Source of the DNA: Shewanella sp.
GTDB taxonomy: Bacteria > Pseudomonadota > Gammaproteobacteria > Enterobacterales > Shewanellaceae
DNA: 57,695 nucleotides
Direction: 5' to 3'
Assembly: GCA_021462625.1 (NCBI GenBank)
Contig: JAJNAU010000004.1
Span: 1-57,695, forward strand
The translations under genes and the position numbers were made by a program. Positions within the stretch are counted from its first letter, which is position 1. Every line of letters begins with the position of its first letter. The notes under the pieces are model-generated. The model saw nothing but the letters and a program-made list of their open reading frames with translations, ran no database searches and was not told where the DNA came from. Below are positions 1-57,695 of this stretch, piece by piece.

Positions 1-86
1 GTAGAACAACTACACCACAATCGCGTTGCTTTGTATAAAACAACGACAAAGTGCTGCAAAAACCATCTTCAAAGGTCAACAGACCC
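1..86. mobile_element. MITE copy A (truncated by the window start); terminal inverted repeat ...AAAGGTCAACAGACCC followed by TA
   Basis: Near identical to the right half of copy D (46925-47187): gtagaacaactacaccacaatcgcgttgctttgtataaaacaacgacaaagtgctgcaaaaaccatcttcaaaggtcaacagaccc. Confidence 0.85.
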
Positions 87-145
87 TAGTGTACATTCGA
101 CGATTTGCAGTTCTTCCTGCAATTCCTTCCGGTCGGTAACAATAG

Positions 146-172
146 AAAGGACCCCGTTTCGGGGCCCTTGTC
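146..172. terminator. Hairpin, probable terminator downstream of flgP
   Basis: GGACCCCGTTTCGGGGCCC stem-loop just past the flgP stop. Confidence 0.5.
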
Positions 173-196
173 AAAGTAATGGTCAGGCAGGTAGCA

Positions 197-643
197 TCAG
201 AAATAGGTCACAGACTTCACTCGTTGCGAACGGTTTTGCTGCTGATACAGATCCCACACCAAACCAAAATCCAATTCCAGTTCAGTCACATAATGATCGC
301 CAGTAGGATAGCTTTTCACCACGCGGGCCCCCCTGATAAGACCACTGACGCTGGCTTTGACTTCATCACTTTTCAACAACCAGTCTCCCACCTGACTACT
401 GGCGGACAATTGCTGGCCATAGACCTGCTCGGCCAATTCACGATAAGCGGCGATTTTGGACGCCTTCATCGCCATAAGAACTCTGTGACTCTGCTGATCC
501 GACGGTTGGGTCGCCAGCGGCGCGTAACCAATTGCCGTCAACTTGGGAAAGGTTTTAGGCGCTTCGGTTTCCCATTGCACATACTTTTCATTACTGGAGC
601 AGGCGCCCAGTAACAACACCATTGCCAACACCCAGGTTCTCAT
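197..643 (-). CDS. flgP: FlgP-like flagellar outer-membrane lipoprotein
   Basis: 148 aa with lipobox (MVLLLGACSS); LPP20-like; adjacent to flgO and divergent from flgT as in Vibrio/Shewanella. Confidence 0.8.
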   Translation of the reverse strand: MRTWVLAMVLLLGACSSNEKYVQWETEAPKTFPKLTAIGYAPLATQPSDQQSHRVLMAMKASKIAAYRELAEQVYGQQLSASSQVGDWLLKSDEVKASVSGLIRGARVVKSYPTGDHYVTELELDFGLVWDLYQQQNRSQRVKSVTYF

Positions 644-1290
644 CGTTTGTCTCCCAACATTTGTACCTGTCCATACCCCGGCTCTTCATAGCGATACAAA
701 AGCCCGTTGTCTGACACCACTTTCTGCGAAGCACTCAGATACGCTCCAAGCTCCTGATAGCTGGCATAAGCCGAGGCAGCCGCCACGACCCGGTTGTTGG
801 CCAGGTCAATCAACCTGGCATTGAGCTGCAGCCCATGAACATCCAAGCTCATGGTCGACACCAAGCCGTATTCCACCAGCATTTCGCCGGGAAGCTGCTG
901 CCAGTCACGGGTGAGCAACAAATTACCGATATCGGTAATACGCATCGCTTCGGCAACATTCACATCCACCACATTGAAATGGTTGTTGTGCAATTCAGCC
1001 ATCATACTTTGTTGCAGTTGCTGTCCCAGGGCATTGATATCCCGCATATTTCCGGCCATAACCGGGGTAGCTACCACAACTGGTTGACTGGGACGCAGGG
1101 CATCGTTGTTGATAACCAGTTCCAGCACGGTACGGCTCGCCAAATGATTAACCGCTGAGCGCGGGGGCTTGTCATATTCATGCTGTAGACTCATAGGATC
1201 AGGTATGGACGTTTGTGCCGCACAGGCCCACACAAATAAAAACAGGGGCAGCAATTTCATTAGGTTGAGCATGATGTCGTCCTTAATCAC
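640..1290 (-). CDS. flgO: FlgO family flagellar outer-membrane protein
   Basis: 216 aa; overlaps flgP by 4 bp; signal peptide; FlgO-like body. Confidence 0.75.
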   Translation of the reverse strand: MIKDDIMLNLMKLLPLFLFVWACAAQTSIPDPMSLQHEYDKPPRSAVNHLASRTVLELVINNDALRPSQPVVVATPVMAGNMRDINALGQQLQQSMMAELHNNHFNVVDVNVAEAMRITDIGNLLLTRDWQQLPGEMLVEYGLVSTMSLDVHGLQLNARLIDLANNRVVAAASAYASYQELGAYLSASQKVVSDNGLLYRYEEPGYGQVQMLGDKR

Positions 1291-1495
1291 AGACGTGCTG
1301 ACAATGTGGTTGTTCTGATACTATATCGACCGAAACGCCCGGGACTTTACCCTGATTTTCTAAAGAAACCGTGGCACCGCCAGTTCCACGCAGGTATGAG
1401 GCATGGTTATTGCTTAGTTATTGCTTATTCGTGCAGCAGACTTTCGCTCACCATAGCGAACCGCCAACTGAATGACGTTGGAGAGGACACATACC

Positions 1496-2647
1496 ATGCG
1501 GATTTATATTGCCCTGTTTGCCATGCTGCTTACATGGCCGTTGCAGGCTGGTTGGATCACCGCGCAGGGCAGCGCCCAAATAATGGATGGTGACATCCAT
1601 AAAGCCAGAGAAGAAGCCATTGCCCAAGCCATCAGTTATGCCTCTTTGCAAACAGGTATCTCGGTCAGCAGTCAGCAACAGGTCACCGATGGCCGTCTGA
1701 CCATGGATCAATTCACTCTGACTTCGTCATTGAATAACCCGAATATTCAGATCATCAGTGAATCCATTCGTGACGACCTACTTAGCATCAACCTGAAAAT
1801 TGCCACCCGAGACGACAGTACCAGTCAGTGTATGGAAAACTCGATCAAAGCGGCGATATTGCTTCCCCAAAGCCTGCTCAGTCAACGTCAGCAACTCAGT
1901 TATGGACAGTTACTGGGGTTTGAATCTGCACTTTCAGCACAATTGGGGCAGATCATAGACAAGCAGTCCAGGGCCGCATTTACGCATCTGCACGCCGATG
2001 ACAAACTCGATTTGAACCAGGCACTGGCCGATACCACTGGCTACAGTTTGCCAACCTGGCTGACAGAGCACACCGATAGTCAGTATCTGTTGTTACCGAC
2101 AGTCAAAGATCTGTCAGTACTCCCGGCACAGTCGAGCCTGCTTGGCCTGTGGCAACATACACCGCTGCGCAACTTCAGTATCAATCTGGCGCTGTACCAT
2201 GGGATCAGTGGCGAGAAGATCTGGAGTCAGAACTATCACACTCAGGCAGAGTGGAGCTTTCCGCTGCAGGCCAGCGTACCTCCCGCTCAAAGTCAGTTCT
2301 GGGACTCAGAATATGGGCAGAAAGTCAGCAACACCCTGAGTAATGCCGTCAGAGACATAGACAATACGCTGTTCTGCAGGCCGGTACTGGGGCAGGTTGT
2401 GGCCCGTGACAATACCCGCATTATTCTCAATCTTGGGCGCAAACACGGAGTCCATCCGGGAGACAAATTCAAGCTGGTTCAACAGCAGCAAATTACCGAC
2501 AGATATGCTCGTCCCAAGGCCCTTGCCCACGAAAACGCCATCTCTGTCACCATAGATCAGGTCACTGAAATGAGTGCCACAGCACCGCTTTCAGCCGCGC
2601 CGGGAGCCCAGGCCATTCAGCTCAACGACCTGACGATAAAACAGTAA
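1496..2647 (+). CDS. flgT: Flagellar assembly protein FlgT
   Basis: MRIYIALFAMLLTWPLQAGWITAQGSAQI...; signal peptide; divergent from flgOP. The ORF track starts upstream at 1472; the ATG at 1496 is more plausible. Confidence 0.75.
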   Translation: MRIYIALFAMLLTWPLQAGWITAQGSAQIMDGDIHKAREEAIAQAISYASLQTGISVSSQQQVTDGRLTMDQFTLTSSLNNPNIQIISESIRDDLLSINLKIATRDDSTSQCMENSIKAAILLPQSLLSQRQQLSYGQLLGFESALSAQLGQIIDKQSRAAFTHLHADDKLDLNQALADTTGYSLPTWLTEHTDSQYLLLPTVKDLSVLPAQSSLLGLWQHTPLRNFSINLALYHGISGEKIWSQNYHTQAEWSFPLQASVPPAQSQFWDSEYGQKVSNTLSNAVRDIDNTLFCRPVLGQVVARDNTRIILNLGRKHGVHPGDKFKLVQQQQITDRYARPKALAHENAISVTIDQVTEMSATAPLSAAPGAQAIQLNDLTIKQ

Positions 2648-3131
2648 GGAGTCAATATGACAGGCCTGTTGCAGATCACCGCACAGCGTTGACTAGACAT
2701 AGCCCGCCATATCGTTTCCCTGTTCTTAGAGACAGACTTCGCCCCATCAGGCAGAGTTTATCCCCCACTGAAGCATCTGTTACAAGCCCTGGAGCGCCAT
2801 GACTCTCCTGGAATATGTGCTCACCGCGTTCATTCAACACGAAGGCGATTGCGCTTAAAACCAAACAGGTAGTCTTGGCTGTAAGGTAACTGTCCACCGG
2901 GGCCGAGTTGACTTTCGTTCAAAAGGAGTTCCGCTAATAAGACGCAGATAAATCGTCTGTTTTTATGACTTGATTTATCGGCAAAGAAGATGATTAACCG
3001 ACAACGCACCCTCGATGAACGGGTACCTGTAAGAACGCAAAAACGGCTCCTTACCATCAGTTTGCCGAGTATTTAATCACTTGAATCTCAGCACTTTTCA
3101 TCCGGTTCAAAACCAGTATAATCAGACCCGT

Positions 3132-3207
<76 letters not shown>

Positions 3208-3230
3208 GTTGATTTTTAATTCAATAATAA

Positions 3231-3416
3231 TCAACAAGCTACATACTGAAAGCTCCAGCCCATGGATGAAGCTGGCATGCCGTTGATGACCGCCTGACGT
3301 AGTTGGTGAATATGGTCGTTACCCAACAACCTGTCCATGCGCTTAATGTTATGTTTCGTTTTGGCGCTCCCGGGCAGGTTTCGCCCAAGCACTGTCAGAG
3401 TGTAACTATTCACCAA
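3231..3416 (-). pseudogene. IS4-family (IS10/Tn10-like) transposase remnant
   Basis: LTVLGRNLPGSAKTKHNIKRMDRLLGNDHIHQLRQAV strongly resembles the N-terminus of Tn10-type transposases (LTELGRNLPTKARTKHNIKRIDRLLGNRHLHKERLAV); only about 60 aa left. Confidence 0.8.
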
Positions 3417-3512
3417 TCCCTGTTGAAAAGTTTTTTCATTATGTCATGGGGAACAATAGATTAATGGGTTAACGATTCGTGAATTGCTCAACTACTCCCA
3501 ACTACACAGAAA

Positions 3513-4565
3513 TTAAATTTCAATGCAATCAAACGATAACGGTGTTCCTTTTGAAATATCCCTGGCAGCTTTTTTAGTCATGACTTCATCAAAATACTTT
3601 GGCTGTAACCCATAACCTGGACGTATACTTCTTACATTTTCGGAAGTAAATTGTTCGCCAGCTTTAATATTTTTTACAACATAGAGCGAACGACGAAACT
3701 TCACGTTACCTTTCTCAGCTTCTGTTCTTTCGTAATTAACCTTACCCAGCGCCTGCCATGCTGTTTTTGTGTCTTTGCACAGTGCTGTCAGCTCCGGTGG
3801 TTCAAGAGAGAAACTATCATCAACGCCGCCGCCATTGCGATCCATTGTGACATGTTTCTCTATGATACAAGCTCCCAGCACAACTGAAGCGATTGCTATC
3901 GCGTTATCAGTCGTATGATCTGACAAGCCAGATAACACATGAAAACGATCAGCTATATCGGCAATTGTTTTTAAATTATATTGTTCAGCTGGCGCTGGAT
4001 AGCCACTCACACAATGGAGAACGACTAGTTCCTGACAGCCATTATCATTTGCCGTTTTAATTGCTTCTGCAATCTCTTCTTCATTTGCCATACCCGTTGA
4101 GATAATCATTGGCTTTCCCATCTGGGCAATACGCTTGATCAGCGGTAAATCTATCACTTCAAATGAAGCAATCTTATATGCAGGTACCTCTAACTCTTCC
4201 AAAAACTCAACAGCGGTAACGTCGAAAGGGGAACTAAAAATTGTAATTCCCAGCTCTTTAGCCTTTTCGAATAGCGGCTTATGCCATGCCCATGGCATGT
4301 GTGCCCCTTTGTAAAGTTCGTACAAAGTTTGCCCATCCCACAGGCCACCATGAATTTGAAACTCTTCAGAATCACAATCTATTGTGATTGTCTCGTGGGT
4401 ATAGGTTTGTAACTTTATAGCGTCAGCACCCGCTTTTTTTACTTCCTCCATAATTTGGAAAGCGCGATTGATATCGCCATTGTGATTAGCGGAGAGCTCA
4501 GCAATGATGTATGGTGCATAATCTGGACCGATTTTGCGACCGTCAATGGTAATAAATGGCTTCAT
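3513..4565 (-). CDS. pseI: Pseudaminic acid synthase (NeuB family)
   Basis: 350 aa; IDGRKIGPDYAPYIIAELSANHNGDINRAFQIME; C-terminal SAF domain; last gene of the pse cluster. Confidence 0.93.
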   Translation of the reverse strand: MKPFITIDGRKIGPDYAPYIIAELSANHNGDINRAFQIMEEVKKAGADAIKLQTYTHETITIDCDSEEFQIHGGLWDGQTLYELYKGAHMPWAWHKPLFEKAKELGITIFSSPFDVTAVEFLEELEVPAYKIASFEVIDLPLIKRIAQMGKPMIISTGMANEEEIAEAIKTANDNGCQELVVLHCVSGYPAPAEQYNLKTIADIADRFHVLSGLSDHTTDNAIAIASVVLGACIIEKHVTMDRNGGGVDDSFSLEPPELTALCKDTKTAWQALGKVNYERTEAEKGNVKFRRSLYVVKNIKAGEQFTSENVRSIRPGYGLQPKYFDEVMTKKAARDISKGTPLSFDCIEI

Positions 4566-4571
4566 TTTGCC

Positions 4572-6074
4572 TCAATCAATTGGTTGTCGGATATAAGTTT
4601 CTTCATCAATTTGTTGATAGCAGGCCTTTTTGAATAATCTTTGAGATGCAACATTGTCTTTCAATACAGATGCATGCAGTGTGACGTCTGGGTGAATTGC
4701 ATCAACAATAGTGAGTGCTTTAGACGCAATGCCCCTTCCATAACTTTGTGGGTCTACAAGTATAGACACAAGATAATGCCCAGCATTTATCCTATCTAAA
4801 CGCACAGCACCAACTTTTTTTTTATCAACCCTATCTACCATCATATAAAAATAGTCAGAGACTACTTGCAGTTTTCTCGACATCCAAGTTTGATGTTCAT
4901 CCCATGTTGGTACATGGGGAGTTAAAGCGTATTTTCTTGTGTCTGGGTGACATTGCCACTCATACATTAGCTCAATATCCTCTTGCGAAGCATACTCTAG
5001 AGATAATCTGTCAGACTCTTTGCTAACTAGTTGTTCAATTTCGAATACTACCCGGCGTGTACCTCGTCCATCACAAAGGACAAGATTAGCCTCTTTGAAC
5101 TTCGACCAGTGCGCCAACACTTTCTCAAACTCACCATGTAAACACTCAGCGATATCTTTGATATCAACTTGTAAGGCCACTGCATGATTGACCAATTGTT
5201 CACAAACTAAATGTTGATTCTCAGCAAGAGGCACAATAAGGCTTGGCAAACCAAGACAGGCTCTTTCCCAACTCGTTGTACCTGCGGCTCCAATAGCAAT
5301 ATCATGTGCCAGCATTAAGCTTGGCATATCAGAGACAAACTCTTGATGTACAACATTAGATCGCAATGAACACCAATCTCTTACCTGTTTAAAGTGAGGT
5401 GCTCGTGGAGATAATAGAACAGTAAATTCAGCGACAACCTTATCGCATAAAGATTCTAAAACCTTTAAGGTTGCATTAGGCGCATCAATGCCTCCCATCG
5501 AGATGAGTACTTTAGGTACATTGCCAGATAGCTCTCTTGATAGTGCAATCTCTCGCTTACTCACAAAGCCCGACTGTAATAGTGCATATTCACTACCCAC
5601 AAGCACTTGTGTTTCTGACTCGGCATAGTCCGCTTCATCACGTCCTGCTGTTTGATCCAAAATCAGATCGGCTTTATGACATCGCGCTAAATCGTCAATA
5701 GCAAACAAGCGGCAGCCCAGCGAATCTATCACCCGTTTCTGCCATTGCAATCCAATTGCATAGTGGTCAGTAATGACCAGATCTGCAGATGTTACCGCCG
5801 TTAAGAAGTCTTGAGCATCTTCAACAACACTCTTTTGAAGCCATGCTCCATAATCTGTATTATGAACTGGCTCTATTATTTTTTGAGGCTGAGGAAGAGT
5901 AATAACGTTGAATCCGCGATCAAGAACAAATGGACGCATATCTCCCTCGAGTGGAGAACATGCGAATAAGATCTTATGCCCTTTTCGACTTAATTCATCA
6001 GCAAGAACTAGGCACCGCATAATGTGACCACTACCAATCAGTAAGGACGCATCCACACGGAAAACAACCTTCAT
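4572..6074 (-). CDS. pseG: UDP-2,4-diacetamido-2,4,6-trideoxy-beta-L-altropyranose hydrolase (PseG) fused to a C-terminal GNAT acetyltransferase (PseH-like)
   Basis: N-terminus FRVDASLLIGSGHIMRCLVLADEL is PseG; residues from about 350 onward are GNAT with LVDPQSYGRGIASKAL acetyl-CoA loop. Confidence 0.9.
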   Translation of the reverse strand: MKVVFRVDASLLIGSGHIMRCLVLADELSRKGHKILFACSPLEGDMRPFVLDRGFNVITLPQPQKIIEPVHNTDYGAWLQKSVVEDAQDFLTAVTSADLVITDHYAIGLQWQKRVIDSLGCRLFAIDDLARCHKADLILDQTAGRDEADYAESETQVLVGSEYALLQSGFVSKREIALSRELSGNVPKVLISMGGIDAPNATLKVLESLCDKVVAEFTVLLSPRAPHFKQVRDWCSLRSNVVHQEFVSDMPSLMLAHDIAIGAAGTTSWERACLGLPSLIVPLAENQHLVCEQLVNHAVALQVDIKDIAECLHGEFEKVLAHWSKFKEANLVLCDGRGTRRVVFEIEQLVSKESDRLSLEYASQEDIELMYEWQCHPDTRKYALTPHVPTWDEHQTWMSRKLQVVSDYFYMMVDRVDKKKVGAVRLDRINAGHYLVSILVDPQSYGRGIASKALTIVDAIHPDVTLHASVLKDNVASQRLFKKACYQQIDEETYIRQPID

Positions 6075-6082
6075 TATTCCCC

Positions 6083-6784
6083 CTAATTTTTTGACTTAGC
6101 GATCTTCAATGCAGAAAATAGGGATTCCGCAAATTCCCAATCTTCAGGAGTATCAATATCCTGTACACGGTGACGAGGTAAAAGTACAGCTTTAGAGTGA
6201 GGGGAGAAAATAGAGAGCTTAGCTAAAAAGGCATTTGTTAGCCCCCAATAAAACTGCCCTGCATCATGATAAGCTTCTTCAAGATCCTGTGATCTCACCT
6301 GCTCATTCTCTGGCAAAAACATAGATACTGAACCCTGTTTATCAAGTTTAATCGCTCGCTGAATTGGGAACGCAAAGGATGTTGCACTAAAGGCAAATTG
6401 CACACCAGTATCTTGCAATAGCTCATAACCACATTGTAAATATTCAGGTAAAACAAATGGAGCGGTCGCATAAATACAACAAGCTGCCTCTATATCCCAG
6501 CCTTCATTTTTACACCAATAGACAGCGTGCGCCATAACATCCATGGTAGTCGTGTAGTCATCAGATATTTCATCTGGGCGTAGGAATGGTACTTCTGCAC
6601 CATATTCCCTAGCAACCGCCGCGATTTCAAGATCATCAGTTGAAACAATCAGTTTATCAAAACAGTCTGATTGAAGAGCGGCTTCAATAGAGTAAGCAAT
6701 GATAGGTTTTCCGTGGAAAAGCTTAATATTTTTGCGTGGAATACGTTTACTGCCTCCCCGAGCTGGGATCACCGCAATCTTCAC
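6083..6784 (-). CDS. pseF: Pseudaminic acid cytidylyltransferase
   Basis: MKIAVIPARGGSKRIPRKNIKLFHGKPIIAYSIEAA. Confidence 0.93.
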   Translation of the reverse strand: MKIAVIPARGGSKRIPRKNIKLFHGKPIIAYSIEAALQSDCFDKLIVSTDDLEIAAVAREYGAEVPFLRPDEISDDYTTTMDVMAHAVYWCKNEGWDIEAACCIYATAPFVLPEYLQCGYELLQDTGVQFAFSATSFAFPIQRAIKLDKQGSVSMFLPENEQVRSQDLEEAYHDAGQFYWGLTNAFLAKLSIFSPHSKAVLLPRHRVQDIDTPEDWEFAESLFSALKIAKSKN

Positions 6785-7929
6785 AGCATCACCTTTTTTA
6801 AACAGTCGACAATATAGGTCTGCTGAGGCTGACTCAAAGCAGGATGCAATGGCAAGCTGAGGATCTCATTATAAAAGGCTTCAGCTTTAGGATGCTGTCC
6901 CTGAGTAAAACCTAATTTTCGATAGTAAGGTTGTAAATGTACTGGGAAATAATGCACATGTACTTGTATATTTAATGCGCGCAACTTATCAAAAATATGG
7001 CGGCGTTGGGTTGCATCGGTTAAACGCACAATAAATAGATGATAACTGCTGACGCTATTTACTAATGGTGATACTCGGGTAACAGGTACATCTTCCAATA
7101 ATTGCTCATATTGTTCAGCAAGCTTATTGCGAGTTTGCACAAACTCCTGCAGGCGGGCCATTTGACTCAACCCCAGCGCAGCCTGCAACTCTGTCATGCG
7201 GTAGTTATAGCCCAGCTCATGTTGTTCGTAATACCAATCACCTTCGTTGGGGCGTTGCATTTGCTCCGGCGTTTTGGTGATCCCATGACTGCGCAACAAA
7301 GCCATTTTGCTTGCAAGCTCAGGACAATTGGTCATGGCCATGCCACCCTCGGCCGAAGTGATTATTTTGACAGGGTGAAAACTAAAAACTGTGATGTCTG
7401 AATACTGACAGCAGCCAACCTTATGGCCGAGGTAATGGCCACCTATGGCATGGGATGCATCTTCAATTACCTGAACACCAACTTCTTGTGCAAGCTTAGC
7501 AATAGCTTGCATATCGCAACTGTGGCCACATAAGTGCACAGCTATGATCACCTTAGGTAAGCGGCCTAGCTTCGCCGCAAAAGCGAGTTTGTCTGCCAAA
7601 GCCTGTGGGCACATGTTACCCGTTGTCGCATCGACATCAACAAAATCGATATCGGCACCACAGTAAAGAGCGCAATTTGCCGAAGCAACAAAGGTGATAG
7701 GTGATGTCCAGACAATATCGCCTTTACCCACGCCCAAGGCTAAGCAGGCAATGTGCAAGGCCGATGTGGCACTATTAACCGCGACACCAAACCGAGCCCC
7801 GGTATAATTGCACACTGCCTGTTCAAATGCGGGAACTTGTGGACCTTGTGTGAGCCAGTCAGATTTCAGCACCTTGATAACCGCATCGATATCGGCTTGA
7901 TTGATGTCCTGCCTGCCATAGGGGATCAT
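6781..7929 (-). CDS. pseC: UDP-4-amino-4,6-dideoxy-N-acetyl-beta-L-altrosamine transaminase
   Basis: MIPYGRQDINQADIDAVIKVLKSDWLTQGP; DegT/DnrJ aminotransferase; 4-bp overlaps with neighbours. Confidence 0.93.
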   Translation of the reverse strand: MIPYGRQDINQADIDAVIKVLKSDWLTQGPQVPAFEQAVCNYTGARFGVAVNSATSALHIACLALGVGKGDIVWTSPITFVASANCALYCGADIDFVDVDATTGNMCPQALADKLAFAAKLGRLPKVIIAVHLCGHSCDMQAIAKLAQEVGVQVIEDASHAIGGHYLGHKVGCCQYSDITVFSFHPVKIITSAEGGMAMTNCPELASKMALLRSHGITKTPEQMQRPNEGDWYYEQHELGYNYRMTELQAALGLSQMARLQEFVQTRNKLAEQYEQLLEDVPVTRVSPLVNSVSSYHLFIVRLTDATQRRHIFDKLRALNIQVHVHYFPVHLQPYYRKLGFTQGQHPKAEAFYNEILSLPLHPALSQPQQTYIVDCLKKVML

Positions 7930-8921
7930 GATGCATTATCCAAAGCCAGAATTTCTTCTGTTGTTAAAAAGTGTGGGTTGGTACCCGAGTTATATTCGTA
8001 GCCATCAGTCACCGCTTTACCATATTCACCCAGCGCATTGGTATAGAAGTCATTTTCACATCCAAAGAACTTAATACTCGGCGCTATTACAAAATGATCA
8101 TCAAATTCGATGGTATGGTGGGAATCATCGGCTGGGCACATGATTTCATGCATCTTTTCGCCGGGACGAATGCCGACAATGTCATGACGCAAATCCGGCG
8201 CATAGGCGGATGCCAGTTCGGTAATACGTACAGAAGGGAGCTTGGGGACAAAAATTTCCCCCCCCTGCATACGGGCGAAATTCTTCAGCACAAAATCAAC
8301 GCCATCCTGCAATGTGATCCAGAACCGGGTCATATCCGGATGGGTAATAGGCAAGCTGTCGACGCCTTCTGCAATTTTTGATTTAAAGAAAGGTACCACA
8401 CTACCGCGACTGCCTACCACATTGCCATAACGAACAGCGGCAAAGCGGGTTTCTCCCTGCCCCACCATATTATTGGCTGCCACAAACAATTTGTCTGATG
8501 CCAGCTTGGTGGCACCGTAAAGATTAATGGGATTGGCGGCTTTATCGGTGGAGAGCGCAATCACCTTTTTGACGTTGTTGGCAATTGCCGCCTGAATCAC
8601 ATTTTCTGCGCCATCAATATTGGTCTTGATACATTCCATTGGATTGTATTCAGCTGCCGGAACCTGCTTGAGTGCAGCAGCGTGAATCACATAATCCACA
8701 TCCCTGAAAGCCTGCTTCAAACGCTCGCCGTCTCTGACATCACCGATAAAATAGCGCATGCAGGGCGCATGATATTTCTGCTGCATTTCGAACTGCTTGA
8801 GTTCATCTCTGGACAGAATAATCACACGCTTGGGCTTATAACATTGCAGCAAGGTTTTAGTGTATTGTTGTCCAAATGAGCCTGTGCCACCGGTGATTAA
8901 TATCGACTTGTTATCAAACAT
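7926..8921 (-). CDS. pseB: UDP-N-acetylglucosamine 4,6-dehydratase (inverting)
   Basis: MFDNKSILITGGTGSFGQQYTKTLL; SDR family. Confidence 0.93.
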   Translation of the reverse strand: MFDNKSILITGGTGSFGQQYTKTLLQCYKPKRVIILSRDELKQFEMQQKYHAPCMRYFIGDVRDGERLKQAFRDVDYVIHAAALKQVPAAEYNPMECIKTNIDGAENVIQAAIANNVKKVIALSTDKAANPINLYGATKLASDKLFVAANNMVGQGETRFAAVRYGNVVGSRGSVVPFFKSKIAEGVDSLPITHPDMTRFWITLQDGVDFVLKNFARMQGGEIFVPKLPSVRITELASAYAPDLRHDIVGIRPGEKMHEIMCPADDSHHTIEFDDHFVIAPSIKFFGCENDFYTNALGEYGKAVTDGYEYNSGTNPHFLTTEEILALDNAS

Positions 8922-9013
8922 AAATAGTCTTCCACTAGGTTGTTTTCAGCACTGTCAAAAACGTGGCAGCTTGAACATTGAAGCATACTTTATGCCAAAT
9001 AATTATCTATAAG

Positions 9014-9280
9014 GGAAGGTGCGAATAAGTCCCGTGCGTACTCTGCAAGTGATGACAGCCCCGAGATGCGCGACGCAGCTCGACGTTAATGGCCTGGGTC
9101 CTTAGCGAGAGCGGCAACCAAGCAGATAGGGCTGTCAGCCTCGCCCTTCGGGGGTTTTCGGGCAAATACGATGGCTGTGATATTCCACTTTGAAAGGCAA
9201 CCAACCTTGCTGCACCTGAATACCCTGAACTCGAATTTGCTCGTAAGCCAGAGCGGTGCGAGGACTTGTTCGCACCTTCC
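9014..9280. mobile_element. 267-bp IS5-type MITE or solo remnant with TAAG target-site duplication
   Basis: Left end GGAAGGTGCGAATAAGTCC, right end GGACTTGTTCGCACCTTCC (18/19 inverted match, closely resembling IS5 ends); TAAG at 9010-9013 and 9281-9284; no transposase ORF. Confidence 0.88.
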
Positions 9281-9414
9281 TAAGCTAACGCCCTGATTTC
9301 AGCGACCCACACTGAAATTTTCTGCAATGGACAGATCCTGATGGTTCAATTTTTGCTTGGTTTCAGAATTAACAGGCTTGGCAGACGGGAAACTGCCGCA
9401 AAGATGGAGAGAAT

Positions 9415-11862
9415 ATGTCACAGGCCAATGCACAGACGTTCGAGTTTGCCGTGAGTCCTTTCAATGAGGTGTATTTACCTGCCATCAACCGTCAACAATT
9501 TGAGACCCGGGAGTCTACCCGCGTTTTCGACGAGCGATATCCTGATCTGCTGGAACCCGGGTTTCTAAATCTGGTAATGGGTACTGATTCGGGTCTGCTG
9601 GCTGACTATGTGCTACAGCGGGGTGTTTTAACTGACAGCCGTTTTATATTCGTCGAACTGGAGTCTGTGCTTGAGATCCTGACCATTGACATTCCTCAGG
9701 AACAAGCCAGTGCATTGACCATCATAACTGTGGATGAACTGGCTCTGAGACTGAGCCAGGAGGGTAATGAAGTCTACATGTTGAAAAGCAAATTACGCCT
9801 GTTTGAGTCCCTCGGTGCTCAGAAAGCCTACGACCAAGACTACTTATCACTTAAGACCCACACCAACCGCATTGCCGAAAAAGCCATCTTTGATATCAGC
9901 ATCAATCTGACGCAAAAAATTTTTGTACAAAAGCAACTAATCAACCTGTGTGACAATCTACACCCTGTCAGCAAGTTAACAGGACGATTTCAGGGAAAAG
10001 ATTGCATCATAGTGGGCGGCGGCCCATCGCTGGATGAGCACATTCAGTGGCTCAAACAACATCAGTCCAATTTATATACCATTGCAGTATCTCGCGCCGC
10101 ACATCAACTGCATAAGGCCGGCATAGATGTCGATTTTGTGGTCAGCGTCGACCCTCAGGAGATGAGCTTCAGCGTCAGCAAAGAGATGCTGCAATTGCCT
10201 CAGTCAAGCATATTTATTAATTCAGATCATGCCGTTCCCTCCTTGGTCGGACAGTGGCCGGCGACTCAGCTTTATCTGGGCAATTGTATCCCCTGGGAGC
10301 AGGGAGACAATATTGCTACCGCTGGCCCGACAGTCAGTAATGCGGCCTTGTGGATGGCTGGTAATCTGGGCTTTGGACGTATTCTGCTACTGGGCGTTGA
10401 CATGTGCTGGTCCCCCAAAGGCTTCTCACATGCATCCGGCAGTCCCGAAGCTCAGATGGGGCCGGATATCAGTAAAATTGGCGTTTGGGTCGAGACCAAC
10501 AGGGGCGATACAGCCGAAACAACTGTGCAACTGGCGGAGGCAATGAAATTCCTGGAAGCCCAGATAGCGATGTTGCAGGATTGCCGGGTCTATAACCTGT
10601 CCGAGTATGCCGCCAGAATTGCCGGCGTTGCCTATCTGGCACCTGAGTCCTTGAGTCTTGACAGCTCTTTGGATAAAACACAGCTGCTGCTCAAGATCCG
10701 CCGGGATTTCAGCCACAGGGCCAACAAAGATGAACTAATCCGGTTGAAAAAACAAATAACAGGCGAGCGCAAAAAGTATCAGCATATTGCTTCTCAAGCC
10801 GAAAAAGCACTAGAACTGGTGACCCGGTTACCGGCATCTCTTGATGAGTTAAATGGGCTAGAGGACAATCTCAACGCCCAGTACCCACTGCACATGAAAT
10901 TCATGAAGTTTTATGGCTATAAGGAGTTCAGCCGATTTCTGTCAACTCAGGATGCCGAGCATTGGAACAGTGACGATATCACCGCCACGCATCATGACTA
11001 CTATCAAGCCATGGAAGAGGTGGCGCAGTCACTCAATCATTGTCTGGAAGATACCATCACTCATATCAAGGTTAGAATTGAAGAGCTAAAACCCAATCCC
11101 AATGCCGATATGATGTTCCCGGACTGGATGAAGTATAACCAACCCGCTCGACTGGACATGCTGCTGTCCCGACATCCAGACTGGCTCGATACTCTGACTC
11201 CGGCACAGCAGCACTCTGTGGCCCAGTTACGTAAAAAACAACAGCAAAGTCGGCAGGACACCCTGAAGTACTTTGCTACCAATGAAAAGCTCACCAGCTG
11301 GGGCCTTCAAATGGTGCCGCAGAAAATCAACTCCCTGATGGAAACCCAAAATACGCCTGGCCTCATTCAATTGATATACGCTCTGGATACCTTCCAGACC
11401 TCTGACGAAGCAAAACAGCTAAGCACCCGGGCTAAAAGCTATCTGCACGAAATCAAAGGCGAGTATCAACAGGCCTTCGAGTTACTGGCCGACCTGCCCG
11501 AAGCATGGCGCGGCGAAGTCGAAAATAAACAAATGGTGTTGATGGCCATAAAAACCGGCCAATGGGAAGCCGCGGTCAATAGTCTTAAACAACTTACCCC
11601 CTACAGCGATGAGTACCTGCCCCAACTGGCGCAGGTACTGAGGATCCGTAAAGATTATGCCGGTGCTCTGGAAACGTGGCTTGAGTACCTTAACAAACAC
11701 CCCTCAGACAGTGCCAACTGGTGCAAGTTTGGCGAAATGCTGTTGCAGCTTGAGCAGTACCAGGATGCCCTGAGTATCTATCAGCAAGCATTGCAGGCCG
11801 ATCCTGACAACCGACTCGCGCAGCAATATGTCGCTGAGCTATCCCGGAGGCTGGCAAAATAA
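9415..11862 (+). CDS. maf: Motility accessory factor (Maf/DUF115, MptE-like), with TPR-like C-terminus; candidate flagellin pseudaminyl transferase
   Basis: GKDCIIVGGGPSLDEHIQWLKQHQSNLYTIAVSRAAHQL and LLLGVDMCWSPKGFSHA; adjacent to pse genes. Confidence 0.85.
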   Translation: MSQANAQTFEFAVSPFNEVYLPAINRQQFETRESTRVFDERYPDLLEPGFLNLVMGTDSGLLADYVLQRGVLTDSRFIFVELESVLEILTIDIPQEQASALTIITVDELALRLSQEGNEVYMLKSKLRLFESLGAQKAYDQDYLSLKTHTNRIAEKAIFDISINLTQKIFVQKQLINLCDNLHPVSKLTGRFQGKDCIIVGGGPSLDEHIQWLKQHQSNLYTIAVSRAAHQLHKAGIDVDFVVSVDPQEMSFSVSKEMLQLPQSSIFINSDHAVPSLVGQWPATQLYLGNCIPWEQGDNIATAGPTVSNAALWMAGNLGFGRILLLGVDMCWSPKGFSHASGSPEAQMGPDISKIGVWVETNRGDTAETTVQLAEAMKFLEAQIAMLQDCRVYNLSEYAARIAGVAYLAPESLSLDSSLDKTQLLLKIRRDFSHRANKDELIRLKKQITGERKKYQHIASQAEKALELVTRLPASLDELNGLEDNLNAQYPLHMKFMKFYGYKEFSRFLSTQDAEHWNSDDITATHHDYYQAMEEVAQSLNHCLEDTITHIKVRIEELKPNPNADMMFPDWMKYNQPARLDMLLSRHPDWLDTLTPAQQHSVAQLRKKQQQSRQDTLKYFATNEKLTSWGLQMVPQKINSLMETQNTPGLIQLIYALDTFQTSDEAKQLSTRAKSYLHEIKGEYQQAFELLADLPEAWRGEVENKQMVLMAIKTGQWEAAVNSLKQLTPYSDEYLPQLAQVLRIRKDYAGALETWLEYLNKHPSDSANWCKFGEMLLQLEQYQDALSIYQQALQADPDNRLAQQYVAELSRRLAK

Positions 11863-11958
11863 TTCTGCCTTGTCCTGCCGCGCGTTTGGGAAGATGGAGA
11901 ATTCAACCCCTTGCCAGTATAATGCGGACAAATTTTTCCTCTCTCACCGGAGCCCGGC

Positions 11959-12438
11959 TTGAGCCATAACTATATCCCGCTGGATCAGTACAAGCGCAAA
12001 TGGATTTTTAATCACAAGGACTTGCCCGTCACTGACGAAGATAAAGCACTGATTAAACCTTTGAGCGACAAAAGTGCCATGCAGGTTTGGAACAATCTGA
12101 TCAGTGACAAGTGTCCGACCCCGGACAAGTTCAGCAAGGGAGATTGGCCGGCCAAGCCCAAAGCCTGGAGCAAAAGCGACAACTGGCAACTGGCCTGGGA
12201 TGCCGAGGAAACCGGACTGCCGCTGGCACTGGCTGAGTTTATTCAGTGGCCGGGCGATACCAAAATCTACTTCTGCTACGAGAAGTATCAGGTTATCGAG
12301 ACCAATTGGGAGGTCTTTGCCCGCAACTGGAAATGCTTTTTGTTTTTCGATGATGGTCCACTGATGATCAGTAACAAAGACAAGCAGGCGGTGATGTTTA
12401 ATCAAGACGGCACATTCCAAATGGGCTCACGCGGCTGA
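11959..12438 (+). CDS. DUF2947 family protein
   Basis: 159 aa; MSHNYIPLDQYKRKWIFNHKDLPVTDEDKALIKPLSD; TTG start. Confidence 0.65.
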   Translation: MSHNYIPLDQYKRKWIFNHKDLPVTDEDKALIKPLSDKSAMQVWNNLISDKCPTPDKFSKGDWPAKPKAWSKSDNWQLAWDAEETGLPLALAEFIQWPGDTKIYFCYEKYQVIETNWEVFARNWKCFLFFDDGPLMISNKDKQAVMFNQDGTFQMGSRG

Positions 12439-12512
12439 GCCCTGATCAGACACTTGTAATAACTGGGAGTGCTGCAGTCTCGTTTTTTCTGTGTCTGGCA
12501 TACACATAACTA

Positions 12513-12776
12513 GGGTCTGTTGACCTTTGAAGATGGTTTTTGCAGCATTTTGTCGTTGTTTTATACAAAGCAACGCGATTGTGCTGTAGTTGTTCTACAT
12601 AAATGAGCGTTAATGCAGTAGAAAGCGACGACAAACGCTGCCCGAAGGGCTCGGCTATACGCGCTTTACTCTTTGTTGCAAGGTATTTGCTTAGGCCCAC
12701 TCGGCGGCACACCTTGCGTCGCGATTAAAGCGCGTCTAGAGCGAGCAAAATTCAACCATGAAAGGTCAACAGACCC
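12513..12776. mobile_element. MITE copy B (264 bp), inverted relative to copies A, C and D; TA duplication
   Basis: TA-GGGTCTGTTGACCTTTG...GAAAGGTCAACAGACCC-TA; interior is reverse complement of copy D. Confidence 0.9.
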
Positions 12777-12813
12777 TACATATTTCAACAACTCAAGCAT
12801 CCAAAGAGGTTTT

Positions 12814-13371
12814 ATGAAGCCCCTCTGTTCACTTTCATTAATTTCCGCATTGCTGTTTTCCGGCTCTGCCCTAGCCACTGAAGTTGCCGGCGTCGAGCTG
12901 CCGGGCTCAGTGATGATGCAGGACACCCAACTGACACTGAACGGCGCCGGTGTACGCAGCAAGTACTTTATGGACCTGTATGTGGGCAGCCTGTATCTGC
13001 CAAAATCCGCCGCCACGCTAGAGCAGGTAATGGCTGAGCCAGTTGCCATGGTGCGACTGAACATCACTTCCGGACTTATCACAGCGGACAAGATGCGCGA
13101 TGCCATCAATGCAGGTTTTGATCTGGCCACCAATGGCGACATCAGCCCAATCAAAGGTCAGATTGATACCTTTATGGCGCTGTTCGATGAGCCAATTAAA
13201 AAAGGAGAACAGTTCAGTTTCCTGACCACGGCCAAGGGCGTGACCAGTTACAAGAATGGCAAGCTGCTGAGCACTATCGAAGGAAATACCTTCCGCACTG
13301 CCCTGCTGAAAATATGGTTGGGTAACGAACCCGCCCAGGACAGCCTGAAAGAGGCCATGCTGGGCGAGTAA
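12814..13371 (+). CDS. Chalcone isomerase-like periplasmic protein
   Basis: MKPLCSLSLISALLFSGSALATEVAGVELPGSVMMQDTQLTLNGAGVRSKYFMDLYVGSLYL; the N-terminal extension in the ORF track is MITE sequence. Confidence 0.8.
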   Translation: MKPLCSLSLISALLFSGSALATEVAGVELPGSVMMQDTQLTLNGAGVRSKYFMDLYVGSLYLPKSAATLEQVMAEPVAMVRLNITSGLITADKMRDAINAGFDLATNGDISPIKGQIDTFMALFDEPIKKGEQFSFLTTAKGVTSYKNGKLLSTIEGNTFRTALLKIWLGNEPAQDSLKEAMLGE

Positions 13372-13385
13372 GTCGCTAAGTCACA

Positions 13386-14255
13386 TCAAAAAGCGAATTT
13401 GACGGCCAGTGCTGCAGCAACCTGGCTGTCAAGTTCCTGACTCAGTTCGCCCACCTTAAGCTCAGAGTCAAAATACATTCCGGCAAACAGATTTACCGTC
13501 AAAGCATCATCCGGCTGCCAGGTCACCCGGCCAAAGCCTACCCACTCTTCAACTTCTGCCGCCTGCTGACCTTCCAGTGTGGTTAAAAACCTTTGGGTTC
13601 TGCGGGAATTCCCCAAACCAAACTGCCACTCATCTGACACTTCATATCTGAGCTCTAACCCCGCAGGACCGCTGAACCCGGCCTGGAATGGATTGGTAAT
13701 ACGCCAGCGCTCACCCAGTTGCCAGTTAATGGTCAGATAAGGAATCGTTCTCACCTCTTTAATGTCATTCAGGTAGGCCACCCCCACACCCAGAAAATGT
13801 CCTGAATCAAAACGATACATACCGGACATGATCACACCATAGGAGATTGCATCACTGCGATTGGCGCCGTCAGACCAGGCGTATTGCAATTTTGGGGCAG
13901 CCATAAAGCTCCAACGCTCATTGGCCCGGTAACGCACAAAGACCCCGGCCTGGTAACGCTGAATATCATCCCAGCCCTGACTGTAATCCAGAGGTAAACG
14001 GGTACTGTAGTCGAGCCAGTCGGCGCTGACCGAAACGCCAGCCATCCACTTGGGAGACAGCCTGAAACCCGCATCTAAATCCAGACTTGAGCTTTGACGG
14101 GACAGCCCATTATTGCCCGGCAATTCGGTATCTTCCGACTGGATATGGCTGGCGGTAATAGAGAAAGGTTTAATATGAGCCGGTTTAGCCTCAGCTGCGG
14201 TGCTGGCAACGCCCACCAGACAACCGCTTCCCAGCAGCAAAATCCTTGTTATCAT
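13386..14255 (-). CDS. DUF6268-like outer-membrane beta-barrel protein
   Basis: 289 aa; signal peptide; alternating beta-strand pattern; C-terminal AVKFAF. Confidence 0.6.
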   Translation of the reverse strand: MITRILLLGSGCLVGVASTAAEAKPAHIKPFSITASHIQSEDTELPGNNGLSRQSSSLDLDAGFRLSPKWMAGVSVSADWLDYSTRLPLDYSQGWDDIQRYQAGVFVRYRANERWSFMAAPKLQYAWSDGANRSDAISYGVIMSGMYRFDSGHFLGVGVAYLNDIKEVRTIPYLTINWQLGERWRITNPFQAGFSGPAGLELRYEVSDEWQFGLGNSRRTQRFLTTLEGQQAAEVEEWVGFGRVTWQPDDALTVNLFAGMYFDSELKVGELSQELDSQVAAALAVKFAF

Positions 14256-14367
14256 TTATGAAGATTCCTGTCAGAAAATGTCGACACGAGTTTATACATC
14301 AGGTTTTCAGGTTTGGGTCACTTTAATTTATCTGCCGTCACGTTTTTTATCAGTTGCATGACGGAGA

Positions 14368-14994
14368 TCAAGCCTGAATTCGATAGGCTTTCAGGAACAT
14401 AACAGCGGTATCCTGCACATACTCAAGCCGCTCCTGCTCTGACTCATGCACATCCAACCCCATCTCCAACCTGAGCTTGGCCTCACCGAATAACATCAAA
14501 CACAAACGTATGGCGGCATGATGACAGTTTCCAAAACTGTAGTTTCCCAGAGGCTCTACCTGAGCCAGATAGCCAGTCAACAAAGACAGCACATGGGCAG
14601 GGCCGGCATCGTAAAACAGCCTGGAAATTTCCGGATGGGTATCCGCTTGGGAGACGCAGGTTTTAAACACATGCATAGACTCAGGGGAGATAATCATCTC
14701 ACTGAAATGACGGGCAAACTCTTTGAGGGTCTGCTCCGGAGATGAAGGATCATTTAGCATATCCTCGCTCAGTTGATGCACCACACACTTAGACTCAATC
14801 GCCGCCACAAACAGCTCATCCTTACTGCCAAAGTGGGCATAAACCGTTTGCTTGGATACCCCGGCGTGCCGGGCGACCTCGTCCATACTGGTATTGGCCA
14901 GCCCCTGGCTGATAAACAGCTCTATGGCACTTTTCAGAATTTGCTGGCGCTTTTGTGCGCTGCGGCCGATAGCCACTGTCGTCATCTGCTCCAC
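14368..14994 (-). CDS. TetR/AcrR family transcriptional regulator
   Basis: HTH motif MDEVARHAGVSKQTVYAHFGSKDELF; divergent from an RND pump. Confidence 0.93.
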   Translation of the reverse strand: MEQMTTVAIGRSAQKRQQILKSAIELFISQGLANTSMDEVARHAGVSKQTVYAHFGSKDELFVAAIESKCVVHQLSEDMLNDPSSPEQTLKEFARHFSEMIISPESMHVFKTCVSQADTHPEISRLFYDAGPAHVLSLLTGYLAQVEPLGNYSFGNCHHAAIRLCLMLFGEAKLRLEMGLDVHESEQERLEYVQDTAVMFLKAYRIQA

Positions 14995-15079
14995 TCTCCG
15001 TAACCCATCAGGCTATGCTTAATTCAGCTCTGGTTTACTCAACACCGCCATTAACACCGCCGAAACATTTAAGCACATA

Positions 15080-15125
15080 TTAGACTAGACAGTCCAGTTT
15101 GATCAAACTAGACTGTCTAGTCTAA
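15080..15125. promoter_or_regulatory. 46-bp near-perfect palindrome, probable TetR-type operator
   Basis: TTAGACTAGACAGTCCAGTTTGA|TCAAACTAGACTGTCTAGTCTAA; 22/23 arm positions match; lies between the regulator and the pump. Confidence 0.85.
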
Positions 15126-15167
15126 TTTAACCTTTTGTTAACCACAGTCTGAATGGAACTACCGGCC

Positions 15168-16310
15168 ATGGAGACACACACAAGCGCCCGCTTTTCAAGC
15201 CGCGGTTTATTGCCCTACCTGGTCCTGCTGACCTGCACTTTTGGCCTGACGGCCTGCAGCAAACCGCAAACCGATTCGACCCAGGCTTCGTCAACAGATA
15301 CGCAAATCACCCTGCCCAATGTCTCCACCCGGGAACTGATTGAAGTCCCTGAATATCAACATACTCAGAATTTCACCGGTACCGTGCGAGCAGGTAATAC
15401 TACCGGCCTGGCCTTTGAGCTGGCGGGTAAACTGAGCTCGCTGTCGGCAGATTCAGGTGATCGGGTAAAGAAAGGTCAGGTACTGGCGACACTGGATACG
15501 TCACTGCTGGAAGCCGAGCTGAAAGAGATAAATGCGTCACTGGCGCAAAATCAGGCAGATCTGGCCTTGGCAGAGCGAACGCTGGTGCGCAGTGAGGAGC
15601 TTAACAAACAAAGCTATGTGTCAGCCCAGCAACTGGATGAACTGATAGGACAAAAGCAAAGCCTGCTGGCAGCAAGACAAAGACTGCTGGCCACCAAATC
15701 TGCCACTGAGCTCAGATTACAAAAATCCACCCTTATCGCCCCTTTCAGCGCTACCCTGTCCAACCGCAAACATAACCTTGGTGAAGTCCTGCCCCAAGGC
15801 AGCCCGGTATTCACCTTGGTGGAGGAGAACAATCCCAAGGCTTATATCGGCGTACCTGTAGATGTCGCCCGCAAGCTGCAGGTGAACCAGTCATTGCCGC
15901 TGCGGGTTGGTGAGCAGACATTCGATGCAAAGATTGAAGGGATAAGCGCTGAGGTCAACCCTGTGACCCGCACGGTAGAGATGCGCCTGTCGCTGCCCAG
16001 AGATGCCAGGGTGTTCAATGGCGAGCTGGCTTATCTTAGCTACCAACAAACCATAGCCAACAGCGGCTTTTGGGTACCGGTCAGCGCCCTCACCGACGGC
16101 GTGCGCGGCCGCTGGAACATCTATGTGCTGGATAAGCGCAATGACGGTGTGTATGTGGAGCGCCGGGATGTAGAGATACTCTACACCGATAAGAAACAGG
16201 CCTTTTTGCAGGGGGCTTTGAGCCCGGGCGAGCGTTATGTTACTCAGGGGCTGCATAAACTGGTGGCAGGACAAAAGATCAACCCGGTTAACCCTGTCGC
16301 GGTGAGGTAA
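15168..16310 (+). CDS. RND efflux periplasmic adaptor subunit (MFP)
   Basis: Lipobox (GLTACSK); GLAFELAGKLSSLSADSGDRVKKGQVLATLD biotinyl-lipoyl motif. Confidence 0.9.
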   Translation: METHTSARFSSRGLLPYLVLLTCTFGLTACSKPQTDSTQASSTDTQITLPNVSTRELIEVPEYQHTQNFTGTVRAGNTTGLAFELAGKLSSLSADSGDRVKKGQVLATLDTSLLEAELKEINASLAQNQADLALAERTLVRSEELNKQSYVSAQQLDELIGQKQSLLAARQRLLATKSATELRLQKSTLIAPFSATLSNRKHNLGEVLPQGSPVFTLVEENNPKAYIGVPVDVARKLQVNQSLPLRVGEQTFDAKIEGISAEVNPVTRTVEMRLSLPRDARVFNGELAYLSYQQTIANSGFWVPVSALTDGVRGRWNIYVLDKRNDGVYVERRDVEILYTDKKQAFLQGALSPGERYVTQGLHKLVAGQKINPVNPVAVR

Positions 16311-16312
16311 AC

Positions 16313-19300
16313 ATGGTCAAATCCCTGGTTGAGAATGGCCGCCTTGCCAGTTTAATCATCGCCTTGCTGCTGGTTGCAGGTCTCGGGGCCATCAACACTC
16401 TGCCCCGTATGGAAGATCCCCATATTACCAACCGTTTTGCCTCAGTTATCACCAACTACCCCGGCGCCTCCGCCGAGCGGGTTGAAGTGCTGGTAACCGA
16501 AGTACTGGAGCAGGAACTGAGACGACTTGAAGAGCTCAAGCTTATCCAGTCTACCTCCCGACCCGGCATTTCCGTCATCCAGCTGGAACTCAAAGATGAG
16601 GTGCTGGATACAGATCCTGTCTGGTCCAGAGCCAGAGATCTGGTCGGCGACAGTCAATTTTTGCTGCCTACGCCCGCTCAAAACTCCATCCTCAATGACC
16701 AGTTCGGTTTTGCCAACACAGTTATTCTGGCGCTGACCTGGGATGGTCAGGGTGCAGTAGCGGCCGATATTCTCAACCGCTATGCCAAAGAGCTGCAAAA
16801 CCGCCTCAGACAGCTTTCCGGTACTGATTTCGCCCTGCTTGATGGCGAGCCTCAGGAGGAGATATTGGTCGAACTGGATGGCGTCAAAATCAACCAATTG
16901 GGGCTAACGCCAGCGACCGTTGCCGGTTTGCTTGAGCTGGCGGATACCAAGGTTAGTGCCGGTGAACTGATGAACCAAAGCTTCCGCGCCCTGATAGAAG
17001 TGTCCGGCGAGCTAGACTCCCTTACCCGCATCCGTCAGGTGCCGCTGAAAATCGACACTCAGGGCCAGGTTATCCGACTTGGTGATGTCGCCAGAGTAAC
17101 CCGTCAGGTAAGAACCCCGGCCGAGAGCATCGCCCTGATAGATGGCAACGAGGGCATCCTAGTGTCCGCCCGTATGCTCAACAACACCCGGGTCGATCTG
17201 TGGCAGGCTCAGGTGCGCGACACCATAACCAATTTCGAGGCCAATCTGCCGGCCAATATCAAGGTTGAATGGCTGTTTGAGCAGGAAAGCTATACCCATG
17301 TGCGCCTGTCGGAGCTGATGCAAAGCCTGCTGATCGGCTTTGTGCTAATTCTGGCCGTATTGATGTTGACTCTGGGCCTGAAAAACGCGCTGGTCGTGGC
17401 AATATCACTGCCACTGACCGCTCTGTTTACTCTGGCCTGCATGAAGTTTATTGGCCTGCCCATTCACCAGATGTCCATTACCGGTCTGGTGGTGGCGCTG
17501 GGGATCATGGTGGATAACGCTATTGTGATTGTGGATGCCATCGCCCAGCGCAGGCGTGATGGCCAAACCGCCATCGAAGCTGTCTCCGCCACTCTTAAAC
17601 ACCTGTGGTTGCCACTGGCAGGCTCCACCATCACCACTATGTTGGCGTTCGCGCCTATCGTACTGATGCCGGGCGCCGCCGGTGAATTTGTTGGTGGTAT
17701 CGCCATCTCTGTGATGTTCGCGCTGCTGGGCTCTTATCTAATCTCCCATACTCTGGTGGCCGGCCTTGCCGGGCGTTTCACCAGCTGTGCCAATCACCAT
17801 TACTGGTATGAGTCGGGTATAGACTTGCCCTGGCTTGCCAACGCCTACAAGGCGAGTTTGCGCTTTGCTCTGCATCGCCCTTTACTCTCCGCGCTGGCCA
17901 TTGGTTTGCTGCCACTGACCGGCTTTTGGGCCGCAGGAAAGATGACCGAGCAGTTCTTCCCACCCTCCGATAGGGATATGTTCCAGATTGAAGTGTATCT
18001 TGCACCTCAATCCAGTTTGGACAATACCCGGGCTCTGGTGGGCAGAATGCAGCAGCGATTGAGATCGCATCAGTATATTCAGCGTATCGACTGGGTGGTG
18101 GGCGGTAACTTTCCTTCGTTCTACTACAACATGACACAGCGCCAACAAGGCGCAGCCAACTATGCCCAGGCCATGGTCAAAGTCAGCGATTTTGATACCG
18201 CCAATGTGCTTATTCCTCAACTGCAGCTGGAGCTGGATCAGGCTTTTCCCGAAGCGCAGGTCCTGGTACGCAAGCTGGAGCAGGGCCCGCCCTTCAATGC
18301 CCCGGTGGAGATACGGGTATATGGCCCGAATCTGGATACCTTGAGCAGTCTTGGAGATGAAGTCAGGCGCTTGCTGGCTGCTACCCCGGATGTGATTCAG
18401 ACCCGGAGCACCCTCAGTGCCGGCGCACCCAAGGTTTGGTTCCAGATAGATGAGGATGCGAGCCTTGCCAGTGGCCTGTCTTTGACCGATATCGCCAACC
18501 AGATCCAGATGTCCACTACAGGTCTCACCGGCGGCAGCATACTGGAACAAACCGAGTCACTGGCGGTCAGAGTCCGCTTGGGAGAAGAGCAAAGAGCCGA
18601 AGCCAGCCGCCTGAGTGAACTTATGCTGATCTCAAGCAGTGGCAGCGGTATTCCTCTGTCTGCGTTGAGCGATAATGAAATTCAGATAAGCCGGGGCGCC
18701 ATTCCCAGGCGTAATAGCGAGCGGGTCAACACCATTGAAGCTTATATCACCGCCGACATACTGCCAGCCGCTGTGCTGCAGGCAGTCAAACCTCAGCTGA
18801 CAGGCCTTATTATTCCGGCTGGATACCGTGTGGAAATCGGCGGAGAAAGTGCCAAGCGCGATGAGGCGGTGGGTAACCTGATGTCCAATATTGTTCTGGT
18901 AGTGACGGCGCTGCTGACGACACTGGTGCTGTCGTTTAACTCATTCAGATTGACCGGGATTATTCTGCTCAGTGCAGTGCAATCGGCCGGGCTTGGTCTA
19001 CTGATGGTCTACCTGTTCGGTTATCCATTTGGCTTTACCGTTATTATTGGACTACTGGGGTTGATGGGACTGGCGATCAACGCCGCCATTGTGATTCTGG
19101 CGGAACTAGAAGATACCCCGGATGCCCGATTGGGCGATCCGGATTTGATTACTGCAACCGTGGCCACCTGCGGCCGTCATATAGGTTCTACCACTATCAC
19201 CACGGTTGGTGGCTTCCTGCCGCTTATCCTGGCCGGAGGCGGCTTCTGGCCCCCTTTTGCGATTGCCATTGCCGGTGGAACCCTGCTGACGACTCTGCTG

Positions 19301-19378
19301 TCATTGATTTGGGTGCCTGTGATGTATCGCCTGTGGATGAAGCCATCAGACAAGACAATGGCTACTGTGAACGCTTAA
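16313..19378 (+). CDS. RND family multidrug efflux permease
   Basis: 1021 aa; ASITGLVVALGIMVDNAIVIVDAI-type core; AcrB/MexF-like organisation. Confidence 0.95.
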   Translation: MVKSLVENGRLASLIIALLLVAGLGAINTLPRMEDPHITNRFASVITNYPGASAERVEVLVTEVLEQELRRLEELKLIQSTSRPGISVIQLELKDEVLDTDPVWSRARDLVGDSQFLLPTPAQNSILNDQFGFANTVILALTWDGQGAVAADILNRYAKELQNRLRQLSGTDFALLDGEPQEEILVELDGVKINQLGLTPATVAGLLELADTKVSAGELMNQSFRALIEVSGELDSLTRIRQVPLKIDTQGQVIRLGDVARVTRQVRTPAESIALIDGNEGILVSARMLNNTRVDLWQAQVRDTITNFEANLPANIKVEWLFEQESYTHVRLSELMQSLLIGFVLILAVLMLTLGLKNALVVAISLPLTALFTLACMKFIGLPIHQMSITGLVVALGIMVDNAIVIVDAIAQRRRDGQTAIEAVSATLKHLWLPLAGSTITTMLAFAPIVLMPGAAGEFVGGIAISVMFALLGSYLISHTLVAGLAGRFTSCANHHYWYESGIDLPWLANAYKASLRFALHRPLLSALAIGLLPLTGFWAAGKMTEQFFPPSDRDMFQIEVYLAPQSSLDNTRALVGRMQQRLRSHQYIQRIDWVVGGNFPSFYYNMTQRQQGAANYAQAMVKVSDFDTANVLIPQLQLELDQAFPEAQVLVRKLEQGPPFNAPVEIRVYGPNLDTLSSLGDEVRRLLAATPDVIQTRSTLSAGAPKVWFQIDEDASLASGLSLTDIANQIQMSTTGLTGGSILEQTESLAVRVRLGEEQRAEASRLSELMLISSSGSGIPLSALSDNEIQISRGAIPRRNSERVNTIEAYITADILPAAVLQAVKPQLTGLIIPAGYRVEIGGESAKRDEAVGNLMSNIVLVVTALLTTLVLSFNSFRLTGIILLSAVQSAGLGLLMVYLFGYPFGFTVIIGLLGLMGLAINAAIVILAELEDTPDARLGDPDLITATVATCGRHIGSTTITTVGGFLPLILAGGGFWPPFAIAIAGGTLLTTLLSLIWVPVMYRLWMKPSDKTMATVNA

Positions 19379-19620
19379 GCCGAGTGAACGGTGAGCATGC
19401 CGTGGAGTTCGTCTTTTAGCTCTACCCGCTCCGCTTTCATCGCCACAAAACGGGAATCCGTTGTCGGAACGCCGTTCAATTCAAGACCACGGATCTTTTT
19501 ATCCAGTTCGTGATATCGCCGCGACTTGTGGGCAAAGTGTTCGTTGGATTGGGTAAGCTGATGGATAAGATCGGTAAATTCAGGAAAATCATGGGTCAGT
19601 GAGTGGTTTTCTCCCAACAT
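19375..19620 (-). CDS. YdcH/DUF465 family protein
   Basis: HDFPEFTDLIHQLTQSNEHFAHKSRRYHELDKKI. Confidence 0.8.
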   Translation of the reverse strand: MLGENHSLTHDFPEFTDLIHQLTQSNEHFAHKSRRYHELDKKIRGLELNGVPTTDSRFVAMKAERVELKDELHGMLTVHSA

Positions 19621-19917
19621 GGCACGCTCCTTCTGTCGTCTGAAAAATACTCAGCCATGCTAGCAGGGAATTTCCCAACTCCCTAGTCTCTGACGGCAAA
19701 TTAATGTAGGGTTACCGTCTACTTCATACTTTTGATAATTTATCCAACAAGTTGGCACAATTTTAGCCAACTTGAGGCATAACTGGAGTACTCCAGGCCA
19801 ACGGAATGTCAAGACCCCAAATGACGTACCACATAGCGCAAAGCTCCAGAACAATATAGTGCTCGCTTGTTGTCTTATACCAAACCGCATAGGTGGTTGG
19901 TATTCGTCTTTATAGTA

Positions 19918-19961
19918 GTTTGCCTCACCTCCTAACGTAACGCTTAGGAGGTGAGGCAAAC
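19918..19961. repeat. Perfect 18-bp inverted repeat with 8-nt loop
   Basis: GTTTGCCTCACCTCCTAA-CGTAACGC-TTAGGAGGTGAGGCAAAC. Confidence 0.95.
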
Positions 19962-19970
19962 CATCTAATT

Positions 19971-19990
19971 AACCCCGCAGCCGCGGGGTT
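19971..19990. terminator. GC-rich hairpin at the 3' end of cydX
   Basis: AACCCCGCAGCCGCGGGGTT. Confidence 0.55.
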
Positions 19991-20004
19991 CACCAAGGCC
20001 TTGA

Positions 20005-20121
20005 TTACTGATCCTGATTAGGGGTTCTATCCATGTTTTCGGTGTTTTCAAGCCACAGGGCGTTGATAATACCAAATGAGCAGGCCAGCAATACGCCCAG
20101 AATCCAAGTGAAATACCACAT
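20005..20121 (-). CDS. cydX: Cytochrome bd oxidase small subunit CydX (38 aa)
   Basis: MWYFTWILGVLLACSFGIINALWLENTENMDRTPNQDQ; immediately downstream of cydB; not in the supplied ORF track. Confidence 0.93.
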   Translation of the reverse strand: MWYFTWILGVLLACSFGIINALWLENTENMDRTPNQDQ

Positions 20122-20138
20122 ACTAATCTTCTCCTAAA

Positions 20139-21278
20139 TCAGTAAAGTGAAGTCTTGTTGTCTTCAATGTACTGACGGTTCAGTCGGCCGTACATCTTGA
20201 TGTAAGTCCAGATGGTGTAGCTCAGGACGATAGGCACGAAAATAATCGCAGCCCAGGTCATCACTGTCAAAGTCATCTGGCTGGCAGTGGCATCCCACAT
20301 GGTCAGGCTCACATTCGGCTCCAGAGAAGATGGCATCACGAATGGGAACATAGCTGCACCACAGGTCAGGATCACACCGGCAATCGCCAGGGAGCTGAAC
20401 GCAAAGGCAAAGCCAGAACGGTTCATGCGACTGAACAGAGCAACCAGCAGCGGCATAGCCAAACCCAATACAGGGAACAGCATGGTCACTGGATACTTGT
20501 CATAGTTTGCCATCCAGGCACCGGATACCAGCTCAACGGTTTTACCCGCAGGGTTAGATGCCGCAGCAGTATCAATCACAGAAGTGATCACATAACCATC
20601 AATACCTTTAGCCAGCCAAATACCGGCAACTGCGAACAATACCACCAGCGCAACAGCTGCAACCTGAGCCGCCTTGGCGGCACGGGCACGCAGTTCACCT
20701 TCGGTCTTCATCTGCAACCAGGTCGCACCCTGCATCATAAACATGGATACAGATACCAGCCCCGCCAGTAGGCCGTATGGGTTCAACAGACCAAACAGGT
20801 TGCCTTCATAGTAAGCACGCAGGTACTCATCAAAGTGGAAAGGTACACCCTGCAGCAAGTTACCGAATGCCACACCGATGATCAGTGGTGGAATGAAGCT
20901 ACCGAAGAACAGTGCCCAGTCCCAGGTCTTGCGCCATCTTGGATCTTCAATCTTGGAGCGATAATCGAAACCAACCGGACGCAGGAACAGTGCCAGCAGT
21001 ACCAGAACCATGGCTACATAGAAGCCGGAGAAAGATACCGCATAAACTGTTGGCCATGCTGCGAACAGTGCACCACCGGCAGTGACCAACCACACCTGGT
21101 TACCATCCCAGTGAGGGGCAACAGTGTTGAGCATCACACGGCGTTCAGTGTCATCTTTGCCCAGAATAGGCAGCAAAGCACCTACACCCATATCAAAGCC
21201 GTCGGTAACCGCAAAGCCGATAAACAATACGCCTACCAGGGCCCACCAGATAAATCTCAGGATTTCATAATCAAACAT
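20139..21278 (-). CDS. cydB: Cytochrome bd ubiquinol oxidase subunit II
   Basis: MFDYEILRFIWWALVGVLFIGFAVTDGFDMGVGALLP. Confidence 0.97.
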   Translation of the reverse strand: MFDYEILRFIWWALVGVLFIGFAVTDGFDMGVGALLPILGKDDTERRVMLNTVAPHWDGNQVWLVTAGGALFAAWPTVYAVSFSGFYVAMVLVLLALFLRPVGFDYRSKIEDPRWRKTWDWALFFGSFIPPLIIGVAFGNLLQGVPFHFDEYLRAYYEGNLFGLLNPYGLLAGLVSVSMFMMQGATWLQMKTEGELRARAAKAAQVAAVALVVLFAVAGIWLAKGIDGYVITSVIDTAAASNPAGKTVELVSGAWMANYDKYPVTMLFPVLGLAMPLLVALFSRMNRSGFAFAFSSLAIAGVILTCGAAMFPFVMPSSLEPNVSLTMWDATASQMTLTVMTWAAIIFVPIVLSYTIWTYIKMYGRLNRQYIEDNKTSLY

Positions 21279-21290
21279 GGTATTCCCCTA

Positions 21291-22847
21291 TCAAGCTTCC
21301 AGCTTCTCAAAGTGATAACGACCCGTCTTCAGGCTGCTGGGGCCCAGGCGCGCAAACTTCAGCATCAGATAAACTTCTACGACCAGCAATACAGTGTAGA
21401 AAGCAGTGATAGTGATGATACTGAACCAGATGTCACTGACAGACAGGCTGGAGGCAGACATAAAGGTCGGCAGAACTTCAGAGATGGTCCATGGCTGACG
21501 GCCGTATTCGGCAACGAACCAACCACACTCAATAGCGATCCACGGCAGTGGCAAGCTGAACAGCGCCGCCTTCAGAACCCATGGCTTTTCATCAATCTTG
21601 TGGCGAGTGCTCTGCCAGAAAGCTGCAGCGAATACAAACAGCATTACAAAGCCCAGAGCAACCATGATACGGAAGCTGAAGAACAAAGGCGCTACCGATG
21701 GAATAGAAGAACGGGCTGCTGCCTTAATCTGCTCTTCAGTGGCATCAACTACCTTGTCCGTGTACGGCTTGAGCAGCAGGCCGTAACCCAGGTCAACCTT
21801 GGCCGCTTCGAAGGCAGCACGCAGTTCTGGGGTTTCATTGCCGGCACGCAGCTCTTCGAGCATAGCGTATGCCTTCATGCCGTTACGGATACGGACTTCG
21901 TGCTCTGTCACCAGATCGTGGATACCGGTTACCTGCTCATCCAGCGAACGGGTCGCGATGATACCCATGACATAAGGGATCTTGATGGCATAGTCGGTTT
22001 TCATGGTTTCATCATTTGGGAAACCAAAGGCGGTAAAGGCTGCCGGGGCTGGCTCAGTGTGCCATTCAGCTTCAATCGCAGCCAGTTTCACCCTCTGAAC
22101 TTCACCGGTTTCATAACCGGATTCGTCACCCAACACGATTACAGACAGGATAGCGGCCACACCAAAGCTAGCGGCAATAGCGAAAGAGCGACGGGCGAAT
22201 GGCAAGTCACGCTTCTTCAGAATGTAGTAGGAGCTGATGGCCAGTACGAACATAGCGCCCGTCACATAACCGGAAGCGACAGTGTGTACAAACTTAACCT
22301 GAGCAACCGGGTTGAACAGTACTTCGGCGAAGCTGGTCATTTCCATTCGCATGGTTTCGTAATTGAATACGCTACCCACAGGGTTTTGCATCCAACCGTT
22401 GGCAACCAGGATCCACAGTGCTGACAGGTTGCTGCCCAGAGCAACCATCCAGGTTACTGCCAGGTGTTGACGCTTACTGAAGCGATCCCAACCGAAGAAG
22501 AACATACCCACCATGGTGGATTCAAGGAAGAACGCCATCAGACCTTCAATGGCCAGTGGGGCGCCAAAGATATCACCCACATAGTGGGAATAGTAAGACC
22601 AGTTGGTACCAAACTGGAATTCCATGGCCAGACCTGTGGTCACACCCAAGGCAAAGTTAATACCAAACAGCTTGCCCCAGAATTTGGTCATGTCCTTATA
22701 GATCTGCTTGTTAGTCATTACATACAATGACTCCATAATTGCAAGCAGGAAGGCCATGCCTAGAGTGAGAGGAACAAACAGGAAGTGATACATCGCTGTC
22801 AGCGCAAACTGCAGGCGCGATAGCTCTACAACCTCTTCAACAATCAT
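21291..22847 (-). CDS. cydA: Cytochrome bd ubiquinol oxidase subunit I
   Basis: [34 protein letters not shown]. Confidence 0.97.
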
Positions 22848-23017
22848 TAGTCTCTCCTTACTTGGAACTGGATACCGACAAAAACATCGACCAGAATCTG
22901 TGTAAGTTGGTTAAATTTTTAATTTGCTTATCTCAAATCGAGGTAAACATCCTTTTTGTGTCAGCTTGCCAGATTTTAGGGGAATATCCCCATAAAACAG
23001 TCACCCATCCACGCAAT

Positions 23018-23033
23018 TGAGACGCAGCTCACA
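23018..23033. promoter_or_regulatory. Putative CRP-type site upstream of cydA
   Basis: TGAGACGCAGCTCACA against TGTGAN6TCACA (one core mismatch). Confidence 0.5.
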
Positions 23034-23549
23034 TTACACAACAGTGTAGCAAGCATCATCACGTAGAAGGCTGACCAAAATACTCACAAGCTAATATTTT
23101 CAATTAGTTATGAAAATACAAGCTTATATACCGCTTAATTTTATACCACTCGCATTTGATATAAATCAATCTAATTCAAGGTGTTGACATCGTTTTGCGG
23201 AGAACAACACAGTTCTGCCGCAACCACCATTGCCAACCACATCAAAATGCAGTAGGGAAGCGACAACACCAAAAACAAACTTAATTTTTATCAAACTTCA
23301 CCACAAATCCAAGCAAAAATCGACATAAATCCAAATATTAACATTTAAGATTCAATTACACACGATATCACACTTGTAAACTTCAGTTACAACTTACATT
23401 AAAATACATATAAATCAACGAGATAGAGTTATAACCGGATTAATCAAAGCAAATCTTTAATTAGTTTTATTATTGATAGCATGGACTTTTTCTCGTTTGA
23501 ACAACTAAGCCACAATTAATAACATATGCCCTGTGTTAAGGAGACGCCT

Positions 23550-23578
23550 GATACACCCAACAAGCAGTATGGTGTGTC
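23550..23578. promoter_or_regulatory. Leader hairpin upstream of the 25-aa microORF
   Basis: GATACACC-caacaagcagtat-GGTGTGTC. Confidence 0.5.
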
Positions 23579-23621
23579 AACTCCGCGCACCTATCATCGA
23601 ATTTGTGTGGGGAAATTTGCT

Positions 23622-23699
23622 ATGAAACAGTTTTTTGAACGTCTAGTTAACTATTACCGCCCTGTTTTTGTTGAGCTTTTTAAGTCAAGAGAGCTCTAA
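23622..23699 (+). CDS. Candidate 25-aa microprotein MKQFFERLVNYYRPVFVELFKSREL
   Basis: ATG preceded by a GGGGA-type ribosome-binding site; upstream hairpin and downstream terminator-like hairpin; not in the ORF track. Confidence 0.45.
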   Translation: MKQFFERLVNYYRPVFVELFKSREL

Positions 23700-23747
23700 T
23701 TCAGGTAAAGACAGTTTTACTATTCTTAAGTTTTGTTAACGCAAACC

Positions 23748-23782
23748 TAGCTCGGTTACTGATAAAGCGACCGGGCTTTTTC
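23748..23782 (+). terminator. Terminator-like hairpin downstream of the microORF
   Basis: AGCTCGGTTACTGATAAAGCGACCGGGCTTTTT. Confidence 0.5.
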
Positions 23783-24056
23783 CGTCTTCATCACTGGATA
23801 CCATTGTTCATTAAAACCCCACTTTTCTGTAAATACACAATTCAAGATACCTCAAACCAATATTTCATCTACTTTGGTATTTACTGATACTCCAGCATTC
23901 GCCCACATCTGCCTTCACCCGCCTATCTGAGAAAACAGATCGAAATGTTATCCTGCCTGCGCCGCTGTTTTTTGGCTGTTACATTTTCCTTCATCAACTT
24001 ACATACACTTAAGATACGAACAAAATCCTGTGGATCTCATAGATTTTTTTGAAATA

Positions 24057-24083
24057 AAAAAAGCAGCCTTAACGCTGCTTTAT
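24057..24083. terminator. Terminator hairpin downstream of purL
   Basis: AAAAAAAGCAGCCTTAACGCTGCTTTA. Confidence 0.6.
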
Positions 24084-24116
24084 TCTATTGAATAGGAGCT
24101 GTTGAATGGCTCCGAA

Positions 24117-27100
24117 CTACCCCAGTTTTACCCTGGCGTTACGGAACATTCGCATCCATGGGCTATCTTCACCCCATTCATCCGGATGCCAGGAGTTGGC
24201 CACAGTACGGAATACCCGCTCTGGATGCGGCATCATCAGGGTGACACGGCCATCCAGGCTTGTGATACCGGTAATGCCATTTGGTGAACCATTGGGGTTC
24301 AATGGATACTGCTTGGCAATATTACCGTTGCCATCCACATAACGCAGCGCGACAGTGCCAGATGCTTCTGCACCCATCAGTGCATCAACGGATGCAAACT
24401 CTGCCCTGCCCTCGCCATGAGATACGGCGATTGGCATGCGTGAGCCGGCCATACCTTCAAAGAACAAAGAGGGGCTGGGCTGTACCTCTACCAATGAAAA
24501 TCTGGCCTCAAAGCGCTCAGAGCGGTTACGCACGAAGTGTGGCCAATGCTCAGTGCCGGGAATAATCGACTTGAGATTAGATAACATCTGGCAGCCGTTA
24601 CACACCCCCAGCGCAAAGCTGTCGCCACGCTCGAAGAAGCGGCTGAACTCTTCACGGGCCAGATCATTGAACAAAATGGACTTGGCCCAGCCTTCCCCCG
24701 CGCCAAGCACGTCGCCATAAGAGAAGCCACCACAGGCCACCAGCCCCTGGAACTCGGCTAGGCTGATGCGACCGGACAAAATGTCCGACATGTGTACATC
24801 GCGGCTTTCAAAGCCGGCGCGATCAAACGCGGCGGCCATCTCCAGATGAGAATTCACCCCCTGCTCACGCAGGATGGCCATTTTAGGCACGGCGCCTTTG
24901 AGGAAGTAAGGCACTGCCACATCCTCGCTCGGGTCAAAGCTAAGATCCACTGTCAAACCTGGATTATTGATATCCAGCTTGAGCTCGAACTCTTCCTTTG
25001 CACATTGTGGGTTGTCACGCATTGCCTGCATACGGTAAGTGGTTTCTGACCAGCGTTTACGCAGGGCAACCAGAGACTCACTGTAAACTTCCCGCTCGCC
25101 GTCATACACAGACATCAGCATATCATCCGTCAGATTACCAATTAGATGACAGTTAACACCCACATCGTCAAAACGACTGATAATCTCCTGGGCATCACTT
25201 GCCGGGATCTGCAGTACGCCGCCCAGTTCTTCATTGAACAGACGGGAAATATCATCCCCTTCAATACCGCCCAGATTGATGTACAGACCTGTATTGCCGG
25301 TAAACGCCATTTCCGCCAGGGTTACCAACAGCCCCCCGTCACTGCGATCGTGGTAAGCAATCACTTGCCTGTCGGCCACCAACTGCTGGGTCAGATTGAA
25401 GAAGCCTTTGAGGTTGGCAGGCTTGTCCAGATCCGGCGCGGCATCTCCCAACTCGCCGTAAACCTGTGCCAAACAGGAGCCCCCCAGACGCTGCTTGCCA
25501 TCCGCCAAATCCACCAGCAACAGCGCAGTCGCGCCTCTATCGCTGCGCAGCTCAGGCGTCACGGTATTACGGATATCACGCACCACACCAAAAGCGGAAA
25601 TCACCAGTGACAAAGGCGCGGTGACACGCTTTTCTTCACCGTTTTCCTGCCAGGCCGTCTTCATGGACATAGAGTCTTTGCCCACGGGAATGGTCAGCCC
25701 AAGCTCTGGGCACAGCTCTTCACCCACGGCTTTGACCGCTTCGTACAGCCCGGCATCTTCGCCCGGGTGACCGGCTGCAGCCATCCAGTTGGCAGACAGT
25801 TTGATACGCTTCAAATCACCGATATCAGCACCGGCAATATTCATAATCGACTCGGCCACCGCCATCCGGGCAGAGGCGCCGAAATCAAGCAGCGCTAGCG
25901 GCGTGCGCTCACCCATGGACATAGCCTCACCGGCATAGGAGTCAAAGCTGGCCGCAGTCACCGCGCAGTCCGCCACCGGCACCTGCCAAGGACCAACCAT
26001 CTGATCCCGGTTCACCAGACCGGTCACTGTACGATCGCCAATGGTGATCAGGAACGTCTTGTCCGCCACTGTCGGCAGGCTCAGCACGCGGGATACAGCC
26101 TCTTTGATATCCATCGCGGCAGTGTCCAGCGCCTTACCTTCGGCCTTGAGAGTGCTGGCTTCACGGCTCATCTTGGGTGGTTTTCCCAGCAGTACTTCCA
26201 GCGGCAAATCGATTGGCTGATTGTCGAAGTGGTTGTCGTTCAGCAGCAGGTGCTGCTCTTGAGTGGCTTCACCCACTAGGGCAAAAGGTGCTCGCTCTCG
26301 TTCACAGATAGCGGCAAAGGTGTCCAGATCTTCAGCGGCTACAGACAACACATAACGCTCCTGGGACTCGTTACACCAGATCTCCAGCGGGCTCATGCCC
26401 GGTTCATCGGACAGCACATTGCGCAGCTCAAACTTACCACCACGACCGCCATCACTCACCAGCTCAGGCAACGCATTGGACAGACCGCCCGCACCGACAT
26501 CGTGAATAAACTGGATGGGGTTGGCATCGCCCATTTGCCAGCAGCTGTCTATCACTTCCTGACAGCGACGCTCCATTTCCGGGTTTTCACGCTGCACAGA
26601 GGCAAAGTCTAAGTCTTCGCTGGACTGACCGGAGGCCATAGAGGATGCCGCACCACCGCCTAGACCGATATTCATGGCCGGACCACCCAGTACAATCAGC
26701 TTGGCGCCAACAGTAATCTCACCTTTCTGCACATGGTCTTGACGAATATTGCCAAGGCCACCGGCCAGCATAATCGGCTTGTGGTAACCACGAACCTCCA
26801 CACCATTGTGACTTGCCACTTCCTGCTCATAGGTACGGAAATATCCCAGCAGCGCCGGACGGCCAAATTCGTTGTTGAAGGCAGCTCCTCCCAGCGGGCC
26901 ATCCATCATAATATCCAGCGCCGAGACAATCCGCTCAGGCTTGCCATAATCCCCTTCCCAGGGCTGAACAAAGCCCGGGATCTTGAGATTGGATACACAG
27001 AAGCCAGTCAGCCCCGCCTTAGGTTTGGATCCACGACCGGTCGCGCCTTCATCGCGGATCTCACCGCCACTGCCGGTAGCCGCACCGGGATAAGGACTGA

Positions 27101-27998
27101 TGGCGGTCGGGTGGTTATGGGTTTCCACCTTCATCAGCACATGCATAGGCTCGGTGTGGTAACGGTAAATCCCGTCGGCATCAGGGAAGAAACGACCGGC
27201 GACAGAGCCTTCCATCACAGCAGCGTTATCTTTATAGGCAGACAACACATGGTCCGGCGTTTTTTCAAAGGTATTTTTGATCATCTTGAACAGCGACTTA
27301 GGCTGCAGTTCGCCATCAATGGTCCAGTCGGCGTTGAAGATCTTATGACGGCAATGTTCAGAGTTAGCCTGAGCGAACATCATCAGTTCGATGTCGTTGG
27401 GGTTGCGCTCCAGACGGACAAAGTTTTCCACCAGATAGTCGATTTCATCCTCGGCCAGAGCCAGGCCCATCTCACCATTTGCCACCACCAGCGCTCGCCT
27501 GCCTTCGCCCAGGATATCAACACTGCGCAGCACACCCGGCTCAGTATGGGCAAACAGCATGGTGGCCTGCTCAAAGTCAGCCAATACCATTTCCATCATG
27601 CGGTCATGGATAAGTGACTTAACGGCAGTCAACTGGGAATCGCTCAATTCACCCTCAATGTAATAGGCAATACCCCGCTCAAGACGCCGAATTTTAGTCA
27701 GGCCGCAGTTATGGGCAATGTCGGTAGCTTTGGAGGACCAGGGAGAAATGGTGCCGGGACGGGGAGTGACGAAAAGCAAGATACCGCTGGGGGCGTGGAT
27801 GTCCATGGATGGACCATAAGTGAGGATTTGGTTGAGCTGCGAAGACTCCTTGTCATCCAGTGGCTCACTCAAGTCGGCCAAATGAATGTATTCGGCATAA
27901 ATCTGACTGACCGGAAGGGACTCACTGCTGAATGCTGAAAGCAGTTTCTGCATCCGAAAAATCGACAGTGCAGGGGCTCCGCGGATGATCTCCATCAC
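24117..27998 (-). CDS. purL: Phosphoribosylformylglycinamidine synthase
   Basis: 1293 aa; [20 protein letters not shown]-terminal glutaminase domain with [12 protein letters not shown]. Confidence 0.97.
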
Positions 27999-28327
27999 GT
28001 CTTTTCACCTTTTTATTTTTTAGTAATACCCGGGCAGGAGCAGATCCCTCGCAGCATGAAAACCGGGCGTAGCCTGCGTTTCACCGCTGTTCTTTGGATC
28101 TTCCGATAGCCTGGGTATACAGGGTAAGAGAAGGCCGTATTATAGGAAAAAGTGGCCCACAAATCATCAAATTGAAATGGAGAAACGGGCTGGATTTGTG
28201 CTATAAACACGCCTCGCCGCCGAAAACATTTTCCCCATAATCAAACGATAGGGTGACAACGCCTCCAAGCCGAGGCCAACCATTCGGCTTATTGCTTTTT
28301 TTATCTACTGTCGCAATATTGTTCTCT

Positions 28328-29761
28328 ATGACTTTTAAACACCTGTTGACGGCTTTGCTGTTCCTGCCTGCACTGTCGGGCTGCAACCCTGAGCCTGTCT
28401 CACCACCACCGCCAGCCGAACGCAGCGTGCTGCGGGTGGGGACGCTCTACGGCCCCCAAATCTACGTCAGCACCGGCCAGGGTCTCAGTGGCTTCGACTA
28501 TGAGCTTGCCGACAAATTTGCCCGCTATCTGGACAAACCGCTGAAGATGTTGCCCTACAGCTCTATCAAAGAGCTGTACCAGGCACTGAAGCGCGATGAC
28601 ATCGATATCATCGCCGCAGGCATGACCGACACCCCGGCCCGGCGTCAGCAGTTTCGACTGGGTCCACCTTTATATGAGGTGGATCAGGTGTTGGTCTACA
28701 AAGAAGGCAACAAACCTCAGGATGATCTGAATCAGCTGAGCAGCGGTTTAACTGTGCTAGCCGACTCCTCTTTTGTCGATACCCTGATCGAGCTCAAACA
28801 GCAATACCCGGATCTCAACTGGCAACAGGTGGTCGACAAAGACGGTGAAGAGCTGTTGGAAATGGTGGCTAACGGTGATATCCCCTATACCGTTGCCGAC
28901 TCGTCATCACTACAGATAAATCGCCGCTTCCTGCCAGAGCTGCGAATTGCGAGAGTACTGGAGACTAACCAGAGTGTGGTATGGCTATTGTCTCCCCGTG
29001 ACTCTGACAAGCTGATGAGTCAGTTGCTGACATTCTGGGATACCGAAAAGCGCAACGGTACCCTCGAACAGTTAAATGAGAAGTACTTTGGCCATGTGCA
29101 GCGGTTCGACTATGTAGACACCCGTGCCTTTATCCGCGCAGTGGACAGCAAGTTACCCAAGTACCGCCCCTGGTTTGAGGAACACGCCGGGGATTTGGAC
29201 TGGCGCAAACTGGCGGCCACCGCTTATCAGGAATCCCATTGGAATCCTCATGCCCGCTCCCCTACCGGAGTGCGTGGCATGATGATGCTGACTCTACCCA
29301 CGGCCAAGCAAATGGGAATAAGCAATCGCCTGGATCCGAACCAAAGTATCCGCGGCGGTGCCAAGTACCTGAGCAATATCCTCAGCCGTATGCCGGAGTC
29401 TATTCCAGAAGATCAGCGTATGTGGTTTGCTCTGGCATCCTACAACATCGGCATGGGCCATGTTGAAGATGCCCGCAAACTAGCGCAATCCATTGGGCTG
29501 AATCCCAGCAGCTGGGGGGATGTTAAACAGGTGCTGCCACTGCTGCAAAAGCGCAAACATTACAGCAAAACCCGCTATGGCTATGCCAGAGGCAGCGAAG
29601 CGGCGCATTATGTGGACAATATCCGGCGTTACTATGACACTCTGGTGTGGCTGGACAACCAGGCACAAACGGCAGCATCAACCCTGCCTGCACAGGAAAC
29701 AGAAAGTGTGAGCCTGGATACCGCTTCTGCGGCGACATATCACAGCACGTTGAATAAATAA
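28328..29761 (+). CDS. mltF: Membrane-bound lytic murein transglycosylase F
   Basis: Lipobox [12 protein letters not shown]_bac_3 domain followed by SLT domain ([27 protein letters not shown]). Confidence 0.95.
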
Positions 29762-29825
29762 TAAATTCCGCTGCACTTCATCTTTTCTTAATCAGGGATT
29801 GTGATAATGTGACTCTGAAGGACAA

Positions 29826-29875
29826 ACGGTATTTCTCTGCTTTTTTTGGGTACTTACGCCCCAGAGGATAACCGT
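29826..29875 (+). promoter_or_regulatory. Structured leader (two-tier inverted repeat) upstream of the 39-aa ORF
   Basis: ACGGT-atttCTCTG ... CAGAG-gataACCGT. Confidence 0.4.
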
Positions 29876-29891
29876 ATTAGGAGAAAGAAGT

Positions 29892-30011
29892 ATGAAAAAA
29901 AGAATTATCAACAACGCCGCACGCCGCCGCACCAACCAGAAAGCCCGCCACCACCGGACATTGCACCGCCAAAAGCTGTTTTTCACCTTTCTTCAGCAAC
30001 AAGCAGCCTGA
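29892..30011 (+). CDS. Candidate 39-aa highly basic microprotein
   Basis: MKKRIINNAARRRTNQKARHHRTLHRQKLFFTFLQQQAA; AGGAGAAAG ribosome-binding site; not in the ORF track. Confidence 0.6.
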   Translation: MKKRIINNAARRRTNQKARHHRTLHRQKLFFTFLQQQAA

Positions 30012-30014
30012 CGC

Positions 30015-30533
<519 letters not shown>

Positions 30534-30699
30534 TCACCTCAATCCGAGAAATAGTCACCTATGGGGGGCAGGAGTATAGCAAGGCATCACCGCAGACCTC
30601 TACCGACAAGAAAAATAAAAACCATAATTCGTCAACAGCCTGTGGCTATGCTCAAACAAGCGCGGCCCCTCCCCCTTCATGCTTTCGTACTACTTGGTG

Positions 30700-31443
30700 C
30701 GTTTAATCTAAGCTTATCAAATGACACCTAATTTTCCCCACTTACTGATCTGCGCTGGCCCGCATTCATCGCGACGCTAACCCTTGCCTTCTGGCTTTGG
30801 TTGCAGGCAAGCCACGCCCTACAGCGGCCAGATAATTGGTTGCTATTGATGCCAGTCCTTCTGCCATGCTGGTTTGGTCAGGATTACTGATGGCGGCCAC
30901 CAGAGTGGAGATCCCGGGCGTTCGATTCTACCTGTGCAGGGGTCTGTCATTGCAGTATCTGGCGGCATTACGCCTGCCTTGGTAATGCTTAAGCTTATGA
31001 GGCAATTGACAGAACACAGCCAGCTGCTCAGCGGGCTGGAGACCGCCAATTCGTTGGCTGTTCTGGCAAACAGCCGCAACACAGTCCAATCCCGTGCGAT
31101 GGCGGGCCATGCGCGCAAGGCGGCATAGCTGGTCATAGGCATTGATGACTTTGCGCTGCTGAAAACCACCCACGGCCTGGCATGCTGCGACTTTCAGCTT
31201 AATTAGTAACTTTATCCGCAAGCAGAACTGAGTCATCCGCTGGGGCGGCGAAGAGTTTATTATTGAGCTTGGTGCTGCTGATTTGAATACCGCCCGGGTC
31301 AAAGCCGTGCATCTCAGAATGACCATTGCTGAATATCCGTTTTGCTTTACCGGGCAACCGCTCAGGGTAACTGTAAGTATTGCTATCGCTAAATCCGATA
31401 ATCGTAAGCTGGCTTTATTGGCAGCCAAAACCACCATGGCCTA
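30700..31443 (+). pseudogene. Decayed diguanylate cyclase (GGDEF) gene
   Basis: In shifting frames: LVIGIDDFALLKTTHGLACCD and VIRWGGEEFIIELGAADLNTARVKAVHLRMTIAEYPF...VSIAIAK; multiple frameshifts and stops. Left boundary approximate. Confidence 0.75.
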
Positions 31444-31518
31444 ACTACCCGGCAAGGGTAACCGGATCCACCTACACCAGGGGCTCCGGACGCTGCTAAC
31501 GAGACAACACAGTCCCAA

Positions 31519-32316
31519 TCAATTTGATTTTTTTGTGACACAAATGAGATTGTTGTCATCGCCAAAATGTCTAAGTGGCGATTTCAGATAAACGAATCTC
31601 GCTTCATACATCTTGTCAAGTTTTGAAAAATACTCTTTATACTTAACCATATCCGTTAGGTTAACATCTTCTATGATGTAAATACCATCCGATCGAAGAC
31701 TAGTGATCATATTCTCAAAGAAACACTTTCCAGCAAAAAATTCGTGCAAGCCATCGTCTATAATAATGTCAACGGAGTCTTCTACTAGTTCAGCAGCGCT
31801 CAAAAATTTTTTGATTGAATTGCTAGATGTTTGATCGCACTGAAATGTTTTTATCCTATCTTCGCTAAACAAGATATCGCCATCAATATCACAACCAATG
31901 ACACTCGAATTTGGAAAATAATCACGCCATATTCGAAGACTAGCGCCAGGCTTCCCATTCACACCCATCGATGATTTAAGATTTGGGTTATTGGTACCGA
32001 GCCCACATTCGACAACACTTCTAACATCATATCTCCTAAGCCCAAAAATAAGATCGTAAAAATCCGCGTAATTATGGCTTGGCCAATCGTAGGGATTTGA
32101 ATTGGAAGAAACACCACCTTTGTCAGAGCCATAAGTATTGCAGAGATTATTTATTGGTGACTCATCATATTTTTTGTACTGAACTGCAAAACCATAATCG
32201 AATATTTCTGATTTAAAGTCGATTTTTTTATTGGCGCGAAATGAAGAATACCTTCGGATAAAAAACCCAAAAAAAAGCAGTCGATCAATTTTAATTATTA
32301 TTTTTTTCAATAGCAT
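31519..32316 (-). CDS. Class I SAM-dependent methyltransferase (CmcI/macrocin O-methyltransferase-like)
   Basis: NTYGSDKGG...HNYADFYDLIFG...VVECGLGTNN...IIDDGLHEF; AT-rich. Confidence 0.7.
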   Translation of the reverse strand: MLLKKIIIKIDRLLFFGFFIRRYSSFRANKKIDFKSEIFDYGFAVQYKKYDESPINNLCNTYGSDKGGVSSNSNPYDWPSHNYADFYDLIFGLRRYDVRSVVECGLGTNNPNLKSSMGVNGKPGASLRIWRDYFPNSSVIGCDIDGDILFSEDRIKTFQCDQTSSNSIKKFLSAAELVEDSVDIIIDDGLHEFFAGKCFFENMITSLRSDGIYIIEDVNLTDMVKYKEYFSKLDKMYEARFVYLKSPLRHFGDDNNLICVTKKSN

Positions 32317-32774
32317 ATCGCCATTTCCTCAATGTTGGGCTTAACTTTGGCAGGAATGTATCACATTCCCTCGCTACTTGTCAGGTCCCCGGTGATAGAT
32401 AGGCTCCACGGGAAATCTTATGCTCACAGAAAAGCTATAAACAGCACCTATCGTATTCTAACGTCCTTCAACTATCTCTTTGGTGCGTACCTCAATCTTT
32501 CTATGCTCCAAATAGATAGCGACAGCATCAGCAATCGAAACGGAAAATAACTTTCTGCCACACACCAAACTTGTTCTGTTGGATGATTGTTTTGCCGCCG
32601 TATATGTCTATCTATTCAGTGCTCAAAATCTACGCTTTGTAATAGTTGATGTAGGTCCTAACTTTGCTTCTAACATTAAAGAAAAAAGCCAACAGATCCA
32701 ACCATTGGCTTTCGATGCCTATAACAACTTATCAACTAAAATACCTATAAAATCAGTACGTTAGAATTTTTGAG

Positions 32775-34352
32775 CTACTCCCACTCAATCGTCGCTGGTG
32801 GTTTACCGGAGATGTCATACACCACGCGAGAGATACCATCCACTTCGTTGATGATGCGGTTGGATACCCGCCCCAGGAAGTCGTATCGCAGATCTGCCGA
32901 GTGAGCCGTCATCAAGTCGATGGTTTCTACCGCGCGCAGAGATACAACCCAGTCGTACTTACGGCCATCGCCCATTACCCCCACAGAGCGAACCGGCAGG
33001 AACACGGTAAATGCCTGAGAAACCTTGTTGTACAAATCTGCCTTGTGCAACTCTTCAATGAAGATAGCATCGGCGCGACGCAGCAGGTCACAGTACTCTT
33101 TCTTGATTTCGCCCAGTACGCGAACACCCAGACCAGGACCCGGGAACGGGTGACGGTACAGCATGTCGTATGGCAAACCCAGTTCCAGGCCGATTTTGCG
33201 AACTTCATCTTTGAACAGTTCACGCAGCGGCTCAACCAGACCCAGCTCCATATCTTCCGGCAGACCACCCACGTTGTGGTGTGATTTAATCACATGGGCT
33301 TTGCCGGTGGCGCTGCCAGCAGATTCAATCACATCCGGGTAGATGGTGCCCTGAGCCAGCCACTTGGCATTAACGCGCTTGGAAGCTTCTTCATCGAAGA
33401 TTTCCACGAACACGCGGCCGATAATCTTACGCTTGGCTTCTGGATCGTTTTCGCCTTTCAGCGCTTCCAGGAAGCGGCTTTCTGCATTCACATGGATAAT
33501 GTTCAGACCGAAGTGACTGCCAAACATATCCATTACCTGATGCGCTTCGTTCAAACGCAACAGACCATTGTCGACAAATACACAGGTCAGCTTGTCACCG
33601 ATAGCACGATGCAGCAGCATGGCTGTGACAGAGGAATCCACACCACCTGACAGGCCCAAGATCACTTCCTGATCGCCCACCTGCTGTTTGATACGCTCAA
33701 CCGCATCTTCAATGATAGAAGCTGGTTGCCACTTAGCCTCACAGCCACAGATACTCAGGGTGAAGTGCTGCAGCATACGCAAACCCTGACGGGTATGAGT
33801 TACTTCAGGGTGGAATTGCACGCCGTAGAATTTCTTCTCTTCGTTGGCCATTACCGCAAACGGACAGGTTTCAGTCTGGGCAACCTGCACAAATCCCGGT
33901 GGAATTTCGGCAACTTTGTCGCCGTGGCTCATCCATACATCCAACAGTGGATTGCCGGCATCGCTGATACCGTCTTCGATACAGCTGAGCAGCGCACATT
34001 GAGCCAGCACTTCAACCTGTGCATAGCCGAATTCGGCTTCGCCCACACCTTTGATCACTTTACCGCCGAGCTGCTCAGACATGGTCTGCATGCCGTAGCA
34101 AATGCCCAGTACAGGAACACCGGCGTTAAACACATACTCAGGAGCCCGGGGTGAACCCGCTTGGGTAACACTCTCCGGACCACCGGCCAAAATGATACCG
34201 TTGGGAGCAAATTCACGGAGTTGCGCTTCGGTCACATCCCATGCCCACAGTTCGCAGTACACACCAATTTCGCGGATACGACGGGCGATCAGTTGGGTGT
34301 ACTGAGAGCCGAAGTCAAGGATGAGTATCTTGTGCTCATGAATATCGTTCAT
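32775..34352 (-). CDS. guaA: GMP synthase (glutamine-hydrolysing)
   Basis: [27 protein letters not shown]. Confidence 0.97.
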
Positions 34353-34473
34353 GGAAAACCTTCATCAATATTTATCAACGCCTTTTACTGGCTTTTCTAA
34401 TAAGGGCGACCCAGGTCGCCCGACAGACAGTTGCAACAGCGGAACAAACCCGCAGTACAGCCATCTTCAATCA

Positions 34474-35940
34474 TTAGCCGCGGCTGCGGTAATTTGGTGC
34501 TTCTTTGATGATGGTCACATCGTGAACATGGGATTCACCCATACCAGCAGAAGTCACTTTGACAAATTCAGCCTTGGTATTCAGCTCGTGAATAGTGCCA
34601 CAGCCAGTCAGCCCCATGCAGGAGCGCAGGCCGCCCATATGCTGGTGAATGATCTCTTTCAGCTTGCCTTTATAAGGTACGCGGCCCTCGATACCCTCAG
34701 GTACCAGTTTGTCAGCAGCATTATCTGTCTGGAAGTAACGGTCAGAAGAACCCTCAGACATAGCGCCCAAAGAGCCCATGCCGCGATAAGACTTGTAAGC
34801 ACGGCCCTGATACAGTTCAACTTCACCTGGCGCTTCATCAGTACCGGCAAACATAGAGCCAGCCATAATACAGGAGGCACCGGCAGCCAAAGCTTTAGCC
34901 AGATCACCTGAGTAACGGATACCGCCATCGGCGATAACCGGAATGCCCCTGCCCTGCAGCGCGTCGACGGCGTCAGATACCGCAGTGATCTGAGGTACAC
35001 CCACGCCGGTTACGATACGGGTAGTACAAATGGAGCCAGGGCCAATACCGACTTTAACCGCGTTTACACCGGCTTCAACCAGCGCAAGTGCACCTTCGGC
35101 AGTCGCCACATTGCCACCGATAATTTGCAGTTCAGGGTACTTGGTACGGGTACCACGGATACGCTGCAACACCCCTTCTGAATGGCCGTGGGAGGAATCA
35201 ATCAGCAGCACGTCAACACCGGCTTTCACCAGCGCATCAACACGCTCTTCATTACCGGGACCAGCACCCACAGCAGCTCCCACACGCAGACGACCGAACT
35301 CGTCTTTACAGGCGTTTGGTTTACGCTCGGCCTTCTCGAAGTCTTTAACAGTGATAAGACCAGTCAGCTTGAAGCTGTCATCCACAACCAGGATCTTCTC
35401 GATACGGTTGGCGTGCATCAGACGCTGAACTTCTGCACGGGCAGTACCTTCCAGTACTGTCACCAGACGGCTTTTTGGCGTCATCACCTCAGCAACGGTT
35501 TTATCCCAGTCGGTGATAAAACGCACATCACGACCAGTGATGATCCCGACCAGTTCATTGGCTTCGTTCACAACCGGGTACCCGGCAAAACCGTTTTTGG
35601 CCGTCAGTTCACGCAGTTGCGCCAGCGTGGTTTCCGGGGTTACAGTCACAGGCTGAGCCACCACACCGGCTTCATAGATTTTTACGCGGCGAACTTCTTC
35701 GGCCTGCTGCTCAATGCTCATATTCTTATGAATAAACCCCAGGCCGCCTTCCTGCGCCATGGCGATCGCCAGCCGAGCTTCGGTCACCGTATCCATGGCA
35801 GCGGACACCAGAGGAATATTCAGGCTGATTTTGTCGGTCAGACGGGTGTTGAGATTGGCAGTGTTAGGGAGAATAGTGGAATGAGCAGGGACAAGCAGAA
35901 CATCGTCAAAGGTAAGGGCTTCTTTTTTTAATCGTAGCAT
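34474..35940 (-). CDS. guaB: IMP dehydrogenase
   Basis: [22 protein letters not shown] domains; [17 protein letters not shown]. Confidence 0.97.
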
Positions 35941-36060
35941 GGCAACATCTCCCTATTTATATGGATTTCGAAGGTGAAATATTGCGGCGGCATTATACCT
36001 TGCGTCTTCCACTTGGTAAATGGAAAATTGTAAAAATCGGACGTTTTCGCTGGAAAGGCC

Positions 36061-37398
36061 ATGCAACTCCCTAAAAACAATATTTATACCGTCTCCCGTT
36101 TAAACGGCGAAATCCGTCAATTGCTGGAAGGCCAACTGGGCAAAATTTGGCTCAATGGTGAAATTTCCAACTTTTCGGCGCCGGGTTCGGGTCACTGGTA
36201 TCTAACCCTCAAGGACAGCCGCTCACAAATCCGCTGCGCCATGTTCAGGGGCCGCAATCAGAGTGTCACTTTTCGCCCTGCCAATGGTCAGCAGGTGCTG
36301 GTGCGCGGCACCATCAGCGTGTATGAGCCCAGAGGCGACTACCAACTCTTGATTGAATCCATGCTGCCCGCCGGTGACGGCCTGCTGGCACAGCAATATG
36401 AAGCGCTGAAAATGCAACTGGCGGCCCAGGGACTGTTCGCTCAGGACACCAAAAGACCACTGCCGGATAAGATCCAGCGGATTGGTGTAATCACCTCTCC
36501 CACCGGCGCCGCGATCCGTGATGTACTGCATGTACTTGCTCGGCGTGATCCCTCTATCGAAGTGGTGATCTACCCGGCACAGGTACAGGGAGAAGCCGCT
36601 ACCCAAACTATTATTCAGGCACTGAATATCGCCAACCGACGGCTGGAAGTAGATGTACTGCTGCTGACAAGAGGTGGCGGTTCACTGGAGGATCTCTGGT
36701 GTTTCAACTCAGAAGCCCTCGCCCACGCCATCTACAACTCCGCTTTGCCTGTAGTGAGTGCCGTGGGCCATGAAGTTGATACCACCATCGCCGACTATGT
36801 GGCTGACGTACGAGCGCCCACCCCCTCTGCCGGGGCAGAGCTGTTATCCAAGGACAAAGGTAATAAACTGCAAAAGCTGGCAGTGGCAGCAAGCCGTCTG
36901 CAAACCGGCTGGGATCATTATCATCTCAAGTCGGAGCGGCGCCTGAACTTACTGCAGCACAGACTGACGCTGCAAGATCCAGTGCGCACTCTGCAGCAAC
37001 TGGCGCAAGGTTTCGATGAGATGCAATTGCGGCTGGAAGGAGCGCTGGCTCGGCGCTTAAGTCAGCTGTCGCTCAGGCAGCAAAAACTTGCCGGCAGGCT
37101 GCAACAGCAGTCGCCCAGGCACCGGCTTGAAGCCGGGCAAAGCCGCCTTGGTTATCTGAGTAGAAACCTTAACGAAGCCATGATGCACAGGCTGGAAAAA
37201 GCCAGTGAGAAGTTGCAACATCAGGCCGGCATGCTGGGCAGCGTCAGCCCTCTGGGCACCCTGAGCCGGGGTTACAGTATTACCTCAGATGCAGATGGTC
37301 AGGTGCTGGACGATGCCGCCAAGGTCAGGGTCGGTGACACACTGCGCACCCGTCTGAAACAGGGGGAGCTGCAATCCACTGTCACCAAGGTGCTCTGA
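36061..37398 (+). CDS. xseA: Exodeoxyribonuclease VII large subunit
   Basis: [31 protein letters not shown]. Confidence 0.96.
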
Positions 37399-37779
37399 GC
37401 TTTAAAAAGGGCTCCCTCCAAGGAGCCGCTATCTTTTACCTTCTGACAAAACACCTTAATATCAGCAGAGTCCAATCGATTGGTCATTTCTGCAATATTT
37501 TTCTCGTCAGAGGCAGTGGCTTACCAATAGCCCCCATGAAACATGGACTTTCAGGGAGTAATTGACGAAGAATTTTAAGAAATTGACCCGTTCCCTGCTG
37601 ACAGCAGGCTTGATGTCGGTCAACCTCAACTGCCTTGCCGGCAACTGGCAGTTAGCTGGCATTCGACAGTAGATTCCTATCGGCGACCAAGCAGTTTAAA
37701 AAAGCTCGCATTGGGAAAATGCGGACTTTTGCTAAAACTAAACGCTAACACTGTTTAAATGGAACTTTTTAAACCTTTC

Positions 37780-38436
37780 CTACAAATTGGCCTTCAACTC
37801 CCGCAGATAGCGATAGATGGAATGTACTGAGATGTCCAGTCGATTGGCCGCCACCTGTGCACTGTCTTTAAACTCAAAAATACCCAGCTCATAGAGTTGA
37901 GTCACTATCTCGCGGCTCTTCTTCGACGGCGGAATTTCAGCATTCCCCCGTACATCCGTTGCCACCCCATCAATGGTAGAATGCAATGCCTCATCTATAT
38001 TGCGGGCAAATACCTCGGGAGACTGGGCCACTTCTGCGCTCAGCATATTATCGGGCAGCATAGTGCGCAGCACAGATTGCAACGGTGCATCCATATCTGC
38101 ATTGATACAGAGCAGTGCGATAGCCTTGTTCTGACTGTTGCGGATCACAGTCGTGGTGGACCGCAGGGTCTTACCATTGGCACACTTAGTTAGATAAGAA
38201 GCGGAAATATCCTGACCTGTTTTGAGTTTCAGCATCGCCAGATTGGTGATCGGCGCACCAACACTGCGGCCAGTAATATGACCGTTGGCAATTTTGATGA
38301 CTGAGGGATCTCTGGCATCCAGACTGTGAAGTACCACTTCGGCATGCTCGCCATACATGGCGGCAATACCATCGACGACATTCTCCATCGCCTTGAGAAT
38401 TTCAAAATCGCTCTGACTCAGTTCCTGCAGTTTCAC
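37780..38436 (-). CDS. YheO/DauR-like transcriptional regulator (PAS-like plus HTH)
   Basis: N-terminal YheO-like domain (HAEVVLHSLDARDPSVIKIANGHITGR) and C-terminal HTH (VAANRLDISVHSIYRYLRE). Confidence 0.85.
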   Translation of the reverse strand: MKLQELSQSDFEILKAMENVVDGIAAMYGEHAEVVLHSLDARDPSVIKIANGHITGRSVGAPITNLAMLKLKTGQDISASYLTKCANGKTLRSTTTVIRNSQNKAIALLCINADMDAPLQSVLRTMLPDNMLSAEVAQSPEVFARNIDEALHSTIDGVATDVRGNAEIPPSKKSREIVTQLYELGIFEFKDSAQVAANRLDISVHSIYRYLRELKANL

Positions 38437-38450
38437 TCACGCTCCTTACC

Positions 38451-38478
38451 ATAAAGCCCCGGAGCTACCGGGGCTGGT
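38451..38478. terminator. Hairpin between cyuA and the regulator
   Basis: AAAGCCCCGGAGCTACCGGGGCTGGTTT. Confidence 0.5.
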
Positions 38479-38499
38479 TTATCTCGCTCGAGGCCGGAC

Positions 38500-39774
38500 T
38501 TAGGCCGACATAATGTTAATAATGGTGCTGTCCGTTGTGGACATACCATGGCTGACCATCTGGCCGATATTACGGATAGTTTGCTCAACGTCTGCGGCAA
38601 TAATGCCCTGACCGGAAACACTATGACAATTCAAAGCCATCAGAAACGCCCGCACTGCAGCACAGGAAGAGGTGCTGACCTTCATGGCACAGGACGCTTT
38701 GGCACCATCACATATCATGCCGGAACTGTCACTGATCACATTCTGAATGGCATAACAGGATTGCTCAAAGCTACCGCCCGCCAGATATACCATCGCCATA
38801 GACGCAGCGGCACTGGTTACTGTGTTGCCACAGAAGGCAGACAAAGGTGGATAGTGAGACTTAATATAGATAGCGCTCAGATGGCTCATGATCAGTGCTC
38901 TGGCCAACTGTTCATCGCTGCATTGATAACGCTGGGCGGTGATCACCACTGGAATAGTCGCCGCAATTCCCTGATTGCCGGAGCCAAAGTTACTCATGGC
39001 TGGCAGAGATGCGCCCCCCATGCGGGCATCTGATGCTGCTGCGGTACACATCACGATCTTGTTCAGCAGATCTTCAGCCAACATACCCTCATCAATGCTC
39101 TTTTTTATGGTACGGCCGACTTCAAGACCGTAGGAACGCGCCATCCCTTCATCCGACAGGCGGGTGTTCAGATCAGAGGCTTTGAGAATAAATTTAATAC
39201 GGTCGAAATCGACTTGGGTGGCAAAATCGTAGATGGCTGCAATACTGATATCCACACCATCGCAGATAGAACCTGTCGCCGTCTTGGTACTGGGCTCGAC
39301 GGCATAGATCACCTCACCATCAAGCTGTTTTTCCACTACCAGGGTATGACCCCCGCTGATGCAAACCAGCGCTTCCCGACCCTGACCACGGGCAATAACG
39401 CAACAGTAGATAAACTCATCAGTTTCAGTACGCCTTACCGATACCTTACCGGCATCGATCATCATCTGAGCACTGGCTACCTGCTCGGGGGTGATTTTAG
39501 CCAATACTTCCAGTCCGGCTTCGCTGTCTCCGGCGAGTGCTCCGGTTGCGGCGGCAATCGCCAGACCGATTTTCCCGGTCCCCGGCACAAACACACCCAT
39601 CGAATTCTTGTACAGGTTGTCAGATACCAATACCTCCAGTGATTCGGGCGCAGCGCCCAGGGTATCGGCCGCAACGGCGGATGCATAAGCTGCGGCGATT
39701 GGTTCGGTACAACCCAACGCCGGTTTCACCACCTGATTAATAATATCTATATATTGCTGCCATTCTTGTTTCAT
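38500..39774 (-). CDS. cyuA: L-cysteine desulfidase, CyuA/YhaM family (UPF0597)
   Basis: [32 protein letters not shown] at 39774 preferred over the longer ORF. Confidence 0.85.
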
Positions 39775-39942
39775 GGGATTAGCCTCTGTGCGGGTACCTG
39801 GCTTACACCCTGTAAAAACCGGGATCCAGCAAATACTGGAACAAAAGCCGGTCCTTAACAGAGAACTTCCTGTGCCTCGATTGCATCCTGACTGGAATAA
39901 CGACACAGGCGACATTGGTGTAAGCCGCTATAGGATTAAGCA

Positions 39943-40323
39943 TTATGCCTTGTGAGCTATTGCTTCAATTTCGATCTTTACGCCCATAGGCAGATCTTTA
40001 ACTGCGAAGCAACTACGGGCTGGACAGTCAGTTTTGAAGAACTCTTTGTAAACTTCGTTAAATGCTGCAAAATCGCTGATATCCGCCAGATAGCAGGTAG
40101 TCTTCAATATAGTCTCCATACTGGCTCCACCTGCTTGCAGCACATATTGCAAATTCAGCAGGGACTGACGAGACTGTTCGCTGATACCGCCATCAACAAC
40201 ACCGCCTTTCTCACGACATACAGGCAGTTGGCCTGAGGTGAACACCAGCTCACCGAAGGAAGTACCATGTGAATATGGACCGATTGCTTCTGGCGCTTTT
40301 GCTGCGTTGATTGTTTGCTTCAT
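39943..40323 (-). CDS. ridA: RidA family enamine/imine deaminase
   Basis: MKQTINAAKAPEAIGPYSHGTSFGELVFTSGQLPV. Confidence 0.92.
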   Translation of the reverse strand: MKQTINAAKAPEAIGPYSHGTSFGELVFTSGQLPVCREKGGVVDGGISEQSRQSLLNLQYVLQAGGASMETILKTTCYLADISDFAAFNEVYKEFFKTDCPARSCFAVKDLPMGVKIEIEAIAHKA

Positions 40324-40602
40324 GACATTCCTCGTTTTGCAAAAAAATTTAATCTTTACCATCTATCACGGTGCAATATTATTTGCATTTTTAAGATTTT
40401 TCGCAACTACACTTTAGTGATTTAGTCGGTATAATGTCAGTTATCCAGCTCACACCCCACTTTACGAATAATTGCGAAGCGCATCTCATCATTAATATCT
40501 GCGGCGTGATTTTGATTGCTGCGGCCTTAACTCTCAAATATATTTGCAAAAAATTCTCGTAACTCCCCCTAATTAATTATTTCTATAATTTAAGGTTGAT
40601 GC

Positions 40603-41907
40603 ATGAAAGCCGAAATAACTGCAACAGAATGGACAGGTGTAGACCGCTCAGAAAGCGCTGCATGGAAAGAAGCCACACGCTTCGACAGCACGGACTGGGG
40701 CTGGATCATCATGAGTATAGGTATGGCCATCGGCGCGGGCATTGTGTTCTTGCCGGTTCAGGTTGGCCTGATGGGACTCTGGGTATTTTTGCTGTCGGCG
40801 GTGATAGGCTACCCCGCCATGTATATGTTCCAGCGTCTGTTTATCAACACGCTGGCGGAATCCAAGAAGTGTCAAGACTATCCCAGTGTGATTACCGGTT
40901 ATCTGGGCAAAAACTGGGGGATCTTCCTCGGTCTGCTCTACTTTGTCATGCTGGTGATATGGGTATTTGTATACTCGACCGCCATTACCAATGACAGCGC
41001 CTCCTTCCTGCAAAGTTTTGGTTTAACAGATGGTTTGCTGTCAGAAAACCCATTCTATGGTCTGGTGCTTATCTGTTTTCTGGTCGCGCTGGCCTCCCGT
41101 GGTGAAAACCTGCTGTTTAAGATCTCAACCCTGATGGTATTGACCAAACTGGGTGTGGTTGCCCTGCTGGGGCTGATGATGGTGGACAAGTGGGATACCG
41201 CCAATATTGGTGCCATTCCGGAAACTGGCAGCCTGATCAAAGACTCCATCGTGATGTTGCCCTTCACACTGACCTCAATTCTATTTATCCAGAGTCTGAG
41301 CCCCATGGTGATCTCCTACCGCAGCCGTGAGAAGTCTATTGAAGTGGCCCGCTTCAAAGCAATGCGCGCCATGAATATCGCCTTTGGTATCCTGTTTGTG
41401 GTGGTGTTCTTCTATGCCGTCTCTTTCACTCTGGCTATGGGCCACGATCAGGCGGTAAAGGCTTCTGAAGAGAACATCTCTGCACTGGCGATGGTCGCTC
41501 AGGGCATGCCTGGTCAGACCTTGAAGCTGCTGAGCCTGATACTGAATATCTTCGCCGTAATGACAGCTTACTTCGGTGTTTATCTCGGCTTCCGCGAAGC
41601 ATGTCAGGGCATCACCATGAACGTACTGCGCCGCTTCCTGCCGGAAAACCGCATTAATGCCAACAAAGTGGGCTACGGCATCATGCTGTTCACCATCCTG
41701 CTGTCCTGGAGTGCCATTGCACTGAACGCCCCGGTACTGAGCTTCACCTCCATATGCAGCCCTATCTTCGGTCTGGTAGGCTGCCTGATCCCTGCCTACC
41801 TGGTGTATCAGGTTCCTGCGCTGCACAAATATAAGGGAGTAGGTCTGTATGTGATTATCGCCACGGGTATTCTGCTGTGTTTATCGCCTTTCCTGGCTTT
41901 CAGTTAA
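40603..41907 (+). CDS. cyuP: HAAAP family amino acid permease, CyuP/YhaO-like
   Basis: FDSTDWGWIIMSIGMAIGAGIVFLPVQVGLMGLWVFLL; very close to E. coli YhaO from memory. Confidence 0.9.
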   Translation: MKAEITATEWTGVDRSESAAWKEATRFDSTDWGWIIMSIGMAIGAGIVFLPVQVGLMGLWVFLLSAVIGYPAMYMFQRLFINTLAESKKCQDYPSVITGYLGKNWGIFLGLLYFVMLVIWVFVYSTAITNDSASFLQSFGLTDGLLSENPFYGLVLICFLVALASRGENLLFKISTLMVLTKLGVVALLGLMMVDKWDTANIGAIPETGSLIKDSIVMLPFTLTSILFIQSLSPMVISYRSREKSIEVARFKAMRAMNIAFGILFVVVFFYAVSFTLAMGHDQAVKASEENISALAMVAQGMPGQTLKLLSLILNIFAVMTAYFGVYLGFREACQGITMNVLRRFLPENRINANKVGYGIMLFTILLSWSAIALNAPVLSFTSICSPIFGLVGCLIPAYLVYQVPALHKYKGVGLYVIIATGILLCLSPFLAFS

Positions 41908-41924
41908 TCACATTGAGTAAAGAT

Positions 41925-41948
41925 AAACGCTCCTTCGGGAGCGTTTCA
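41925..41948. terminator. Terminator hairpin downstream of cyuP
   Basis: AAACGCTCCTTCGGGAGCGTTT. Confidence 0.6.
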
Positions 41949-42004
41949 GCGTCATGACAAACCCCGCTTGAAAAGCGGTTTTTATTTTGAACCAGCCTGC
42001 CGGG

Positions 42005-42598
42005 TTAGTCCCAAATCGCTTCGCGGAAGTGTTTACGGCAAACAGACTCATAACTCTCATTACCACCAATCGCAACCTGCTCACCCTCTTTTATAGGCCG
42101 TCCCTCACCATCGAGACGCAGCACCATATTGGCTTTACGACCACAATGACAGATGGTTTTCAGCTCCACCAGCTTATCGGCCCAGGCCAGCAGATATTGG
42201 CTGCCGACAAAAAGCTCGCCCTGAAAATCGGTTCGCAGGCCATAACACAATACGGGAATATCCATTTTATCAACAACATAAGCCAGCTGTTTCACCTGCT
42301 CCTTGGTGAGAAACTGGCATTCATCCACCAGCACACAATGCAGCGTCTGAGCGCTGAGAGCACTGGCAATGATATCCACCAGGTTGTCACCGACACCGAA
42401 CACCTGGGCATCAGATTCAATACCTATGCGGGACGCGATTTTGCCCACGCCATATCTGTCATCGATGGAAGCCGTCATGACCAGAGTATTCATACCACGT
42501 TCGCGGTAGTTGTATGACGACTGCAACAAAGACGTGGATTTACCGGCGTTCATGGCCGAGTAATAAAAGTAAAGCTGCGCCAAATTCAGTTCCCCCAA
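42005..42598 (-). CDS. tdk: Thymidine kinase
   Basis: [28 protein letters not shown]. Confidence 0.95.
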
Positions 42599-42645
42599 AA
42601 AATGTACGGCGGCATTTTACCATTGGCCAGCGCAGGGCAACACCA

Positions 42646-42675
42646 TAAAAAACGCGGCACCGGGGCCGCGTTTCA
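42646..42675. terminator. Terminator hairpin downstream of the NhaC-family gene
   Basis: AAAAAACGCGGCACCGGGGCCGCGTTT. Confidence 0.6.
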
Positions 42676-42692
42676 GATTGTCAGGATGCCTG

Positions 42693-44252
42693 TCAGCGTG
42701 AGGCTGCTTTGATTTTCAGGTAGATGATACTAAGTACAAACAAGCCGCTGCAGGTAGCAAGACCAGCAACCACAGATCCGGTAAAGCCCAGCACTGTGTA
42801 CCCCACCAGGCTTATCAGTGCCACAATGATGGCATAGGGCAACTGAGTCACCACATGGTCAATGTGAGGGCAGCTTGCACCGGTTGATGACAAAATAGTG
42901 GTATCAGAAATTGGTGAGCAGTGATCACCAAATACCGCTCCGGCCAATACTGAAGCCAGCATAGGCAGCATCATGCCGGTGTGGCTGCCCATCGCCATAT
43001 CGGCAGCAATCGGCAACATAATGCCAAAAGTGCCCCAACTGGTGCCAGTGGCAAAGGCTGTCAATCCGGCCAGCACGAACATGACCGCAGGCAGCATTTC
43101 CAATGGGATATTATCCGACGCCAGGCTCGCCATAAACTTACCGGTTTCGAGCTGACCAATGACTCCGGCAATGGTCCAGGCAAACAGCAGGATCCAGATA
43201 GCAGGCAGCATAGACTTGGCACCGACAGTCAAGCCTCTGAGGATCAGTTTCTTGTCCTCCCCCTGCACCAGAACCATCACCAGGGTGACACCCAGACCAA
43301 TCAGCGCTCCGTAAAACAATGAAAAGCTGACATTGGTATTCTCAAAAGCCTTAATCAAATCGAATGCCTTGCCATCGGCAGCAAGGGCATTAGCACCGCT
43401 GGATACCATAAAATACACAGTCGCCACAACCAGAGTACCGATAGGCAGGAACAGCCCCATCACTTTACCAGCGTTCGATTCAGGCAAATCAGCATCGGCA
43501 CCGGGTGGAATCTTGGCAGGGTCCCACAGCTCGCCTTTCTGGGCATTGCGTTCATGGGTACGCATTGGGCCGACATCCAGACCAAACAGGGACACACAAA
43601 TCAGCAGCAATAAGGCGAAGATTGCGTAGAAGTTCATGGGGATCATTTCCACGAATACGCTCAAGTGACCGGTCTCACTCATGCCATAAGTCGCCAGAAT
43701 GCTGCCGATCAGGGCGATGATGTAAGCTCCCCAACTGGATACCGGTGAAATAACACAAACAGGTGCTGCAGTGGAGTCCAGCAAATAAGCCAGCTTGGCC
43801 CGGGAAATATAGTATCTGTCAGTCAACGGGCGACAGACGCTGCCAACAACCAGCGAGTTGAAATAGTCATCGATAAACACCACACAGCCCAAAAAGATGG
43901 TCAGCAACTTGGCATCACGTCTACAGCGAATGCGCTGACGGGCCCACTCGGCAAAAGCACGGGCGGCACCACTCACGGTAACCAGGGCAGTAATCATGCC
44001 CAGCAGGAACAAAAAGCCCAGAATATAGACATTCCAGTTGTTCAGGGCACCATCATCCCAGAACAGCTTGGTGACGCGGTCCCCCAGATACAGGGCAGTA
44101 TCACTAATATTGAATTGGGACAGTAACAAGCTGCCCAACACGATCCCCACCCCCAAAGACAACAAAACCCGGCGGGTCAAAATCGCCAGGAGAATTGCTA
44201 CCACAGGCGGCAGCAAAGAAAACGCCGAATCGGAATAGCTGATAACTGTCAT
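42693..44252 (-). CDS. Na+/H+ antiporter NhaC family protein
   Basis: 519 aa; multi-TM; FIDDYFNSLVVGSVCRPLTDRYYISRAKLAYLLDSTAAPVCVISPVSSWGAYI. Confidence 0.88.
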   Translation of the reverse strand: MTVISYSDSAFSLLPPVVAILLAILTRRVLLSLGVGIVLGSLLLSQFNISDTALYLGDRVTKLFWDDGALNNWNVYILGFLFLLGMITALVTVSGAARAFAEWARQRIRCRRDAKLLTIFLGCVVFIDDYFNSLVVGSVCRPLTDRYYISRAKLAYLLDSTAAPVCVISPVSSWGAYIIALIGSILATYGMSETGHLSVFVEMIPMNFYAIFALLLLICVSLFGLDVGPMRTHERNAQKGELWDPAKIPPGADADLPESNAGKVMGLFLPIGTLVVATVYFMVSSGANALAADGKAFDLIKAFENTNVSFSLFYGALIGLGVTLVMVLVQGEDKKLILRGLTVGAKSMLPAIWILLFAWTIAGVIGQLETGKFMASLASDNIPLEMLPAVMFVLAGLTAFATGTSWGTFGIMLPIAADMAMGSHTGMMLPMLASVLAGAVFGDHCSPISDTTILSSTGASCPHIDHVVTQLPYAIIVALISLVGYTVLGFTGSVVAGLATCSGLFVLSIIYLKIKAASR

Positions 44253-44278
44253 AATTGTTTTATTTTCTTTGTTGTTTA

Positions 44279-44546
44279 GGGTCTGCTGACCTTTTACGGT
44301 TAAATTGTGCTCGAGATAAAAGTATTTTAATCGCGGCGAGAGGTTTGCCGTTTGATCATGCTAAGCAAGACACCTCTCAACAAAGAGTAAAACGCTTTTA
44401 GCCGAACCCTTCGGGCAGCGTTTGTGGCTCGTTTCTACTGTGTTATCGGCTTATTCAGGTAGAACAACTAGATTTCAACACCTTTGCCTTGTATAAAGAG
44501 AATCCACAAGCTACTGCAAAAACAAGCTTAAAAGGTCAACAGACCC
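44279..44546. mobile_element. MITE copy C (268 bp, diverged)
   Basis: TA-GGGTCTGCTGACCTTT...AAAGGTCAACAGACCC-TG; interior similar to copy D with many substitutions. Confidence 0.85.
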
Positions 44547-44862
44547 TGGTACGACGAATGGAGCACACTGAAGGAATGGAGATAAGTCACGGCCATGCGA
44601 AGACATCACATAGGTATGCAGAGCACCTGTCCTGTCAGTAGCGCTCCATAGTAATAGCTTTCCATCATCCCGTTGGAAAATACTATGGCAGTGCTGTCCC
44701 TGTTCGGCAACAACCCCAGCGACTGGCCCTGATAAGCTCAATCACTTCGGCACCAACTCCTTTCCCGATCGATCACTAGTATCATCCTGGCAATCGGTAC
44801 TGATAGGTAGCGCAACCTCTACTTAAGAACACCTTAATCTCAGGCGTGAGGGAGATAAAACC

Positions 44863-44911
44863 ATAAGCGGTTGGGATATTGCTACCCCAAATCCGCTTCA
44901 AAACCGCTTAT
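44863..44911. terminator. Inverted repeat downstream of etfA
   Basis: ATAAGCGGTT ... AACCGCTTAT, perfect 10-bp arms. Confidence 0.4.
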
Positions 44912-44929
44912 CGTGACCAATCTCACAGA

Positions 44930-45853
44930 TTAAAGCATATCGGTTAGTGCAGGAACTGCTTCAAACAAATCAGCCACCAGGCCATAGTCGGCAACCTGGA
45001 AAATTGGGGCATCCGGATCCTTGTTGATCGCCACGATCACCTTGGAGTCTTTCATTCCGGCAAGATGCTGAATCGCACCGGAAATCCCTACGGCTATATA
45101 CAGCTCAGGCGCGACGATTTTACCTGTCTGCCCGACCTGCAGATCATTGGGCACAAAGCCAGCATCGACCGCAGCGCGAGAGGCACCAAGCGCTGCACCG
45201 AGTTTATCGGCCAGGGTTTCCAGTAGCGCAAAGTTTTCACCACTGCCCATACCCCGACCACCAGACACAATGACACCGGCACTGCCAAGCTCAGGACGTG
45301 CTGACTTGGTCAGCTCCTGAGAGACAAATTCGGTATTGGCCTCATACACTGATGCAAGAGGCTGCAGCTGAGCATTGCCACCATTAGCGACGGTATCAAA
45401 AACACTGGTACGAATGGTCATCACCTTCTTGTCGTCCAGACTCCTAACGGTTGCCATGGCATTACCGGCATACACGGGACGAATAAAGGTGCTTGCATCA
45501 ACAATGCTGACCACTTCAGACAACTGAGACACATCCAGCAAAGCTGCAACCCGCGGCAGCATGTCTTTTCCCTGACTGCTCGCCGCTGCCAGGATATAGC
45601 TGTAATCAGCAGCGACTTCAACCACCAGACGGGCAAGATTCTGTGCCAGATGGGCACGGTAAACGACATTGTCTGCCAGCAACACTGTGCTGACACCGCT
45701 CAATTGGCTGGCCGCCTGAGCAACACCGGCGCAATCATGACCGGCTACCAGCAGATGGATATCACCACCGATTTGTGACGCCGCGTTGATGATCTTGCCC
45801 GTTTCAGGCTTCAAACTGACATTGTCATGTTCTGCAATTACTAAAATCGTCAT
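44930..45853 (-). CDS. etfA: Electron transfer flavoprotein alpha subunit
   Basis: [44 protein letters not shown]. Confidence 0.96.
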
Positions 45854-46603
45854 TTAGATCACCTTGGCTTCGTTTTTTAATTTATCAACCAGAGCCGCGA
45901 CCGACTCAACCATTACACCGGCCTGACGGGCAGCCGGTGGCGTCACTTTCAGTACTTGTTGATGGGTTTTCAGGGTCACGCCCAGATCAGCCTCTGTCAT
46001 CACATCCAACGGCTTACGCTTGGCTTTCATAATGTCCGGCAATTTGGCATAGCGGGGTTCGTTAAGGCGTAAGTCCGCAGTCACCACCGCAGGCATAGGC
46101 ATTGTCAGGGTCTGCAATCCGCCATCGACTTCTCGGGTGACTGTCAGCCGCTCACCTTCAACCTTAATTTCGGAGGCAAAGGTCGCCTGTGGCGCATCCA
46201 TCAGGGCTGCCAGCATCTGACCTGTTTGGTTGTTGTCGCCATCGATGGACTGCTTACCCAGAATAATCAATCCAGCCTGCTCTTTGTCCTGAACGGCTTT
46301 GAGCAATTTGGCCACAGATAAAGGTACCAGCTGTTGCTCTGTATCCACCTGAATACCGCGATCTGCGCCTAAAGCCATCGCAGTGCGCAATTGCTCCTGT
46401 GAAGCTTTATTACCTATAGTCACCACGACAACTTCAGAAACGATACCGGCATCTTTCAGTCTGACCGCTTCTTCAACTGCAATTTCGCAAAATGGGTTCA
46501 ACGCCATTTTCAGGTTTGCCGTGTCAACATCAGATTGATCAGGCTTAACCCTCACTTTGACATTGGCATCAACAACACGTTTTACCGGCACTAATACTTT
46601 CAT
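45854..46603 (-). CDS. etfB: Electron transfer flavoprotein beta subunit
   Basis: [50 protein letters not shown]. Confidence 0.96.
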
Positions 46604-46856
46604 GGGCTCTATTCCTAGGTCTCAGATTTCACTGAAAAAAAGCGTAAGCTGCGCGCTACCGCTTCCCTGTTGAGCTGGTTGCACAGCACAAATGTTACGC
46701 CACTTTACTTATTGCTTACGTTTACGTCAACTAGACTCAATTAGGCTAGCTGCAATTAAGCAGTTCGCCCCTTCCCAGACTCTTTGCCTTTGATAATTTG
46801 ATAATACGGGCGGTGAAATGTCCGGTCTGAGTTACAGATATCATGCCCTGCTGAAT

Positions 46857-46891
46857 AAAACACACAGCCTCCAAAGGAGGCTGTGTGTTTT
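46857..46891. terminator. Strong bidirectional terminator
   Basis: AAAACACACAGCCTCCAAAGGAGGCTGTGTGTTTT, perfect 16-bp arms. Confidence 0.85.
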
Positions 46892-46924
46892 GAAACTCTT
46901 GTCTAATTTCCATATCCCGAACTA

Positions 46925-47187
46925 GGGTCTGTTGACCTTTCATGGTTGAATTTTGCTCGTTCTAGACGCGCTTTAATCGCGACGCAAGGTGTGCCGCCTA
47001 GGGGCCTAAGCAAATACCTTGCAACAAAGAGTAAAGCGCGTATAGCCGAGCCCTTCGGGCAGCGTTTGTCGTCGATTTCTACTGCATTAACGCTCATTTG
47101 TGTAGAACAACTACACCACAATCCCGTTGCTTTGTATAAAACAACGACAAAGTGTTGCAAAAACCATCTTCAAAGGTCAACAGACCC
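46925..47187. mobile_element. MITE copy D (263 bp) with TA duplications, abutting the tyrA 3' end
   Basis: TA-GGGTCTGTTGACCTTTC...CAAAGGTCAACAGACCC-TA. Confidence 0.92.
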
Positions 47188-48332
47188 TAGCTGTTGGCTG
47201 GCTTCATATCGTTTACCGACTGCAACATCGCCCTGCTCTCGTTGCGGAATTGCGGTGCAAAATCACCAAACCATTGGGACACCTCTGTAAACCATTGCTT
47301 GAATGTTTCCCGGTCACCCCGCTTCAGCAGGTCCAGCGCTTGGCAATAATTGTCCAGATAGTCACTGATTGCTGCCTGGCTTTTACCCTGTGCAAAAATA
47401 ATATCGGCGTACAATTCCGGACTCTGGGCAAACAGGCGCCCCACCATAGCCAGCTCCAGTCGATAAATCGGTGAACTGAATTGCAGCAGCGACGCAATGT
47501 CAGCTTGTTCCCGGCACAAATTAAGACCATAAACAAAGGTCGAAAAATGGCGCATGGCCTGTACCAACTGCATTGCTTCATCGTGTTTCACTGCCTCAGC
47601 TTCAACCAGCCTGGCCCCCCAGATGCCAATTTGATCCAACAGCCACTGACATTTTTCCGGGTAACGCCCCTGGCAAACCACCACCACCTGTTTCGCAAGA
47701 CTGCCTACATCTGGGCCAAACATAGGGTGCAATCCAATGACCGGCCCTTTATGAGTTTCCAGCATCGCCTTAAGCGGCGCCATTTTGATGGAGGTAAGAT
47801 CCGCAAGTACACAATGCTCAGGAAGATTCGCCAATTTCTGGCGAATGACTTCGCAGGTAATACTGATGGGGACACTCACTAATACCAATCCGGCATCATC
47901 GAGAAGAGCTTCGGCCCGGGACCAGTCATCTTTATCCAACGATCTGATCTGATAGCCAGACAAGGTTAGCATCTGTCCAAATAATTTGCCCAACGCACCG
48001 TTACCCCCAATGATGACAATGGAGCCAAGATCAGGCTTGATCTGCTTAAAGCCCATCTCTTTTTCGTTAAGATAGGATTCGCGCATCAACCGCCGCAGGA
48101 TATCTTCAATTAATTGTGGCGGGATCCCCATATCGGCGGCCTCTGCACGCCTTTTAGCCAACATATTGGCCTCTCTGTCGGGAGCATAGATAGGCAACCC
48201 GGCACCATGTTTAACCACTCCGACCCTCGCCACTAAATCCAGTCGCTTACGGATCAATTCCAGCAACTGCTGATCGATCTCGTCAATCTTATCCCTCAGC
48301 GCTTCCAGCGCCTGCGTGCTCTGCTCACTCAT
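47187..48332 (-). CDS. tyrA: Bifunctional chorismate mutase/prephenate dehydrogenase
   Basis: N-terminal chorismate mutase ([27 protein letters not shown]), then prephenate dehydrogenase ([18 protein letters not shown]). Confidence 0.96.
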
Positions 48333-48347
48333 ACTACCAAAATCCTG

Positions 48348-49439
48348 TTACTCATCTGCCCTCCCGAGCATAGCAAAACGCCCGGGTAAAATTGAACTGA
48401 GTTGTGCAGCCCCCTCCCGCAACACGCTTTCGGTTGCTGGCCAGTCGATACAGGCATCAGTGACAGAGACCCCGTATGTTAGCTGCGAATAGGGCAATGA
48501 ACACGATTGATTTCCCTCATAAAGATGGCTCTCGAGCATGATACCGATAATGGATGTGTTCCCCTGCACAATCTGCTTAAACACATCCTGACACACCAAA
48601 GGCTGGCGTCGGTGGTCCTTATTGGAGTTCCCATGGCTGCAATCCACTACCAGACGGGCATTTAAATCGGCCCGATGCAGACGGTGCTCGCACTGACTGA
48701 TACTCTGTGCATCATAGTTAGGCAGCTCACCACCTCGCAGGATCACATGTCCGTCAGGATTGCCATTGGTTTGCAACAGCGCGACCTGTCCGGCCTGATT
48801 AATACCCATAAAACGATGGCAGCTTGCTGCCGCCTGCAAGGCATTAATGGCCACGTCCAGCTTGCCGTCAGTGCCATTCTTGAACCCGACCGGCATGGAA
48901 AGACCCGAAGCCATTTCTCTGTGGGTCTGAGACTCTGTTGTACGGGCACCGATTGCGGACCAGGTCACCAGCTCTGACAGGTATTGTGGGCTTATGGGAT
49001 CCAACGCCTCGGTTGCCGCCGGCAACTCCAGCTCTGCCAGATATAACATCAAATCCCGCGCCAGGTGCAGGCCTTTTTCCACATCGAACGAACCATCCAT
49101 GTCAGGGTCGTTGATGAGTCCCTTCCAGCCAATAGTCGTTCTGGGTTTTTCAAAATAGACCCGCATCAGTATAAAAAATTGGTCCTGCAGTTCGTCCTGC
49201 AGCTTTTTCAACTTATGGGCATATTCTTTGGCAGCATCAAGATCATGAATTGAACAAGGCCCTGTGATGACCAGGATCCGACTGTCCCTCTTGTGAATGA
49301 TGTCTGACACTGTTTTTCTGGAACGCAGCACAAATTGCCTGGCTTGCACTGACATAGGCAAAGCGCGCTTTAGTTCTGTTGGTGTTATCAACACTTTTTC
49401 TGCGGTGATATTTACATTTTCTATCTGTTCCTGAGCCAT
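48348..49439 (-). CDS. aroF: 3-deoxy-7-phosphoheptulonate synthase, AroF type
   Basis: SDIIHKRDSRILVITGPCSIHDLDAAKEYA; upstream of tyrA as in E. coli aroF-tyrA. Confidence 0.92.
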   Translation of the reverse strand: MAQEQIENVNITAEKVLITPTELKRALPMSVQARQFVLRSRKTVSDIIHKRDSRILVITGPCSIHDLDAAKEYAHKLKKLQDELQDQFFILMRVYFEKPRTTIGWKGLINDPDMDGSFDVEKGLHLARDLMLYLAELELPAATEALDPISPQYLSELVTWSAIGARTTESQTHREMASGLSMPVGFKNGTDGKLDVAINALQAAASCHRFMGINQAGQVALLQTNGNPDGHVILRGGELPNYDAQSISQCEHRLHRADLNARLVVDCSHGNSNKDHRRQPLVCQDVFKQIVQGNTSIIGIMLESHLYEGNQSCSLPYSQLTYGVSVTDACIDWPATESVLREGAAQLSSILPGRFAMLGRADE

Positions 49440-49492
49440 ACTGACATCCTGCAACGTTGTTACTGATAACTTTTCCACATTACCCATAGCAG

Positions 49493-49525
49493 TGTAATGC
49501 TACGCCATTACTCCATTACACGATG
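49493..49525. promoter_or_regulatory. Inverted repeat upstream of aroF, possible regulator site
   Basis: GTGTAATG - 14 nt - CATTACAC; only loosely TyrR-box like (TGTAAA-N6-TTTACA). Confidence 0.3.
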
Positions 49526-49635
49526 CCTGAGTTCTATAGGCTACTCAAGTGTTATTTTGCTTTTGACAGGAATAGATTAATCAATAGAAGACTATTGAGC
49601 TGTGCATACTGACAGAGGCTTCGGTGTGTAGCTAG

Positions 49636-49817
49636 CCTACATGAGAAGCCGATAACGCAGGAGAAATGGGCCACAAACACTGCCCATAGGGCTGGGCTAA
49701 AAGCGTTTTAAGCTTGGTTTGGTGTATTTACTTAGCATGACTATGCGCCGCACACCTCGGGGCGCCTAAAACGCTTTTCAGCAGTACATCATTCGACCGC
49801 GAAAGGTCAGCAGACCC
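49636..49817. mobile_element. MITE copy E, degenerate, copy-B orientation; left end lost (left boundary approximate)
   Basis: cacaaacactgcccatagggctgggctaaaagcg...gccgcacacctcggggcgcctaaaacgc...gaccgcgaaaggtcagcagaccc-TA aligns with the copy B interior and right TIR. Confidence 0.75.
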
Positions 49818-49837
49818 TAGGGTCTGTAAACAAAAAC

Positions 49838-49862
49838 CCGCCACAAGGGGCGGGTCTTCGTG
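49838..49862. terminator. Terminator hairpin downstream of rplS
   Basis: AACCCGCCACAAGGGGCGGGTCTT. Confidence 0.65.
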
Positions 49863-49901
49863 CGAACACTTAACGTCTTTTTTGTACTGCGAACTAAGTG
49901 A

Positions 49902-50252
49902 TTACTTAGCCAGCTTCTCACGGATACGTGCAGATTTACCTGAACGTTCACGCAAGTAGTACAGTTTGGCGCGACGAACGCGACCGCGACGCTTCACTTC
50001 AATGCTGGCGATCAGTGGGCTGTGAGTTTGGAAAGTACGCTCAACGCCTTCGCCATTAGAGATCTTACGAACGGTGAAACCAGAGTGCAGGCCACGGTTA
50101 CGCTTGGCAATTACTACACCTTCAAACGCCTGCAGACGCTCTTTTTCACCTTCTTTAACACGTACCTGTACAACCAGGGTATCACCAGCGCCGAACTCTG
50201 GTACGTCTTTTTTCATTTGCTCTTCGTTGAGCATCTTGATGATGTTGTTCAT
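49902..50252 (-). CDS. rplS: 50S ribosomal protein L19
   Basis: [55 protein letters not shown]. Confidence 0.97.
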
Positions 50253-50290
50253 AAACACTCCATCCTAGTAATAACTGAGCTACGACTGGA

Positions 50291-51031
50291 TCAATTGTCC
50301 GTTTCTTCAACGAACTGAGCCAACAGTCTCTTTTGTTCGTCAGTCAGAGCTAGATTTTCAAATAATTCCGGTCGTCTGAGGAAAGTCCTGCCAAGGCTTT
50401 GCTGCAAACGCCAGCGTCTAATTTCTTCGTGGTTGCCGCTGAGCAACACTGCCGGAACGTCATACCCTTCAAGGCATTCAGGTCGCGTATAGTGGGGGCA
50501 ATCCAGTAAACCGTCAGAGAAAGAATCCTGCTCTGCGCTGGCCTGTTTACCCAGCACACCAGGTACCAGTCTGGATACCGCATCGATAAGCGTCATTGCC
50601 GGTAATTCACCGCCCGAAAGCACGTAATCACCGATTGACCACTCCTCGTCCACTTCAGTCTGAATGATGCGCTCATCGATACCTTCGTAACGACCACACA
50701 CCAAAATCAGCTTTTGTGATCCCGCCAACTGCGCTGCGCCCCGCTGTGTAAGCTTGCGCCCCTGAGGAGACAGATAAATCACTTTTGCGCCTTCGCCCGC
50801 TGCCGCCTTGGCAGCATGAATAGCATCACGCAGAGGTTGCACCATCATCAGCATTCCCGGCCCACCGCCATAAGGGCGATCATCAACCGTGTTATGTCTG
50901 TCATGGGTGAAATCACGGGGATTCCACGTTTGCAACGTCAGCAGACCGTTTTTAACAGCCCGACCCGTCACTCCATAGTCGGTGATGGCACGAAACATTT
51001 CCGGAAAAAGGGTTACGACCCCTAACCACAT
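50291..51031 (-). CDS. trmD: tRNA (guanine-N1)-methyltransferase
   Basis: [31 protein letters not shown]. Confidence 0.97.
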
Positions 51032-51046
51032 GTGTTGTACCTCGAC

Positions 51047-51580
51047 TTAAAAGTCCGGATCCCAATCCACTAAAATCTGTTTGGCCTCGCTGTCCACCTT
51101 GATGATGAACTGCTCGGTAACAAAGGGAATCATGCGCTCCCCTTTGCCAAAGGCATCTTTGGCGTTGGCTTTCACCACCAGTACATCGTTAGAGCCTGTT
51201 TCCAGGATCTGGTCGACAGTACCCATGTTATAACCTTTGGTGTTCACCACTTCACAGCCAATAAGGTCACGCCAGTAGAACTCATCTTCCGGCAGATCCT
51301 GCATCTGCTGTGACAGGATGGCAATCTCACAATTTGTCAGCGCCTGTGCCTGCTCACGGGTTGAAACGCCTTCCAGTTCCGCAATCACAGCTTTGCCATG
51401 AACACGCCACTGAGCGACTTTCACCTCACGCCATTTTCCCTGTTCAAACAGCAACCAGGGAGAATAGTCAAAAATACCTTCCAACGATTCGGTATAAGCG
51501 GTGATCTTCATCCAACCTTTTACACCGTAGCATGCGCCGATTTTGCCCAGTACTATCGGTTGTTGGTTACTGCTCATCAA
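51047..51580 (-). CDS. rimM: Ribosome maturation factor RimM
   Basis: [30 protein letters not shown]. Confidence 0.96.
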
Positions 51581-51597
51581 GCTATACCTTTACGCTA

Positions 51598-51849
51598 TCA
51601 AGCAGTTGCTTTACGAGCGTCTTTGATCAGTTTTGCTACGCGAACAGTAGTGCCAGCACCGTTAGAAACCCAGTGTTCAACGCGTTCCAGGTCCAGACGC
51701 AGAGTCTCTTCCTGACCACGAGCCAGAGGGTTAAAGAAACCGATACGCTCGATAAAACGACCGTCACGAGCGTTGCGGCTGTCAGCAACTACGATGTTGT
51801 AAAAAGGACGCTTTTTAGCGCCACCACGAGCTAAACGAATGGTAACCAT
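51598..51849 (-). CDS. rpsP: 30S ribosomal protein S16
   Basis: [41 protein letters not shown]. Confidence 0.97.
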
Positions 51850-52053
51850 GCGTTAGTAATCCTCTAATGATTTGCTTGAAGCAAAAATAAAAACTGGAAC
51901 CCCGTGTTCGCGAAGAGTCCCAGCATAGAAAGCCGAAAGATTTTACCTGACTTTTCAGCTAATGCAACCGCCGCGCTCGAATTTTACTCCGGTCGCACAG
52001 GGCTTATTCAATCTGCCACAGGCGCTGTTCCCAAGGCCTGCACCTGAATTGGA

Positions 52054-53427
52054 TTAACGACCGGGGAACTTCACTCCTGGTGGCATCATGCCACGCATAC
52101 CGCGCATCATCTTTTGCATACCACCCTTTCCAGACATTTTTTTCATCATTTTTTGCATCTGGGTGAACTGCTTGAGCAGACGATTGACGTCCTGGATTTG
52201 AGTACCGGAACCCGCCGCAATACGGCGCTTGCGGGAACCTTTGATAATGTCAGGGTTGCGCCGCTCTGCCGGCGTCATGGAGTTGATGATGGCTTCCATC
52301 TGACCGGTGAGCTTGCCGTTTTGCACCTGCGCCAATGCTTCAGGTGGCAACTGACCCACACCCGGCAGTTTTTCCAGCATCCCCATCATGCCGCCCATGT
52401 TCTTCATCTGCTGCAGCTGATCGCGGAAATCTTCCAAATCAAAACCGCCACCGGATTTGACCTTGGACGCCAGCTTCATCGCCTTTTCTTTGTCAACGCC
52501 GCGCTCAACCTGTTCGATCAAGGAGAGCACATCGCCCATGCCCAGGATCCGTGAGGCTACGCGATCCGGATGGAATGGCTCCAAAGCATCGGTCTTTTCA
52601 CCGACACCCAGGAACTTGATTGGCTTACCGGTAATATGACGGATGGACAGCGCCGCACCACCACGGGCATCACCATCAACTTTGGTAAGCACCACACCGG
52701 TCAGCGACAAAGCTTCATTGAACGCCTTAGCCGTGTTGGCGGCATCCTGACCTGTCATGGCATCGACCACAAACAGGGTTTCTACAGGATTAACCGCGGC
52801 ATGCAGCGCCTTGATCTCGTCCATCATGCCTTCATCGACATGCAGACGACCTGCGGTATCTAGAATCACCACATCGATGAATTTCAGCTTGGCATGAGCC
52901 ATGGCTGCTTTGGCAATATCGATAGGCTTTTGGCTTACATCGGATGGGAAGAACTCAACATTCACTTCACTGGCCAGAGTTTCCAGCTGCTTGATTGCCG
53001 CCGGACGGTATACATCGGCACTGACCAGTAACACAGATTTCTTCTGACATTCCTTGAGGAACTTGGCCAGCTTGGCCACAGAGGTGGTTTTACCCGCCCC
53101 CTGCAAACCTGCCATCATAATCACGGCGGGAGGCTGAACCGCAAGGTCAAGCGCCTCATTGGACTCGCCCATAGCCTTTTCAAGTTCACTCTGAACGATT
53201 TTGATGAACACCTGGCCGGGACTCAGGCTCTTGGTGACCTCCTGGCCAACCGCTCGCTCTTTGACGGCATTGACAAACTCCCGCACCACAGGCAGCGCAA
53301 CATCCGCTTCCAACAGTGCCATACGGACTTCCCGCAGGGTTTCTTTAATATTGTCTTCGGTTAAGCGACCACGACCACTGATATTTTTCAGTGTCCGCGA
53401 TAGTCTGTCAGTCAGGTTCTCAAACAT
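52054..53427 (-). CDS. ffh: Signal recognition particle protein Ffh
   Basis: MFENLTDRLSRTLKNISGRGRLTEDNIKETLREVRMALLEADVAL; ATG at 53427 preferred. Confidence 0.97.
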   Translation of the reverse strand: MFENLTDRLSRTLKNISGRGRLTEDNIKETLREVRMALLEADVALPVVREFVNAVKERAVGQEVTKSLSPGQVFIKIVQSELEKAMGESNEALDLAVQPPAVIMMAGLQGAGKTTSVAKLAKFLKECQKKSVLLVSADVYRPAAIKQLETLASEVNVEFFPSDVSQKPIDIAKAAMAHAKLKFIDVVILDTAGRLHVDEGMMDEIKALHAAVNPVETLFVVDAMTGQDAANTAKAFNEALSLTGVVLTKVDGDARGGAALSIRHITGKPIKFLGVGEKTDALEPFHPDRVASRILGMGDVLSLIEQVERGVDKEKAMKLASKVKSGGGFDLEDFRDQLQQMKNMGGMMGMLEKLPGVGQLPPEALAQVQNGKLTGQMEAIINSMTPAERRNPDIIKGSRKRRIAAGSGTQIQDVNRLLKQFTQMQKMMKKMSGKGGMQKMMRGMRGMMPPGVKFPGR

Positions 53428-53689
53428 CTTCCTGTGCAATACCTTGTAAGCATTTTCTATATTGGCCTGTATTATAGCGATGCCTGAGTTTTTAGCTACT
53501 CCGGTCGCCTGCAGTGATCGCCACAATCAGGTATGAGGCGAAACAAATTTGGCTAAACGTCAGAAACTGCTTAAATTTGCCACTTGTATCACTGCCCAAA
53601 ACTCTGCGGCTCATGTTATTCTTGCCACATTAGTGTTCATTGCGTTTTCAGGCTGCTCAGCCAAAACACAGACGATAGGTTATAACTCC

Positions 53690-54478
53690 ATGGTTATCTA
53701 TTCTGCTACTGCCATGCTCTTTTACTGCATCGCCTTGGTGCTGGTGACCAGTCGCTTGTTCCATTCCGAAGGTCCCAATCGCACACTAGTTGCTGCATTT
53801 GCATCAGTGGCAGTGCTGTTCCACGCTGTAGCCCTGTTCCAGGCCATTAACACGCCGGATGGCCAGAACTTCAGTCTGACCAACGTTATCTCGCTAGTTA
53901 ACTGGATCATTGCCCTGAGCTTCACCATTCTGATGTTCCGTCTCAAAGTGATGGTGGTGGTGCCTGTGATCTACGCCTGCTCGGTATTGGCTGTCGCCAT
54001 GCTGTGGCTGGTGCCCCCCCGATTTATCCTGCACTTTGACCTGCACCCTGAAGTGCTCGTGCATGTGGTGTTGTCGCTGATGGCCTACAGTGCGCTGATG
54101 ATTGCTGCGCTGTATGCCATTCAACTGGCCCTTATCCAAAATAAGCTCAAGCAGAAAAAGTTGATGCTCAGTCCTGCAATTCCGCCTTTGCTGACTGTAG
54201 AGAAACAGCTTTATCACCTGGTGATTATTGGTGTGGCGCTGCTGAGTCTGTCGCTGGCAACCGGCTTTATTTTTCTGGATGACATGTTTGCCGAAGGAAA
54301 AGGTCACAAGGCGATTCTGTCCATTGCCGCCTGGGGTGTATATGTGATGATGCTGCTGCAACACTATCGCGTTGGCTGCAAAATCCGAACTGCCGTGATC
54401 TATACCCTCACCGGCGCGACCTTGCTGTCGCTGGCCTATTTTGGTGCCCGTGTTGTCAAGGAACTGATTATTCGCTAG
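53690..54478 (+). CDS. CcsA/YpjD-like inner-membrane cytochrome c assembly family protein
   Basis: Multi-TM; MVIYSATAMLFYCIALVLVTSRLFH; position next to ffh. The ORF extends upstream to a TTG at 53549. Confidence 0.8.
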   Translation: MVIYSATAMLFYCIALVLVTSRLFHSEGPNRTLVAAFASVAVLFHAVALFQAINTPDGQNFSLTNVISLVNWIIALSFTILMFRLKVMVVVPVIYACSVLAVAMLWLVPPRFILHFDLHPEVLVHVVLSLMAYSALMIAALYAIQLALIQNKLKQKKLMLSPAIPPLLTVEKQLYHLVIIGVALLSLSLATGFIFLDDMFAEGKGHKAILSIAAWGVYVMMLLQHYRVGCKIRTAVIYTLTGATLLSLAYFGARVVKELIIR

Positions 54479-54595
54479 CGATACTTCGCGCCCGGAGCCC
54501 TTCTGTAGCACAGCTATTCCCCCTTTGGATAACTTGACACCCGTCATTTCTGCCAGTATTTAGTTAATCTCAAGCCATCGCATGGAGCACCCTTT

Positions 54596-55870
54596 GTGGA
54601 AGATATACCCACAGGAATCCTTTTAACGAGCTTAGTTATTTTACTTATCATCTCTGCATACTTTTCCGGCTCCGAGACTGCCATGATGAGTCTCAACCGT
54701 TATCGTCTGCGACATCTGGCCAATAAAGGACACCGCGGTGCCATGCGCTCCCGGCAACTGCTGGAGCGACCGGACAGACTGATAGGGCTGCTCCTTATCG
54801 GCAACAATCTGGTGAATATCCTCGCCTCATCGATTGCCACTATTTTGGGCCTGCGCCATTTCGGCAATGTGGGCGTCGCTATGGCCACAGGTATTTTGAC
54901 TCTGGTAGTACTGGTGTGTGCAGAAGTTACCCCAAAAACCATCGCTGCACTACATCCAGAACGTATCGCCTTCCCTTCCAGCGTACTGCTGCGTATTTTG
55001 CTTAAAGTTCTCGGCCCGCTTGTCTCCATCACCAACTGGATCACCTCACAGTTTTTGAAGTTACTGGGAGTGGATCATGCAACAGCCACTGATGCATTGA
55101 GTCAGGAAGAGCTGCGCACTGTGGTGCATGAAGCAGGAGCCCTTATTCCCCAGAGCCACCAGGAGATGCTGCTGTCAGTGCTGGATCTGGAAAAGGTCAC
55201 GGTTGAAGACATTATGGTGCCCAGGGCTGAAATCTATGCCATCAATGTCAACGATGATTTTAAGGCCATCAACCGTCTGGTCATCCAGAGCCCACACACC
55301 CGGGTGTTGGTTTACCGTGAAAATATCGATGATGTAGTCGGCTTTATTCATCTGCGGGATGCTCTGCGCCTGCAGTCCAAAAACCAGTTTTCCAAATCAT
55401 CCCTGCTCAGAGCTGTCAAAGAAATTTACTTTGTGCCTGAGAGCACATCGCTGAATGTACAGCTGGCTAATTTCAAACGTAATCGCGAGCGTATTGGCCT
55501 GGTGGTGGATGAATATGGCGACATTCAGGGGTTAGTGACACTGGAAGATATTCTCGAAGAGATCGTCGGCGATTTTACGACTTCCATGACCCCTGCGCCC
55601 AGCGAAGAGATCATTCCCCAGCAGGATGGCAGCTATCTGGTGGATGCCAGTATCAATATCCGCGATATGAACAAGGAGATGAACTGGCTGTTTCCCATTG
55701 ATGGTCCCAAGACGTTAAACGGACTGCTCCTTGAATATCTGGAAGAAATCCCCTGCGCCAGTACCAGCCTCAGGGTCGCTGGTTACCCGGTTGAAGTCGT
55801 TGATGTAGCCGATAACATGATAAAGATGGTGCGCATTATGCCAGCCTATTATCGGCCGCCAGTCGCTTGA
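54596..55870 (+). CDS. CNNM/CBS-domain transporter-associated protein (CorC/YfjD-like hemolysin family)
   Basis: ILLIISAYFSGSETAMMSLNRYRLRHLANKGHRGAMRSRQLLERPDRLIGLLLIGNNLVNI; CBS pair; C-terminal CorC_HlyC domain; GTG start. Confidence 0.9.
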   Translation: MEDIPTGILLTSLVILLIISAYFSGSETAMMSLNRYRLRHLANKGHRGAMRSRQLLERPDRLIGLLLIGNNLVNILASSIATILGLRHFGNVGVAMATGILTLVVLVCAEVTPKTIAALHPERIAFPSSVLLRILLKVLGPLVSITNWITSQFLKLLGVDHATATDALSQEELRTVVHEAGALIPQSHQEMLLSVLDLEKVTVEDIMVPRAEIYAINVNDDFKAINRLVIQSPHTRVLVYRENIDDVVGFIHLRDALRLQSKNQFSKSSLLRAVKEIYFVPESTSLNVQLANFKRNRERIGLVVDEYGDIQGLVTLEDILEEIVGDFTTSMTPAPSEEIIPQQDGSYLVDASINIRDMNKEMNWLFPIDGPKTLNGLLLEYLEEIPCASTSLRVAGYPVEVVDVADNMIKMVRIMPAYYRPPVA

Positions 55871-55953
55871 TTGTCGAGAGTATCCATTCCAATATCCAAA
55901 CAATAAAGGCCATCAGCAATGACGGCCTTTTGACTATCTGATAAACAAGATAT

Positions 55954-56496
55954 TCAACCGCCTTTAGCGGTTTCCAGCGCCATCCGCTTACGATGGGCAA
56001 TAGGCTCAATTTCCTGCGCCAGCGATTTCTCCCATCCCAGCGCAAAATAGACCTCAGCCATCAGAAATAAGGGGCCGATCAGCAACTGATTCAAATCATC
56101 GATGAAGGCAGGTTTGGCCTTTTCATATTTATGGCCAATCAGCTGAAATATCCAACCAATCACAAATACACTGATGGCAATCCACAGTGCATGGGGCGAT
56201 GCCACCATGACTTCAGAGGTATAAAGCACTGGTAGAATAAAGACCAGCATACCGAGAGCCAATCTGGCATGCAGCCACAGATAATAAACCAGCACGAACA
56301 GAGTAAACACCATAGCGACACTCACTTCGCCTCCCGGAGCCTGCAGACGTACCATACCCAGCAGCAAAAACAGTGACCAGATGATCATAGGGATACCAAT
56401 AAAATGAGTCTTAATATTATTGGGGTTTAAATGCACACTCTTGTATGAGGAGAGTTGCTCTACTATGTCTTTCATATCCAGGCTCCTGTCTATCAC
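55954..56496 (-). CDS. DUF962 / Mpo1-like membrane protein
   Basis: YKSVHLNPNNIKTHFIGIPMIIWSLFLLLG. Confidence 0.82.
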   Translation of the reverse strand: MIDRSLDMKDIVEQLSSYKSVHLNPNNIKTHFIGIPMIIWSLFLLLGMVRLQAPGGEVSVAMVFTLFVLVYYLWLHARLALGMLVFILPVLYTSEVMVASPHALWIAISVFVIGWIFQLIGHKYEKAKPAFIDDLNQLLIGPLFLMAEVYFALGWEKSLAQEIEPIAHRKRMALETAKGG

Positions 56497-56876
56497 GCTT
56501 TAATTTTGATCTGTGCATCCTTGGCACTTAGTGTGTACATATCTACCAAGTCGTCAACAACATGTAAACACCAGCTTGTAAGCAAGGGCAAATTCAGCCT
56601 AGTAAGTCACTACAACCTGTCCTAGACCAGCCTTTTCGCAAGCCCACCAAAACTTTAAAAACCACCCTAACCATCTGTTTTAGAAAGAATAGATATTTAA
56701 TAGATATATAAACGTGAAAGAATCGACGCCCTGTTAATTGTTGCGCCCAGCCCAACCCCGTAAAAGTGATGTTGCAGATTTGTTTTAACAACTCAACGAG
56801 TGCAAAACAGCCAACAACCAAAAATCAGATAACGGCTTCTGCTGCGATAACACCGCATAAGACGGACGAGGGAATC

Positions 56877-57695
56877 ATGATGAACAAGAAAAAAATCACC
56901 AGTGCGGTTCAGGCCGTTATTCTGGGGTTAACACCGACAATAGCCCTAGCGGCGGACGACACGGCTATTGAAGTATCGGCAGTAAAAGACGCTCAGGCTA
57001 ATGCCAGTGAAGTTGCTCCTGCTGATGAGAAAATAGAAAAAATTTCTGTAACCGGATCCCGCATCAAGCGCGACAGTTTCTCTGTGGCTACGCCCTTAGC
57101 CACCCTCGATAGAAATGATATTGAAGATGCCGGTATTGGTTCACTGGCAACCATTCTGGTCGATGAGATCCCTCAGGTGTCAGAGGGCAACAGTAACTCC
57201 AACTCTCAATCAAGCGTACAAAACACAGGCTTGTCTACCATTGATTTACGTAATTTGGGCACCAACCGTACCCTGACTCTGATAGATGGCCGCCGCGTGG
57301 TGTCCAACAGCTACTCGGGCAACTATGTCAGCCTGAGCACCATTCCCGCCAGTTTTGTTAATAAGGTGGAGATCATCACAGGCGGGGCATCTGCAGCTTA
57401 CGGATCTGATGCCGTAGCAGGTGTAGTCAACATCATTACCCAACAGGATCAGGAAGGCTTCAGCATCAACGCCCGCGGTGGCGAATCTGTAGAAGGCGGA
57501 GGCAAAGAGTACAGCATAGATGCCGATTACGGCACCACCTACGACGATGGCGCCGGCTACTTCTTCTTCGCCACCTCATTCGATAAAGAGTATGGCTTGG
57601 ATTATTGGGATAGAGACAGAGCCCAGCAACAGGATGCCTGGACCTATGATGATGACGAAATGTGTAATGCCATGCTCACCGAGAATGGCTACCAG
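56877..57695 (+). CDS. TonB-dependent receptor (truncated by the window end)
   Basis: Signal peptide, then EKISVTGSRIKRDSFSVATPLATLDRNDIEDAG plug domain and GGASAAYGSDAVAGVVNIIT; open to the window edge, so absent from the ORF track. Confidence 0.93.
   Translation, partial: MMNKKKITSAVQAVILGLTPTIALAADDTAIEVSAVKDAQANASEVAPADEKIEKISVTGSRIKRDSFSVATPLATLDRNDIEDAGIGSLATILVDEIPQVSEGNSNSNSQSSVQNTGLSTIDLRNLGTNRTLTLIDGRRVVSNSYSGNYVSLSTIPASFVNKVEIITGGASAAYGSDAVAGVVNIITQQDQEGFSINARGGESVEGGGKEYSIDADYGTTYDDGAGYFFFATSFDKEYGLDYWDRDRAQQQDAWTYDDDEMCNAMLTENGYQ

Follow-up and report, generated by a model that had tools for sequence, protein, structure and literature searches.

A Shewanella MITE family with IS5-type ends, insertions in stop codons and a two-hairpin core that may reach across Pseudomonadota

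The stretch of DNA analysed here (the window) is 57,695 nucleotides long and is the whole of one contig, C4, of a Shewanella sp. genome assembly (261 contigs, 3.37 Mb). A first-pass annotation, made from the sequence alone, had proposed that at least five copies of a MITE family with a common TIR are dispersed in the window. This proposal holds: the 16-bp end GGGTCTGTTGACCTTT occurs as eight TIRs with at most one mismatch, all at positions named in that annotation. A ninth match, with three mismatches (32684-32699), has no element around it. When up to three mismatches are allowed, 0.5 matches are expected in the shuffled window, and none of 100 shuffles reached nine.

Two of the copies are complete. 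Copy B (12513-12776, minus strand; 264 bp) is flanked by TA on both sides (12511-12512 and 12777-12778), and a covariance model described below places its hairpin arms at 12543-12640 (plus) and 12649-12746 (minus). Copy D (46925-47187, plus strand; 263 bp) lies within a TA duplication (46923-46924 and 47188-47189), and the same model finds its arms, in the conserved fold, at 46955-47051 (plus) and 47060-47157 (minus). Copy A (1-86, plus strand; TIR at 71-86) is the right end of a further MITE. Because the window is an entire contig, this copy has been truncated at the contig start by the assembly, and is not a biological fragment. Copies B and D share about 97% identity and the remnant A, compared with D over 89 bp, shares 98%, which bears out the recent activity that had been suggested for these three.

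Copies C and E are older, as had also been supposed. Copy C (44279-44546, plus strand; 268 bp; arms at 44309-44407, plus, and 44416-44516, minus) is less alike (about 75-84%, varying by stretch). Its left flank is TA and its right flank TG. Copy C sits in a leader, between a lysine riboswitch (RF00168; 44631-44829, minus) and an NhaC-type antiporter gene (42693-44252, minus), which the riboswitch probably controls. Copy E (minus strand) has lost its left TIR and retains a right TIR with one mismatch (49802-49817). It was originally drawn at about 49636-49817; since the covariance model finds both arms (49585-49682, plus, and 49692-49784, minus), it is an old full-length element at 49555-49817, with an approximate left border. 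Of the five copies, therefore, B, C and D stand as drawn, A is a copy cut by the contig and E has new borders.

The statement that all copies lie between genes needs qualifying, as it missed insertions into stop codons. Copy D sits precisely in the stop codon of the gene tyrA (47187-48332, minus), whose product was identified by Pfam as chorismate mutase plus prephenate dehydrogenase. The TAG of this gene (47187-47189, minus) consists of the duplicated TA and the first G of copy D.

Copies in the rest of the genome were sought with the same end. The exact 16-bp ends number 115 + 116 = 231, compared with 0 for a control pattern, and the roughly 115 insertions with perfect ends amount to about 0.9% of the genome. 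At least 40 copies (the best 40) are 96-100% identical to copy B, which points to a recent burst; older, divergent layers of the MITE exist besides these. The elements are MITEs by type, being multi-copy, 263-268 bp long, with 16-bp TIRs and, as originally described, without a transposase gene. A 169-bp derivative with an internal deletion (bases 1-120 of copy D joined to 210-263) is present at three places, and because it has its own TA flanks at each of them, the shortened element, too, moved as a unit. Many contigs other than C4 begin 40-115 bp before a TIR, and since the ends of many contigs fall within MITE copies, the repeat is partly the cause of the fragmentation of the assembly. Two further loci have composite structures. 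At one (contig C58, locus L029:1328-1500), a second inverted-repeat element, of 173 bp and with ends GGATCTGCTGACC / GGATCTGTTGATC, directly adjoins a copy of the main MITE, and is probably a shortened older relative of it. At the other (contig C51, locus L165:1115-1500), two MITE fragments adjoin or lie within a decayed IS5-type element, forming an insertion nest.

Outside this genome, the distribution of the MITE is very wide and patchy. The exact end is present in 28 of 296 sampled genomes of the order, the present host being by far the richest, and a copy also occurs in Shewanella sp. AS1. Four loci in Shewanella corallii (L076, L109, L127 and L147) carry copies that are 95-96% identical to those in the window. 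A search for carriage of the MITE by phages gave no match.

The parent family had been left undecided between IS630- and IS5-type elements, and this is now largely settled in favour of IS5, specifically the ISSod6/ISSpu10 group. The genome contains an IS of 883 bp with TA flanks, one exact TIR and one variant TIR. Its transposase matches Pfam DDE_Tnp_1 and DUF4096 and NCBIfam transpos_IS5_3, and related elements carry the annotations ISSod6 and ISSpu10. The genome has no other ISSod6-like copy, and an in-frame stop breaks the reading frame of this one. ISSod6 itself carries GGGTCTGTTGATCTTT at each end, next to TA, and its TIR is identical to that of the MITE at 15 of 16 positions. Other members of the group carry GGGCGTGTTGATCTTT / GGGGCTGTTGATCTTT, and the same variants occur in MITE subfamilies of other genomes. 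Both the TIR similarity and the 2-bp duplication place the ends with the IS427-like (ISSod6/ISSpu10) elements of the IS5 family; in Paracoccus, IS427-group elements of about 830-865 bp mostly make 2-bp duplications (PMC3281130). That the MITE carries IS5-type ends is well supported. An IS630/mariner-type element would also account for the TA target duplication, but no DDE_3 transposase of the IS630 type was matched in the genome and the TIRs match IS5-group elements, so we give this idea almost no credence.

Judging from these sequence similarities, an IS5-family transposase very probably moves the MITE; the candidate is one of the ISSod6/ISSpu10 group, which would cut and insert it in trans. 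A transposase of ISSod6 type was matched in only 7 of 22 MITE-bearing genomes and in none of the other 15; S. corallii gave no match despite its 95-96% identical copies. A deletion derivative of the resident IS was considered as the origin of the MITE and rejected, as the two have only the terminal 16-17 bp in common and no interior similarity.

TA is found on both flanks of 133 of 158 copies, as expected from the TA duplication originally proposed, with longer duplications in three; the insertion context is mostly YTAR. When copy D and one TA are removed, the site at tyrA reads AACAGC-TA-GTTCGG. In this reconstruction the TAG existed before the insertion, and the first G of copy D therefore remade it. 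Among Shewanella relatives, none of 29 has the MITE directly after tyrA, in a comparison that is not base-exact.

Insertions of this kind recur, by counts here and below that are approximate because a plain length criterion defined the reading frames. Of 267 TA-flanked sides, 28 (about 10%) end a reading frame of 100 or more codons through TA plus G, compared with a control of 0.95 per offset; in 25 of these 28 the target codon was already TAA or TAG; and stop codons are enriched among non-coding YTAR sites (14:49 for insertions versus 254:2544 for sites; odds ratio 2.9, p=0.0016). Coding sequence is avoided, with 5 of 68 insertions falling in it versus 7048 of 9846 YTAR sites in the same DNA. 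Because TA and the terminal G of the element rebuild the stop codon, the product of the host gene is unchanged. Such self-restored stop codons help to explain how a 3.4-Mb genome tolerates more than 100 copies.

We then consider the interior of the element, where the first-pass annotation had noticed a long hairpin. This was correct, but a second, homologous hairpin lies inverted beside it, and the fold of both is kept across genera. The body of 263-266 bp has a fixed plan, consisting of an end of about 30 bp, a hairpin of about 98 nt, about 9 bp, the inverted homologous hairpin and a second end of about 30 bp. In an alignment of 37 full-length elements from many species, the consensus fold is built of a TIR stem, a pair of long arms and, at the centre, a small hairpin (CCC-TTC-GGG). 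It has 83 pairs, 54 of which show changes on both sides. The covariation score is 0.358, versus 0.05-0.07 with slid pairing partners and 0.128 for shuffles, none of which (of 500) reached it. No Rfam family matched the MITE at its gathering score and none was credible by E-value; a known RNA family was accordingly rejected as the identity of the core.

The two halves of the MITE are inverted homologues. A covariance model built from the right arm alone (R1) recognizes the left arm when the other strand is searched, with E-values down to 1e-13. R1 also finds both arms in elements of Pseudomonas dryadis, of Thalassotalea and of a gammaproteobacterial MAG, whose interiors are not alignable by BLAST. 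The same hairpins read on the wrong strand score about 17-29 bits, and 37 at most, and these low scores mean that R1 recognizes more than the shape of a hairpin. In the host genome R1 has at least 114 matches, and all ten matches that were fetched adjoin at least one TIR-like end. The core is absent from autonomous elements of the ISSod6 group.

R1 extends the family well beyond the order, matching 50 of 399 sampled Pseudomonadota genomes (E <= 1e-5), including members of another class of the phylum. Most of the distant members are likewise inverted pairs, often of 264-266 bp with TA flanks, and have different ends, e.g., GGGCCTGTTCACACTA, GGGCCTGTTAACACTA and GGGTATGTTCCCATTT. Their covariation score is 0.798, versus 0.10-0.17 with slid partners; this alignment was fitted to the model and favours pairing somewhat, a bias guarded against by the controls with slid partners and by the fact that unpaired bases stay constant. 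The internal-loop motif GCAAGGC / AACGC is nearly invariant among distant members, while their stems change. One family (f57), from the other class, has the hairpin core in about 20 sampled species with small, fragmented genomes.

It might be supposed that this is a plain MITE with an unconstrained interior, whose likeness across genera reflects recent horizontal spread. The wide and patchy distribution and the high identity of the S. corallii copies are what such spread would produce. However, distant interiors that BLAST cannot align have nevertheless kept their length, geometry and pairing, and the covariation in both sets of elements also opposes this explanation, unless alignment bias accounts for it. 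We regard it as very improbable. While the element is a MITE by type, these comparisons indicate that its core is ancient and structurally constrained. We would go further, tentatively and with slightly less than even confidence, and propose a phylum-wide superfamily of MITEs that is defined by the two-hairpin core and not by sequence or TIR, that has been joined to several IS5-type ends, and that may represent an orientation-independent folded element coupled to stop-preserving insertion.

The strand on which the core might act was investigated using wobble pairs. Only pairs that both strands predict were counted. With the plus strand as reference, the left arm has an excess of G.T over A.C (45:8), and the right arm the reverse, with A.C ahead of G.T by 32:9. 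When each arm is read inward from its own tip, G.T predominates over A.C by 77:17 (columns 23:3, p=9e-5); a non-redundant version of the test is weaker (21:7 columns, p=0.0125). Each arm thus seems to have been selected, or mutated, as the strand that is read inward from the nearest tip. Since the two arms have opposite wobble biases, a simple model of RNA from one full strand is rejected. The element also has no orientation bias relative to neighbouring genes (35 in the same versus 45 in the opposite orientation in tandem contexts), and on this basis a cis role requiring a fixed orientation was rejected. The lack of bias fits a mirror-symmetric model, and does not prove a role in cis.

Selection for transposition itself could create the same symmetry, if the hairpins act in mobility as single-stranded DNA or as cruciforms, with the transposase or a host protein recognizing the inward strand. 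Such a role would suit the mirror polarity relative to the two tips, the spacing of about 30 bp between hairpin and tip and the total length, which are nearly constant across TIR types, the joining of one core to several of these types, and the z score of -8 for folding of the DNA. However, the autonomous members of the ISSod6 group have transposases that work without any such hairpins, and a single-strand step with hairpin recognition is not known from the IS5 family. We consider this role, the main alternative, less likely than not. The pairing might instead be a by-product of DNA repair, in which template switching homogenizes imperfect palindromes without selection on the fold. The element is indeed a diverged palindrome, both strands of which fold equally well. 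Template switching should erase the asymmetric loop CAAGGC / AACGC and the apical loop motif, yet both are near-invariant, even where the flanking stems change completely, and the G.T/A.C polarity bias is also unaccounted for; a repair origin is thus quite improbable.

Our preferred reading, held with slightly less than even confidence, is that the core may serve as a folded RNA that is read from either side behind the stop codon of a host gene. The explanation as a whole, i.e., a non-autonomous MITE with IS5 ends that lands in stop codons and whose core is kept as a folded single strand, we consider probable. A transposase of the ISSod6/ISSpu10 group would move the MITE in trans, duplicating the TA in YTAR; landing would take place outside coding sequence, often in YTAR stop codons, with the stop restored; and the core would be retained for its action as a folded single strand. 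For a transcript arriving from either side, the first hairpin encountered would be correctly folded, often right after the host's stop codon, and the result would be a 3'-UTR structure that is independent of orientation and makes the insertion harmless. Several points speak against this scheme: the resident ISSod6-like IS has a broken frame and unequal TIRs, 15 of 22 MITE-bearing genomes gave no match to its transposase, the IS resembles the MITE in the TIRs only and has no hairpins, the polarity bias is weaker in the non-redundant test, and the second hairpin of a full-length transcript would be of the wrong polarity.

MITE interiors are usually regarded as passive filler. An interior with covarying stems, near-invariant loops and a fixed geometry across classes instead appears to be under selection, and the defined motif makes the role of MITE interiors directly testable.

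A full-text literature search returned no description of this MITE family; an earlier account of S. oneidensis mobile elements (2008) may list relatives. Among known systems, the elements ISSod6 and ISSpu10, of about 880 bp, resemble the MITE in their TIRs, in TA duplication within YTAR and in occurring in the same genera. In contrast, they are autonomous and without the two-hairpin core, and the host's own copy has none of the MITE's interior sequence. MITEAba12, the MITE of ISAba12, likewise has a narrow length range and a family-wide spread and is credited to a co-resident IS, but it is 113 bp long, has 9-bp duplications and another TIR, and its predicted structure is weak (PMC6382973). Correia elements, ERIC and QMITE2 are also high-copy intergenic elements with folding transcripts; the review passages used here report neither covariation across classes nor exact restoration of stop codons for them (PMC10969869). 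In REPINs and BIMEs, too, an inverted hairpin pair is the conserved repeated unit, but REP hairpins are 20-40 nt long and tied to RAYT transposases (PMC2817692), whereas in the present MITE the hairpins measure about 98 nt and lie within IS5-type TIRs flanked by a TA duplication.
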